Source: Malus domestica (lineage: Eukaryota > Streptophyta > Magnoliopsida > Rosales > Rosaceae). Taken from it: a DNA stretch of 64,000 bases. A model generated the notes under the pieces. It was not told where the DNA came from. It did no database searches and saw only the letters and a list, made by a program, of their open reading frames with translations. The stretch spans positions 11,106,001-11,170,000 of the forward strand of contig NC_091671.1 of NCBI RefSeq assembly GCF_042453785.1, in the 5' to 3' direction. Position numbers and translations under genes: made by a program. Shown one piece after another: positions 1 through 64,000 of this stretch; position 1 is the first letter of the stretch; every line of letters begins with the position of its first letter.

Positions 1-2200
1 AGAGATCACGAGGGTTGATCTCAGAAATCGAAGAGCCGTTTGCTTTCTCAAAAGTTGGGCTGCTCAAAGACCACGAAGGCCGATCTCAGAAATCGAAGAG
101 GCGCTCGCTTTCTCAAAAGCTGGGCTCCCTAGAGACCACGAGGGCCGATCTCAGAAATCGAAGAGGCACCTACTTTTCCAGCCTTGTCAGCACCTGTCAC
201 ACGCACACTCAGCTTTGCGGAAATTATGGGCATTCTGTCAAAGACTTCTGGGGAAGTAGAAAACACATGAATCTTACTGTTCAATCACCCACTTCCCACA
301 CGCAACAATAGCTCATGGGTACCACAGATAACTTTGCCAAAGTTCTCTGCCAAAGTTGAGCACGTGAAGCTTGCAGCTCCCACTACATCGCTCTGACCAA
401 GAAGGGTAAAAGAATAGCAAAGAAACAGCACTAACAAAGTTTAGACCCATAAATTTTGAAGGTCTAGCTACCATATTATTACCCACAAGGGTAAAGGAAC
501 AGTACCACTGCTGGATAATTGGAAAGTCCATGTATGTCAACCTCTGTGCTTCGTGGCAAGGTAGACTAGCAAACATGCCCAACCTTTACTCACATTCGAG
601 AAAACACTCCCAATAAGATTGCTTGCTCCAAAATCGAAGAGGCACCGTCCTTCGAATCTAAAGAGCCAGACTCCCAACATGACTACTTTCTTAAAAATCG
701 AAGAGAGGGTAAAGGAACAGTACCATTGCTGGATAATTGGAAAGTCCCTGTGTGTCAACCTCTGTGCTTCGTGGCAAGGTAGACTAGCAAACTTGCCCAA
801 CCTTTACTCACATTCGAGAAAACACTCCCAACAAGATTGCTTGCTCCAAAATCGAAGAGGCACCGCCCTCCGAATCTCGAGAGCCACTCTCCCAACATGA
901 TTACTTTCTCAAAAATCGAAGAGACACTGCTCCCCGAATCTCGAGAGCCAGACCCCCAGCATGATTGCTTTCTCAAAAATCGGTGAGGCACCGTTCTCCG
1001 AATCAATCGAAGAGGCGCTCGCTTTCTCAAAAGCTGGGCTGCTCAGAGACCACGAGGGTCGATCTCAGAAATCGAAGAGGCACCTACTTTTCTAGCCTTG
1101 TCAACACCTGTCACACGCACACTCAGCTTTGCAGAAATTATGGGCATTCTGTCGAAGACTTCTGGTGAAGTAGAAAGCACATGAATCTTACTGTTCAATC
1201 ACCCACTTCCCACACGCAACAATAACTCATGGGTACCACAGATCACTTTGCCAAAGTTCTCTGCCAAAGTTGAGCACGTGAAGCTTGCAGCTCCCACTAC
1301 ATCGCTCTGACCAAGAAAGGTAAAAGAATAGCAAAGAAACAGCACTAACAAAGTTTAGACACATAAATTTTGAAGGTCTAGCTACCATATTATTACCCAC
1401 AAGGGTAAAGGAACAGTACCACTGCTGGATAATTGGAAAGTCCCTGTGTGTCAACCTCTGTGCTTCGTGGCAAGGTAGACTAGCAAACATGCCCAACCTT
1501 TACTCACATTCGAGAAAACAGTCCCAACAAGATTGCTTGCTCCAAAATCGAAGAGGCACCTTCCTCCGAATCTCGAGAGCCAGACTCCCAACATGACTAC
1601 TTTCTCAAAATCGAAGAGAGGGTAAAGGAACAGTACCATTGCTGGATAATTGGAAAGTCCCTGTGTGTCAACCTTTGTGCTTCGTGGCAAGGTAGACTAG
1701 CAAACATGTCCAACCTTTACTCACATTCGAGACAACACTCCCAACAAGATTGCTTGCTCCAAAATCGAAGAGGCACCGCCTTCCGAATCTCGAGAGCCAG
1801 ACTCCCAACATGATTACTTCCTCAAAAATCGAAGAGACACTGCTCTCCGAATCTCGAGAGTCAGACCCCCAGCATGATTGCTTTCTCAAAAATCGAAGAG
1901 GCATCGTTCTCCGAATCTCGAGAGCCAGATACCACAAACCACTTTTTCAAAGTGCTCTGACAGAGTTAAAACATGTGAAACTGGCAGCTCCCACTACCGT
2001 GCTATGACCAAGCAGGGTAAAGGAATAGCATTACTACTTGTTGTTAGGGAGACTCCTATATATGTCGACCTCCATCCCCAACGGACAGGCAGACCTGCAA
2101 AAATGCTCAACCCTTCATCATATCTGAGAGGGCACTCCCAACAAAGCCTTTCGAAATATTCAGCTTTCTTTCCCCCCGATAATACCTCTGCAAACAAGCT
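1..2200. repeat. Tandemly duplicated repeat block (LTR-like)
   Basis: This is a block of internally repeated sequence. A segment starting near 150 recurs near 1061 at close to a 0.91 kb period, with only scattered mismatches over more than 400 bp. Inside it a shorter unit, recognisable by the phrases AAATCGAAGAGGCACC and TCTCGAGAGCCAGA, recurs many times on the plus strand. The open frames here are short and follow the repeat period, so I do not regard them as genes. The organisation (short subrepeats inside a longer duplication, followed downstream by LTR-like sequence) suggests the repeat-rich LTR of a large retrotransposon entering from the left, but neither LTR end is defined here. Confidence 0.7.
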
Positions 2201-3279
2201 ATACTAGAGCAAGAATATCTCATATCATCAGGGTTAAAAGCAAGAGTATCCCATATCATGCTTTTTCCCTGTTTTTTCTTTTGGCCTTGTTTTTACCTGC
2301 AAGACAAGGAGAAAGAGAGCAATCAGTCAACACTTGGAATCAAGCTTCCAGCCAGGAACTGACTGCCTGGAACCCCTTACCTGATTACTTACCTGGCATT
2401 GCTCTCGAGTACTCATCTTCATCATCTTATGTTTCCAGGGAAGATTCCGCATCTGCTTGAGGAACAGATAGGGCAAGTGCGAAGGATACAAGGAAGCATG
2501 TGGAGACAAGCGTAACAGCACACGTGCCGATACATCCATTACTCTGTCAAAAGCAAAAGTATCCCATATCAGCAGGGTGGAACGTACTCTAGATTTGATG
2601 GACTTGTTTTGACCCTCAAATTCTTCAGTCGGCCTTATACTCTGGAGGAAACCAGAAAACCCTCCAGCTCAGTTCAAGAATAAGCCTGTGGAAAGTTACT
2701 TCTTCAAAAGCAAAAGTATCTCATATCATCTCTTCTCATTTTTCTTCTCTTTATCCTTCATGCTGCTGCAAGATGGGGAGAAGGTGAACAATCAGTCGGA
2801 GCTCTGATTGCTTACCTTGTCTGTCACCTCTTTCAGCAGACCCCCTAGCTCGGCGACTTGGGGGACTCCTACTACATGGTTTGTATCGCGCTTGACCAAG
2901 CCTGAAACTACAAGTAAGCTTCAAGTGAAATTGATACATTACCTTGTGCATCTCCACCAGTTAAAGATACCACCCCTGGATGGAGGAAGAGTACTTCCAG
3001 AGAAGATGCCACATCTACCTATGAGACAGATAAGGCAAGTCAAGACGACACCACACTCCGATACTTAGAAGTTTCGTGATTACGAGATCATTCTCCCACA
3101 ATATTTCCTAATGTCATTTGTACTAAATCATTCACTCGTACTCACTAAAGGAGAGCTTGAACCTATGTACTTGTGTAAACCCTTCACAATTAATGAGAAC
3201 TCTTCTATTCCGTGGACGTAGCCAATCTGGGTGAACCACGTACATCTTGTGTTTGCTTTCCTATCTCTATCCATTTATA
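2201..3279 (+). mobile_element. Probable LTR-retrotransposon remnant
   Basis: The phrase AAAGCAAAAGTATCYCATATC and close variants recur at about 2210, 2240, 2550 and 2710, in the style of LTR subrepeats. Near 3170-3280 the sequence looks like an LTR 3' end with an AATGAG signal and a run of short AT-rich words, directly before LINE sequence. I see no gag or pol coding and no certain boundary, so this is a remnant call only. Confidence 0.4.
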
Positions 3280-3928
3280 TACTTATCCACACTAATGACC
3301 GGAGCAATCTAGCGAAGATCACAAAAAGCGACCGTTTTCGTTACCTAGGATCTATCTTGCAAGAGAACGGAGAATTAGATGGAGATCTCAACCATAGAAT
3401 ACGAGCTGGATGGAAAGAGTGCATCCGGCGTGTTGTGTGACCGTCGTAGGCCACTGAAGCTCAAGGGAAAATTTTATAGGACGGCAATAAGGCCAGCGAT
3501 GTTGTATGGCAGAGAATGTTGGGTGGTGAAGCATCAACACGTACACAAAATGGGTGTAGCGGAGATGAGGATGCTTCGTGGGATGTGTGGGCACACGAGA
3601 AAGGATAAGATTGGGAATGAGGATATCCGAGGTAAAGTAGGAGTAGCCGAAATTGTAGGAAAGATGAGAGAAAATCGGCTCTGGTGATTTGGACATGTGC
3701 AAAGAAGGCCGACTGACGCTCCGGTTCGAAGATGTGACTACGGGACAGAGGTTCAGGGCCGAAGGGGTAGAGGAAGACCTAGGAAAACTTTGGAAGAGAC
3801 TCTAAGAAAAGACTTAGAGTACTTGGATCTAACGGAGGGCATGACACAAAACCGAGCGCAATGGCGTTCTAGGATTCATATAGCCGACCCCACTTAGTGG
3901 GAAAAGGCTTTGTTGTTGTTGTTGTTGT
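3280..3928 (+). pseudogene. 5'-truncated RTE-type LINE, reverse transcriptase C-terminus
   Basis: The translated fragments read as the C-terminal part of a plant RTE-clade LINE reverse transcriptase: RFRYLGSILQENGELDGD in one frame, then KGKFYRTAIRPAMLYG and MGVAEMRMLRGMCGHTRKDK in a second frame after a frameshift near 3415. A TGA follows near 3685, and then comes the last piece, GHVQRRPTDAPV to HIADPT with a TAG at 3895. The 3' end has the usual conserved words, CCGACCCCACTTAGTGG, then an (GTT)n tail at 3911-3928 rather than poly(A), typical of this clade. Everything upstream of the C-terminal third is missing, which fits 5' truncation during target-primed insertion. It is non-functional. 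Confidence 0.85.
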
Positions 3929-4044
3929 TATTCTTTAAAATGCCTCAAGATAGCGGGCAAAGACAAACGCCAGAAGGACGATCAAGAGCTTTGGCAGTGC
4001 ATGAAGTCCAAAAAAGCGGGATTTCCTGTATTTTACAAGGCGTA
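3929..4044 (+). pseudogene. 116 bp fragment of the SEN2 gene
   Basis: This stretch matches positions 45674-45789 of the SEN2 gene in this same window with three mismatches in 116 bases by direct comparison. It corresponds to SEN2 codons from about SLKCLKIAG to FPVFYKA. It begins exactly where the (GTT)n tail of the LINE ends and stops at the three-base duplication flanking the next MITE. It cannot encode anything useful. The high identity means the copy is young or came from a very similar paralogue. Confidence 0.9.
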
Positions 4045-4241
4045 GGCCTAGTTTGGGAGTGAGGTGCTTAAAAAACCCACTATCATACTGCTCGTTTAAT
4101 GAAAAGACCCACTATTATACTGTTTTTTTTTTCCAAAAGCACTTTTACAAAAAAGTTTACCAAACGCTCTGCTGATTTATTTCACAGCCACTTATTCTCA
4201 CAGCAGTTTTTTTTCAAAACACAGCAATATCAAACCAGCCC
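4045..4241 (-). mobile_element. Tourist-type MITE
   Basis: The element starts GGCCTAGTTTGGG and ends CAAACCAGCCC, forming imperfect terminal inverted repeats, with GTA on both sides (4042-4044 and 4242-4244) as a three-base target-site duplication. The subterminal words (GCACTTTTACAAAAAAGTTTACC, shortened here, and ACAGCAGTTTTT) match the larger MITE at 62248-62623 in opposite orientation. The three-base duplication and the GGSC-type ends point to the PIF/Harbinger group. Confidence 0.8.
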
Positions 4242-4244
4242 GTA

Positions 4245-4952
4245 TTAGGGTTTAGGCATTTTAGTCCTACAACATCTTAGAATCTATAAAAGAAGCATTG
4301 GTTATTGCAACGCTGACGAATAAGCAAGGAATCAAATAACAAACCACTTCAAATGTCTCGGCGTCTAATAACCGGAAGTTAATGACTTACATTAATACAT
4401 TCACAATATCATCTTCTAGAACTTAAAACCTAACTTGTAAACCCTTCAACTGAAAATCTTTCTTTGAAAGATTACAGCTTTTTAATGTCATAAAAATAAA
4501 TCTTCTTGTAATATTTAAAAAAACAAAAACATTTCCTCACAAAAAGTAACACTAAAAAAGCTTGTCCTTCCAAATAAAAATCACTAAAAGTAATCCAACT
4601 AGCACCATTATCCATCGAAACAAACAGATCATTTGAAACTATACAAATCGATATAATCCTCAAAACAACGGCTTCCAAATAAATTCATTCAATTTCTTCC
4701 AAGCAGAGAAACATGAACATATATACATTCGATACTCGGATCCAAACAGGTTTAATAATTTCCGGTAAATAATATAATCTCAGTCGCAAAAGAATCTATC
4801 TCCTCCATAAGCTACTTTGTCTAACTATAATTTACAAATTTACAGAGATTTCAAGCAGATTTATGCGACAAATTCAATCGAGAATATAGTTTCAAAGAAA
4901 ACGAACAGAGAGTGAAGAGTAGATTGAAAGGAAGAAGGAAGCGGAAGCTTAC
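4245..4952 (-). other. AT-rich interval, possible intron or remnant of the 4957 gene
   Basis: I find no convincing exon here on either strand. If the candidate gene starting at 4957 on the minus strand is real, this interval would be its first intron, cut off on the left by the MITE and LINE insertions. Confidence 0.3.
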
Positions 4953-5110
4953 CCCATGGCGACGGAACAAGAAGATAGTGTGCGATTAGCAGGGAGAGAT
5001 TTGGAGCCGCAGGAAGAAGAAGAGCTTCTTGGTCGCTAACAGCAAGAAGAAACCCTAAGGGCTTATCGCGCTTGCTTAAATATAAGCCTTCTCGTTGGGC
5101 TTACAAGCTA
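4953..5110 (-). promoter_or_regulatory. Candidate ribosomal-protein-type promoter and first exon
   Basis: Read on the minus strand there is a site II-like GGGCTTA/AGCCCAAC word near 5090-5110, a TATA-like TATATTTAAG near 5079, a telo-box complement (AAACCCTAA on plus at about 5049), and then a pyrimidine-rich leader ending at GTCGCCATGGGGTAAGC. The last words can be read as ATGGG followed by a GTAAGC splice donor at 4952. Telo-box plus site II plus TOP-like leader plus a first exon of only ATG-Gly is the usual layout of plant ribosomal-protein genes. No second exon is visible downstream, so the gene is probably truncated. The family cannot be named. Confidence 0.35.
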
Positions 5111-6550
5111 GACTTTTGCGAGATCATGGGCCTGAACTCATATAAGCTTCCAACACATAAGCCCACTGTGATGGAAATATCCACACAAAACCTCTATTTT
5201 GATTTTTAGGTTTCTATGTTAGCTCTTTCCATATAAATACTTGTCATGTATTTTAAAAAGTGCATTACTTGTTTAACAGGCGTTTTTCACGTGGTGAATA
5301 CATGATTTAAGAGAGTTTCTAGCAACGAGGATACTGTCACGTGATATTATTATTGCACAGAGCCGTATGTATTTGTTTTTTTATAAATATAAATTAAAAG
5401 TGAAATATATCAATTATGTCGCCCATCAATATTATAGTACATGACAATATTTCCAGAACACATAAAAATGTCTCTAGAATCAAGGAGTTCTAGCTACAAT
5501 TCATAATTTTTTCATACTAAATGGTTATCTTTTGGCCTCGTTTGGTATAAATGATTGAATTGGAATGGCGAGCACACTATTTTCAAGATATATTGAAGAT
5601 AAAAAATGAAAAATTGTGACCAACTTAAAGGTAGGAGATAGATTACTCAAGAAGAAAACTTATACATTCTAATATTTTCCCAAAATAGAAAGATTAGAAA
5701 GGAAATTTTTTCTTCATGTTCCTTCAATATCTACCTTAAATTTAGAAGTTATCTATTTCATTCCAATCCTCTATCCCAAACGAGACATCTTATTTCATTC
5801 CAAAAGTTTTCAGAATTGTGCATTTCAAAATTTTGTAAATAATAATTTATACTTTAAAACATGTGAATAATCATCTCCTACCTAACAGGTGGGAAAATAA
5901 ATTGATATTATAACGATATCTTTACACTAAGGATAGAAAGAATAAATTAGTATCAAACTCACTATTCAACTAGATTCGAACTTAAGACTTCGCACTTCCA
6001 AATGAAAAGGAACTGTAATCTCCTTTTCAAAATGTCACATTTTGCTTGGGAGAATAATTCCAAACAAAAGACATGGAATACTTGACGTAAAACTAAGTGC
6101 AGTAGCATTCTAGAATTCATACAACCGACCTTAAATAGGAAATTGCTGTTCAACAATTCACAGAGGAACTAAGCAAATAGAAGCTAAACAATGATGGTAA
6201 ATATCAGCACAACTAACCTAGATACTTTACTAATCAATATTGTCTCGCATAACAGTGAATCTTGTCCCGACCAATACATACATATACCTTCCATCACTCA
6301 TGGCAGCAAAGATCAATATTCGAATGAAACAGCAAACTTCATCACAATGAACCAAAATATTTCTGCATTGCAGCCACTACACCGGTAATAGAAGCTAAGT
6401 AGATTGCCGACTTTTAAACAAACCGGGGCAGCCATGCCCCGAAAACTAGAAAGCTAGTTAGAAAATATGAGCAAGAACAATACTTGCAAACATGGAAGAC
6501 ACAAATAATTGATGGATGTATCGATTTATCAACCTGCCCGGCTGCATTTT
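5111..6550. other. Intergenic, one MITE inside
   Basis: Apart from the MITE at 5534-5786 I see no gene. The right part (about 6200-6550) is downstream of the ICR gene and probably contains its 3' UTR. Confidence 0.5.
5534..5786. mobile_element. MITE with GGCCTCGTTTGG ends
   Basis: The left end reads GGCCTCGTTTGGTAT and the right end reads ATCCCAAACGAGAC, its inverted counterpart. The next words, ATTGAATTGGAATGG on the left and CATTCCAATCCTCT on the right, also pair. The interior is AT-rich and non-coding. I could not find a clean target-site duplication, so the exact ends may be off by a few bases. Confidence 0.6.
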
Positions 6551-9500
6551 CTATTTATGCGGCTTCTTCCAAAAGACCCCAATCTTCTTTAGCACGTTTC
6601 CATTTTTCTTCTTCAGTAAATCATCATCCATATCTTCAGAGTCAGGCGAGCCAAACTTCCCGGTGACATGATTATAGCTGCTGTCCAATGACCCAGTTCT
6701 CTCCATCAGCTTGCCGTTATTTCCTGGTGAAAGCATGGTTGCAGCTGCCTCAGCTGCCTTCCTCCACTGGTCAGACTGCACCTTTAACCTTCTAAGTTCA
6801 CCCTCCATTTCTGCATTGGCTGCCTGTGCTGCCTCCAGCTGTTCCGCCACTCTTGCTACCTTCTTGCTGCTCTTGTCTGCCTCCTCCATCACAATGCCAA
6901 GCTTCACGAGAGCCTCTCGTTCTGCACACCTTGCAGCCTCTACTTCCGCCTCTACCTCATTCTTAACTTTACTTTGGCTTTTGTTGATTTCCAACCTGAG
7001 TGTTTCATTCTCTTCTGAAATACTCTGCAGTTCCGTTTCCTTGTCCATCAAATGAGCCTTTAAATCCGTAACATGCCCTTTTAGTTCTTTCAATTCCTTT
7101 TCCAGTTCATACTCTCTCTGGCATGAAAGGCTTTTATCAAGCTTCGAATTGAGCCCCTCGTTCTCCTCTGTAATGCCTTGTAATTCAGTTTCCTTGTCCA
7201 TCAGGTGGGCCTTCAACTCTTCTACTTCAGCTTTGGTTTTCGTTAATAACGTATCCAGTTCATGAGCACTTCTTAGCTGCATGGTGCTCTGAATTTTTTC
7301 TTCGTGGTATTTGGTCTCAGCAGTTTGAAGAGTAGATCTTAGACGTGCCACTTCAGACTTCAAGTCATGGAGTTCTGCCTCAGTTTGGTTTGACTCCATA
7401 GTCTCTTGCTTTTCTCCAAATTTTTGCTGAAGGTCATTGTCACCAGCCTGATTTTGTGAAACGTTGCTGCTTGCATTAATCAGGTCAGCCTTGAGTTTGC
7501 TAACGAGTTCTTCTAGTAAATTTACACGCGCCCTCGATTGATCTAACTCTGAAGAAATGCACTTGTAAGCTTCTGTCGATTTCATGTCATCTAATCTGAG
7601 CGCCTCCATTGTTGTTCTCGCGGTCTCCAGCTGCAGTAGGGTTTCACTAACCATTGCTTGTGCTTGAGCTTCGGATGCCTTGCAGTCCTTTAATTGTGTT
7701 TTCATGTTTTCCACAAGAGAAAGTGTTTCTGCCAAGTTTTCTTTCAAGCTTTGAAGCTCGGCATTTGTTAATTCTGCATGCTTCGTTTGATCAGCCTCAG
7801 ATGCAGCTACTGCTTCAAGCTGCGCCTTCAGCCTCTCAATCTCATCAACGGCAGATGCCAAGGCAGCTGAGTCAGCTGAGTGCTGCTTCTGCACAGCCTC
7901 AAGCTCGGACTGCCACGCTTGATCTCTTTCTTGTGAAATCTTGTGAAGCTTGATAACACGAGCTTCCTCAGAAATAGAAAGCTCAGGAAGCACCAGCTGG
8001 GATTCTTCGAGCTTCGAAGACAAGGCCAGTACTTGCTTCTTGGAGTCCTCAGCATCTTGCTGAGCTTGCTTCTTGCATGATTCAGATGATTGCAGCTGGT
8101 TCTTTGCTTTCTTCAGATCCTCTTGGAGCTGAGAAATCTGAGATTCCAATTCAGATATTCTACTTGGGCCCTTCTTCTGCGTCAAGAACAGAGATGAAGT
8201 TTTAGAATTTTTCTTGCAAATTATCTCAAGAAAGACGGGCAGTGCATGCAATCCAAGCATTTTTACTTGCTAATCCCACCACTAACAGTAAAAAGTACCC
8301 AATTGAAGGTAATTTTTGGGAAAGATTAAGACGAGTTCATGTTAATGTGTTGAATTGTGTCAGATAACTTTAAGATGGAAAAAAAATATTCCACCCAGGG
8401 TTTAGACTATACAAACTGTACACTCCAGTGGTTACAGCATTCTATAGATTGTGAAAGAGCAGGACTCATGGAGTTTGTTCAAAAGTACCTCAAACAATGG
8501 ACTTCTGGGTGACCGCCGCTCAGTGACTTTTGGGCTTCTTTCTTTAGGTGTTCTTTTAGCTTGACTTGAAGTAGATGCGGAATCAGTAGTCTCCAATGCA
8601 GTTGGCCTGAGTTGGCGAACAGCTCGAGAGGAGACCTTTCGAGGAGGAGAGCCCCTTCGAGGCACTTCAGAGGAGCCACTTCTGATAAAAATTTAAAAAA
8701 TCAGTGAAATAATAACAATCACAAGCTTCTAGGAATCAAAATGGCAACAGGAATCCTCAGCTTCAGAACCTATAGAAACAGACCGGAGTTTCTGTCAACG
8801 AACATACTATAGTTATAACTCCCTTTTTTTTGGCTTCAACGTTTTAATTCTATATTGTATCCAGTTTGAATTACATCAAAACTTACATTCTATCTCTCCA
8901 TTAAAAAAATTACTCAAAGTTTGAGAATCCTAATTATTGAAATCGTCAAATGCCAACATCCTTAAGTAATAATCCCCCATAACATGGAACAATTCGCACA
9001 AACCAAGACCAAGAAAACCACATACACTTTGTTGCAACACTTCTTTGAACAGTGAAGAAAACTTTTCCTGCAATGACCACAGAGAATGATGCGGAAAATT
9101 ACAAAAATTTTGTGATGAGATTTATTGGTTACCAGGAAAGTCTAATTTTGAGTTTGCCAAATGCAACATGGTGACATGAATTTCCTTCATTAGGTAAGAT
9201 GTTTTAAATAATGATATTGATAGCAAGTAATGATAATATTATTTTCCCACGTTGAACGAAAAATCAAAGAGAACATATAAACAAATTTCACAACAAATAA
9301 ATCCTTAATCTAATGCCGGAGGAGTTTATGCAACTAAAGTCGCTTAATTGGTCCAAGAGGAGCCCCTTATGGTCCTTCGATAGCTCCAGTGGGTCCTGAA
9401 TGCTGCAGTATAGCTGTCAAGAAGCCTCAGAATTCCCTCAAAGGAAGGATACAACAAGTTGCCAAATCTTTACGATGATGCAGATAGACAGATATGATTA

Positions 9501-9914
9501 CCAAGGACCTTACCACAGAACTGGTCCACTATTTTCAGCGGTGGAAACGTCACAAATAGATTAGTAAACTGAAAAGAAACACATGATGCGACTACAAGTA
9601 TGATCACAGAAATAGGACAAACCCCTAAACCAGATGTAAGGACTTTTGAGTTTATTTGAACAAAAAAAGAGAAGCTGCTATGACATCGGTTTTGCAGCAT
9701 CGCTGAACACTAGTACTACTAATCTCATTAGATTATACACAGCAATACAGATAAATATGCAACATTACAGAACAACATTACCTCTTGCCCCAGAAAAAAC
9801 AAACCAACGATGCATTTGAACAAGCAACCACACGAACAAGCTTATTTAGAGGAGAACAAGAAGCCAATCACGTAAAAGGGCAAGCGAAAGTCACCTTGCT
9901 TTGGGGGTCTGCAT
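6551..9914 (-). CDS. ICR/RIP-family ROP GTPase interactor (612 aa, 3 coding exons)
   Basis: Members of this family are coiled-coil scaffolds that bind active ROP (plant Rho) GTPases and link them to microtubules or exocytosis at the cell cortex. The coding exons I derive are 9895-9914 (MQTPKA plus part of Arg), 8489-8681 and 6551-8176, joined at GT-AG sites, for 612 residues. The N-terminus has the family blocks [12 protein letters not shown] and [11 protein letters not shown], then [21 protein letters not shown] begins a coiled coil lasting to about residue 555. [10 protein letters not shown] at about 541-550 is the conserved family block needed for ROP binding, and the basic, aromatic end GVFWKKPHK closes the protein. 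The length fits the long members (ICR2/ICR3 of Arabidopsis) better than the ~340-residue ICR1 type. A 12-residue phrase, [12 protein letters not shown], occurs twice (about 392 and 443). The frame is clean throughout and the gene looks functional. Confidence 0.92.
8177..8488 (-). other. ICR intron 2
   Basis: The donor GAG|GTACTT (minus) lies after 8489 and the acceptor GACGCAG ends at 8177. The reading phase is 0, joining PLFE to KKGPS, the order seen in the family. Open frames crossing these borders are read-through. Confidence 0.85.
8682..9894 (-). other. ICR intron 1 (1.2 kb)
   Basis: Donor AGCAAG|GTGAC and acceptor TTTTTATCAG. It splits an Arg codon (AG|A). No other gene is seen inside. 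Confidence 0.8.
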
Positions 9915-11333
9915 AATGCAACTGCCTTTTCTACCTGCAAAAGTTGCGCTTCGCTACTTGAATGCCCTCGACCCACCAAGACCTGAAAAAGTTGAAGCAA
10001 GATCACAAGACCGGGACGAGGGAATCCAATGTTTCAAATGTTCAAAGAAATAAAGTGGTTTCATGAGGGACATGTGCTTCTTATCGTTCACACAGAAAGA
10101 CATTATGGCTAAGATGTGCCAACTGTACATCCGTACCAACCATTTTATCCAACCCAAAAAAAGAAAACAAAAATAGCATCTCGAAAACCAATTAAAGCTT
10201 GGTACCGAGTTGCAAGTGGTGGATTGCCTTCAACCCACTACGTACTCTCGGGTTCAAACCCTCTTCCTCTCTTTAGCGTGTAGCTTAATGTAGTAATATC
10301 GCTTGCGAGTGGCAGATCGTTTTCAACCCACTACGAAGTCTGGGGTCCAAACCCTCTTTTATTTCCTTAGTGTAGCTTATGGTGGTAGCATCGCTCGTAT
10401 TATAAAAAATTCTTGCAACAAGTCCCGCATGTGCTCATGATCCATCATTGTAAGCACAGCTAGCCAATCATGATTACAGAAATACCCCTAATTCTCACAA
10501 TGAGCATTTGTTAACTTTGTTTCGTACAAGGGTAGTTTCGGGTTCGAGAGAAAGAAAAAGAAGGGTGGCCACCTCCAGTTCTGCCGTGAAATGGGGGGAC
10601 TAATTTGAAGTTGATGAACAAAAAAATAGGTTTCTTTTCTCAAAGGTTGTGTCTTGATTTTTTAGGAAAACACCATTTTCTCGGAAGTGTACCATTTTTT
10701 CCCGAGAAACAAACAGATCTAAAGACAACATAAACTCAACGACTATAAAATAAAAATATGGAATCAGAATCTGCAGGAAAAGCAAGTAATGCAGCCAAAT
10801 AAAACTGAAGAGGAAAAGCAAAAGTTGAGAACTTGATTGTACAGAACAACTTTTTGAGATTCGATTCTGCTTTTTTGAAGCCGGAAAAAGACAAAGAAAA
10901 GCCTGCAAATGTTGAAGCACTTGAGCAGAAAAAGAGAAGCTGCTGGATTGTGATGTATCACACAGCAGAGGAGCTTCTTTTTATGCTCAAATTTCATCCG
11001 AAAAGAAGTTAAAAAGAAGCATCATTACGCTTGAGACTCTACAAACATAAATTTAAAACAAAAATAAAAAACCAGTAAACTATGAGGATGAACAACAAGA
11101 ACAAACCGTGTTTGGTTGCCTAGAAAATGTGGGAAAAGAAAAAGAAACAGAAACCCATTTTTGAAACGGAAAACCCATTAAACATTAGAAAACCAACTGC
11201 TGAAAATGCACAAAAAAATGGGGCTTTTATCTATCTGCCCACATTTTCACATCACACAAATGACTGAATGAAAGCAGATTAAATGAGAGAGTTCACAAAA
11301 AAACTACCCAAAAAAATGAAAAATCACACTTAC
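9915..11333 (-). other. ICR 5' UTR: short second exon and 1.4 kb leader intron
   Basis: Bases 9915-9934 are leader sequence next to the ATG, preceded by the acceptor TTTTGCAG. The rest, 9935-11333, runs back to a GTAAGT donor at 11333-11328 and is read as a leader intron. A long first intron in the leader is common in plant housekeeping-type genes. It contains the SINE-like repeat at 10196-10411 and no convincing open frame. Confidence 0.65.
10196..10411 (+). repeat. SINE-like tandem dimer
   Basis: Two related ~90 bp halves share the words GTGG(A)CAGAT/GGATTG, CAACCCACTACG and GGTTCAAACCC or GGTCCAAACCC. GGTTCAAACCC resembles a tRNA-type B box. The second half ends in an A/T-rich stretch. 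This looks like a dimer of a tRNA-derived SINE, but I cannot define the A box or a flanking duplication. Confidence 0.4.
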
Positions 11334-11640
11334 TTGGTCAGCTTGTGGGAGATAATGATGTATATTTTGACAATGCAGAGAGGCAGGTAGTACCGAAGAG
11401 TATGAAAACTGTTCACTTTCTTCTTCTTCTTCTTCTAATTTTGCTGTTGCAATTTTCGAGGCTTTCTCTCTCTAAATTGGATATTTTTGTGCTTTGTGTG
11501 TTGGGAGAGTTTTGAAGAGTGGAGAGCGTGGACTGTGTTTTTGAGTGCGAGTACGATAGAGGAGCGGAGGAGAGAGGGAGAGAGAGAGAGAGAGAGGGAG
11601 AGATGTAAAAGTTAAAAAACGCAGTGCCAGAGAAAACAGA
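11334..11640 (-). promoter_or_regulatory. ICR first (untranslated) exon and core promoter region
   Basis: On the minus strand a CT-rich tract (11575-11605 as GA on plus) is followed by leader sequence with a CTTCTT run and ends CTGACCAA|GTAAGT at 11334. CT tracts next to the start of transcription are frequent in plant core promoters. There is no ATG in a long frame, in agreement with an untranslated exon. The exact transcription start is not visible. Confidence 0.6.
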
Positions 11641-13034
11641 GGAGGACATATTTGTCGTTTCATGGGAAAAGGATCATAAAACTGGATTTGATTCGACCTT
11701 TACGTCCGAAGTTGGATATATTATCCGTCTCTTGTGTTTTTCAAACCTCTATGAACAGTTTGGCATTATAAAAAACAAAATTATATGTCTAATCACTCTG
11801 TGTCTCACATTTTTAGTACGCAATTGTTTCCACGGTCTGTCACAGGCACATAAAAAAAATTTCGTTAAAACGGAAAATAACTTACATAATACGAGTATAG
11901 CGACAAATAGGAATTTGTATAATTGTATCGAAGTTTATATTACTTGCATGTGCATTCATGTAGTAGGTCTGATAAATGGGGAAACAAATTCAGTGAGAAG
12001 CTGAAGAGATAGAAAGCTTGGTTTAAAAAACGTGAAAAAGTTTTAGTTGGTTGAAGCTAAGGACTGTATAACCACAACAAAGTGCTTTAGTGGTTAATGA
12101 TGAATTTCAAATTCATATTTAACATAATATATTCTGGATTTGATTTTTTATGTTACTGAATTACACGATGATAATCAGATGAAACTTACATGATTATGTG
12201 AGTCTTTTTTACTCCAAAAAAAAAGTGAAATGCGATGTCCTCATCATTTTTATGAAGAAAAAAAAAAAAAGCGAATGATTGTATAATTGTTTATTCATTT
12301 TCCATTTCTTTTATGAACCAACTTAATGACGGATGCAAAATTTTGGTCACCATGTATAGGCGCCAAAATACATTTGGTGACTATTCTTTTAATTTTTTTT
12401 TTCAATTTGGTCAACGTAGTTGCTGAAAGTTTTGAGAAATCTTTGAGGTTTTATAAAGAATCTCTCATGAGGGGCTATTTCTTTTGATTTTTATGTGGGG
12501 CTAAATTTATTTATTTACGTAGTAGTTTGATTGTGCGATGAATTTTTTTTTTGTGTGTGTTAGTTTTACTTAAGTTGACTTTTGAACGTGCTATCTTAAA
12601 TTTTTTGTTATGAATCATTCTCAAATTGTGACAAAGTTAGATTTCATTACTTATGAACCGTTTATTGGATTATATTTTCTTATCTCAATCTCATATGTTA
12701 AAAGATACAAACTCCCATTTCGCCATCTAAAATAATTTGATTTTAACGTATAACACAACAATTTACCTAGCACCAGTTGGTAAATTAGTATCAGACAATT
12801 TTGAAACAAATTTATTTGAAAATTTCACCCACCAATGCCTTTGAACGTTAAATTAATTTGAAATTTTAATTCTTATGGATTTTAAAACAATCATTAATTT
12901 GCCAAAATGCAAGAAAAATATAGAAGGAAAAAGAATTTTAAAAAAAAGAATAAAAGGAGAGTGATGAAATGTTGCTCATATGGGTTGCTACTTTTTGGTG
13001 GGACCCACTATTTTTTAGTGCTAGATGTTGTCCA
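11641..13034. other. AT-rich intergenic interval
   Basis: This is upstream of ICR. A few short open frames exist, but none shows codon regularity, a recognisable motif or splice sites. I see no gene. Confidence 0.6.
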
Positions 13035-13043
13035 ATTTTATGC

Positions 13044-13266
13044 GAACCAAGATCCTCTCCTGAACAGTTCCCTAGGGATCCTAAGGATCCCGCAATCATG
13101 TCTGTTTATCGTATATCGTGCGGTCAGAAATTATTTAAAATTTAAATTTTAAAATTCAAATATAAATAGTATCTAACAAAAACTGACCGCACGATATAAA
13201 ATGAACGGACAAGATTTCGGGATCCCTAGGATCCCTAGAGAACTGCTCAGGAGAGGATCCTGGTTC
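13044..13266. mobile_element. Mutator-type MITE, 223 bp
   Basis: About 50 bp terminal inverted repeats start GAACCAAGATCCTCTCCTGA on the left and, inverted, GAACCAGGATCCTCTCCTGA on the right. Both sides carry the same nine bases, ATTTTATGC (13035-13043 and 13267-13275). A nine-base target duplication is the signature of Mutator-like transposition. The interior contains the words GACCGCACGATA and ATGAACGGA shared with 47444-47657 and with the broken copy at 50832-51640. Confidence 0.88.
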
Positions 13267-13275
13267 ATTTTATGC

Positions 13276-13715
13276 TACCTAGGAAAATAAGTTGCTAGCC
13301 TCAGTGGTGGATCTAGCCCCATTTTTCGGCTCATTAAGGATGAAATTTCTCACTAAGGCTTGAAATGTAATAGCCTCATAGAGGGTAAAGCCCTTATTGA
13401 GGATGCTATTATGCACTTGTAATTGGAATAAAAATAAGGAGTCTGACTTTGAGTATGGATTATTCATGTGTATTAAGATATAGAAAAATCAAGACTATGC
13501 ACAGCCTACATGAAAAATGGAATTCAACTCCTCAAAGGGAGGAATTGGATTTCGTGGTGGGAGGTGGAAATTGAATTCCAACACTTGGGGGCAATCAAGA
13601 GTCCATGATTTTTATCCATTATATCTATTATACCCCTAAATATTTTATAAAATGCGAAGTTTGACTTGGGTGTATTTATACCAGTTTGGAAAATGTTTAA
13701 TTGCAAAGTGAGATC
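13276..13715. other. Intergenic interval, no gene seen
   Basis: The short open frames on the minus strand have no recognisable motif. I see nothing that I can support. Confidence 0.5.
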
Positions 13716-14113
13716 TGACACACCTCGATCGAGATCGAGACATGCTGGCAGTCATGTGAGGGTGACGTAGCCATATGCATAGTGCAGAAGCAATAATGAT
13801 AATAGAGAGTACAAATAAATGAAAACTAACTCATAAGAGTACTAGTTAAGACAAGTACTAGAATATGTGTGAATACACAATCAGAGCATAAGTAGCTTAA
13901 GTTCAGTCCAGAAGACAAGTATTAATTAAACAACACCCAAAGATGCCCTACATTTGTGATAGTTTGTCAGAACCTCCACTAATCCTCGTGAGCCACTTAC
14001 GAGCAAGCTTATCTAAAACCTGGAGGGTCACAAAACAAAAAGTGTGAGTGGACAAAAATAAAGCTTTTCAAAACCATTTCATCGTAAAACATGTATAATT
14101 TTCCCAGAAATAG

Positions 14114-14167
<54 letters not shown>

Positions 14168-15380
14168 ATCATGCTTCACATATCCATATTCATAAGTATG
14201 CCATGGCAAAATATAAAACAGAATAAGTAACTCAGGTGAAAATATATTCATGGAAAAATAACATATTAGCCGAAACCCCTACAGAAGTCTGTATGGCTAA
14301 ATTCATAGCTCATTAGTCAATCTAGCTGGAGTCACCGCAAGTGACCTATACGGCACTACACTGCACATGAGTCGGAACCACTGTAATGGTCTGTACGACA
14401 GGACTGGGTGTAATATAATTATGCTCATTACTACGTTCTTATTATAGCCGTGCAATAAATTGCTAGTCACCTACGAGTCGGAACCACCTATAATGGTATG
14501 TACAATAAGACTGTGCATCTAAATTGGATCTAATGTGTGCATAGGGTGTGGGAGGTGACATCATAAACAGACTTGTACCATATCTCTGGCTAAATCACAA
14601 TCACCCAGGGTGTATGTTTATGAGCTCTCAATCACGTCTCACATTATCAATATCTCATATAACAAAACATAACTCACCTGGTACTTACCTGAGCGTCCAC
14701 AACACCAATTCATATTATGAATCATATACTAATTCATGATGAATATAAATTTATATGTATGGCATTTCAAAGCATACTTTTATTTAAACATATTTTCTGG
14801 GAAAATATCAAGTATATAATTATATATTGAAAACCAAAAGCCCACTCACTGGTATGTTGAAGGGTCGTAGCCCCCGAGTCACCCTTGATTGCGCTTGTCC
14901 TCGGGATAAGTCTCACCAATTTCAAGCTCCAAAAATTACGGAATCACGCCAGAAAATTCCTCAATAATTCTGCCAAATTGCAACTCGTCGAAACTAGGTC
15001 TCCCGATGTCTAATTTGCTTGGTTTTTCTTCTCTGAGCTTTGTAAGAACGTCTTTAAGCTTCCTACAAGTTTAAAATCCCCTTCTTGACGTCGATCCGTG
15101 CATGTATGGTGGGTTCCAAAGTTCGTCCGTACAATTGTACGGATTTTCAGAAAAATCCGTGAGGGAGGAGAGAGAAAGAGTGTGTGTGTGTGTGTGTGGT
15201 CCTAGTTTGGGTTACCAATCACAACAAACCAAAGCTTACTTCCCATTAGGTCCTCAAACTTAGGAGAAATTTCTATTAGCTAATATTCTTAGCCTAATAC
15301 TTACACACCACCACCAAACGTTAAGGGCAATTTCATCTTTTCACATCTCTGAGAAAAACATTTCGGGACGGGCTGTCACA
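13716..15380 (-). mobile_element. Long solo-LTR-like block
   Basis: Read on the minus strand the block begins TGTGACAGCCCGTCCCG and ends GAGGTGTGTCA, a TG...CA pair 1.66 kb apart. Inside are imperfect repeats around GAGTCGGAACCAC (14370 and 14480) and an AT microsatellite. There is no coding sequence. It resembles a solo LTR of a large Ty3-type element, but the target duplication is not clear because a Cassandra element lies against its right edge. Confidence 0.4.
14117..14163. repeat. (AT)n microsatellite
   Basis: An uninterrupted AT dinucleotide run of about 46 bp. Confidence 0.95.
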
Positions 15381-15382
15381 AT

Positions 15383-16037
15383 TGTAACATCCCACATCGT
15401 CCAAGGGAGTGGATCACATAAGCCTTATATGTATATTCTCATCTCTACCTAGCACAAAACCTTTTGTGAGCTCACTGGTTTCGGGTTTCATTGGAACTCC
15501 GAAGTTAAGTGAGTTCGCTCGAGAGCATTCATAGGATGGGTGACACACTGGGAAGTTCTCGTGTGAGTTCCCAGAAACAAAACTGTGAGGGCGTGGCCGG
15601 GGCCCAAAGCGGACAATATCGTGCTACGGCGAAGTCGAGTCCGAGATGCGGTGAGGGCCTGGACGAGGATGACAATTTGGTAGCAAAGCCAATCCCTGAC
15701 CGGAAGTGTGCCGATGAGGACGTCGGGCCCCTAATGGGGATGGATTGTAACATCCCACATCGTCCAGGGGAGTGGATCCTATAAGTCTTATATGTATAAT
15801 CTCATATCTACCTAGCACAAGGTCTTTTGGGAGCTCACTGGTTTCGGGTTCTATCAGAACTCCGAAGTTAAGCGAGTTCGCGCGAGAGCATTCCTAAGAT
15901 GGGTGACCCACTGAAAAGTTCTCGTGTGAGTTCCCATAAACAAAACTGTGAGGGCGTGGCCGGGGCCCAAAACGGACAATATCGTGCTACGGCAAAGTCG
16001 AGCCCGGGATGTGGTGGGGGCCTGGACCGGGATGTGA
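15383..16037 (+). mobile_element. Complete Cassandra TRIM retrotransposon
   Basis: Two ~292 bp LTRs (15383-15674 and 15746-16037) both start TGTAACATCCCACATCG. Each contains a 5S-rRNA-like stretch: AACTCCGAAGTTAAG, then GATGGGTGA and AAGTTCTCGTGTGAG, about 100 bp in all. The 71 bp between them has a decayed primer-binding site for initiator tRNA-Met (TTTGGTAGCAAAGCC, against the usual TGGTATCAGAGCC), then the phrase GACGTCGGGCCCC and a purine tract before the second LTR. This is the known layout of Cassandra, a non-coding element mobilised by other retrotransposons. The open frames crossing it are chance. Confidence 0.93.
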
Positions 16038-16706
16038 ATCGCAACAAAATTTGTCTTTTTTAAGAAAAAAAAAAGTCAGGTTTTAAAGAGGTGAAAAAGG
16101 GGCAAAAGAGTTATGGGTTTTATTATAGAGAGTAGAAAGTTTATGTAATTTATAAAAAAGTTTTTATAATTTATAAGTATTTGTTGTTGTGGAAATTAAA
16201 GTTATTTTCACTAGGCTTTGTTCTCATTGTCCAAGAGTTGATATTTTCACTATAATGACAAAGATGTTAGGTATGTGTTACAATGAGAATCGTGTAATTG
16301 AGAGTTGCCATAAGAGAAAGTATGCTGAAGTTGAGAAAATTTTTAGGCGTGACGTTTTATCATAAAAGCCTTGGTGATATTAGAACTGGAACTCTCACAT
16401 ATAAATTATATATTATTTTTATATTTCTTGATGTAGAACTCTATTATCCAATAGAATGGTTGGATAAAACCTCTTTTTCGATTATGGCGCTGGTGAATCA
16501 CATGATGGGGCTATGGGGAGGCTGAAATGCATATGTGAGTTTTTTTTACACATGAAAAATGTGGATTGTCGTGGCAAAATGAATAGCTGGCCTTTTTTTT
16601 CCATAATAAAATAAATTAAAAAAAAAAAAACAAGAAACAGAACGGTTAGATAAAACCTATTTTTATAGGAAGAAATATTACTCTCTATTTCTCCTCCATT
16701 TTAGCT
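16038..16706. other. Intergenic interval, no gene seen
   Basis: AT-rich sequence with homopolymer runs. One 75-residue open frame is present without any motif. Nothing supported. Confidence 0.5.
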
Positions 16707-17860
16707 TGGCAAATTCGATCTTCAATTTAAAATATTTACACTAGTGGATACCACAAAATCTTATGTTATACTTAATGAAAGTATGAATAAATTCTTAAGT
16801 ATTAGTGAATCTATTGTTTTGATGGGATACTCATTCTACGAAACTAGTTTCAATGATCCAACCATCAAACATGTTTGTATATACTTCGAGATCGCATACA
16901 CCAAAAATTGCAAAAAACAAACATTCAAAGATCAAGTAACGGGACAAAACTTTTCGACGGTTATAAAAAGAAAAATCATGATTTAACGGTCATTTTTACT
17001 CTGATTTTGATGATTTTTTGCAGCTACACTCCTTGACCCTATATGAATACAATGAATGAATTCGATCTTCAATTTAAAATATTTACACTAGTGGATACCA
17101 TAAAATCTTATGTTATACTTAATGAAAGTATGAATAAATTCTTAAGTATTAGTGAATCTATTGTTTTGATGGGATACTCATTCTACAAAACTAGTTTCAA
17201 TGATCCAACCGTCAAACATGTTTGTATATACTTCGAGATCGCATACGCCAAAAATTGCAAAAAACAAACATTCAGAGATCAAGTAACGGGACAAAACTTT
17301 TTTACGGTTATAAAAAGAAAAATCATGATTTAACGGTCATTTTAACTCCGATTTTAGATGATTTTTTGCAGCTACACTCCTTGACCCTATATGAATACAA
17401 TGATTGAATTCGATCTTCAATTTAAAATATTTACATTAGTGGATACCAAAAAAATCTTATGTTATACTTAATGAAAGTATGAATAAACTTTTAAGTGTTA
17501 CTGAATCTATTGTTTTGATGAGATACACGCATTCTACGAAACTAGTTTCAACAATCCAACCGTCAAACATATTTGTATATACTTTGAGATCGCATACGCC
17601 AAAAATTGCAAAAAACAAACATTCAGAGATCAAGTAACCAGACAAAACTTTTCAACGCTTAGAAAACGAAAAATCACGATTTAACGGTTATTTTAACTCC
17701 AATTTTGATGATTTTCTATAGCTACACTCATTGACCCTATATGAATACAAATAATGAATTTGATCTTCAATTTAAAATATTTACACTAGTGGATATTACA
17801 AAATCTTATGTTATACTTAATAAAAGTATGAATAAACTATAATAATTATGTATATTAATT
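16707..17860 (+). repeat. Satellite-like tandem repeat, ~350 bp unit
   Basis: About 3.3 head-to-tail copies. Each has the phrases TTCAATTTAAAATATTTACA, CACTAGTGGATACCA, GATGGGATACTCATTCTAC, TATACTTCGAGATCGCATAC and CTTGACCCTATATGAATAC in that order. Successive copies differ by a few percent. The matching 80- and 96-residue open frames are the same chance frame in adjacent units. The same unit occurs in reverse at 56470-57390. Confidence 0.92.
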
Positions 17861-17902
17861 TAACAATTTTATACCCCTAAAAACTATAATAATTATATAA
17901 TA

Positions 17903-17944
<42 letters not shown>

Positions 17945-18194
17945 CTAATTAGATATATATTTACTAGTGGATTTCGTACAATGCGTTTCTCATCAAGTTC
18001 AATGATATATATATTTACTAAGTAGATTTTAATTTATTTATGTAATACTTTTAACACTTAAGAAATTGAATGATATATATATGTAAAAAAAAAAATTGTG
18101 GGTTTTTATTAGAAAAATATATTATTTTGGGGTTTATGTAAAAAAAATTTGAATTTGAAAGAAGTAAAGTCATATTTTCAGTAATTTTTATAAT
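17861..18194. repeat. AT-rich spacer with inverted satellite stub
   Basis: It includes a TA run (about 17905-17940) and, at about 17965-18010, a short piece (GGATTTCGTACAATGCG, then TCATCAAGTTCAATGA) that matches the satellite unit in the opposite orientation. Similar words lie at the right border of the satellite at 57340-57400. Confidence 0.55.
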
Positions 18195-18459
18195 AATTGA
18201 AAAAAAAATACCTTGCGCCTTAACATGGTCGTCGCGCAAAAGCACTTTGCGCGACGTCAAATTGTATACCAACGTCGCGCAAGATATGATAATTTTGGCG
18301 CTCCAATGCAGTGAAAAAAAGGCGCTTTGTTTCAATTTTTCCTAAGTTTGGCCTCTTTCGGTCTTTCCCTCTTTCCCGTATAATTAATAGACCTCTCTCT
18401 TCCCTCTTGCCCTCTTTCCGTCTTTCCTTCTTTCCCGTATAACCCTCTTGCTCATCTCT

Positions 18460-18672
18460 CCTCTCTTTCCCTCTTTCCCGTATAACCCTCTTGCTCATCT
18501 CTCCTCTCTTTTCCGTACATATCTCTCTCCCTCTCGTTCGCAAGCTTTCCTCTTCACAATCTCGAATCCAACCACCACCACTACTCTGTCGGTTGTCTCT
18601 CTCCCTCTCATTCTAAACGACGGGCAGTGACGCAAATCTCGAAACCGACGCGAATCAAGTCCCAAATTCAAG
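18460..18672 (+). promoter_or_regulatory. CT-rich leader-like exon inside the CACTA element
   Basis: A run of imperfect CCTCTTTCCCGTATAA repeats is followed by CT-rich sequence and then CCCAAATTCAAG|GTGAGG, a good splice-donor context at 18673. It looks like an untranslated first exon with its donor, and would be the transcript start of the transposase-like pseudogene that begins at 20071. Confidence 0.45.
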
Positions 18673-20070
18673 GTGAGGGTTTCTGATTTTCGATGGGTTT
18701 TTGTTATTTAGGGTTTAGGCTCAAATTGCATGTTGGGTTTTTGTCAAATCGATTTTTTTTTGTGATGTGATTCGAGTTGATTGTGTGAAGTTTTTGCAAT
18801 TTTTTTTATTTGTATGTGTGTTTTGTGTATGAACATGGAGGTGTTCTTGGTGAAGTTTTTGCAATTTTGTCGATGACTTATTTATGTTTGACAGTTTTTA
18901 TGAGTTATTACCAAGATTGATCTGAGTATGTAGAGCATAATTTGAGCATTTTTGAAATGAATCTGACCTTCACCAAAAGTCAAAGCCTTTGTGCAATTTC
19001 CCCTGTTTGTTTATAGAAGATATTAGGTGAAGCACATGCCTTTACTAGATATATTTAGGACCTTGGATGTACAAGTTAAAAGGGGAGAGAAGACTTGTAA
19101 TTTACTCTTTGATGTACAAGTTAGGACCTTGGATGTACAAGTTAGGACCTTGGAATATACCATACATAGGAAGTCAGAACTCGTGGGTGATTTACTCTTT
19201 GAGTCTCAGTTCTCTTTCTCTTCTCCGCTTTTCCTTTTCCCTTTAATTTTCTCGTTTCTTTGTTTTGCTTCTCTGCAATAATTAAATACATATTCCAAGC
19301 ATATATATGTGTGTGTGTATATATGTATGTATATGCAAATATTGGAAGATTAGTTGGCTGGATGATGGATTGCAAAATGTTTGCCACTGCAATTTGGAAT
19401 TTCCATTTCTCATTTTGTTTTAATTTTTATAATAGTTTTATTAGTTTAACCATATTAGTAATTTCAGTTTTGCTTTTTAAATGGATTAATGGGTTTCCTA
19501 CTTTGCTTGACATCAAAGTTCTTAACTACATAACTAGATTACCGAAAATAAGACTTGAATTTGAGTCTTCATCCCTCGTACCGAAAAATGACTTAAATTT
19601 CACCTTTTTCTGTTGATTAATGTCATAACTTATGTGCTTTAGCTTTTCGTTCTGATTCTTCATATTGGCGAAGATATTGTTTCTTCTTTGTCGTAATCCT
19701 CTTTTTGTATCACCTTATTCCTTGAAATAAAATGAAGTGTCAACTCTAGGACAAGTAAAAATTGGTGCATGCTAGTGATATCTCTGGACAGTAGCTGACA
19801 ATGAGTGAATCACCAGATAGTGGCAAATTGCAAATGAATAATATCAGCCATACAACAGTCACATTTATTTTGTGTATCTAATTGTTGATCCACACACATA
19901 TACACAAGGTTGTTCATAAGATTGTTGCATATAATTTGTTACTTGCTCAATTTAAATATACATTGTCCGTACTTGTTTTGAAATTAAAAATGTTGGTAAC
20001 CTACTTATTACTTTGGCTGCTAATTGATTAGTTTCTAATGTTATAATTTTATGGTTCAAAAAGTTTATAG
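18673..20070 (+). other. Presumed leader intron inside CACTA element
   Basis: No gene is seen. It contains a small tandem repeat at 19060-19160 built on the phrase TTAGGACCTTGGATGTACAAG, shortened here, and a TG/TA microsatellite near 19300. Confidence 0.4.
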
Positions 20071-22436
20071 ATGTCGCATTTGATCACTCGTCGTCGGGGT
20101 GTGACCAATGCACCTCCCACATTATCAGCATCTACTGCTCCATGCGTGAGTGCTCCATTGAATGGGGAGCCTACTCCCTTTATTGAGGCTACTCCTACGG
20201 CGTCCCAGGTGCCTGTCTCATCGACGTCATTAGTGTCCGTTCACCCGCTCAGTGCACGGAGGCCTCACCGGCGCCGCCGCGAGCCGGACCCTTCTGATCA
20301 CACTTCCTCAGCATCCAGAGTTGAGGGTGAGGCCTCCCAGCCAGGTAGTTTTTTTTCTAATTCTCGATCACTACGTTGTATTTTTTTTTTCATTTTAAAA
20401 TTATTATTTTTATGATGCTGAAAATTTGCTGGATTGTGAAAATGTGTTGTGGGTTGTGAATTACTGTTATTTTAATATTTTAAGGTTTTGGGAAATGCTA
20501 TAATATTAGGGGAAGTTATGTCGAATTTTCTGTGCAAATTTAAGCTTAGGGTTTTCACCATTTAAGTATTTTTGGCCAGCTAAAAAAAATTAGGGGGCCT
20601 AGTCGAATGCTGAAGCTAGCACAGAGTGTACGTCTGACTGGCTCCAAGATCAAGATTTAGTATGACCTGGTACATCGTGGAGCTGCTACAGCACCACAGC
20701 ATAGCATCGTCGTTAGTAGATGTGGTGTTGTTATTAAACAAAATTGTCCTATGTAGTGGGAGAAGTGGGCAGAAATTCCCTATAGGACGAAGGATTTGGT
20801 GCGAGACAAGTTGTCGGTTAGTATATTAATTTTTAGCCTTTATAATGAAGTTGTCTGTTAGTATATTAATTTTTAGCCTTTAACTACTTGGTTCTTCATA
20901 AAAATATTGTTCTTCTTGATGTTCTGTATATTCATTTTGACTTACTGGATTACTTAGGTATGTTTCGAATCTGGTAATGAAATTCAATCATCTAACTCTT
21001 TTATCTGGTTATTTAATTCATTTTGATCTATTTCATCAATTTTTGAAATTAACTCTTCTGTTTCTTTTTCAAATTCATAAGCTAATCTTATCGATTCTTG
21101 TTTATTATAATCTTGTACTTTATGCCATGTCTGAGTTGCTTGTTCATGAATGTCATTGGGTTCATAAATTATATTTCCGATTCTTGCATTATTTTCTTCG
21201 TCTAAATAAACAAATTCGGATTCAATATCATTTTTTTAGTTTTGTTTACAAATAATAAAAACCAAAATATATTATCTTAATATTATTAAATTTCTTACTA
21301 TTATTTTATTGTTTTTCATATTCGTAGGTCATTTTTTATCTTGATGATATATCCCCCAAGGTCAAGGCCTACTTAGATGAGACCTTAGTAACCCGGTACA
21401 AACATTGGAAGAACTATCTTCACATGCATTTTAAGCTATGGGATACTCCGGAGATTGCTTGCCTAAGTGGTTGCCCAAGTGAGTTGAAGGACGGGGCAGA
21501 GGATTGGGAGTGGCTCTGCAAACATTTTACGGTCCAAAATTTGTGGTATGTAAATAATATTTTAATAATAATTTCTTATTGTTTTAGTTATTTTTTAAGC
21601 TTTTTTTATTAATTTATTTCAAATAGTCGCACTAACATGTATATTGTGTGTTTAACAGAAGAAATATGTTGCTGGCAAGATAGCTCGGGAGTCAAAGACA
21701 CTTCTTCACCATTTCGGTTTGAAGCCCTTTTCGTATAGGCTTGAGGTACGACGTCAGGTAAAAGTATACTAATTTAGAAATTTTATACAATTTATTTATT
21801 ATTATTGATTAATAAAATTTTCTTAATGTTTTTTTTTCTTCAGGAGGGTTCTAAGTTCCCAGAGATCGACATGTTCGAGGACGTTTACGTTCGACCTGGA
21901 GATGCGAACACTAAGCATCTTCATGTAAGTAAATGTAATTGTTATTATTCTTATATGTATGCATGAATCGTTCAAATATTATTTATATATATGTTTTTTC
22001 TTTATTATTACATGCTCTTATGGTGGAAAAGCGCACTGCTGTTATCCAAGAAGCAACATCGCAGCTTCCCCCTGAGACCCCGATTGAGGACGTCCCGGTA
22101 CCCGAGGATGCAAGTTTTCAGATCCTGACTGATGTCCTGGATTAGAACCTCGGTCGTCGTCACAGCAAGGTTGTTTGGGGCATGGGGAAAGCACGAGTTC
22201 GTGAGACTAGTGCCTCTTCTTCCAGATCGAACACCGCAGAGGTCGATTCATTGAAGGAGCAAGTAACAACCCTACAGGGTCAGCTTCAGGTCCAGGGCGA
22301 GCAGCTGCAGGCCTATGTTGGCCACATGAGAGACCTTGTACGAGCCATACAGATGACTGGCCTCCAAATCTCGCTACCAATGCCTAATCTTGCTACACCT
22401 TCGACTTTCGAGCCACTTCACCCTACTGATACCTAG
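20071..22436 (+). pseudogene. Transposase_24-type (plant Ptta/En/Spm) protein pseudogene
   Basis: Several exon-like pieces are in order. MSHLITRRRGVTNAPPT to about 20345 comes first, ending at AGGTAGTT. A block at 20600-20820 reads MLKLAQSVRLTGSKIK and then CGVVIKQNCPM and WEKWAEIPYRTKD, interrupted by a TAG. The block at 21325-21545 includes VKAYLDETLVTRYKHWKNYLH and DWEWLCKHF, the core words of this family. YVAGKIARESKTLLHHFG follows near 21662, and FPEIDMFEDVYVRPGD near 21850. The end is a coiled-coil tail (VDSLKEQVTTLQGQLQVQGE) with a TAG at about 22143. The in-frame stops mean it is inactive. The family is found in ORF1-like proteins of plant CACTA elements, in agreement with the flanking repeats. 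Confidence 0.75.
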
Positions 22437-22503
22437 TAGCCATTTCACCAAGAAGATTACTTGTAGTTTTTTTCTTTTTCATTCAGACATATACAATACA
22501 TTT

Positions 22504-22504
<1 letters not shown>

Positions 22505-22541
<37 letters not shown>
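22505..22541. repeat. (TA)n microsatellite
   Basis: A TA dinucleotide run inside the CACTA element, just after the pseudogene's last codons. Confidence 0.9.
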
Positions 22542-22545
<4 letters not shown>

Positions 22546-23129
22546 TAAATATTTTTCTTTGGTGCATTAATTATTGTTTAGAATTTTAATTACAATATTA
22601 TTAAAAAAAGTTAAGAAAATAATATTTTTGACCATTTCTTCAAAAAAAAAAAAAAAAGACCAAAAACCGAAAATCCACTTTACGCGACGCAGGCTACATC
22701 GCGCAAAGTCAAGCGACGCTACTTTGGGAGACGCAGTCTACGTCGCGAAAGATTATTTGCGCGACGAAGGGTTACATGCGTCGTGCAAAGCCTTCTGTCA
22801 CTGCCTTGCCGCGACGGTTTGCGCGCCACCTAGGTGCGTTAGGCAAAGTTTTGCGCGACGTTTTTTGACTTTGCGCGACGAAGGACCTGCGTCACCCAAA
22901 GTGTTTTTTTTACTAGTGTATCTATCTTTTTTAGTTTTCATTCACTTAATTGTTAGTTTGACCTCATAACTCTAAACTTGTTTGCTTAAATTTGATACAT
23001 TTGTTTCTCTTTAAGCGAGCAAACATCTAAATCTGGTAGTAATAGTTCTTTGACTGCGGGGCAGCAAATTTCCAAGTCCAACAATATATAGCAGTTATTT
23101 TTTAATCTTCGGTTGCTGATTTTTTTAAA

Positions 23130-23459
23130 AAGTTCAAAGATAAACAAATGATAAGAGAACTACTTGAACTCTACTTATTTTGGAGTTTGAGAACTTTTTC
23201 AAGCGAGTAAATGAATACAGCTTAGCTGCATTGTCAGCATGTACATAGCCATGAATACTAAATTGTACCTTGTCAATTCTTTGTCAAGACCCCTTTAATA
23301 ATCAAATCAAACTTCCCACTTGTCAATATTTAAGAACCCGAGCCCTTTTGGCCTTTGTTATGTTTATAAACTATGCAGATTTTCCATTCACAATCTGCCT
23401 CTATAAAACTAGTGTGACTTGTGATGATATCTCCCAACAAAGTAGCTAGAACAGAAATT
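23130..23459 (+). promoter_or_regulatory. FB1 promoter (type A)
   Basis: This stretch aligns with the regions just upstream of FB3, FB4 and FB5. Shared words include ATGATAAGAGAACT, AGCTGCATTGT, TTGTCAATTCTT, CCATTCACAATCTGCCT and a TATAAAA at 23402. The TATA lies about 60 bp before the ATG at 23460. It is intact, although the gene it served is cut after 14 bases. Confidence 0.75.
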
Positions 23460-23473
23460 ATGGAATCTGGTTC

Positions 23474-23713
23474 TATAGAAATTATGGCTTTAATTTGTAA
23501 TGTATTTCATGAGTTTAATGTACAAGGGATCCATATATATATGAGAAGAAAGAGGGGGAAGAAAGAGAAGCTAGCCTAATCTACACCTTACAAAAAACAA
23601 CTTGCACCAATCAATCACATCCCTTAAATCAAGGAAAGAAGACTAATTACTCTAGTCCCTAGAGAACATGGTAGCTGACTCTAGAGGCCAAAATACACTT
23701 CAACACTTCAACA
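23474..23713 (-). repeat. Copia 3' LTR
   Basis: 240 bp; in element orientation it starts TGTTGAAGTGTTGAAG and ends AATTTCTATA. The polypurine tract lies at 23714-23724. Confidence 0.92.
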
Positions 23714-23753
23714 CTCCCCCTCAAGCTGGATCGAGGAGGTTAACTGAGCCAAG

Positions 23754-26634
23754 CTAGCCTAATAATCGATGGAACTGAGTGGATGCCAATGTCTTTGTAA
23801 AGAGATCTGCTAATTGATCATGGCTTCGTGTGAACATGGTCCGGATGATTTGAGTTTGAACTTGAGCTCTGATGAAATGACAATCCACTTCAATATGTTT
23901 GGTTCTTTCATGGAACACAGGGTTGGCAGCAATATGCATGGCTGCCTGATTATCACACATAAGTGACATAAGAGTAGAACTAGAAAACCCTAAGTCTGAA
24001 AGAAACCCTTTAAGCCAAATGAGTTCACAAACAGTGGTTGCCATGGCTCGATACTCAGCCTCTGCGCTGGAACGAGCAATTACCTGTTGCTTCTTGCTCT
24101 TCCATGTGACAAGGTTTCCACCAACAAATGTATAATAGCCTGTGGTTGATTTCCTATCAATTGCATTACCTGCCCAGTCTACATCTGTGTAGCCACTAAT
24201 GACAATGGATTGATTGTTGTGCATTGTAATTCCTTGCCCTATTGAACCCTTGAGATAACGAAGGATTCTCTTAACAATGTTAAGGTGATCAACAGTGGAA
24301 GAGTGCATAAACTAACTAGCCAAGCTCACTGCATAAGGGATATCTGGACGAGTGATGGTGAGGTATATGAGCTTGTCTACTAATCGTTAATAGTAGGTTA
24401 CATCATGCATGGCTTCTCTATCTATGCTAAGGTTCAGTTACAATCAACGGGAGTGATAACAGGCTTGCAATCAAGCATTTTTGCTTCTTGAAGAAAGTCC
24501 AATACATATTTCCATTGATGTAGAAACATTCCTTTTGAAGATGTTGCCATTTCAATCCCTAAAAAATACTTTAACCTCCCCAAATCTTTGATAGCGAAAG
24601 TTTGATGTAGTGAGAGTTTTAGTGCTTCAATCTCCACGGTACTATCTCCAGTGATGATAAGATCATCAACGTAGATGAGGACCACCAACTTCCCACTGGT
24701 ACCAGTTCTCACAAATAACGAAGAATCAGCATTACTTCACAGGAATCCAGCATTTTCCAGAACAGAACTGAGCTTGGCATACCAAGCTCTTAGTGATTGT
24801 TTAAATCCGTATATTGCCTTGTGCAATTTGCAAACCATGTTGCCTTTGAAACCATCATAGCCTGGAGGAGGTTGCATATACATTTCTTCCTACAACTCTC
24901 CGTGAAGGAAAGCATTCTTCACATCCATTTGGTAGAGTGACCACCAACAATTGATTGCAACTGAAAGTAAAACCCTGACTGAGTTCATCTTGGCCACCGG
25001 TGCAAATGTTTCCTTATAATCTACTCCAAAGGTTTGGGTGAAACCTCGAGCAACAAGTCTAGCCTTGTGTCTCTCAATAGATCCATCAGCTTTGAATTTT
25101 GTCTTGTAAATCCAACGACTTCCAACATCGTTTTTTCCTGGTGGTAGTTAAACTAGACTCCAGGTGTGATTCTCTTCCAATGCACGAAACTCTTCTGTCA
25201 TGGCTTGTTTCCATTGTGGGAGAATAGAAGCATCTTGAAAGCTTCTTGGTTCACAGTGCTTATCAATTTCACTAAGAAATGCAGCATGAGATGTTGAGAA
25301 CTTACTAAAGCTGATACATTCAGTGATAGGATGCCGTGAGGCATATGTAACATAGTCTTGCAACCAAGCTGGAGGTTTTCTGATTCGATGAGGGTTTCTC
25401 TTAATCACATAAGACTCTGTAGTGGACTGAGAATGATCAGAGTAGGGCTCTTCTTCACTCTCACTAGCAATAATTTGGTCAGTTTGTACCTCTTCACAAT
25501 CTAGACTCATACTGGCTGATCTTTCTTCCAACATCGGATGATTAAAGTTTTGAGGGAGTGGGAACATGTCAACTAAATCCTCCCCCTGACTTGTAAAATA
25601 GGGACGGTCATCTTCAAACTTCACATCTCTTGAAACTGTGCACTTTTTAGTGACTGGATTGAAGCACTTGTATCCCTTTTGGGTGGCCGAGTATCCCATA
25701 AACACACACTTGGTTGCCCTAGCATCTAGTTTGTCATGGTTCAAGGTTTGGATGTGAACAAAAAAAAAACACAACCAAACACCTTGAGGTGTGTCAAATC
25801 TATTTTCCTCCCCTTGAGAACTTCATAGGGAGATTTAAACCCTAGCACACGACTTGGAAGTCGATTTATGAGATAAGTGGCAGTAAGGATGGCAAATGAC
25901 CAAAATTTCTTTGGAACATGCATGTGAATCATGAGAGCATGAGTCTTCTCCAAGAGATCTCTATTTTTCCTCTCAGCTACTCCATTTTGTTGATGAGTCC
26001 CTACACAGCTGGTTTGATGTATGATACCCTGAGAACTTATGTATTGAAGCATGTTGTTGGATAGAAATTCAGTGCCATTATCTGACCTTAAAACCTTAAT
26101 GTTTGATTGAAATTGTGTTTTAACATGCATGTGAAAATCTTTGAAAATGGTTGGGACTTCACTCTTTGATTTCATAAGATATAGAAAACTTGTTCGAGAG
26201 AAATCATCAAGAAATAGAACAAAGTACTTAAACCCTTCCATTGATTCAGTTGCAGGTCCCCATACATCGGTGTACACCATTTCAAAAGGTTTACTTGTCC
26301 TAGACATTGAATTACTAAAAGGTAGCCTAGTAAACTTAGAAAATTGACAAGTATCACAAGTAGGATAAGGGTTACAAAAATTTGGAAACGGTTTAGACAA
26401 GACAACTTCAGAAGGGTGAGCTAATCTCCTATGCCAAAATTGGTTTTCATCTATAGACTTCGATTGAGCTTGAAGAGCCTGAGTGAAACAGGCATTCTTG
26501 CATAGGTAGTAAAGTCCATTTATGAAGACCCCTTCACCAATCATCTTCATGGTGAGAACATCCTGAAACATCACATTATTTGGTGAGAAAATAGCACGGC
26601 AGTTTAGAATGTTGGTGATCTTTCCAATTGACAA
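23754..26634 (-). pseudogene. Copia pol: integrase, reverse transcriptase and RNase H
   Basis: Reading down the minus strand: the integrase zinc finger (HRRLAHPS and CDTCQFSK), the catalytic core with TDVWGP, LRSDNGTEFLS and GVAERKNR supplying the D,D,E residues, then reverse transcriptase with [11 protein letters not shown] and YVDDLIITGD, and last RNase H with VDWAGNAIDRKSTTGYY and SSAEAEYRAM. A TAG directly follows FLHGEL at about 24890, another stop lies near 24760, and the frame changes near 25760 and again near 24430-24310. The protein cannot be made as one piece. Confidence 0.92.
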
Positions 26635-26682
26635 AAGTTGGAAAGGAAATGTTGGTACATAGAGGGCAGTGGAAGGTATTTT

Positions 26683-27880
26683 TTAAGAGAGTAAGTTTAT
26701 TTCTCCTTTTTCCAAAACTAAGACATTTTTTCCATTTGCAACAGACACATGCGAGGGACTTGAAATTTTTTTTAAATGATGTAAATTTGTAACTTTGTTT
26801 GTCATATGATTTGTGGCGCCTGAATCAATTATCCAACAATCAGTTTCAGTACTAGTTAATAGGGCAGTAGTGAAGGCTTTGAGTATACTTGATACTTCTC
26901 CCTTTGGAACTTTCTCATTTCTAGCAAGAAAGCTATCAAATTGTCCCAACATAGCTGTGTGACTACCCTCTTCATTGCCTTGACCATGTGAGCCTCCTTC
27001 GTGTCCCTTACTTTGTAGGTAAGCTGCAAATTCATTGATCAATGATAATGGATTGGCAGTGAACTCCATGGATCCTTATGAAATAGTAAGAAGGTGAGCA
27101 TTAGCAAGTTGTGCCTTGAAATAAGGTTGAAATTGATGTGAGGACCTTGGTATCATCTTTCCATCTTTGCTGAACTTAGGCTTAAGTTCAGGATAAAGCT
27201 CCCAACACTTGTCTTCCACATGACCAACACCATTGCAATATTTGCATTTTAGATGTGTGTTTCTTCCCTTGTATACCTTGGCTTCTAAATTCTTGTAATT
27301 TGATGCATATGCCCAAGTGTCAGTCAATCTGGGGGTGTGATCAGTATTCATAACCTTCTTCCTTGCTTCTTCTCGTTGGATAGTTGCACAAACATTGTTG
27401 AAGGTAGGTAGGTCTTGACTCGTCAAGATGTATAGTTGCACAAACATTGTTGAAGGTAGGTAGGTCTTGACTCGTCAAGATGTGACTCCTTAGGTCCTCG
27501 TACTCAAAGCTCAAACTCCCTAACAGCTGATAAATTTTGTCTTCCTTAGCTCGTTTTAAGAGAATGGTAGGATCTGTGGTATGTGAGAGATATACATCCA
27601 ACTCATTCCACATGGCTTTGAGACTCCCAAGGTGTTGAACAAACGATTTCCCTTCTTGTTGAGCACTAGCAATGTCCTTCTTTAATTGGAAGACCCGCGC
27701 ATAGTTGTTTTGATTTCCATACATATCCTGCAAAGCTTTCCAAAGATCATGTGCGGAATTGGAGTAGCTAAAAATTTCAGCAACATGTTGCTCCATGGTG
27801 TTGAGCAGCAAGGACATGACAAGTTGATCTTTGCAGAGCCATGCATCGTATGTAGAGGAAGAACGGTCTGGAGCTTCCAC
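26683..27880 (-). pseudogene. Copia gag and protease
   Basis: The gag part has the UBN2-type core (WKALQDMYGNQNNYARVFQL) and a zinc knuckle CKYCNGVGHVEDKC of the CX2CX4HX4C type. The protease active site is CWIIDSGATNHMT. A 51 bp direct duplication at about 27372-27475 (GTTGCACAAACATTGTTGAA occurs twice, 51 bp apart) breaks the gag frame, because the two copies lie back to back. The start codon region near 27960-28075 is also decayed. Confidence 0.88.
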
Positions 27881-28138
27881 GCTTCCATTTACAAACCCTA
27901 ACTTTCCTTTGCCTCAAAGAGCTAGTGAAACAGCTCAGGACCAAGGAAGATAATTGAACTCGTTTAAGAGAACTGAACATAAACGTTGATTGGTGTTAAC
28001 CTCAACGTCTAAGAAGTTTGGAGAGAGACTATGCTGGGTTTCCTCATCATGGTTCACAGAACTTTCTTCAGCCATGACTTAGACTTTGAAAGAAAAAATT
28101 CGCAGCAACAAGAATGGCAAAGACAGGTTACAAAAGAA

Positions 28139-28153
28139 CCTGCGCTGATACCA
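28139..28153 (-). promoter_or_regulatory. Copia primer-binding site
   Basis: TGGTATCAGCGCAGG on the minus strand directly after the 5' LTR, one base different from the usual initiator-tRNA-Met complement. Confidence 0.85.
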
Positions 28154-28561
28154 TATAGAAATTATGGCTTTAATTTGTAATGTATTTCATGAGTTTAATG
28201 TACAAGGGGTCCAGATATATATGAGAAGAAAGAGGGGAAAGAAAGAGAAGCTAGCCTAATCTACACCTTACAAAAAGGGATGTGATATCCACACACCTTT
28301 TTTTACTTCTCACACACCCTTCTAATTTTCAACTGTTGGATCGAATGAATTGAAGAAGATCAACGGACAGAAATTAACAAAGGGTGTGTGAGAAGTAAAA
28401 AGGGGTGTGTGGATAGCACACTCCTACAAAAAACAACTTGCACCAATCAATCACATCCCTTAAATCAAGGAAAAAAGACTAATTACTCTAGTGCCTAGAG
28501 CTATCCCTAGAGAACATGGTAGCTGACTCTAAAGGCCAAAATACACTTCAACACTTCAACA
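28154..28561 (-). repeat. Copia 5' LTR carrying a MITE
   Basis: It equals the 3' LTR plus a 148 bp MITE, its eight-base duplication and a 12 bp insertion: 240 + 148 + 8 + 12 = 408 bp exactly. Confidence 0.92.
28277..28424. mobile_element. 148 bp MITE inside the Copia 5' LTR
   Basis: The ends are GGGATGTGATATCCACACACC (shortened) and, inverted, GGAGTGTGCTATCCACACACC (shortened), with further pairing of ACTTCTCACACACCC. TACAAAAA lies on both sides (28269-28276 and 28425-28432), and the other LTR shows the empty site with one copy. The eight-base duplication suggests the hAT group. Confidence 0.9.
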
Positions 28562-29746
28562 TGTTCCTAGCTTCCAAGAGAAATTATATATTTTCAGATA
28601 CTCCCAGGCTACCGTCCAAGTCCATGATGCGCTTCAAAAATACGCATGCAAGTCTTGGTCCTCTCTCGTCCCCAACCCTTTCTTTGACGATGCCCATCAA
28701 AATTTTCACCTTAACATGCTCACTCACCTCCTCCTCACCACCAGGGACAAAGCCACAAGGCAACAACACTTCCTCTCTGTACAAATCAACCAAGATGGAA
28801 GTCCAACACCCGCCATCTACCTTCTAAACCTTCCAATGTCCAATTATCATCGTCTCTACTATGCGCAAAGCACCAATGGCTTGGTTTGCCTTTACCTTTC
28901 AAACAACTTGTTTCGCAATCATACTCTAGCATATATTGATCCTCCGAATTTCATATTCAACCCCTGCACCCGAGAGTCTATTATTCTACCACATGCTTCA
29001 CCTGCATACTGGACATCTCACGTTACGTACCACTTTGGATTTAGTTCTCTAACAAAAGAGTATAAGGTTCTCCAAGTGCAAACATTCCGTCCTCATTCTA
29101 TTCCAATGGACATGACGTTTATGTGCAAGATATTCAAATTAGGTACAAGTTCATCATGGAGGCGCCTAGAGGTAGACCTGAACGATCTATCCTCTCGAGT
29201 GCCCGTTTCAGGTGCTAAGTGTGTGCATCAATGGGGCCATACATTGGATGCATGGGAAAGAAAATGTTGCGGTGGTTTATAGCATTGGAGATGAGAAATT
29301 TAGAGTGATCTCAAGATTATAACTGTTTTACACATCGTATTGGTTACCCCACGGGAGAAGTAATGAGAAATGGAGTTGATCGGATGGATGGATGTTTGGC
29401 ACTAATACGTGACAAGAAGTTGGTGAAATTACAGAATTCGATCGCGTAGTGGATTTTGAAAGACTACCAAATCAAGTGTGGGTTAGGGAGGCTATCATGT
29501 TTCCCCTTGGTTGGGGGGCGTTACGATGCCCTGTTCCATTGCGTAGCAATCACAATGGTGAGCTCCTCCTCCAGTCTACAGAGTTACGTGTGCATGAGCA
29601 GCCAGACCATGTGAGAGTGCATGTGTACAATATGGAGAGAAAGCTTTACGGGAAATGAAATTGGCTTGCCCTTCGAATGGACATTTCTGAACGATGCTCG
29701 ATTTAAGTTAATTGCTAGTTATGATAACATTGTGCCCTTACGATGA

Positions 29747-30350
29747 GATGTGGTGGGATCGTTAAGATTAATTTGTTGAGGCTCAAAAGGTTTTTTTTTA
29801 TGTACTATGATATAGGGAGGGGGATTTTGGCTAAACTACCTAATGTAGAACAAATGGTGAGTGGATTAAAGACAAAATGGGATGAAGAAAGACAAAAGAA
29901 CGCAAGCACAAATTTATAGAGTAGGCATCCGAGCTCCGCTTTGGGGCCCATGATATCTTTCCAAAAAGAGCTTAACGACTCGGTTCAAACTCACCGTTTT
30001 GTTGTGACTTATAGCTCATTTTAGCCATTGGGGTCATTTCAGTTTCCAAAACAACATTTTAAGTTTGTAATAAATATCGAACTTTTCATTTTATGTATGA
30101 TGAATATCTTTTTTAATTCCCTAAAAACCCCTGGGCTTCCCCAAAGTTGTGATTAAGTTTGTTTGAGTTGTGTGGCTGCTAGCTAATGTAATGTAATGCA
30201 TTAATTCATAATTAATCAAATAACCTTTGGAATTTCTCTCAAACTCTAGTTGTTTTCAGAAAACTTGGATCTTCGAGGGTATACGTTTGTAACGTTGCAT
30301 CCTTCTACGTTCATGCTGCATTTATGGATTTGAACCGGGTAAAGTGAGAC
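29747..30350. other. Intergenic, FB1 to FB2
   Basis: No gene is seen. The part at about 29850-30000 resembles 41530-41680, which follows the stub FB5b, so it belongs to the unit that was duplicated together with the F-box genes. Confidence 0.5.
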
Positions 30351-30653
30351 AGATAGTGACCTGGTGGAAGGCCATCAACCTGTAAGTAGTATTACTTTTC
30401 ATTTTTTTGAATTTTGAAATAAGATAATATGTTTTTGTATTTGTTGGACTTGTCAAGCGAATTCACAAAGAAGCTAAGCTGCATAGTCAACATATACATA
30501 TATAAATACATTCAAACATAGAACTTGTCGATTCTTCTGATAAAAACTATGAACTTTAGATTTCCCAATTCCCATTCTAAATCGGCCACCACAAAACTAG
30601 CTGTGACTCATCACTTGTAAGGATAACTTGAACAGAAGGAAGCAATCCAAATC
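30351..30653 (+). promoter_or_regulatory. FB2 promoter (type B)
   Basis: It aligns with the upstream regions of FB5b and, in its proximal part, FB6, but less well with FB1/FB3/FB4/FB5. Shared words include GACAGATAGTGACC, GAACTTGTC, CACTACAAAACTAG variants and GACTCATTACTTGTAAG. FB2, FB5b and FB6 proteins also start MDQDME, four residues longer than type A members. Confidence 0.6.
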
Positions 30654-31022
30654 ATGGATCAAGATATGGAATCAGCTGGTTCCAAGCTCCCAAGCGAAAT
30701 TATATTCTTTCAGATACTCCCAAGGCTGCCGTCCAAGTCCCTGATGCGCTTCAAATGCGTACACGAGTCATGGTCCTCTCTCGTCTGCAACCCTTTCTTT
30801 GTCGACGCCCCATCAACCCTTACACCATATAAAGCTCACTCACCTCCTCCTCACCAGTTGAGACAAAGCCAAAAGGCAACAACACTTCCTCTTCAAAATC
30901 AACCAACAAGGAAATCCAACAGCCGCCACGCACCTCTAAACCTTCCAACATTGTCCTATGATCGTCTCTACAATGCAGAGAGCATCAACGGCACAGTCTT
31001 TCTTTACTTTTGGAGTGTGTGA
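30654..31022 (+). pseudogene. FB2: truncated F-box gene
   Basis: It starts MDQDMESAGSKLPSEI with a complete F-box ([15 protein letters not shown]). An extra C near 30805 shifts the frame, and a later loss of one base near 30930 restores it, so about 35 residues in the middle are scrambled before LNLPTLSYDRLYNAESINGT returns. The gene stops at 31022, where the sequence leaves the family; about 280 residues of the F-box-associated domain are gone. The following 31130-31250 resembles 58900-59040, which lies downstream of FB7, so an internal deletion between gene body and downstream flank is likely. Confidence 0.85.
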
Positions 31023-31129
31023 ACAAGATAATTATTATGTTATCTTTATTTTTGTCATAATTACATTAAAAAAAATTAGGAATGATATGTCAGATTTCAA
31101 TAACCTTAATTTTATCCAAAATCAATTAA

Positions 31130-31260
31130 TTGCTCAAAAACCAAAAAAGATATTGGAGGAAACTAATTTTACCACTTACAATAAAATGAATTGTGATTCA
31201 AAAGCAATGCTATTTTGAGTTCAAATGGTCTAGAGATGTTTGCAGCTCGAATTGCCCCAT
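31130..31260 (+). repeat. Segment shared with the flank of FB7
   Basis: Words such as AATAAAATGARTTGYGATTC, AAAAGCAAT and GAGTTCAAATGGTCTA occur here and, inverted, at about 58940-59035. Both lie on the 3' side of an F-box gene of the family. Confidence 0.7.
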
Positions 31261-31559
31261 TGAATAATACAAAGGGATTTGAGAGGAGTAGAGAACGCGT
31301 GGACCAGAGAGCAAGAAGGTTTTGTAAGCCCTCGACAAATGGTATTTATAGGCGAGGATTTGGATCGTGACATTTAAAGAATTTGGATCGTGACATTTAA
31401 TCTTTCATATATGTTTTTATCAGTAGGCAACTGATGGGAGATTGGAAAATATTGCCTTCTTTACTAAATGATACAATTTTTACGATTTGTTTTTGGAAAC
31501 TTTGAACTCAAAAAACCGACTTGTGTTTCAACATAAGGATTTTTCAATTATATAGAATC

Positions 31560-31840
31560 GGATTATGCTCTTGCAGTACAATTGATTTTAAATGCAAAAG
31601 TGGATAATCACTCTATGGGAGGTTTAGTATTGAATTATCGTGCTATTATGCAAAAAATGGTCTTGTGAAATTCGTCATATTTATAGTGAATGGAACTTTG
31701 TTGCAAATGATTTGGCTCGTTTGGGTTTATCATGCAGTTTGGGTCCAATCTTTTTTTAGCAAGCTCATCCTTCTTGTTGCTGGTTACTAGTTTCCTTTTC
31801 TCTTGGGCTTTTATGCCCCATTGTCAACAAAAAAACAACG
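31560..31840 (+). pseudogene. L1-type LINE 3' end with RNase H remnant
   Basis: The translation contains DYALAVQLILNAK and, one frame away, IRHIYSEWNFVANDLARLG, the tail of a LINE RNase H domain (N-x-x-A-D/N-x-L-A-R). It is followed by the 3'-UTR-like words GGGCTTTTATGCCCCATTGT and an A run. Confidence 0.7.
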
Positions 31841-32160
31841 TTTCAATTCTATTGGCTATCCCTGATGGGTCAAACTGGATTATTCTTTCAGGTGATCAGG
31901 TGAAATTTTGGCATTCAAAGTGGTTGGACGTGCCGGTTGTTCATCAATTGGGACTTCATTTACCTATTTCATATCGTTTGCGTGCTTTGGTCTCAGATTT
32001 TATTTTTAATGGTGGTTGGGATCGCCCTCATGATTTACATGGCCCCCTAGTTTCACTCCTAGGATACTAGAGGTCTTGTGGCGGTTTCCTCTTCCAAACC
32101 GGGTTAAGTAAACACGGATGGTGCAGCTAAAGATTCTGGTGGGGAACAGAGGTAGGTTTA
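31841..32160 (+). pseudogene. L1-type LINE fragment, zinc-binding region and RNase H start
   Basis: NWIILSGDQVKFWHSKWLD is the conserved block after the LINE reverse transcriptase; near 32108 VNTDGAAKDSGG is the start of a LINE RNase H. In a LINE these parts precede the RNase H tail, yet here they follow it, so this is a second, separate LINE piece, not part of the copy at 31560-31840. Confidence 0.7.
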
Positions 32161-32169
32161 CATTGGCCC

Positions 32170-32614
32170 CCTAGTCTGCCTTACCTATTCTCTTATTTCA
32201 TGACCTAAGTTTTTTCCCTCTAAGTTGTAATCCTTTATTTTAGCACTAGCAATTATTTTGTAATTTTAAATTGGCTTTCTTTTATTTTTCTGACGTTCAC
32301 AGAATTAAACAAAATGATAAGAGAACTTGAGCTTATTTTGTATTTTGAGGACTTTTTCACGCGAGTTAACCAAGGCAGCTTTAGCTGCATTATCACAGCG
32401 ATGAATACAAGATTGTACATTGTCAATTCTTCAAGACAATAACGCCCATTCAATGATCAATCCAAACTCCGAACTCGTCATTATTTAAAGACCCTTGCCC
32501 TTTTTGCCTTCTTACGTTTATAAACTATGAACTTAAGTTCTTCCATTCACAATCTGCCTGTATAAAAATAGTTGTGACTAGTAAGGATATCGCCCAAGAA
32601 AGTAGAAGAGAAAC
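32170..32614 (+). promoter_or_regulatory. FB3 promoter (type A)
   Basis: It aligns over about 400 bp with the regions before FB4 and FB5, starting with AAGTTTTTTCCCTCT and including ATGATAAGAGAACTTGAGC. TATA-like boxes are TTTATAAACTATG near 32516 and TATAAAAA at 32561. This is an uninterrupted version of the family promoter and serves as reference for the broken ones. Confidence 0.7.
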
Positions 32615-33820
32615 TTGGAATCAAGTTCCGAGCTCCCAAGCGAAATTATATGCTTTCAGATACTCCCAAGGCTACCGTCCAAGTCCCTAATGCGCTTCAA
32701 ATGCGTATGCAAGTCTTGGTCCTCTCTTGTGCAGAACCCTTCCTTTGCCGATGCTCATCAAAGCTTACACCGTAACAAGCTTACTCACCTCCGCCTCACC
32801 ATTTGGGACACAGCCACAAGGCAACAACACTTCCTTTCTGTACAAATCAACCAAGACGGAAGTCCAACACCTGCCATCCACCTTCTAAACCTTCCAACAA
32901 TGTCCAATGATCATCGTCTCTACAACGCGCAAAGCACAAATGGCTTGGTCTGCCTTTACCTCTCAAACACCTTGTCTCACGATCATACTCTAGCATATCT
33001 TGATCCTCCCAATTTCATATTCAATCCTTGCACCCGAGAGTCTATTATTCTACCACATGCTTCACCTCCATACTGTACATCCCACATTACCTATCACTTT
33101 GGATTTAGTCCTCTTACAAACGAGTATAAGGTTCTCCAAGTGCAAACGTTCCGGCCTCACGATTCAATTCCAACGGATTTGACCTTTATGTTCAAGATGT
33201 TCAAATTAGGTACAAGTTTATGGAGGCGCCTGGAGATAGACCTTAACCACCTCGCTTTTGATCCTCTTGAGTGCCCGTTTAAAGTGCAAGGTGTGTGCAT
33301 CAATGGGGCCATACATTGGATGCATTGGAAAGAAAATGTTGTAGTGGTTTTTGATATTGGAGATGAGAAATTTAGAGTGATTCCACTTCCTCAAGATTAT
33401 ATCTGTTTTATTCATCGTATCTTGGGAGAAGTAATGAGAAATGTACTTGAGGTGGATGGATATTTGGCTCTAATAGGGGACAAGAAATTGATGACATTAC
33501 AAAATATGATGGCGTTATGGATTTTGAAGGACTACCAAAATCAAGTGTGGGTTAGAAAGACAATCATGCTTCCCCATTGTTGGAGGGCGTTAGGATGCCT
33601 CGTTCCATTGCGTACCATTCACAATGGTGAGCTGCTCCTCCAATCTACAGTATTACGTGTGCATGGGCCGCCGGGCCATGTGAGAGTGCATGTGTACAAT
33701 ATGGAGAGTAAAAGCTTTAGTGAAAGTGAAATTGGCTTGCCCTCCGAATGGACATTTAGGAACGATGCTCGATTGAAGTTAGTTGCTAGTTATGATGATA
33801 ACATTGTGCCCTTACGATGA
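32615..33820 (+). CDS. FB3: F-box/FBA protein, conserved ATG replaced by TTG
   Basis: A full 401-codon frame ends in the family's VPLR-stop. The F-box occupies about residues 5-45 ([24 protein letters not shown], split here) and the F-box-associated domain about 95-370, with LAYLDPPNFIFNPCTRESII, YHFGFSPLTNEYKVLQVQ and the WILKDYQNQVWVRK block. Proteins of this kind are substrate receptors of SCF ubiquitin ligases. The position of the ATG used by FB4 and FB5 (AAACATGGAATC) reads AAACTTGGAATC here. A TAG lies four codons upstream in frame, so no earlier ATG helps. The next in-frame ATG is codon 26, in the F-box itself. Either a TTG start is used, or this is a young start-loss pseudogene. Confidence 0.8.
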   Translation: MESSSELPSEIICFQILPRLPSKSLMRFKCVCKSWSSLVQNPSFADAHQSLHRNKLTHLRLTIWDTATRQQHFLSVQINQDGSPTPAIHLLNLPTMSNDHRLYNAQSTNGLVCLYLSNTLSHDHTLAYLDPPNFIFNPCTRESIILPHASPPYCTSHITYHFGFSPLTNEYKVLQVQTFRPHDSIPTDLTFMFKMFKLGTSLWRRLEIDLNHLAFDPLECPFKVQGVCINGAIHWMHWKENVVVVFDIGDEKFRVIPLPQDYICFIHRILGEVMRNVLEVDGYLALIGDKKLMTLQNMMALWILKDYQNQVWVRKTIMLPHCWRALGCLVPLRTIHNGELLLQSTVLRVHGPPGHVRVHVYNMESKSFSESEIGLPSEWTFRNDARLKLVASYDDNIVPLR

Positions 33821-34500
33821 GATGTAATGGGATTGTCAAGATTAAGCTACCTAATGTTTAGTCTATATTCAAAATTTTGTTTCTTATCGTATAAAAAAAC
33901 AGTCTTCTTCTGTAGAACTTGGAAAATATTATACAAGTTGTAATCTGACTCTCTAATTATAATGAAATAAGTAAATAGATGAACAACAGTTGGCATACAT
34001 TAAACTCCTCACCGCAGCTCTCCCTAATCAAGGAGTTGGTCGTACTTTGGCTTACAGGATCGATCCTTCCTCTTTATCCTCGAAAATTCTGTACTACTCA
34101 ACTTTTAATCATTATCATTGTTAAAGACTCGATAGTATAGAACGTATCATAGTATACTAGAAAATCTCTTTAGAGCCTTTTGTTTCTAATTGCGTTAAAC
34201 CCCTAGTTCTTCTAACTTCTTTGTTAAGTATGAGGCTGCCTCAGTTGTGCTAAATTATTATAGTTTTTTAATTTCCAAATTGGTATGTATTCTGCTTTGC
34301 TTTCTGTTTAATCATAACAAACCTTGTAATTCTGATTGGTTTCGATATGGCCTCGTAATGATCTCTTTAATTTGTTTTAGGTTAGTTGTTTATCAAAATC
34401 TCATTTTTCTAATTTACCTTTTTGGGTCTTAGGGCGCTCAAGTGACGTCCATTTCATAAAAAATTAAAAAAAAAAATAGTTCTCATGCTACACGAATTTT
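33821..34500. other. Intergenic, FB3 to FB4
   Basis: No gene. 34240-34500 resembles 40240-40440 and 42010-42150, again a shared piece of the duplicated F-box unit. Confidence 0.5.
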
Positions 34501-34509
34501 GACGAATTT

Positions 34510-35134
34510 ATTAATGAATTTTAGCAATAGCAATTATATTGTAATTTTAGATTGGCTTTTTATTCTTTTTCTGAAGTTCAAAAAATTAAACAAAATGAAG
34601 TTTTCAAAAAAAAACAAAAAAAGAAGTTTTCAAAAAAAATTAAACAAAATGATAAGAGAACTTGAGCTTATTTTGTATTTTGAGGACTTTTTTAAGCGAG
34701 TTAACCAAAGCAGCTTTAGTTGCATTGTTGTCCCCACACAGTGGTAAATACAAGATTGTACATCGTCAATTCATCCGGACAATAACGTCCATTCAATGAT
34801 CAATTCACACTTCGAACTTGTCTTTATTTAAAGACCCTTGCTTTTGGAGAGATTTTTCAGTGTGACCAATACACGGAGTAGTACACCACGTGTCACTAAA
34901 TAAATGGTGGAATATGTATGTTAAAAAATTAATAACTTAAAAAATAAAATTTCTCATCATTCCTATTAAAACACGTAGTTTACCACTTGTGTTCCCATCA
35001 CAACTAAAAATTTCTCGCCCTTTTGGCCTTCTTACTTTTATAAACTATGAACTTAAGCTCTTCCATTCACAATCTGCCTGTATAAAATTAGTTGTGACTA
35101 GTAAGGATATAGCCCAAAAATGTAGAAGAGAAAC
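34510..35134 (+). promoter_or_regulatory. FB4 promoter interrupted by a MITE
   Basis: The family promoter (ATGATAAGAGAACTTGAGC near 34648, TATAAAAT at 35081) is interrupted between CCCTTG and CCCTTTTGGCC by the MITE at 34857-35016. The upstream part has also gained an A-rich internal duplication around AAGTTTTCAAAAAAAA (34590-34640). Confidence 0.75.
34857..35016. mobile_element. MITE with GAGAGATTTTTCA ends
   Basis: 160 bp with ends GAGAGATTTTTCAGTGTGAC and, inverted, GAGAAATTTTTAGTTGTGA. The empty site is seen in FB3. The duplication is imperfect (…CTTTTG left, GCCCTTTTG right). A relative is at 61228-61396 and a partial one near 57445-57560. Confidence 0.75.
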
Positions 35135-36342
35135 ATGGAATCTAGTTCTGATGAGATCCCAACCGACATTATATGCTTTCAAATACTCCCAAGGCTACCG
35201 TCCAAGTCCCTGATGCGCTTCAAATGCGTTTGCAAGTCTTGGTCCTCTCTCATCCGCAACCCTTCCTTTGCCGATATTCATCAAAGCTTCCACCGTAACA
35301 AGCTCACTAACCTCCTCCTCACCACTTGGGACAAAGCCGCAAGGCAACAACACTTCCTCTCTGTACAAATCAACCAAGACGGAAGTCCAACACCCACCAT
35401 CCACCTTCCAAACCAGTATCCAATGATCATCGTCTCTACAATATGCAAAGCACCAATGGCCTGATCTGCCTTTACCTTTCAAACACCCTGTCTCGCGATC
35501 ATGCTCTAGCATATCTTGATCCTCCCAATTTCATATTCAACCCTTGCACCCGAGAGTCTATTATTCTACCACATGCTTCACCTGCATACCGTACATCCCA
35601 CGTTACGTACCACTTTGGATTTAGTCCTCTTACAAACGAATATAAGGTTCTCCAAGCGCAAACGTTCCGGCCTGATGATTCAATTCCAACGGATATGACC
35701 TTTATGTTCAAGATATTCAAATTAGGTACAAGTTTACGGAGAACCCTGGAGGTAGACCTTAACGATCTCCCTTTTGATCCTGTCAAGTGCCAGTTTAATA
35801 AAAGTGCGAAGTGTGTGCATCAATGGGGCCATACATTCGATGCATAGGAAATAAAATGTTGTAGTGGTTTTAGACATCGGAGATGAGAAATTCAGAGTGA
35901 TCTCACTTTCTCAATATTATATTTATTTTAGACATCGTATTGGTTACCCCACGGCAGAAATAATGAGAAATGTTGTTGAGGTAGGTGGATGTTTGGTTAT
36001 AATAGGTGACAAGAAATTGATGAAATCACGAGATACGTTATGGATTTTGAAGGACTACGAAAATCAAGTGTGGATTAGGGAGGCTATCAAATTTCCCCTT
36101 TGTTGGAGGGCGTTAGGTGCCCCGTCCCATTGCGTACCATTCACAATGGTGAGCTCCTCCTCCAGTCTACAGACTTACGTATGCATGAGCCGCAGGACCA
36201 TCTGAGAGTGCATGTGTACAACATGGAGAGTAAAAGCTTCATGGGAAGTGTAATTGGCTTGCCCTCCGAATGGACATTTCGTAACGATGCTCGATTGAAG
36301 TTAGTCGCTAGTTATGATGATAACATTGTGCCCTTACGATGA
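35135..36342 (+). pseudogene. FB4: frameshifted F-box gene
   Basis: The start [16 protein letters not shown] and the F-box are intact. A deletion near 35415 shifts the frame. The next piece, LAYLDPPNFIFNPCTRESII to LNDLPFDPVKCQF, is followed by an indel near 35795, then AAA-TAA in place of Lys-Glu near 35850, and a lost base near 36117. The final part returns with NGELLLQSTDLRMHEP and VPLR-stop. At least three frameshifts and one nonsense codon make it a pseudogene. Similarity to FB3 and FB5 remains very high along its whole length, so decay is recent. Confidence 0.92.
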
Positions 36343-36660
36343 GATGTGATGGGATCATCAAGATTAATTTAATGAGGCACCAAATCTGTTTTTTTTTTTT
36401 TTTTTGGTACAATCAATGATATAGGGATTTCAGCTAAGCTACCCATTCAAAAGGAATTTCAGCTGGCTCATTCCAATTGCTCTAAGCGGGGAAAAGGGGT
36501 AGGTTGCATTAGTAGCAATAGTCTGGGTCTTGATGTGTAGTGCGGCTTGCCTAATCCTGATGAAATGAGCTAAGTTTTTTCCCTCTTAGTTGTAATCTTT
36601 TATTTAAGCAATAGCAATTATTTTGTAATTTAGATTGGCTTTTTTTTTTTTTTCATTTTC
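36343..36660. other. Intergenic, FB4 to FB5 promoter
   Basis: A T-rich run and sequence similar to 32150-32270 (AAGTTTTTTCCCTCT). No gene. Confidence 0.5.
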
Positions 36661-37116
36661 TAAAGTTCAAAAAATTTAAACAAAATGATAAGAGAACTTG
36701 AGCTTATTTTGTATTTTGTAGACTTCTTCAAGCGAGTTAACCAAAGCAGCTTTAGCTGCATTGTCCACACACAGCGATGAAAACAAGATTGTACGTTGTC
36801 AATTCTTCAAGACAACAACGCCCCTTCAATGATAAATCCGAACTTTGAACTTGTCATTATTTAAATACCTTTCCCCTTTTACCCATCTTACGTTCCTAGA
36901 TACAGTATGGTTTGAGTTTGCGGTTTAATTTGGATATGGAATTCGCTAGTAACGTTTAGTATCACTTGTCAAATAGTAGACATAAATAGTACAATATTCA
37001 GTTCAATTCATTTTAAATTCGTTAAAGAATAATGATTGATCTGTAAATAAATGTATTTGTAATTATACATTTAGTATTTTACAATTAATTTGGAGAATTA
37101 CTATTACTACTTTTAA

Positions 37117-38426
37117 GGGTAAATTACATAGTAGCCCCTCAGATTTGAGGTCTATAGCAATCTTATACAACATCTTTAAAACATTTCACTTTCATACCTG
37201 AAGTACTATTTTATTTCAATTTCATACAACCGTTACATTTTCCATTCATGGATCTGTTAAATGCTGACGTGGCTGCCACATATATGTCACGTGGCTGCCA
37301 AATGTCTGCCACGTGGCAAATAAAATAAATTTTTTTTAAAAAAAAAAACATGTCTGCCACTTTTTTTTTTTCTTTTTTTTCTCTTTCTTCTTCTCTTTCT
37401 TCTTCTTCTTCTTCTGGGTTCGGTCCCTTTTTTTTTTTTTTGGTTCTTCTTCTTCTTCTTCTTCTTCTTCCTCCTCCTCCTCCTTATCTTCTTCTTCTTC
37501 CTCCTTCTTCTTCTGGGTTGCAGGGGGTTCGATCATTTTTTTTTCTTCTTCTTCCTCCTCCTCCTCTTTCTTCTTCTCTTCTTCTTCTACCTCCTTTTGG
37601 TTCAGTCCCTTCTTTTTTTTTTCTTTTTTTTTTCTTCTTCTTCTTCCTCCTCCTCCTCTTTCTTCTTTTCTTCCTCCTCTTTCTTCTTCTCTTTTGGGTT
37701 CGGTCCCTTTCTTTTTTTTTTTTCTTCTTCTTCTTCTTCTTCCTCCTCCTCCTCTTTCTTCTTCTCTTCCTCCTCTTTCTTCTTCTCTTCTGGGTTCGGT
37801 CCCTTTCTTTCTTTCTTTTTTTTCTTCTTCTTCCTCCTCCTCCTCCTCTTTCTTCTTTTCTTCTTCTTCTTCCTCCTCCTTCTTCTTCTCTTCTTCTTCT
37901 TCCTCCTTCTTCTTCTGGGTTCGGTCCCTTTCTTTTTTTTCTTTTTTTTCTTCTTCTTCTTCTTCTTCCTCCTCCTCCTCTTTCTTCTTCTCCTCTTCTT
38001 CTTCCTTCTTCTCTTCTTCTTCTTCCTCCTTCTTCTTCTGGGTTCGGTCCCTTTCTTTTTTTTTTCTTTTTTTTTTTTCTTCTTCTTCTTCTTCTTCCTC
38101 CTCCTCCTCTTTCTTCTTCTCTTCTTCTTCCTCCTTCTTCTTCTAGGTTGCAGGGGTTCGGTCCCTTTTTTTTTTCCTTTCAATTTCAGGTTTTTTTTTA
38201 AAAAATTAAAAAATTATTTTATTTGCCACGTGGCAGACATTTGGCAGTCACATGACATATATGTGGCAGCCACGTCAGCATTTAACAGATCCATGGATGG
38301 AAAATGTAACGGTTGTATGCAATTGAAATAAAATAGTACTTGAGGTATGAAAATGAAATGTTTTAAAGATGTTGTATAAGATTGCAAATATACTTCAAAC
38401 CTAAAGGGCTACTATGTAATTTACCC
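37117..38426. mobile_element. Mutator-like element (1310 bp) with polypyrimidine core
   Basis: Terminal inverted repeats of about 210 bp start GGGTAAATTACATAGTAGCC on both ends (inverted on the right). The nine bases TACTTTTAA flank it on both sides (37108-37116 and 38427-38435), the Mutator signature. The core 37360-38190 is a pyrimidine-only style array (T runs, CTT and CCT) punctuated by GGGTTCGGTCCC words. No transposase is present, so it is non-autonomous. The inverted repeats carry several ACGTG cores, including the palindrome GCCACGTGGC at 37308 and 38225, which match plant G-box sites. Confidence 0.93.
37361..38190. repeat. Polypyrimidine minisatellite, ~85-125 bp spacing
   Basis: The strand is almost only T and C between punctuating words (GGGTTCGGTCCC, GGTTCAGTCCC or GGTTGCAGGG) near 37417, 37514, 37598, 37695, 37791, 37915, 38038 and 38144. 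The long frames rich in Phe, Ser and Leu (or Lys, Glu and Arg in reverse) are a composition artefact. Confidence 0.92.
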
Positions 38427-38695
38427 TACTTTTAAAATATCATTATATACTTTTCATATTTTTCTTTTAATTATAAAAATTATCTTTTTTTACCTCGGTA
38501 AACTCTTCACCTCTCATTATTTTATTAAAATATTCTTATTAATAAACTAATGAATTTTCTTATTAACCTTTCCCTTCCCTTGGTAATCATTATTTTCTAC
38601 TCCTCTCCCCGACGTCTCCTTTCTTCTCCTTCGCCGACGAACACAAGGACGAACTTCACTCTCACTTTCCCTCCTCTTTCTCCCTCATCTCAATC

Positions 38696-38815
38696 ATGTC
38701 AGATAATCAAAGTCCCGAAAGCAAGGCCAGCTAAAAATTGGAACCTCCCCAGTATTAAGCTCTTCTCAAAGGGGATGAGCAATTCACTTCTGTTCTTGAA
38801 GAGATGATCGTACTT
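38696..38815 (+). pseudogene. Captured first exon of an unrecognised gene
   Basis: A CT-rich leader-like stretch (38600-38695) is followed by ATG and the frame MSDNQSPESKAS, stop, KLEPPQY, stop, ALLKGDEQFTSVLEEMIVL, then a GTAAGT donor after 38815. Both stops are TAA where GAA would fit, so one frame runs to the donor apart from two nonsense changes. I do not recognise the gene. It lies inside the insertion in the FB5 promoter. Confidence 0.5.
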
Positions 38816-38987
38816 GTAAGTCTCTCTCTGTAGATTAGCCAAGAGCGTTTTTCAGTTGTTTCTTCAATTTTTGTCTAATTTGAATCCGGCAATTATGCTA
38901 TGAACTTAAGTTCTTCCATTCACAATCTGCCTGTATAAAATTATTTGTGACTAGTAAGGATATCGCCCAAGAAAGTAGAAGAGAAAC

Positions 38988-40196
38988 ATGGAATCAGCTG
39001 GCTCCGAGCTCCCAAGCGAAATTATATGGTTTCAGATACTACCAAGGGTACCGTCCAAATCCCTGATGCGCTTCAAATGCGTATGCAAGTCATGGTCCTC
39101 CCTCGTCCGCAACCCTTCCTTTGTCGATGCTCATCAAAGCTTCCACCGGAACAAGCTCACTCACCTCCTGCTCACCACTTGGGACAGAGCCACAAGGCAA
39201 CAACACTTCCTCTCTGCACAAATCAACCAAGACGGACCTCCAACACCCGCCATCCACCTTCTAAACCTACCAATGGGCAGTGATCATCGTCTCTACAATG
39301 CGCAAAGCACGAATGGCTTGGTCTGCCTTTACCTTTCAAACAACTTATCTCGTCATCATACTCTAGCATATCTTGATCCTCCCAATTTCATATTCAACCC
39401 TTGCACCCGAGAGTCTATTATTCTACCACATGCTTCACCTGCATACTGTACATCCCACGTTACCTATCACTTTGGATTTAGTCCTCTTACAAATGAGTAT
39501 AAGGTTCTTCAAGTGCAAACGTTCCGGCCTCACGATTCAATTCCAACGGATATGACCTTTATGTTCAAGATATTCAAATTAGGTACTAGTTTATGGAGGC
39601 GCCTAGAGATAGACCGTAACGATCTCCCTTTTGAACCTCTCAAATGTCCGTTTCAAGTGCAAAGTGTGTGCATCAATGGGGCCATGCATTGGATGCATTT
39701 GAAAGAAAATGTTGTTGTGGTTTTTGACATTGGAGACGAGAAATTCAGAGTGATCCCACTTCCTCAAGATTATGTTTGTTTTATACATCGTATTGGTTAC
39801 CCCATGGGAGACGCAATGAGAAATGTGGTTGAGATGGGCGGATGTTTGGCTCTAATAGGTGACAAGAAATTGGTGAGATCACAGAATATGATGGCGTTAT
39901 GGATTTTGAAGGACTACGAAAATCAAGTGTGGATCAGGGAGGCTATCACATTTCCCCTTCGTTGGAGGGCTTTAGGATGCCCCGTTCCATTGCGTACCAT
40001 TCACAATGGTGAGCTCCTCCTCCAATCTATAGAATTACATGTGCATGAAGCGCCGGACCATGTGAGAGTGCATGTGTACAATATGGAGAGTAAAAGCTTT
40101 AGGGGAAGTGAAATTGGCCTGCCCTGGGCATTTCTTAACGATGCTCGATTGAAGTTAGTTGTTTGTTATGATGATAACATTGTGCCCTTACGATGA
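38988..40196 (+). CDS. FB5: intact F-box/FBA protein (402 aa)
   Basis: A clean frame of 402 residues starts at the family ATG (AAACATGGAATC). The F-box is at about residues 6-46 (LPSEIIWFQILPRVPSKSL), and the F-box-associated domain follows, with LAYLDPPNFIFNPCTRESII, SHVTYHFGFSPLTNEYKVLQ, the MHWMHLKENVVVVFDIGDEK block and WILKDYENQVWIREA. The C-terminus ends VPLR as in FB3 and FB6. Such proteins act as SCF E3 ligase receptors via SKP1-like partners; the target is unknown. The coding part is sound, but its promoter is split by 2.0 kb, so expression may differ from its sisters. It resembles Rosaceae S-locus-type F-box proteins only in the F-box and general layout; it is not an SFBB by its N-terminus. 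Confidence 0.9.
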   Translation: MESAGSELPSEIIWFQILPRVPSKSLMRFKCVCKSWSSLVRNPSFVDAHQSFHRNKLTHLLLTTWDRATRQQHFLSAQINQDGPPTPAIHLLNLPMGSDHRLYNAQSTNGLVCLYLSNNLSRHHTLAYLDPPNFIFNPCTRESIILPHASPAYCTSHVTYHFGFSPLTNEYKVLQVQTFRPHDSIPTDMTFMFKIFKLGTSLWRRLEIDRNDLPFEPLKCPFQVQSVCINGAMHWMHLKENVVVVFDIGDEKFRVIPLPQDYVCFIHRIGYPMGDAMRNVVEMGGCLALIGDKKLVRSQNMMALWILKDYENQVWIREAITFPLRWRALGCPVPLRTIHNGELLLQSIELHVHEAPDHVRVHVYNMESKSFRGSEIGLPWAFLNDARLKLVVCYDDNIVPLR

Positions 40197-40500
40197 GATG
40201 CGATGGCCTATTGGATCGTCTGAATCAAATGGCATACATTGGTATGTGTTCTGTTTTGCTTTCTGTTTAATCTTATCGAACCTTGTAATTTTGATTGGTC
40301 TTGATATGGCCATGTAATGTTCTCTGTAATTTTATTTGGGTTAGTTGTTATAAAAATCTCAAGTGACATACATTTCAGAAGAAAAAAAAGTAGGTCTTTT
40401 TCATGCTACACGAATTTTGACGAAGTTATTAACGAACCTTATAAAGTGAGACATATAAATTGCATAGTCAATATACACATATAGATATATGTTCAAACTT
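40197..40500. other. Intergenic, FB5 downstream
   Basis: Shared with 34240-34440 and 42010-42150 (TGCTACACGAATTT and neighbours). No gene. Confidence 0.5.
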
Positions 40501-40821
40501 TGAACTGGATAAAGTGTGACAGATAGTGACCTAGTGGAAGGCCATGAACCTGCAATTAATATTACTGTTCATTTTTTGAATTTTGAAGTAAGTTACTTTT
40601 GTATTTTTTGGAGTTTTCAAACGAGTTCACCAAAGCAGATAGACTGCATGGTCAGCATACGCATATAGAAATACATTCAAACTTAGAACTTGTCTATTCT
40701 TCAGATATAAACTATGAACTTCGGATTTCCCAATTCCCATACTTCATCGGCCACTACAAAACTAGTTGGGACTCATTACTTGTAAGAAGGATAACTTCCC
40801 CATAAGAAGGAAATCTAGAAT
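40501..40821 (+). promoter_or_regulatory. FB5b promoter (type B)
   Basis: It aligns with 30350-30653 (FB2), including GACAGATAGTGACC and AACCTGCAATTAAT-like words, and ends in the family leader before ATGGATCAAGAC. Confidence 0.55.
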
Positions 40822-40904
40822 ATGGATCAAGACATGGAACCAGCTGGATCCGAGCTTCCAAGCGAAATTATATGCTTTCAAGGCTGCCGTCCAAGTTCCT
40901 GATG
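40822..40904 (+). pseudogene. FB5b: 83 bp stub of an F-box gene
   Basis: It starts MDQDMEPAGSELPSEIICF, then lacks about 11 bases (the CAGATACTCCC word) and continues AGGCTGCCGTCCAAGTTCCTGATG before leaving the family completely at 40905. The rest of the gene is absent from the window at this place. Confidence 0.88.
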
Positions 40905-42150
40905 TGATTTTCATTGTTCGGGACCAAATTGATGATGTACAATAAAGGGCCGAATTAGTGGCAGAACCAGAAATTGAAACTAGGAAGGGCCTCTAGGCCA
41001 TATGAAAGAAACTAGAGAGAGAATAATATAACTAATGGAGAAAAAAAAATGTTCATTTTTTGTAGTGGAATGAAAATTATAATCAAAAGAGAGTAAAAGA
41101 GTCACAAAAAAAATAAATTTTAGATGGTTATATTATAAGCACCGAACTTCTTTATAAGTTCCTACATTGAAGTTGAACAAAAATTAATAGTTATGACTTA
41201 AAACTGCAGCTATGTAAATTGTCTTTCAATATAAAGTCTTCCTCTTTTCTATGAATGCGTGGTTTCACTTTATAACATTAATCTATCATGCAAAATAGTG
41301 AACTAATTGAGGAATAGTTGATATAACGCTCTGGTTTCATAACAATACTATTGTAAAACACTTTTTTTTTTTGTCGATTAGAAAAACATAGTAAAGCTAG
41401 CGGGAAGTAAAAGCACACAAGTCGAAAAATGTAGAATATCCAACCAAAAGCACACAAACAAAAGCTACAAAGTGAGGAAACTTCAGGATAGGCATGGGCC
41501 TTTCTTGTTCCTCAAGTGGCTTTGCCACTGAGCCGAATGGATGGAAGATGAAATGGAGCGAAGAAGACAAAGAGATTCAGCAGGAATTTCATATTTAGCG
41601 TCCGAGTTCCGATTTGGGCTCGTGATACATTCCTAGAAAGAGAATGACGCGCCGCTTCAAACACACAGTTTTCTAAGATGTAAGGGGGATTTTATTTATT
41701 CAAGGATGTTTAGGCTTCCAACCGCATTTTAAATTAGGTTAATAAAAATCGAACTTTTCATTTCACATCCGATTATTGTCATTGTTTGTTCCAAAGACTC
41801 TTGAACCTTTCCAAGGCTGATTTTATGTCCTTAGAAGCATTGACTCCCAATGTAAACTCCATTTTCAATCAATATTAATCAAACAAAACCTTTGGGATTT
41901 CTCTCAAATTCTGGTGGACTGCATAACTTGTTCTTTAAGGGCTTGTAATCCTTATTAGCTTTGTATTGCGTCAATTGAGGAGTTATGCTAATCAAGGACT
42001 ACTTTCACTAAAAAGTCGGCCATGTAATGTTCTCTGTAATTTTATTCAGATTTAGGTGTTTATAAAAATCTCAATTGACATACATTAAAGAAAAGCACAA
42101 AAAAAAAAAAAAAAGTCTCTTTCATGCTACACGAATTTCGACGGAGTTGT
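40905..42150. other. Intergenic after FB5b
   Basis: AT-rich with no coding pattern. 41530-41680 is similar to 29850-30000 behind FB1. Confidence 0.5.
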
Positions 42151-42356
42151 TAAGGGATTTGAACCTTGTAAAGTGAGACAAATAAACTACATAGTCGGCA
42201 TACACATAGAAATACATTCAAACTTAGAATTTATCAATTATTCAGATATAAAATATGAACTTTATAGATTTCCCAATTTCTCCATCGGCCACTACAAAAC
42301 TAGTTGTGACTCATTACTTGTAAGGTAACTTGCCCCTTAAGAAGGAAATATAGAGT
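42151..42356 (+). promoter_or_regulatory. FB6 promoter (type B, proximal)
   Basis: It shares GACTCATTACTTGTAAG and the leader before ATGGATCAAGACATGG with FB2 and FB5b. No clear TATA box at the spacing of type A. Confidence 0.5.
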
Positions 42357-43571
42357 ATGGATCAAGACATGGAATCAGCTGGCTCCGAGCTCCCAAGCGA
42401 AATCATATGCTATCAGATACTACCAAGGCTGCCGTCTAAGTCCCTCATGCGATTCAAATGCGTAGGCAAGTCTTGGTCCTCTCTCGTCCGCAGCCCTTCC
42501 TTTGTCGACGCCCATCAAACCTTCCACCGTAACAAGCTCAATCACCTTCTCCTCACTACTTGGGACAAATCCACAAGGCAACAACACTTCCTCTCTGTGC
42601 AAATCAACCAAGAAGGAATTCCAACAGCTGCCACGCACCTTCTAAACCTTCCAACATTGTCCTTCAATCAACGTCTCTACAATGTAGAGAGTATCAACGG
42701 CTTGGTCTTCCTTTACCCTTCGAATACCGTGTTCCCCCATCACAATCAAGCCAATCGTGATAATCTTCTTCGCATGTTAAATCCCTCAACACGGGAGTTT
42801 ATTGCTCTTCCACATGCATTTCCCAGGTGCTGCCGTCGTGCCCATTCTACACATCACTTCGGGTTTAGTCCTCTTACAAATGAATATAAAGTTCTCCAAG
42901 TGCAAAGGTTTCAGCCTCGTGATTCTATGACAAGGGCTATGACTTTTATGTTCAAGATATTCAAATTAGGTACAAGTTTATGGAGGTGCATAGAGTTAGA
43001 CCTTAATGACCTCCCTTTTGATCCTTTCAAGTGCCCGTTTCATAGGAGAAGTGTGAGTGTCAATGGCGCCATACATTGGATGCATGACACACAAAATATC
43101 TTAGTGGTTTTCGACATTGCAGATGAGAAATTCAAAGTAATCACAATTCCTCACAATTATAATTGTGCTATACATAAATTTAACTTTGCATATGGGAATA
43201 TAGTTGAAGTGTTTGGATGTTTGGCGCTAATTGGCGACGAGCAGTTGACACAACAAAATATGATGGGGTTATGGATTTTGAAGGACTACGAAAATCAAGT
43301 GTGGGTTAAGGAGACTTTCAGATTTCCCTTTGTTTGGAGTGAATTCGGATACCCCGTCCCTTTCTGTTCCATTCACACAGGTGAGCTCATCCTCCAATCT
43401 TCGAAGTTAAGTAGACAACACCCGAATCATGTGAGGCTGCATCTCTACAATATGAAGAGTAAAAGTTTTAGGGAAAGTGAAATTGTTTTGCCCTCCGAAT
43501 GGAGATTCCAGTATGATACTCGATTGACTTTACTTGCTAGCTTTGATGATAGCGTTGTGCCCTTAAGATGA
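42357..43571 (+). CDS. FB6: intact F-box/FBA protein (404 aa)
   Basis: A clean 404-codon frame. It starts MDQDMESAGSELPSEI; the second Met (codon 5) is the one that aligns with FB3-FB5, so initiation at either is possible. The F-box covers about residues 10-50 and the F-box-associated region about 95-375, with FGFSPLTNEYKVLQVQRFQ, AIHWMHDTQNILVVFDIADE and WILKDYENQVWVKETFRFP. It is more diverged from FB1/FB3/FB4/FB5 than they are from each other, especially at residues 115-150 and in the C-terminal third, and it groups with FB7 in the latter (VPFCSIHT/VPFCIIHT, QSxxLSRQ). It is presumed to be an SCF substrate receptor. Confidence 0.9.
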   Translation: MDQDMESAGSELPSEIICYQILPRLPSKSLMRFKCVGKSWSSLVRSPSFVDAHQTFHRNKLNHLLLTTWDKSTRQQHFLSVQINQEGIPTAATHLLNLPTLSFNQRLYNVESINGLVFLYPSNTVFPHHNQANRDNLLRMLNPSTREFIALPHAFPRCCRRAHSTHHFGFSPLTNEYKVLQVQRFQPRDSMTRAMTFMFKIFKLGTSLWRCIELDLNDLPFDPFKCPFHRRSVSVNGAIHWMHDTQNILVVFDIADEKFKVITIPHNYNCAIHKFNFAYGNIVEVFGCLALIGDEQLTQQNMMGLWILKDYENQVWVKETFRFPFVWSEFGYPVPFCSIHTGELILQSSKLSRQHPNHVRLHLYNMKSKSFRESEIVLPSEWRFQYDTRLTLLASFDDSVVPLR

Positions 43572-44000
43572 AATGGTCTATTCGTTCATCAAGTTTTAGT
43601 TCAACGGTCTGGATCTAAACTTGAAGCTTTCAATTCTCCAACTCGATTTTTTTTTTTTTTTTTTTGGAGAAATTTGTCATTTTTTTACGTTTTTTTTAAG
43701 TTTTGTAAAGCTTAACCATGTGATTTTTATTATGTCTTCTCTAGTAGTTTGAGTGAGTATGATATCTACATATAAGAATCAGGCAGTTGAGTTTGATACT
43801 TATAACTTCCTGCTATGGTATGTATTCAATATGTTTATCACGCATAGTTTAATATATTGAACTCATAAGTTTAATAAATTGGTATTGCACTCAAATTCTT
43901 CCGTCCATTGTTGGAATGTGATTCTTACACGAGTTCAATATATTAGTATCATAGGCCTACTCATAGGTTCGCTAGCTACTAGGTAGGCATAGTGGTGGGC
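43572..44000. other. Intergenic, no gene seen
   Basis: A T run near 43647 and AT-rich sequence. Confidence 0.5.
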
Positions 44001-44492
44001 AAGGTCTAAAATATCGGTAGTCCAAAAACATGGAAATTTCGATAGAAATATCAGGATATTATCGATATTAATAAAAATTAAATAAAAACCACGGAAATTG
44101 TAAGAAAAACTTGGAAATTTTTATTGAAACTTTGCAGGATGTTTATTTAGTCAATTATCTATTAGTTTATCACAAAAAATTAGAAGGAAATGCATTGCAT
44201 TATGGATTTAACTGATTTAAGTTGATTATATAGCGAGCTGGCAAACATTGTAAGTGTAGAAAATATGTAGTAATTAATGAAAGAAGTTTAAACACACCAT
44301 AATCATTTATATATAATGAATTAATACAATATTTTACATTTTATACATTGCATGGTAAGATACATGAGTGACTTAGTACCACATAAAGTTCCTATCAAGG
44401 TTTAAAATATCGATGATATTGGAAATATCGGTAGTCCAAAAACACGGAAATTTCGATGAAAATATCGGAATAATATCGATATTTTAGACCTT
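44001..44492. mobile_element. MITE-like element with AAGGTCTAAAATATCG ends
   Basis: The left end AAGGTCTAAAATATCGG and the inverted right end AAGGTCTAAAATATCGA pair, and both ends share the phrase TCGGTAGTCCAAAAACA in direct orientation. The flanks GGTGGGC and GGTGGGG form an approximate target duplication. No coding. The superfamily is uncertain. Confidence 0.65.
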
Positions 44493-44790
44493 GGTGGGGG
44501 GGGGTAAATACCCACTGGGTATACCGTTTCCTCTCCTGCCAAAATTCTTTTTAGAATGTTAATTGTAGAAAGAAAAATATTCTTACAAGAAATATAAACT
44601 TTGAATCAATAATCTCACCAAAATTGGTTCCTTCGAAAATAATACAAACAAAAAAAGTAGTGTTATTAACACTCATTTTTACTTTTTATGTGCCTTTTTA
44701 AATTTTCAATCATCGATTCGAATAAATTAAAAAAAAATTAATTACAAAAAATTAATGAGTGTGGGTGAGAAGTAGAAACGAGACTCTCAC
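44493..44790. other. Spacer with a weak MITE remnant
   Basis: 44675-44785 has paired words (AACACTCATTTTTACTT and GAGTGTGGGTGAGAAGTAGA) like a decayed relative of the 28277 MITE. Confidence 0.35.
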
Positions 44791-44849
44791 TTAAAACTCA
44801 CCATTTCGTGAAATAACAGAAATGAAAATTTTAAAACAAAAATAGGCCT

Positions 44850-45415
44850 TCTTCCGTGACCGTGAGATAATAGGTCCTCTCCCAGAGCCGCTGTAATTTT
44901 GGCGCCGCCGCGAGCAGCACCGGCCAAACAGCCACAATCTCTCCAACTCCAAGGTTCTAGCGAATTGGTCTCAAACGACCCACGAATAAGATCAAGCGAC
45001 CAAATCGGAAATCTCCAAGGGTTTGAGCGAATTGAGTGACAGTCCTCCCTCCCACTTGTGTTGCAGATTCTCAATTCTGTACAAGGAAAGCCAATTACCA
45101 AAACGGCGCCGCTTAAAACTTTGAAGGATCACAGTGCAGAAGCTCGAGGACAAACTTCACAAGTGTGATTATTTGAACAATCACATCCCCAGAGAGCTTC
45201 GCTACGAAAAGGTATGCTTTCCAATTTTTCATTTTTTCATCTTATTTTTAGGTTATAGCAAATTAAGAAGAGAGAATTCCAAGTTGGTTTTCGGGCCGAT
45301 AAGTCGATCGTTGGGTGCGTTGAGCAATGGTTGTGAACTGGATTATGGGTGTCCTTTTAGAGGCCTTCAATTTGTTTGTAGTGATGTATTCCGTTTGATC
45401 GTATTGTAGGATCGA
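44850..45415 (+). promoter_or_regulatory. SEN2 promoter, leader exon and leader intron
   Basis: A GC-richer stretch (44870-45110) precedes a probable untranslated exon ending CGCTACGAAAAG|GTATGC at 45210. A leader intron then ends TTGTAG at 45409/45410, six bases before the ATG. The frame VQKLEDKLHKCDYLNNH seen here opens only with GTG and runs into the intron, so I treat it as leader. Confidence 0.55.
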
Positions 45416-46159
45416 ATGGGGCCTAGATGGAAAGGAAAAGGCGCAGAAGCTAAGGCACTTGCAGATCCAATGTCAAAGATAGTATTGAAGCTTCAGTCAT
45501 CTCTAATCCAATCAGATGCCCGAGGAATCTTATGCGGGAGCAGCGTACTTCTTGCTGCAGAAGAAGAACAAGCCCTTCTCTTCAGTCGTGCCTACTTTGG
45601 CCACCCGATTGTTAATGCCGATAAGGATAGGCAGTGGTTTCAGTTGGGCATGGAAGAGGCATTTTTCCTGTGCTATTCTTTAAAATGCCTCAAGATAGCG
45701 GGCGAAGACAAACGCCCGAAGGACGATCAAGAGCTTTGGCAGTGCATGAAGTCCGAAAAAGCGGGATTTCCTGTATTTTACAAGGCGTATTCTCACCTTC
45801 GAACGAAAAATTGGGTTGTGAGACCCGGACTTCAATATGGTGCGGACTTTGTTGCTTACCGTCACCATCCGAGTTTGGTCCATTCTGAATATGCTGTGCT
45901 CGTGTCATCAGAAGGAGATGCTGAAGCAAATGGGCGATTGAATGTGTGGTCTGATGTTCATTGCACCTTAAGGCTTTGTTTAGGGGTTGTAAAGACATTG
46001 CTAGTTCTTACTATTAGTAAGAATGGTGATGATGATGCCTCTCCGTCATGTTTGGCGAACTACACGGTCGACGAGCGCACAGTTACAAGATGGAGTCCGG
46101 AACAAAGCCGCGAGGAAGATACAACAACAGATAATGCGGAATCACAAGCAACAGAGTAG
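45416..46159 (+). CDS. SEN2: tRNA-splicing endonuclease subunit Sen2 (247 aa)
   Basis: This enzyme is the catalytic subunit that cuts the 5' exon-intron border of intron-containing pre-tRNAs. The frame is a single exon, starting MGPRWKGKGAEAKAL. The C-terminal tRNA-intron endonuclease domain lies at about residues 117-200: FPVFYKAYSHLRTKNWVV, then the active-site run GADFVAYRHHPSLVHSEYAV. By position the catalytic residues are Tyr148, His156 and Lys193; the Tyr-His spacing of eight equals that of yeast Sen2. The N-terminal part (about 25-95) holds the family's auxiliary helical region. The length is normal for plants. It lies tail to tail with the tetraspanin gene, with 560 bp between stop codons. 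A 116 bp near-identical fragment of it is found at 3929-4044. Confidence 0.92.
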   Translation: MGPRWKGKGAEAKALADPMSKIVLKLQSSLIQSDARGILCGSSVLLAAEEEQALLFSRAYFGHPIVNADKDRQWFQLGMEEAFFLCYSLKCLKIAGEDKRPKDDQELWQCMKSEKAGFPVFYKAYSHLRTKNWVVRPGLQYGADFVAYRHHPSLVHSEYAVLVSSEGDAEANGRLNVWSDVHCTLRLCLGVVKTLLVLTISKNGDDDASPSCLANYTVDERTVTRWSPEQSREEDTTTDNAESQATE

Positions 46160-46719
46160 TTGAAAACGGAACTAGGTCAGTGGTCAAACATAATCGTATT
46201 TCAAATTTCATAATTTCCATGTTCATGTTGCAAGTTAAATGAATGTGTTTCGCATCTGGGGAATTCAATTTAGAGTTTGATCTTCTGCTTTTCAATGTTA
46301 TCTGTGAAACTTTCATAAAAAGAGTAATGCAAACTACGTTTTTCCTTCAGACGTATTTGTACAAAATGTAGACACATTTTCACATCGTCGGAGCAAGTAC
46401 ATCACACTCCGACACAACACAACGCCACCACATGAAGCACCTACACTACCGCTTTCCCCGTCGTGATTGCAGTTAGTGTAAACACATACCAAAGAAAAAT
46501 CAAGCAAATTGGCATCTTTTTTCCTCTCCAGCAGATGGTTAATAGTCTACAAGGCTATAGAGTACCAATAATTCACATATACAGCCAAATTATCGAAATT
46601 CAAACCAAATTCATAATGCACACTTGACTAAGACAAGTCCTATAAGTGCAACCCCGAAAACCATAAAACATAGATTTTTCACATAGTTTTTTCACGTATT
46701 AAATTCTCTACCATTGTAA
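46160..46719. other. 3' flanks between SEN2 and the tetraspanin gene
   Basis: Convergent 3' UTRs are expected here. No further gene. Confidence 0.6.
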
Positions 46720-49700
46720 TTAGAGTTGGAAAGCACTTGGGTGTGATTTTGTCATCCGAGCCTCGCCGTAGGGTTCGTCGTTGTCAATCCGACGGTTGTT
46801 GCGGAATGCTGCACAACCGATCACATAGAAGATAACTAGGATGATCAACACAACAATGTTGACCACAGAGACCTTCCTCCAGCTCTTCCTGATGCTGGCC
46901 AAGAGACCAGCTCTGCAAGAATTGCAGGAATAGCAGAGTTGCTGTTGGTCATTGCTCCACAGTGTGCAGTCCGTACTGGTCCCGGAAAAACCTGCTCCGG
47001 TGGTCCAGACGGTCTCGTTCACATAGCTATATCCACATTCTGTAGGGGGCTTGCAGCAGCCGGACTGTAGAACAAATGGGGGGGAAATGGTACTTCAGTC
47101 ATCATATCAATACAAATACACACTCGCTCGCGCGCACACACATATACCGTCCTTACGAAAGAAACGTTTCCGTTTTCTGTGATTTTCAATTAATTTTCCT
47201 TCATACTTACCTATGTTTTCCTAATGGCTACAGATTCTAACTTGAGCAAGTGAAACAGATCACCCTTAAGTAATGCCATATACCATACTTATGGAATATA
47301 AATAGGCCGAAGAATGGTTTTGGTCCTTGTAGTTTTGGTTGATGCTATGAATAAAGTTATGGTTCTTTGAAATTATTTCTTTCTTTAGTGATTTTAAAAT
47401 TGGACGGTCCAACATGAAGTATGGAACGTGCTCAATAATATCTGAACCGGGATCCTGCTGGATCCTCTTTAGGAGGATTTCAGGATCCGTCAATTTTGTC
47501 TGTTTATCGTACATTATTTAATTAAAAATTATTTTTAATATTTTTATTTAAAACTAAACATAAACCGTTCTTGATAAAAACTGACTAAACGATGAACGAA
47601 TACAATTCACAAATCTTCAAGATCCTCGTCAAAATGATCCGGTGAGGATCCTCTTGGATAATATCTGGAACATTGCATTTTTCCACCAATAAGTTAAAGA
47701 CACTTTTTCTTGGTTACACCAATAATATGTGGACTTAATTTTTTAATAGACAAAGAAAAATATACAAAAAAATAAAAATAAAATAAAATAAAACGGAAAG
47801 TGAGCCAAAAAAGATGTGGGAAAACTTTATGTCAAATCCAAGTTTGTCCCAAGGTGTACCATTATTATTTCCTACCTCTAAAGCAAGTACCAGACAAAAT
47901 ATGAGAGAAGGATGTACAACCTAAAATGAAATTCTGTTACCATAAAAGATAACATGTGAACCTTCTTTCTTAAAAACATTTTATAGGACTGACTTTAAAG
48001 AGTTGCTCTAATTTTAGGTCGGTTGGTTTTTTACGAGCTAGCTCTTTATTTAGTGATAATCTTCTTTTAAATATGTAGACATCTCAAATTCGAATACTCG
48101 ATGTCGGTAAGTTGCTTTCTATTTTTTAAGAAGTGTTAATAAGTATCTTGAGAGAAAGTGTAACAAGGCTACAAGTGGGCTTTTCTGTTTTTATATGCAG
48201 TGGGGTTTAACTTTTAAGTGGTATCTTGTAAACATCACTTCCACTGATGAAATGTAGACACAATTATTGGAATTAGCTATGTTATCGGTAAATCCATTGT
48301 ACCATTATATCATTGTTGAAAAAGCTTGGATGCTGATATTGACGTTCTAAAAATCTTAAGAGTATGTTTTTAATAAGTTTATTTATTTTTAAGAATACAA
48401 AGAAAATTTTAAACTGTCAATACCAGTACTAAAAGTATTATGTTTTAACTTGTAATTACATGAAGAATTTTATATTATTTTAACTTTTACATGAGCATAT
48501 AAATTTAATTTATGGTTTGGCCTAGGAAACACAATGTTATTCCTTTTTTTTTGTCAAAATAAAAAAGTTAAGAAAAAATGTGTCATATGAATAATTAATG
48601 AATTTAAGTTTTTAGTGTAGATAATTTCGTTTGTTTAAAGAAATAACTGATGAATTTAAAGCAAGATTTTTCTACAAAAGGGAAACTTCCATTCATACAA
48701 TACAAGAACCAATTAAAAGGTGGACTCAGCCTCAAACCCCACCCTTGGTTGTCAGATTGTATCTACCACTAACCCACAAATTAATCATCTCAACTTTAAC
48801 TTGAAAAAAAAAACCATTAAACAATATAAGTGAAATAATCTTGTCCCATGAAATGGAATCCTAAATTATTTTTATTTCAACTACTTTCCTCCGTCAAAAT
48901 TCGAGACTAAATGTCGAACTCCTTTCCATAATTTAAATAAAGGATCATTTTAGTTCTCTTCTCTAATCAATCTCATTGTTAAAATAAAATATTGTTTGTT
49001 TAAATAGTTTGATCGAAATTTCTAGCATTATGGAAAGGAATTAACTTCTGTATTTATGCATTTACAATCTCACAAATTATGAAATTTAAACCAATTCAAC
49101 TAGTATTTGCACAATATAATAATTACTTAAAAATTAATAATCGAGTATTATTGTTTTTCACATATTTCTCGCACAAAAAAAAATTGAACCCACGTAATTA
49201 TCAACCTATATTTAAATATAAAAAAAACTGTTGATATATTTTAAAACATAAAGTAAATACATGCAATTAACGTGAATACATTTAGCAAAAAAATTATGGG
49301 TACAAATAAAATTATAAAATATGGATACATATTAAATTTTTAAATTATAGGTACAAAATAACACTAGACAGAATATTGGTGCAAATTTAAAAAATGAGTA
49401 TAAATTATATATGAAAAATATTTGGAAAATATTTGGAAATAATTAATAAAGTATTTATCCTTAAAATTGACATATTATAATATGTAAATAATTTAATATT
49501 CAAATAATGACATGGACAAAAGTCTTAAGAATCTTGAACAAAAAATTTGAAAAAAAAAATTAATAATGAAAAGAAAAATGAAGACTGAGAACCGAAATTA
49601 CCTTAAAACAAATTTAGTGTGGATTATCATTTTTTTATAAATAAATAAAATAAAATAAATAACCTCGAACGAATATGAACATAACCAAATAATAAAGTTT

Positions 49701-50433
49701 TTCTTTTCTTTTCCATACGATAAATTTTGTTAAATTTTGTTAGATTAACCACCAATGAGGTTTGAATTCACGTTATTATGCAAGAGCTCAAAACATTTTC
49801 ACCACTGTGATAAAGGTTCCTTACCAAAAAATAAAGTTTCTAAATCCCATACAAATTTTTTTTAAATAAATAAATTCAGATGCAAAAACATGAATAAAAA
49901 TTTAATTATTCACATACCTGGATAGAGTTGAGCTTTCTGCTGAAAAACATGTCAGCAGTCTCAGGCACACCATTCACACTCCTCCCAATCTTTTGACAAG
50001 CTTTTGAGTCCCTCACACAAGACGCAATCTTCCTCCAGTAGCCATTATCCGCCACGCGGTCCTTCAGCCAGCCGGAATAGTCCTGCAGGTAGTAGTCCTT
50101 GTAACCCTTATTCGTCAACGACCTCCCGGAGCCCTTGTCAGTGACGGCGTAGGCGAAGATAATGAAGCCGATGAGGGCGGCGATGACGAAGAACATGACG
50201 AACAGGTACACCCACATGAGGAAGGTGTTCCTGTAGCACGCACCAGCGAACCCAGCAAGAGAAACCACCATGATTGCGGCCCCTATGACGATGAGCGGCC
50301 ATTGGAGGAACTTGAGGCAGTCGGTGTTGTTGGCGCGGCTGCTCAGCCAGATTCCTCCGCCCAGGATGGGGATCGAGAGGAGGAAAGTTACGAAATTTAG
50401 TAGTCCAATCAAGTGGTTGCTGGTCCTCATCAT
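46720..50433 (-). CDS. Tetraspanin-8-like protein (286 aa, 2 exons)
   Basis: Plant tetraspanins organise plasma-membrane microdomains and occur on exosomes; TET8 is the usual exosome marker. Exon 1 is 49918-50433 and exon 2 is 46720-47064; donor CAG|GTATGT and acceptor TCTACAG join NSIQ to SGCCKPP. Four membrane segments are visible: LIGLLNFVTFLLSIPILGGG (about 8-28), FLQWPLIVIGAAIMVVSLAG (42-61), WVYLFVMFFVIAALIGFIIF (74-93), and VSVVNIVVLIILVIFYVIGC near 238-257. The large outer loop has the plant-specific GCCKPP motif with a following ECGY, and CYSC/CNSC cysteines. Two ATGs are adjacent (MMRTSN); either can start. The intron place before GCC is the usual one for the TET7/8/9 group. Length and frame look normal. 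Confidence 0.93.
47065..49917 (-). other. Tetraspanin intron (2.85 kb)
   Basis: Very AT-rich, without any exon-like sequence. It holds the Mutator-type MITE at 47444-47657. It is unusually long beside a 0.86 kb coding sequence, but the splice signals are good. Confidence 0.8.
47444..47657. mobile_element. Mutator-type MITE in tetraspanin intron
   Basis: Ends GAACCGGGATCCTGCTGGAT and, inverted, CCAAGAGGATCCTCACCGGA. ATAATATCT lies on both sides (47435-47443 and 47658-47666). Interior words (AAAACTGAC, ACGATGAACG) match 13044-13266. The nine-base duplication supports the Mutator group. Confidence 0.85.
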
Positions 50434-50600
50434 TGTGGAATCTCTTTTTTTTTTCGGGGTTTTCTTTTTGTCTGCCTTTTTTTCTTTCTGGGTTTTGTTT
50501 TTTGGAAGGTTTGGAGATTTGGTTTCTTCTGTTTCTGCTGCTGCTCTGCTTTGAAGATGCTTAAAGTTCGGAGTTTTGATGAGTAGTCTGAGATGCAGGT
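50434..50600 (-). promoter_or_regulatory. Tetraspanin 5' UTR / promoter-proximal region
   Basis: On the minus strand the leader is A- and G/A-rich (T/CT on plus) with the ATG in the context CCACAATGATG. No TATA box can be pinned with confidence. Confidence 0.4.
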
Positions 50601-50831
50601 GTCGTTGTTTTATAAGGGGTGAAATTATATGTTATCTGTACTCTCTCTATGCAAATGACCTGACTACCCTTTGTGCTTTGAATTTGTCCCAAAGTGTTCA
50701 TGGTAGCTACTTTTCACTCTTTCGACTTTTTCACACGTTTTTTGTTCATATAATTAACAACTTAAACAAAACATCGTACATGATTAAATAAGAGTCCGTA
50801 AATAAAGAAAAATGTGTTTATCACTTTTCTT

Positions 50832-51640
50832 GGTCGAATCCGGATCCTCTTTAAATATTTTTATTTAAAATTAAATATAAATAGTACCTGACAAAAATTG
50901 TTAGGTCCCGGCCCGGGTGCACCACTTCCCGAGCCTGTTCCACCACCGTAGTGCATGATATTGTCCGTTTTAGGCTCTGACCACGCCCTCACGGTTTCGT
51001 TTCTGGAAATTCACGAGCAACTTCCCAATGGGTCACCCATTCTGGGAGTGCTCTATCCTTCTTCTCGCTTAACTTCAGAGTTCCTACGGAACTCGAAGCC
51101 AATGAGCTCTCAAAATGCCTCGTGCTAGGTAGGGATGAGAATATACATTTAAGGATTACTCCCATGGGCGATGTGGGATGTTACAATTCACTCCCTTTAG
51201 GGGCCCGACATCCTCGTCGACACACTTCCGCCCAGGGATTGGCTCTGATACCATTTGTCACATCCCAGCCCGGGTGCACCACTTCCCGAGCCTGTTCCAC
51301 CACCGTAGCACGATATTGTCCGCTTTGGGCCCTGACCACGCCCTCACGGTTTTGTTTCTAGGAACTCACGAGCAACTTCCTAGTGGGTCACCCATCTTGG
51401 GAGTGCTCTGGACTCCTTCTCGCTTAACTTCGGAGTTCCTACGGAACCCGAAGCCAGTGAGCTCCCAAAAAGCCTCGTGCTAAGCAGGGATGAGAATATA
51501 CATTTAAGGATCACTTCCCTGAGCGATGTGGGATGTTACAAAAATTAACCACACGAAGTACGATGAACGGATATAATTTACAGACCTTCAGGATCCTCAC
51601 CAAAATAATCCAAAGAGGATTTTGTTGGCTTTTGATCAAT
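50832..51640. mobile_element. Decayed Mutator-type MITE split by Cassandra
   Basis: The left part, 50832-50898, has GGATCCTCTTTAAATATTTT and AAATAGTACCTGACAAAAAT. The right part, 51541-51640, has ACGAAGTACGATGAACGG and CAGGATCCTCACC. Joined in mind, they have the same order as 13044-13266 and 47444-47657. The two halves are separated exactly by the Cassandra element and its five-base duplication. Confidence 0.75.
50899..51540 (-). mobile_element. Complete Cassandra TRIM nested in a MITE
   Basis: LTRs at 50899-51185 and 51256-51540, minus orientation, with the 5S-like words GTCACCCATYYTGGGAGTGC and TAACTTCRGAGTTCC. Between them, inverted, are TGGTATCAGAGCC (primer-binding site, unspoiled) and CGGGCCCCTAAAGGGAG. 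AAAAT flanks both sides (50894-50898 and 51541-51545). Better preserved than the copy at 15383. Confidence 0.95.
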
Positions 51641-52720
51641 GGTCGATTTCAAATACATTTTAAAAGCATCTTTACTTAAAGATAATAGATTTGCAAATGC
51701 ATGTTTTGTTCATATTTATGTGTTTATTAACCGTTAATGAAATGAAAAGGCATGTGATTCTCATTGATTTTGAGTATGGCAAAACCTAAAAATGAAGGTA
51801 TGAAATAACTATTGGGCTTTCCTTTTAGGGAACTTTAACGAAAAGCTCCTGATACTGTTTACTTTAACGAAAAATCACATTTTTACACTAAAAAGTCAAT
51901 CCTGATACTAATCACTTTACCCTTTATTTTGTCCTTATCGTTAAAACTCAAAGTTTTCAAACATTTTTCATTAGTTTTCCTTTCCTTTTATCCTTTTTGC
52001 TTATTTCTTCTCATCCTTGTCCATTTTCATCTTATTAAACATGTCATAAAAGTAGATAGATTTCACTACTAATCGTACCGAAATCTTTTAAGATCAAACT
52101 TTTCACCTAAGATTCATTGAGTCTCCCTTAACTCAATGAAATCAGGTTTCGCTACTGAAAAACGTACAGCAAGTGCTGTTGAACCCAATTCACAAATGGA
52201 CAAATATCCAATACTTATTGCTCTTCTTTCAGTAACGAAGCATAGTTCAACTTAGTGTATCAAATATAAGTGATTAAAGCGTAACAATATCGGTGCGTGA
52301 TTGGGACTCGTATACACCTGCGGAACTCATTACAACACAAAAATGATGGTGTTTGGGGGCAAAATGGGAAAACCAATGCGTGATACTTGTGGAAGTAGTT
52401 GTTATGTTTAGTTTTGCTTAGTTTATGATCTACTGTTTGACCTAACTGGGTTGCTTATGGATTTCGTGTGAAGATATTTATTTGCAATATATTACTTAAT
52501 CAATTTAATTAACTGTTGAGTGTTGACAGTGACCTTCAAATTTCACTCAGCCAAAGAAAAAGAATTTAAAAATACACAAGGATTTTACGTAATTAATCAT
52601 ATGACACTGGAAGATATTTTGGGCATGTTTCTGTTCATAGAGCTAAAAGTTATTTCCATAAGAACTGACCTCTAGATTTTTATCATGCATTTTTTGAATT
52701 GCAAACCGACTCTTTACAGC
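51641..52720. other. Intergenic, no gene seen
   Basis: AT-rich; open frames are short and without motif. Confidence 0.55.
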
Positions 52721-52734
52721 TATGATCAACAGTA

Positions 52735-52895
52735 TAAATACAAATTCTATAACAAAATAGTTTATCATTGTGACAATGAACCAATGATATCTCGTCGACA
52801 ATGTAAACAAAAATTTTATAACAAAATAGGTTACTATTATGACAATAATATTATGTCGACAGTGTAAACACAAATTCTATAACAAAATAGGCTGT
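52735..52895. repeat. Short tandem repeat, ~65 bp unit
   Basis: CAAATTCTATAACAAAATAG and a variant recur near 52741, 52809 and 52872, with GTCGACAATGTAAACA / GTCGACAGTGTAAACA between them. About 2.5 copies. Confidence 0.8.
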
Positions 52896-54410
52896 TACGC
52901 GAAGATGAGATTATATTACAAAATTATTGCTCAAAAAAAAAGTTTTCTTATGTGATGCTGAAAAACAATCATAACGGGGACCCAATAGTACGAAATCCAG
53001 CCTTTTTATTGGAGTTTAACACTTTGTGTCACATATAATCTCAGCAAGAATTTTGCTCCACACATGAATGAAAAGATCTCGTACAAATTCTCATTATACA
53101 CTAATAATCCACAAGGCAAACATGCCTTCCTTTTTTTTTATTCTTTTTGTTGATAGAGAGGCATAAGAATGTCACTAGGTCAAGCGATCCTTACTATATC
53201 AACAACTAGAAGACGTCGACAAAATGAAATAACTTGCTCATAACTAATGAATATTGATCGTTATTTTGGGATGAAAATCCTGGAAATTTTGCATGAGCGA
53301 GAGTGATAACGTAGAGAAGAAGTAGCATAAGAGTAGGAGTGGCTTATGATGGAATATGCGAAGGAGGAGGGTCCATGATGAAACGTTACATTTGGAATAT
53401 GCAGAGGAGAAGAAAATGCCGAGAAAAGTAGGAAGTGGTCGGCGGTGTTGCTTATTCATGATAACGTTCTCATGTGACCTTGTGGTCAAACGCTCCATAC
53501 CTATCTCTTTATCAATCAAAGGGCTGTAGTTTGATAAATGTGACAATTTGGAAACTCTTATGAAAGTTGGCGGAAATTCTACTTTATTGAAAAGCCAAGT
53601 AAAAGAGGACAAGGCACAGATGGCCAAGTAACAAAAGGATGTCAATAAGCTTCTTTTTTTTTTTTTTTTAATAATTCGGACTTTTCATTAGTACGATAAG
53701 TAAATATCATAGTTGTATCAAAAAAATATTAGTTTTGCTTACTTGTCAATCTAATATAAAGTTGGACTAGTAGTCCAGATTGAAGACTTACCCTAACAAG
53801 CTCTATTAAAAACTATAGTCTAACTTATATGTGAATAGGTTTTAATTGAATTTTGTAAATAACAGATTCGATATTAATTTATCGTAAAAATGTCTGCTAC
53901 AAAAACACACCAATAAGCAGCAGCAATAAGAGTGCACTACACCAAAAGAAAACCCAACAAGAGAAATGGAAGCCGAAGCCCACAAAGAAAAATCTTTGAT
54001 TTTCGTGTCGGCTACAGCCCACTGAATCCCATTCTCAATTAGACCCAAACCAATAATAGCATGTTTACTTATCAAACCAAATAATACTTGGACTATTTTG
54101 TTCTTTGTAAAACGAGTATATAATTATGTTTGTCACTTTGTTTTGATTTATTTAATCTGATAATTAAAATAATTAATAGTGAACAAACTCAAGGACTATT
54201 TCAATCGATTTCAAATCTCATAGATCAACATGAGGAGATATACCAATTTCAAAGATTATTTTGACTAAAAAACCAAAATTTTTTAAAAAAAGTGTGTAGA
54301 AAGAGAGAGAAAAAACATCTATAATCATCATTTTCCTACTAATTAAGAATGGATATGCAAGGTATGAATGTCATTTTAGGGCTAATTCCGGATAACCACC
54401 TAACTTTTTT
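52896..54410. other. Intergenic, no gene seen
   Basis: I examined the minus-strand frame at 53244-53645 (133 residues); it has no recognisable domain and I do not call it. Nothing else is supported. Confidence 0.5.
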
Positions 54411-54593
54411 GTCACATCCCGGTCCGGATCCCACCACCTTCCGGGCTCGACTTCACCGTAACACGATATTGTCCGTTTTGGGCCCCAACCACACTCTCAC
54501 GGTTTTGTTTCTGAGAACTCACACGAGAACTTCCCAGTGGATCACCCATCATGGGATTGCTCTCGCACGAACTAACTTAACTTCGGAATTTAT
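54411..54593 (-). mobile_element. Truncated Cassandra LTR
   Basis: On plus: TGTCACATCCCGGTCC, GATATTGTCCGTTTTGGGCC and GATCACCCATCATGGGATTG; broken off in the 5S-like part at CTTCGGAATTTAT, where the next MITE starts. Confidence 0.88.
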
Positions 54594-54814
54594 GGAGCAT
54601 TTTTTCTCACCACTATAAACTATAGTGTATGTTCACCATACACCTAATCAATTGACACATGTCATTTCACTTAACTTTAGTTAACTTTCACATTAAATGT
54701 TAGTTTTTGAATTTTGAAAAAAAATAACCAAGATTAAGTGAAATGACACGTGTCAATTGATTAGGAGTATGGTGAGCATACACCATAGTTTATGATGATG
54801 AGTAAAAATGCTCC
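54594..54814. mobile_element. MITE with GGAGCATTTTT ends
   Basis: Long inverted repeats: GGAGCATTTTTTCTCACCAC at the left and, inverted, GGAGCATTTTTACTCATCAT at the right. ATCAATTGACACATGTCATT also pairs with its counterpart. It is AT-rich and non-coding. The target duplication is not clear. Confidence 0.8.
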
Positions 54815-55257
54815 CCTACTAATATAGTACATGATTTTATATTAATTATCTGAAAAAGTATGATAACGGTAAATTTGTTTTTGTAGGTATCCATTTCCAT
54901 TTCCAGGGTTAGAAAAAAATAAAAAATAAAAATAAAAATAAAAAACTCCTAGAGGGTTGCAAGTAATTTTAAATTCAGATAAATGCAATCTTAATGCCCA
55001 AGCCAATATTGGCCATAACGATTCCACAAGGTCCACAACATGATTTTTTGCAATGCCTTCCATAAATGCCAAGAGAAAAAATACCAGTGGGACATTGGGA
55101 CTAGACTCTAGTAAGAACTTGGCATGAAGATTGGAGATATGGAGGTCTTGAGAGACTGAGTTGGTGGCCACCAACCACACACCTAAACCAACCTTAATAT
55201 TGAATTCAAATCTTCATCACATTGTGAAGAACAAACATTCTTTAAATAAATAATCAA
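54815..55257. other. Intergenic, no gene seen
   Basis: A minus-strand frame of 112 residues is present, with no motif. Nothing supported. Confidence 0.5.
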
Positions 55258-55266
55258 TAAGTTCAA

Positions 55267-56389
55267 GGGTTTTTTTTTCTTCACAAATGGTTACTGAAAT
55301 TGACCCTCACCTTCAAGATGATCTATGAAATTGAAAATCAATTAATGTAGTTCCTGAAAATAGGTGTCGCAAATCAATGTGGTCATTTCGTCACAATTCT
55401 GTTAAAATTTATGTGTGCTGATGTGGCATATAAATGGGTCTCATAAGTTTTTTATTTTTCTTACAAATGGTCATTGAAATTGACCCGTGACATCAAAATG
55501 ATCTATGAAATTGACTTGCGACATCAAAATGGTCCTTGAAATTGAAAATCGATCAATGTAGTCCCACAAGTAAGTGTCCCAAATCATTGTGGTCATTCCG
55601 TCATAATTCTATCAAAAATTATATTATGTGCTAAAGTGACACATAAATAGGTCACATAAGTCTAATTAAATTAAAAATATTACAAATAGGTTTAATAATT
55701 TAATAGTTAATAAAAAGTTGTGAACCTAAAAACCCAGTCCTGCAATCACCTCTAATCCCAGTCCACATTCCTCTACCTTATTCGTTGTCTATTCTCTAAA
55801 AAAAATACACCCATCTTTAGACTCACCGAATTGAACCTGGATTGAGATCTCATTTGGTGACTGCTTGGCTGATTGGCCACGACTTTTGGGACATCACCGT
55901 TAACTTTTAGGCGATCAACATCCTCACAGCCTTAATCTTGGAGATCTTGTTAGACGCTTTCCTTGTGGTCTGGTGACTCAAAGAATGCAAGGTATGCCGT
56001 GAGATAATGAGGTTATAATTGAGGTGCGTCTATTGTTGGTTGAAAACTATTTCCATACCCTCTCTTAAGCCTTTGTTAAACCTTGTGCCTTTGAGAATTT
56101 ATATAATTGTGGTAGAAGGATTATATTGACAACTTTTTTCAAGAACCATCTTGATGGTGTGAGTCAATTTCAAGGATTATTTGTGATTACAAAAAATCGG
56201 TAAATCTCGCGGGGCTCATTTATGTGCCACATCAGCACTTAGCATAATTTTTAACATAATTGTGACTGAAAAACCACATTGATATGCGACCCCTATTTTC
56301 AGGGACTACATTGATTGATTTTCAATTTTATGGATCATTTTGATGGTGAGAGTAAATTTCAGGGACCATTTATGATAAAAAAAAAACCC
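55267..56389. mobile_element. Mutator-like element (1123 bp), non-autonomous
   Basis: About 190 bp inverted repeats, GGGTTTTTTTTTCTTCAC at the left and GGGTTTTTTTTTTATCAT inverted at the right, then AAATTGAAAATCAATYAATG on both. Flanks TAAGTTCAA (55258-55266) and TAAATTCAA (56390-56398) are a nine-base duplication with one change. The interior 55720-56100 is unlike the ends and may be captured sequence, but I could not recognise it. Confidence 0.88.
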
Positions 56390-56454
56390 TAAATTCAAAT
56401 TTCTATGGGCTATGGCAAATAGTACATAGTTTAAATAAAATGTGTTAGATATGC

Positions 56455-57395
56455 ATACATGTTTGTATTCATATAGGGCCAAGGAGTGTAGCTGCAAAAA
56501 ATCATCAAAATTGGAGTTCAAATGACCGTTAAATCATGATTTTTCTTTTTATAACTGTCGAAAAGTTTTGTCCCGTTACTTGATCTTTGAATGTTTGTTT
56601 TTTGCAATTTTTGGTGTATACGATCTCGAAGTATATACAAACATGTTTGACAGTTGGATCATTGAAACTAGTTTCGTAGAATGAGTCTCCCATCAAAACA
56701 ATAGATTCACTAATACTTAAGAGTTTATTCATACTTTCATTAAGTATAACATAAGATTTTGTGGTATCCACTAGTGTAAATATTTTAAATTGAAGATCGA
56801 ATTCATTCATTGTATTCATATAGGGTCAAGAAGTGTAGTTATAAAAAATCATCAAAATCGGAGTTAAAATAACTGTTAAATCGTGATTTTTTCGTTTATA
56901 ACCGTAAAAAAGTTTTGTCATGTTACTTGATCTCCGAATGTTTGTTTTTTGCAATTTTTGGCGCATACGATCTCGAAGTATATATAAACATGTTTTGAAA
57001 CTAGTTTCGTAGAATGAGTATCCCATCAAAACAATATATTCACTAATACTTAAGAGTTTATTCATTCTTTCATTAAATATAACATAAGATTTTGTGGTAT
57101 CCACTAGTATAAATATTTTAAATTGAAAATCGAATTCATTCATTGTATTCATATAGGATTAAGGAGTGTAGCTATAAAAAATAATTAAAATCAGAGTTAA
57201 AATAACCGTTAAATCGTGATTTTTCATTTTATAACCATTGAAAAGTTTTGTTCGGTTACTTAATATCTGAATGTTTGTTTTTTGCAATTTTTTGCTGATA
57301 CGATCTCGAAGCATATACAAACAAGTTTGACGGTTGGATCGTTGAAATTAGTTTCGTATAATTCGTATCCCATCAAGTTTAATGGTGTGTATATA
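56455..57395 (-). repeat. Satellite-like tandem repeat, ~300-350 bp unit, inverted relative to 16707
   Basis: About 2.7 copies of the unit seen at 16707-17860, in the opposite orientation. One unit lacks about 20 bp in the middle (near 56998). TA repeats follow at about 57390-57412. Confidence 0.9.
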
Positions 57396-57754
57396 TATAT
57401 ATATATATATATTTATTAAGGAGATTTAAATCTATTTATTTTGTACGTATAATTGACCGATACACGAAGTAGTATATCACGTGTCATTATAAAAATAGTG
57501 GGATATGTCATATGTTAATAACTTAAAAAAAAAAAAAAAAAATTTCTCACCACTTTTATTAATTTTCATTTTTCCCTCTCTTTTTTATTTCCTTTTCTCT
57601 TTTTCGTGTCGTGTCGTGTCGGGTTATTGGGTCGTGTAAGGAATTGCCAGGCCTATCTTCCATAGTTCATATATTCTCATAATACTATATATGTATCTCA
57701 TTTTAGGCTTGGCCTAATAAATAAAAGATACTGTTATTTTAGACAAAAAGGCAC

Positions 57755-58104
57755 ATTTTCGTGTTGACTTTGCGCGACGAAGCTAGACGTCGCGCAAAGT
57801 TGGAAAAAAGCGGTAAAATAAGCTTGGTTTGGCGCCAAACTCTTGTGCGACGCACAGAACGTCGCACAAGTGGCCTTTGCGCGACGAAGTAATGCGTCGC
57901 ACAAAACTGTTTTGCGCAACGTAGTTGTACTTTCGTCGCGCAAAACAGTTTTGCGCGACGCATTACTTCGTCGTGCAAAGTACCGTTGGGCAAAGACCAC
58001 TTGCGAGACGTTTTGTGTGTTAGCGTCGCACAAACATACTTTGCGCGACGAAATATTCTGCGTCACACAAGTTTCCGTCGCACAAACATGTTTTTCTACT
58101 AGTG
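57755..58104 (+). mobile_element. CACTA transposon right end with subterminal array
   Basis: Dense TTTGCGCGACG/CGTCGCGCAAA words in both orientations fill 57765-58075. The end TTTTTCTACTAGTG at 58091-58104 is the inverse of CACTAGTAGAAAAA. The left end was not found; the satellite lies about 350 bp to the left, as in the first CACTA element. Confidence 0.8.
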
Positions 58105-58154
58105 ATATATGAACAAGATGCTCCTCCAACTATAACTAAGGTGAAGCAATTCTT

Positions 58155-58280
58155 CGGTAGGCGTGTTGCATTCCTCGTAAATGGACATCGTAAAGGATGA
58201 TATGTTGTATTCCTCGTAAATGGATATCGTAAAGGATGACATGTTGTATTCCTTGTAAATGGATATCGTAAAGGATGACA
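58155..58280. repeat. 39 bp minisatellite, about 3 copies
   Basis: The unit contains ATTCCTCGTAAATGGATATC and GTAAAGGATGACATGTTGT; the three copies differ at a few bases. It starts 50 bp from the CACTA end. Confidence 0.9.
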
Positions 58281-59691
58281 ACCATACATGTTAGAATTGA
58301 GGCATTTCTCCATGGAGATTGAAGCTGAACTTTGATCATTTGAATTAGTTTTGAAATATCATTTGCTGAAACACAAATTAGTTTCGTTTGAGTGCAAAAT
58401 TTTCCCACAAATAGTAATATATTCCAATTTCCAATTTGTCACTAAAGTATTATGGTTGACCCTTGTTTGACTTTAGATCAAATAACCCACCTTTTGGTGC
58501 AAATATATTGTTGTGTATTAAAAAATAACTAAGTGATTTTTTTTTTTCTAATCTTGATTACAAATGGGACAAGAATGATGTCATAATTTATCTGTAGTAT
58601 TAAGCTTTTTTGGACAAAGCCAAAACAAATTTAATTTCAAGCTGGACAGAGCTTTTTATTGTTAATTTTAAACAATTGCTGATTTTACAAAAAAAAATTC
58701 AGGAGTAAACCTATCCTCCTCTCAAGAATACATAGGTAATAAATTACTAGCTTTGATTGAATTAATCACATAAAAAATGTAATTGAAACATATATAAAAG
58801 ATCACGTATAAATACCATTTGTTAAGTGCTTACGCAATCTTGAGTTGCAAATATGTAATATTATTATTTATTATTACTACCTTGAATGGTTTGCCTATCG
58901 AATATGGAATGATCAGAAAAATAACCATTGCTTGACGCGATGTATAGGTCATCTTTAGACCATTTGAACTCAATAATATTGCTTTTGAATCGCAACTCAT
59001 TTTATTGTACCCAGTAGACTTATTTCCTTCAATATCTTTTTGGCTTTTTAACAATTATTTTGGGATAAAATTAACGTCGTTGAAATCTATGAAATCATTT
59101 GTGCAAAATACTTATGTAGTTATTATTTATATCATATATAGACGAATTCAGTGAGATTTGAACAAGCAGTATTCATTCAAATAACATGATAATTATCATG
59201 CCCTTCACACACTCATACAAATACCCTATACCAACACCATCATCCTTATCACATTTTCTCTATTTCATTTTGGGTGAAAAGCTTTATATTTTTTTGTTGT
59301 TTTTTGAACAAAATAAAAATTAATAATAATAATTGTGTGAGGTCATTGTTGTTGTAGCTGCTGATCATGCCCTTCACACACTCGTTTCTTGCAACGTAAA
59401 TTCTCACTATACCTTATATCGGGGGAAAAAAAAAACTTCAATCGAGCATCATAATTAATAATTTTTGTCAAAAGAATTGACAAGCTCTAAGTTTACATTC
59501 ATCTCTGTATGCTAATTATGCAGCTAATTAAGCTGCTTTGGTTAACATGCTTGACAAGTCCTAAAAATACCAGAAAAGCCTAAGTTCTCCAGCCAAATTG
59601 CTAAAATATGCGTGCACAAATGCATGAGACGTGAATAATCATAAAATTAAAACTTGATGACGAAATAGGCATGGTCTCGTGACTCATCTTA
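58281..59691. other. Intergenic; includes downstream flank of FB7
   Basis: 58900-59040 resembles 31130-31260 (downstream of FB2), inverted. Otherwise AT-rich with no gene. Confidence 0.5.
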
Positions 59692-60874
59692 TCAAGGGTT
59701 CAATGCTTTCCTCGTAACTAGTAAGCAACTTGAATCAGTCCCAGTCAAATAAGCCCATTTGTCGGGGAAAACAATATCACTTCTCCTCAAACTTTCATTA
59801 TTCATGTTGTATAGAATCACCTTCATGTAGGCAGGGTTCTGTCTGCTCAACCCTGCAGATTGGAGGAGGAGCTCATCTGTGTGAATGATACAAAAAGGAA
59901 CAGCGTACCCTGACTCTGCCCAACGAGGAACAACGATGATCTACTTAACCCAGTTCTGTTTTTCGTAGTCCTTTAAAATCCATAACCCCATAATTTCATT
60001 TTTCATCATACTCCTGTCACCTATTAGACCCAAATATCCACCCACACCAACTATATTTCCCACGGGATACCTAACAAGATGCGTGAAACAAGTATAATCT
60101 TCAGGAAGTGGAATCACTCTGAATTTCTCGTCTCCAATGTCGAAAACCACAATGGGGTTGTGTGTCCCATGCATCCAATGTATGGTCCCATTTACGCACA
60201 CACTTCGCCTGTGAAAGGGGAATTTAAGAGGATCAAAAGAGATATCATTAAGGTCTACCTCTATGGGCCTCCATAAACTTGTCCCCATTTTAAATACCTT
60301 GAACATAAAATGCACATCTCCCACAGCAGGGATATGCTTTTGCACTAGTAGAACTTTATACTCATTTGTAAGAGGACTGTACCCGAAATGGTGTGTAACA
60401 TGTGCTGTGCAGGACGCAGGTGAAGTGTGGGGAAGAGATATAGACTATCGGGTGCTGGGGATGAATATGCGTACGGGGTGGTTTGGATCTGTTTGTTTGG
60501 GAGCTGAGGTATTAGAAAGATAAAAACAGGCCAAGCCGTTCATACACTGTGCAGTGTAGAGACGTTCACTTTCGATTGGCGGCGTTTGAAGGGTTAGAAG
60601 ATGGGCAGCCGGTGTTAGACTTCCTTGTTGGTTATTTGTAAGGAGAAGAAGTGTTGCTGCTTTGTGGTTTTGTACGAGGCCGTGAGAAGGAGGTGAGTGT
60701 GCTTGTTGCAACCCAAGTTTTGATGGGCATATTGACAAATGAAGGGTTGCAAGTGAGAGAGGACCAAGACTTGCATACACACTTGAAGCGCATCAGAGAC
60801 TTGGATGGTAACCTTGGGAGGATCTCAAAGCATGTAACTTGGCTAGGGAGCTCTGGACCAGCTGATGATTCCAT
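59692..60874 (-). pseudogene. FB7: F-box gene with frameshifts and two nonsense codons
   Basis: It starts MESSAGPELPSQVTCFEILP with a full F-box ([17 protein letters not shown]). A small insertion near 60735 and another indel near 60630 disturb the frame between about residues 48 and 85. In the main frame a TAG replaces the Glu codon after IFIPSTR at about 60444, and a second TAG lies at 59941-59943 after QNWVK. The frame continues past both with LPHTSPASCTAHVTHHFGYS and then VPFCIIHTDELLLQSAGLSR, ending with TGA at 59692. It is most like FB6 in its C-terminal half. It is inverted and 16 kb away from the cluster. Confidence 0.9.
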
Positions 60875-61227
60875 GTGATATTTTCCTTACTAACCACAAA
60901 TTATTACAAGTGAGAGCTAGTTTTCTAGCTGCAGATGGTGAATGGGAAATCAAAAGTTCATAGTATTTTTCCTGACAGGAAACCTAGGAAAAGACAACAT
61001 TCCAGTTGGCGATTAACCCTTGACTACACCACCAATTGGAGATTAATATTATCAAGGTATGAGACAAACACATTGTGTTCTTCTCCCAATTAATATTCTT
61101 TTCTATGATCTACTTCTCGTGCTTTAATAAAACTTTCTGATATTCTACATGCGACTCGGAGTTTAACTTGTTATATGTGTATGAATAATTAAAAGACAAC
61201 CATTAACACTTGATTTGTATGGGTGAG
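60875..61227. other. FB7 upstream region
   Basis: The first ~100 bp upstream of FB7 keep words of the family leader (TTAGTAAGGA and CTTGTAATAATTTGTGG on minus). No other gene. Confidence 0.45.
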
Positions 61228-61396
61228 GAGAGATTTTTAAGTGTGATTGGAATACGGAGTGGTACATCACGTGTCACTATACAAATGATGAGATATGTGT
61301 GTTAAAAGTTAATAACTTAAATATTAAAATCTTCCACCACTTATATAAAAACTTGTGGTGTACCACTCGTGTTCCGGTCACAATGAAAAATTTCTC
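61228..61396. mobile_element. MITE with GAGAGATTTTTAA ends
   Basis: Same family as 34857-35016: CACGTGTCACTA near the left end, TTAATAACTTAA in the middle, and the inverted end GAGAAATTTTTCATTGTGAC. Confidence 0.7.
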
Positions 61397-61474
61397 GTCA
61401 ATGAGTAAGGACAGATGTATAGGAAAAATTCTTTTTTGGGTGCCGGTTAAGCAAGGATTCTATCCTTTACAAGG

Positions 61475-61682
61475 GAAGTGATCCTTTTCGGATCTATACA
61501 TCCAAAGTCCAGGGATGAAAGGATCCCGACCTTTAAAAATTGATACTACGGTAAAAAACTATTGTAACTATCAAAAGTTTTCATTTACTTCTCTGCTTTT
61601 GGCCGTATGATCAAATTTTAAAAGTCAGAATTATTTGATCCCTGGACTTTAGATGTATAGATCCGGAGAGAATCTTTTCCCC
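61475..61682. mobile_element. Mutator-type MITE, 208 bp
   Basis: CGGATCTATACATCCAAAGT and GTCCAGGGAT on the left pair with ATCCCTGGACTTTAGATG and GTATAGATCCGG on the right. TTTACAAGG and TCTACAAGG flank it, a nine-base duplication with one change. Confidence 0.8.
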
Positions 61683-61691
61683 TCTACAAGG

Positions 61692-62244
61692 CTCTCCAAT
61701 TTCGGTTAGGACATCCTCCTTTTCTCTTTCAGGAAATTGCTGTCAGATTAAACTTTACTCAAGTAAAAGCTCTCATGATTTCTTCTTTTCAAAATGTGTA
61801 ATAGGTAGAAGTCATAAGCTACTCTTCAGTTCTAGTGATTCTACTGTATTTGATAGTCTAGAATTGATTCATTTTTTTTTTAAGTTTGGGGACCTTGTCA
61901 GTTATGTTGGTGGTTTTCGATTTAAAGTGTAGTTTGTGGATGAATTACAAAGTAAAGTCGCTTCTATGAGGGCTAAATCTAGAGTGTATTATTTATGTTC
62001 ACTTCAAAGGTTATATTGAAAATGTAATTAAGATTTTAAGATCAGATTTAGGGATGAATTTTAGTAGGTGTGTGTTGCAAGTCTCATAGTATTCATCAAC
62101 AATTTTGTTGTCCATACACACCCGGCTGTGTCGAAATGAAGCACGTGTGTAGTAGAGACCACCATATCACTATGACTTCTCTCTAAGTTTCATCATCAAT
62201 ATTGGGTTGAGGTAATTTTCACTGCATCTAATCGATTAACAGAC
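61692..62244. other. Intergenic, no gene seen
   Basis: No supported feature. Confidence 0.5.
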
Positions 62245-62247
62245 TAA

Positions 62248-62623
62248 GGGCTGGTTTGGTATTGCTGTGCTTTGAAAAAAAGCTGCTGTGAGAATAAGCG
62301 GCTGTGCTGTGAGAATAAGCGGCTGTGAAATAAAGCCAGTAGAGTGTTTGGTAAACTTTTTTGTGAAAGTGCTTTTGAAAAAAAAAGCAGGATGATAGTG
62401 TGTCTTTTTATTAAATGAGCACTGTAGCTCCGTGTGCTTTGAAAAAACTGGCTTTTTTTCAAAGCAGCAAATAGCAGCTTCAGCTTTTCCTTTGATTTTC
62501 AGCTTATTCTCACAGCAGCTTCCAAAATAAGCTTTTTTTTTTCAGTTTACCAAACACAAAAATGACCCTCAGTTTTTTTTCACAGTGGCTTTTTTTAAAA
62601 TCACCTCAATCCCAAACGGGGCC
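62248..62623 (+). mobile_element. Tourist-type MITE, 376 bp
   Basis: Ends GGGCTGGTTTGGTATT and, inverted, GGCCCCGTTTGGGATT; TAA on both sides (62245-62247 and 62624-62626), the standard target of the PIF/Harbinger group. AGAATAAGCGGCTGTG is repeated twice inside. Its short relative is at 4045-4241. Confidence 0.88.
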
Positions 62624-62626
62624 TAA

Positions 62627-63018
62627 CTGTGGCTAAAGATTTTAAAATACAAAATCAATTCTTATGTTTATAGCGTGATAATCAACACTTAAACTCGAAA
62701 ACCACCAACATAAATAGTACATACGGCTCAAACCATCTATAAAATTCTTGCAAATTGAACACATTATGCATGTACATGATTTCACGATTGTGAGTTTGGA
62801 TCAAATCTTCCACGGATGCACTTATTAGTGGTCCGACATGGATGTACTGTATGGTGGTTGTGGATAACTATTTAAGTAGCACACACTACATATAGGATCA
62901 ATGGCAAAACTTAGAAGGGCCGCAATTCGCATCACTTAATAAGTTGAATATCAGAGTGTCCGATGAGTAAGACTACAAAATAATAAAAATATTATTAAAC
63001 AAACGAAAATGTCGAAAC
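62627..63018. other. Intergenic, no gene seen
   Basis: No supported feature. Confidence 0.5.
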
Positions 63019-63274
63019 TGTTGTAAACATTCCTAGTTTAAGTATGATTGTGTAAATCCTAGATAAGATTTGATTCTAGTTATCCTTTCCTATTACAACT
63101 TGTATTACTTGGAGGAGAAGGAATATCTTCTCTCCCTTTACTACTATAAATAAAGGCACAATGTAGGAGGGATAACAACACACACATTCCCCTACAATTC
63201 TACAAACACACATCTCTCTCCTCTCTCTCTGCCGCCGGCCCTAGTCCATCTGTCAGATAAAATAGACCACAACA
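63019..63274 (+). repeat. 5' LTR of a Copia-type retrotransposon
   Basis: It starts TGTTGTAAACATTCC and ends CCACAACA, with CTATAAATAAAGGC at about 63148 as a TATA box and a CT-rich start region after it. CGTTATCAGCACGCTC follows at once, a primer-binding-site-like sequence known from a group of plant Copia elements. The partner LTR would be outside the window. Confidence 0.7.
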
Positions 63275-64000
63275 CGTTATCAGCACGCTCCTACCGCTGC
63301 GCTTAGGAATCTGACGTTGGAGATTTTTTTTCTGCATCAAACCAGTTCATCCATATCATCACGCAATCAGGTTCTTTCCAAACAACGGCTTTTAACTCGA
63401 TATTTTGCAAGCCCTGATAGCATGAACATTCACCATGATGCATGACCCAACTTTACGTTTAACGTATTTTAGATTCTACATAAATTGTGTATGCTTCATA
63501 ATCAAAATTGCTACAATTATGTGAATTTGATATTTGCCATGAATTGAATCTTACATATGTACATGCATTGAAACTATTATTTGCATATGCATCAAAGTAA
63601 ATATGTGATTCATTGAATTATATATGCATCTAATTAAAAAAAAAAAAAAAAAAAAAAGTTTCTGGGCTCGCCTGGAACGGCCCGAGAAAAAAAAAAAGAA
63701 AAAAAAAAAAAAAAAATTCTGGGCTCGCCTGGAACGGCCCGAGAAAAAAAAAAAAAAAAAAAAAAAATATTTAGGGCTGCACACAGCAGCCCATTCCCCT
63801 CTTCTCACCCCGTGGGCCTATAATCCCACCCAAGGGTCCTCGGCCTATATTTTTAGGCCCCGAGATTTTATTATTTAATTTTTTTAAATAATATGGGTTT
63901 TTATATTTTCACCCACATTTTAATTTGGCCCCGAAGACCAAAAATAAATTAATTCACTTATCATTATACAATATTTCTGCATATATTATTTGCATATTTG
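63275..64000 (+). mobile_element. Copia leader region, cut by the window edge
   Basis: No gag coding starts before the window ends. The leader contains the poly(A)-separated hairpin repeats at 63640-63800. Confidence 0.6.
63635..63800 (+). repeat. Poly(A)-separated GC-rich hairpin repeats
   Basis: TTCTGGGCTCGCCTGGAACG followed by GCCCGAG occurs twice, each copy between long A runs (up to about 24). Each copy can fold (GGGCTCG with CGAG and GCCC). A third hairpin, GGGCTGCACACAGCAGCCC, with a perfect seven-base stem, follows. Confidence 0.85.

Follow-up and report, generated by a model that had tools for sequence, protein, structure and literature searches.

A single-base change behind the loss of the standard start codon of an otherwise intact F-box gene in Malus domestica

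The locus FB3, one of a cluster of F-box/FBA_3 genes in Malus domestica, raises the question of how a gene should be read when it is complete except at the codon that defines its start. Plant genes with an F-box and an FBA_3 domain are of the kind that act as adaptors of SCF ubiquitin ligases. A preliminary description of the surrounding DNA (64,000 nucleotides of contig NC_091671.1, positions 11,106,001 to 11,170,000 of the forward strand; this whole stretch is referred to here as the window, and coordinates are given within it) presented FB3 as 401 open codons with TTG in place of the initiating ATG. It offered three readings, namely a very fresh loss, initiation at a non-AUG codon, or a switch to an F-box-less protein acting as a competitor. 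The features of FB3 on which the answer depends are the following.

32525..32614, + strand: conserved promoter and leader of FB3, identical to FB5 at 88 of 90 bases and to FB4 at 85 of 90
32561..32567, + strand: TATAAAA box of FB3, 54 bases before the TTG and at an equal distance in FB4 and FB5
32603..32605, + strand: TAG stop in the FB3 frame, four codons ahead of the TTG
32612..32627, + strand: perfect 6-bp inverted repeat AACTTG-GAAT-CAAGTT, in which the TTG is included
32615..33820, + strand: FB3 reading frame, 401 codons (TTG counted) followed by TGA at 33818-33820
32615..32617, + strand: TTG replacing ATG, with A at -3 and G at +4
32650..32775, + strand: out-of-frame AUG, the first one downstream of the TTG, heading a frame of 41 codons; -3 is T and +4 is C
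32690..32692, + strand: next in-frame ATG, codon 26, within the F-box, with C at both -3 and +4

The FB3 frame contains neither an in-register stop nor a frameshift, and its four gaps relative to FB5 (3, 3, 9 and 6 bases) are each a multiple of three. The two genes differ at 114 of 1188 coding bases, and the FB3 protein is 84% identical to that of FB5 and 65% identical to that of FB6. Read from the TTG, residues 5-44 constitute an F-box (Pfam PF00646, 26.2 bits against a cut-off of 20.5; PF12937, 28.4 bits against a cut-off of 24.3), and residues 226-343 a C-terminal FBA_3 domain (PF08268, 56 bits against a cut-off of 20.7). The start is set in the sequence GAAGAGAAAC-TTG-GAATC. At the matching position all seven other copies found within the window have ATG, and TTG occurs in FB3 only. 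A single-base change is behind the loss of the standard start, while the remainder of the gene is intact; the original account of 401 open codons with TTG for ATG is thus borne out by the frame itself and by the seven ATG copies. An earlier in-frame start, which had been excluded on the grounds of an upstream stop, is indeed blocked by the TAG at 32603-32605. This stop is also present in FB4 and FB5, and so is not peculiar to FB3.

A homology census revealed eight F-box/FBA_3 copies in the window, five of which are broken or fragments. FB5 and FB6 have an ATG and a full open frame; FB1, FB4 and FB7 are long but broken; two copies are fragments; and FB3 is the eighth. The other copies are disposed as follows.

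23327..23473, + strand: promoter and ATG half of FB1, with the ATG at 23460, severed from the body by a Copia element
28562..29743, + strand: frameshifted body of FB1, on the downstream side of the Copia element
30666..31010, + strand: FB2, a 5' fragment with its ATG at 30666
35135..36342, + strand: FB4, ATG kept, frameshifting gaps relative to FB5 of -4, +4 and -1, and one in-register stop
38988..40196, + strand: FB5, a paralogue that is intact: ATG present, both F-box and FBA_3 above cut-off
40834..40904, + strand: FB5b, a very short 5' fragment with its ATG at 40834
42369..43571, + strand: FB6, open over its full length, with ATG and with FBA_3 above cut-off
59722..60874, - strand: FB7, ATG kept at 60874, frameshifting gaps and two in-register stops

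FB5 resembles FB3 in its length, in having both domains above cut-off, and in the 90-nt promoter and leader that the two have in common, but it starts with ATG. FB6 is also of similar length with FBA_3 above cut-off; it differs from FB3 in starting with ATG and in having an F-box-like match of only 18.1 bits, below the Pfam cut-off of 24.3. The preliminary description had further spoken of a split of FB3 from FB5, which goes beyond the tree, in which FB5 is not securely resolved as the sister of FB3 (support 32 and 46). FB6 has a second in-frame ATG at 42357, four codons before the common ATG (42357-42371). FB2 and FB5b carry the same bases as FB6 ahead of their ATG, and this spare upstream start of the FB6-type copies is absent from FB3, FB4 and FB5.

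The missing start of FB1 is explained by the insertion of the Copia element, which lies on the minus strand (23474-28561; gag and integrase matches) within the fifth codon from the ATG. Its LTRs (23474-23713 and 28154-28561) show 5 differences in 240 aligned bases, and the element is bordered by GGTTC and TGTTC, apparently a target-site duplication in which one base is mismatched. The right LTR contains, at about 28268-28425, an inserted segment of roughly 156 bases that the left LTR lacks; with inverted-repeat-like ends between repeats of TACAAAAA, this segment resembles a small MITE. Upstream of FB5, nearly 800 bases (37370-38144) are made up mostly of runs of TTC, CTC and T, arranged as imperfect units each about 96-129 bases long, and 37301-38400 is 81% pyrimidine; long frames opened by this stretch on both strands are probably spurious. 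Flanking genes encode a tRNA-intron endonuclease (45410-46159, + strand) and a tetraspanin (49906-50631, - strand). To see whether FB3 could be an S-locus F-box (pollen self-incompatibility) gene, a linked S-RNase was sought: two short T2-RNase patterns gave no match in the six frames of the 64-kb window, although the linkage block could be larger. Relatives were also sought further afield: none of 126 pattern-scan stretches in viral contigs and none of 188 in prokaryote contigs was confirmed, and a profile search of solved structures gave no match at 0.01.

The history of the FB3 coding sequence was assessed using a branch codon model for six of the eight copies, FB2 and FB5b being left out as fragments. 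Codon 1 was skipped and gapped or stop codons were masked; the codons kept, out of 401, were 401 for FB3, 392 for FB4, 396 for FB5, 378 for FB1, 392 for FB6 and 377 for FB7. A star topology was used for FB1, FB3, FB4 and FB5 because the tree does not resolve their branching. The omega value on the FB3 branch is 0.52 (profile 95% range about 0.3 to 0.9), which is lower than 1 (2dlnL 5.17, p = 0.023) and is separable neither from that of the broken class (p = 0.55) nor from that of the intact class (p = 0.88). Changes private to one copy were tallied per base, so that a codon with two changes is counted twice, and only where FB1, FB3, FB4 and FB5 are all unmasked. FB3 has 23 nonsynonymous and 18 synonymous private changes, below the neutral 74% nonsynonymous (p = 0.011). 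The corresponding numbers are 19 and 19 for FB5 (p = 0.0015 against neutral), 39 and 15 for the broken FB4 (p = 0.45), and 35 and 22 for the broken FB1 (p = 0.028), which departs from neutral as well, subject to a small error in the FB1 counts, its first few codons being Copia LTR and not homologous. The ratio in FB3 shows no significant difference from that in FB4 (p = 0.13) or FB5 (p = 0.65). Ten of the 23 counted private amino-acid changes of FB3 fall within the 56 codons of residues 315-370 (33557-33724).

The FB3 coding sequence was, then, under constraint for much of its own history. Since FB3 is not separable from the broken copies, and FB1 is itself non-neutral, these measures speak of the past and not of the present. 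The dN/dS comparison that had been proposed as a check gives an omega below 1, which favours past constraint and overlaps with both the intact and the broken class; it bears on whether FB3 was once a gene, not on whether it is one still. On omega alone, the unconstrained share of the FB3 branch could be up to about 0.8. When the absence of stops and frameshifts is added, the joint bound becomes at most about 0.24-0.29, a rough figure that uses a frameshift rate from copies in which constraint probably acted for some of the time, and a neutral substitution count from the model. In simulations of 64 neutral substitutions, which is about the length of the FB3 branch (0.0536 per site over 1203 sites), the FB5 frame remained stop-free in 10.8% of cases, indels not being counted.

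The promoter of FB3 had also been described as conserved, and the match to FB5 at 88 of 90 upstream bases, together with the TATAAAA box, agrees with this. The promoter and leader of FB3 are closer to those of FB5 than the two coding sequences are to each other (p = 0.013); the comparison with FB4 shows no significant excess of this kind (p = 0.15). The alignment of FB3 with FB5 starts at 32525, exactly where the 90-nt promoter and leader stretch begins. Constraint would be the simplest reason for the identity of this stretch. Alternatively, the identity could stem from a tract of local conversion between FB3 and FB5, and here it is relevant that the codons adjacent to the leader differ between the two genes. 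Because the promoter and leader are intact, FB3 is probably still transcribed. Part of the sequence upstream of FB3 recurs on its own at 36538-36894, where it is 84% identical to 32172-32518 and no F-box body was found adjoining it.

The inverted repeat at the start codon may be a hint to how the start base changed. No fold is formed by the corresponding 19 bases of FB4, FB5 or FB6, and for a 62-base segment the predicted folding energy is -10.2 kcal/mol for FB3 against -4.2 for FB4, -4.8 for FB5 and -8.8 for FB6. The chance of a random substitution in the reading frame falling in such a repeat is 1.5%, on which basis the change may have been templated by a quasi-palindrome; the test is a post hoc one, and no weight is placed on it here. 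Among 44 private substitutions checked, there was none in which the FB3 base lies inside such a repeat and one that abolished a repeat, the start base being absent from the 44 because FB1 has transposon sequence there.

If the transcript is made, it might still be translated from the UUG at a reduced level, to give a weakly expressed full-length F-box protein. A good context at -3 and +4 aids near-cognate starts, and among the seven near-cognate codons that lie in frame from the TAG to codon 26 only the TTG combines A at -3 with G at +4, at the head of a frame that is fully open and was formerly constrained. However, the ATG of FB4 and that of FB5 stand in the same context, which therefore represents no adaptation to UUG. 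The position of the TATA box would imply a leader of only about 20-25 bases, and the FB3-specific 6-bp hairpin covers the UUG and would be expected to hinder initiation rather than help it. In Arabidopsis, UUG accounts for 9.74% of the alternative initiation sites called from initiating ribosomes, whereas 68 downstream starts with N-terminal peptide support comprised 61 AUG and only one TTG (PMC8770321). In the same study TTG served as the disabling change in constructs in which ATG-to-TTG replacement identified, in vitro, which start gave which product: for two of the three genes, IPP2 and PUX1, product then came only from the unchanged start, and for NAC014 there were extra smaller products. 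These data make the use of UUG at some sites credible, and lead one to expect that an ATG-to-TTG change costs most of the protein. A narrow search, of titles and abstract openings in the open-licence literature, found no plant F-box gene with a UUG start. UUG initiation at FB3 is possible, with nothing specific to FB3 in its favour, and we consider it unlikely. The more far-reaching proposal, that FB3 is functional and weak by this route and that the start change switched the dosage of a duplicated ubiquitin-ligase adaptor without putting an end to it, is less likely again. If UUG were in use, FB3 would be a natural experiment, and a clean one, on how a nuclear gene of a plant is translated from a non-AUG codon, and the ATG paralogue behind a nearly identical leader would be its built-in control. 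Translation from codon 26 would instead produce an F-box-less FBA protein competing with FB5 or FB6. The frame is open for 376 codons from this point and FBA_3 is intact, and it had been correctly foreseen that such a start would halve the F-box: the product covers only positions 23-40 of the 43-position Pfam model and scores 15.0 bits against the cut-off of 20.5. What had been missed is the out-of-frame AUG at 32650, which precedes the AUG of codon 26 and makes it only the second in line. Three further out-of-frame AUGs follow by 32751, and the five AUGs downstream of the TTG in a scan to 32800 all lack both a purine at -3 and a G at +4, so that the contexts of both the first AUG and that of codon 26 are poor. 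Met26 is a conserved internal residue of FB5 and FB6 too. The F-box part shows no sign of relaxation, with one of the 23 counted private amino-acid changes (H40Q) in codons 1-45, a weak test on a short stretch, and none in codons 1-25, a test weakened further by its span of 25 codons with one missing codon masked and by the transposon sequence in the first codons of FB1. We regard such a competitor as very unlikely.

The T could, alternatively, be a sequencing or assembly error, or an allele that is not fixed, most individuals carrying ATG in FB3. It is the sole lesion in an otherwise open and formerly constrained gene, as such an explanation would have it, and near-identical tandem copies are prone to mis-joining. 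On the other hand the start base is outside any homopolymer, the window is without N, and nearby differences that are FB3's own, including a missing codon adjoining the start, argue against a collapse with FB5, even if these arguments leave the start base itself untouched. We judge an error or a minor allele improbable, and infer that the TTG change is fixed in the species. Far less probable is that the conserved promoter now drives a non-coding FB3 transcript that acts on FB5 or FB6 RNA, for example as a source of small RNA. The better preservation of the promoter than of the coding sequence relative to FB5, with the 114 coding differences between the two genes, would suit a role of this kind, but the past constraint tracks codons and not merely sequence, and the promoter is also well kept in the broken FB4 (85 of 90 bases). 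The least probable of all is that an upstream exon provides an AUG by splicing. Three codons ahead of the TTG are open in the same frame; against this, the six AGs from 32602 to 32632 are preceded by only 25-45% pyrimidines and 10-25% T, the four better AGs from 32640 to 32683 (50-65% pyrimidines) would cut into the F-box, and the TATA box is 54 bases upstream of the TTG. A spliced-in start was rejected because the acceptors near the TTG are poor.

The best explanation is a loss that has recently begun: FB3 appears to be a young F-box/FBA_3 duplicate that worked for much of its separate history, has recently lost its AUG, and is now decaying, and we put the probability of this at roughly 0.72. 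What the analysis shows is the base change in an open frame, a coding sequence constrained in the past, a promoter that is conserved, and neighbouring copies that are broken. The proposed course is that one base change removed the AUG after this working period, while the transcript probably continued to be produced, as the intact promoter and leader suggest. Scanning ribosomes would mostly skip the UUG, and many would use the out-of-frame AUG 35 bases onward, with the consequence that little or no F-box protein would be produced. FB3 would then be at an early step of the decay that is already plain in FB1, FB4 and FB7. Against a loss it must be said that the absence of a second lesion is equally to be expected of a gene still in use, and that the UUG is in good context and belongs to a class with 9.74% of alternative initiation sites in the Arabidopsis data (PMC8770321). 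Of the three readings in the preliminary description, then, the very fresh loss fits best, given the past constraint, the in-frame gaps only, the conserved promoter and the many broken copies, its freshness being only loosely bounded; the F-box-less competitor is not supported, and a non-AUG start is without support specific to FB3.

The near-cognate starts of Arabidopsis resemble FB3 in the UUG codon itself, but they rest on ribosome or peptide evidence (PMC8770321), whereas FB3 is known from its sequence and bears no sign of adaptation to UUG. The other comparison is with the F-box (FBX) genes of plants, whose pseudogenes are common in several species and, in one survey, were called by a frameshift or a premature stop (PMC3030570). 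With these pseudogenes, and with the short-lived lineage-specific FBX genes of the same survey, FB3 shares the F-box and FBA module, the situation in a tandem cluster and the company of several broken copies. It is unlike the pseudogenes described there in having neither frameshift nor premature stop but only a lost start, and the rule of that survey would for that reason presumably have scored it as intact. It is likeliest that the loss of FB3 is an ordinary event for this gene family, in a cluster of the birth-and-death kind (PMC3030570), and that FB3 represents an early stage of F-box gene death which a frameshift-or-stop criterion of that sort would miss.
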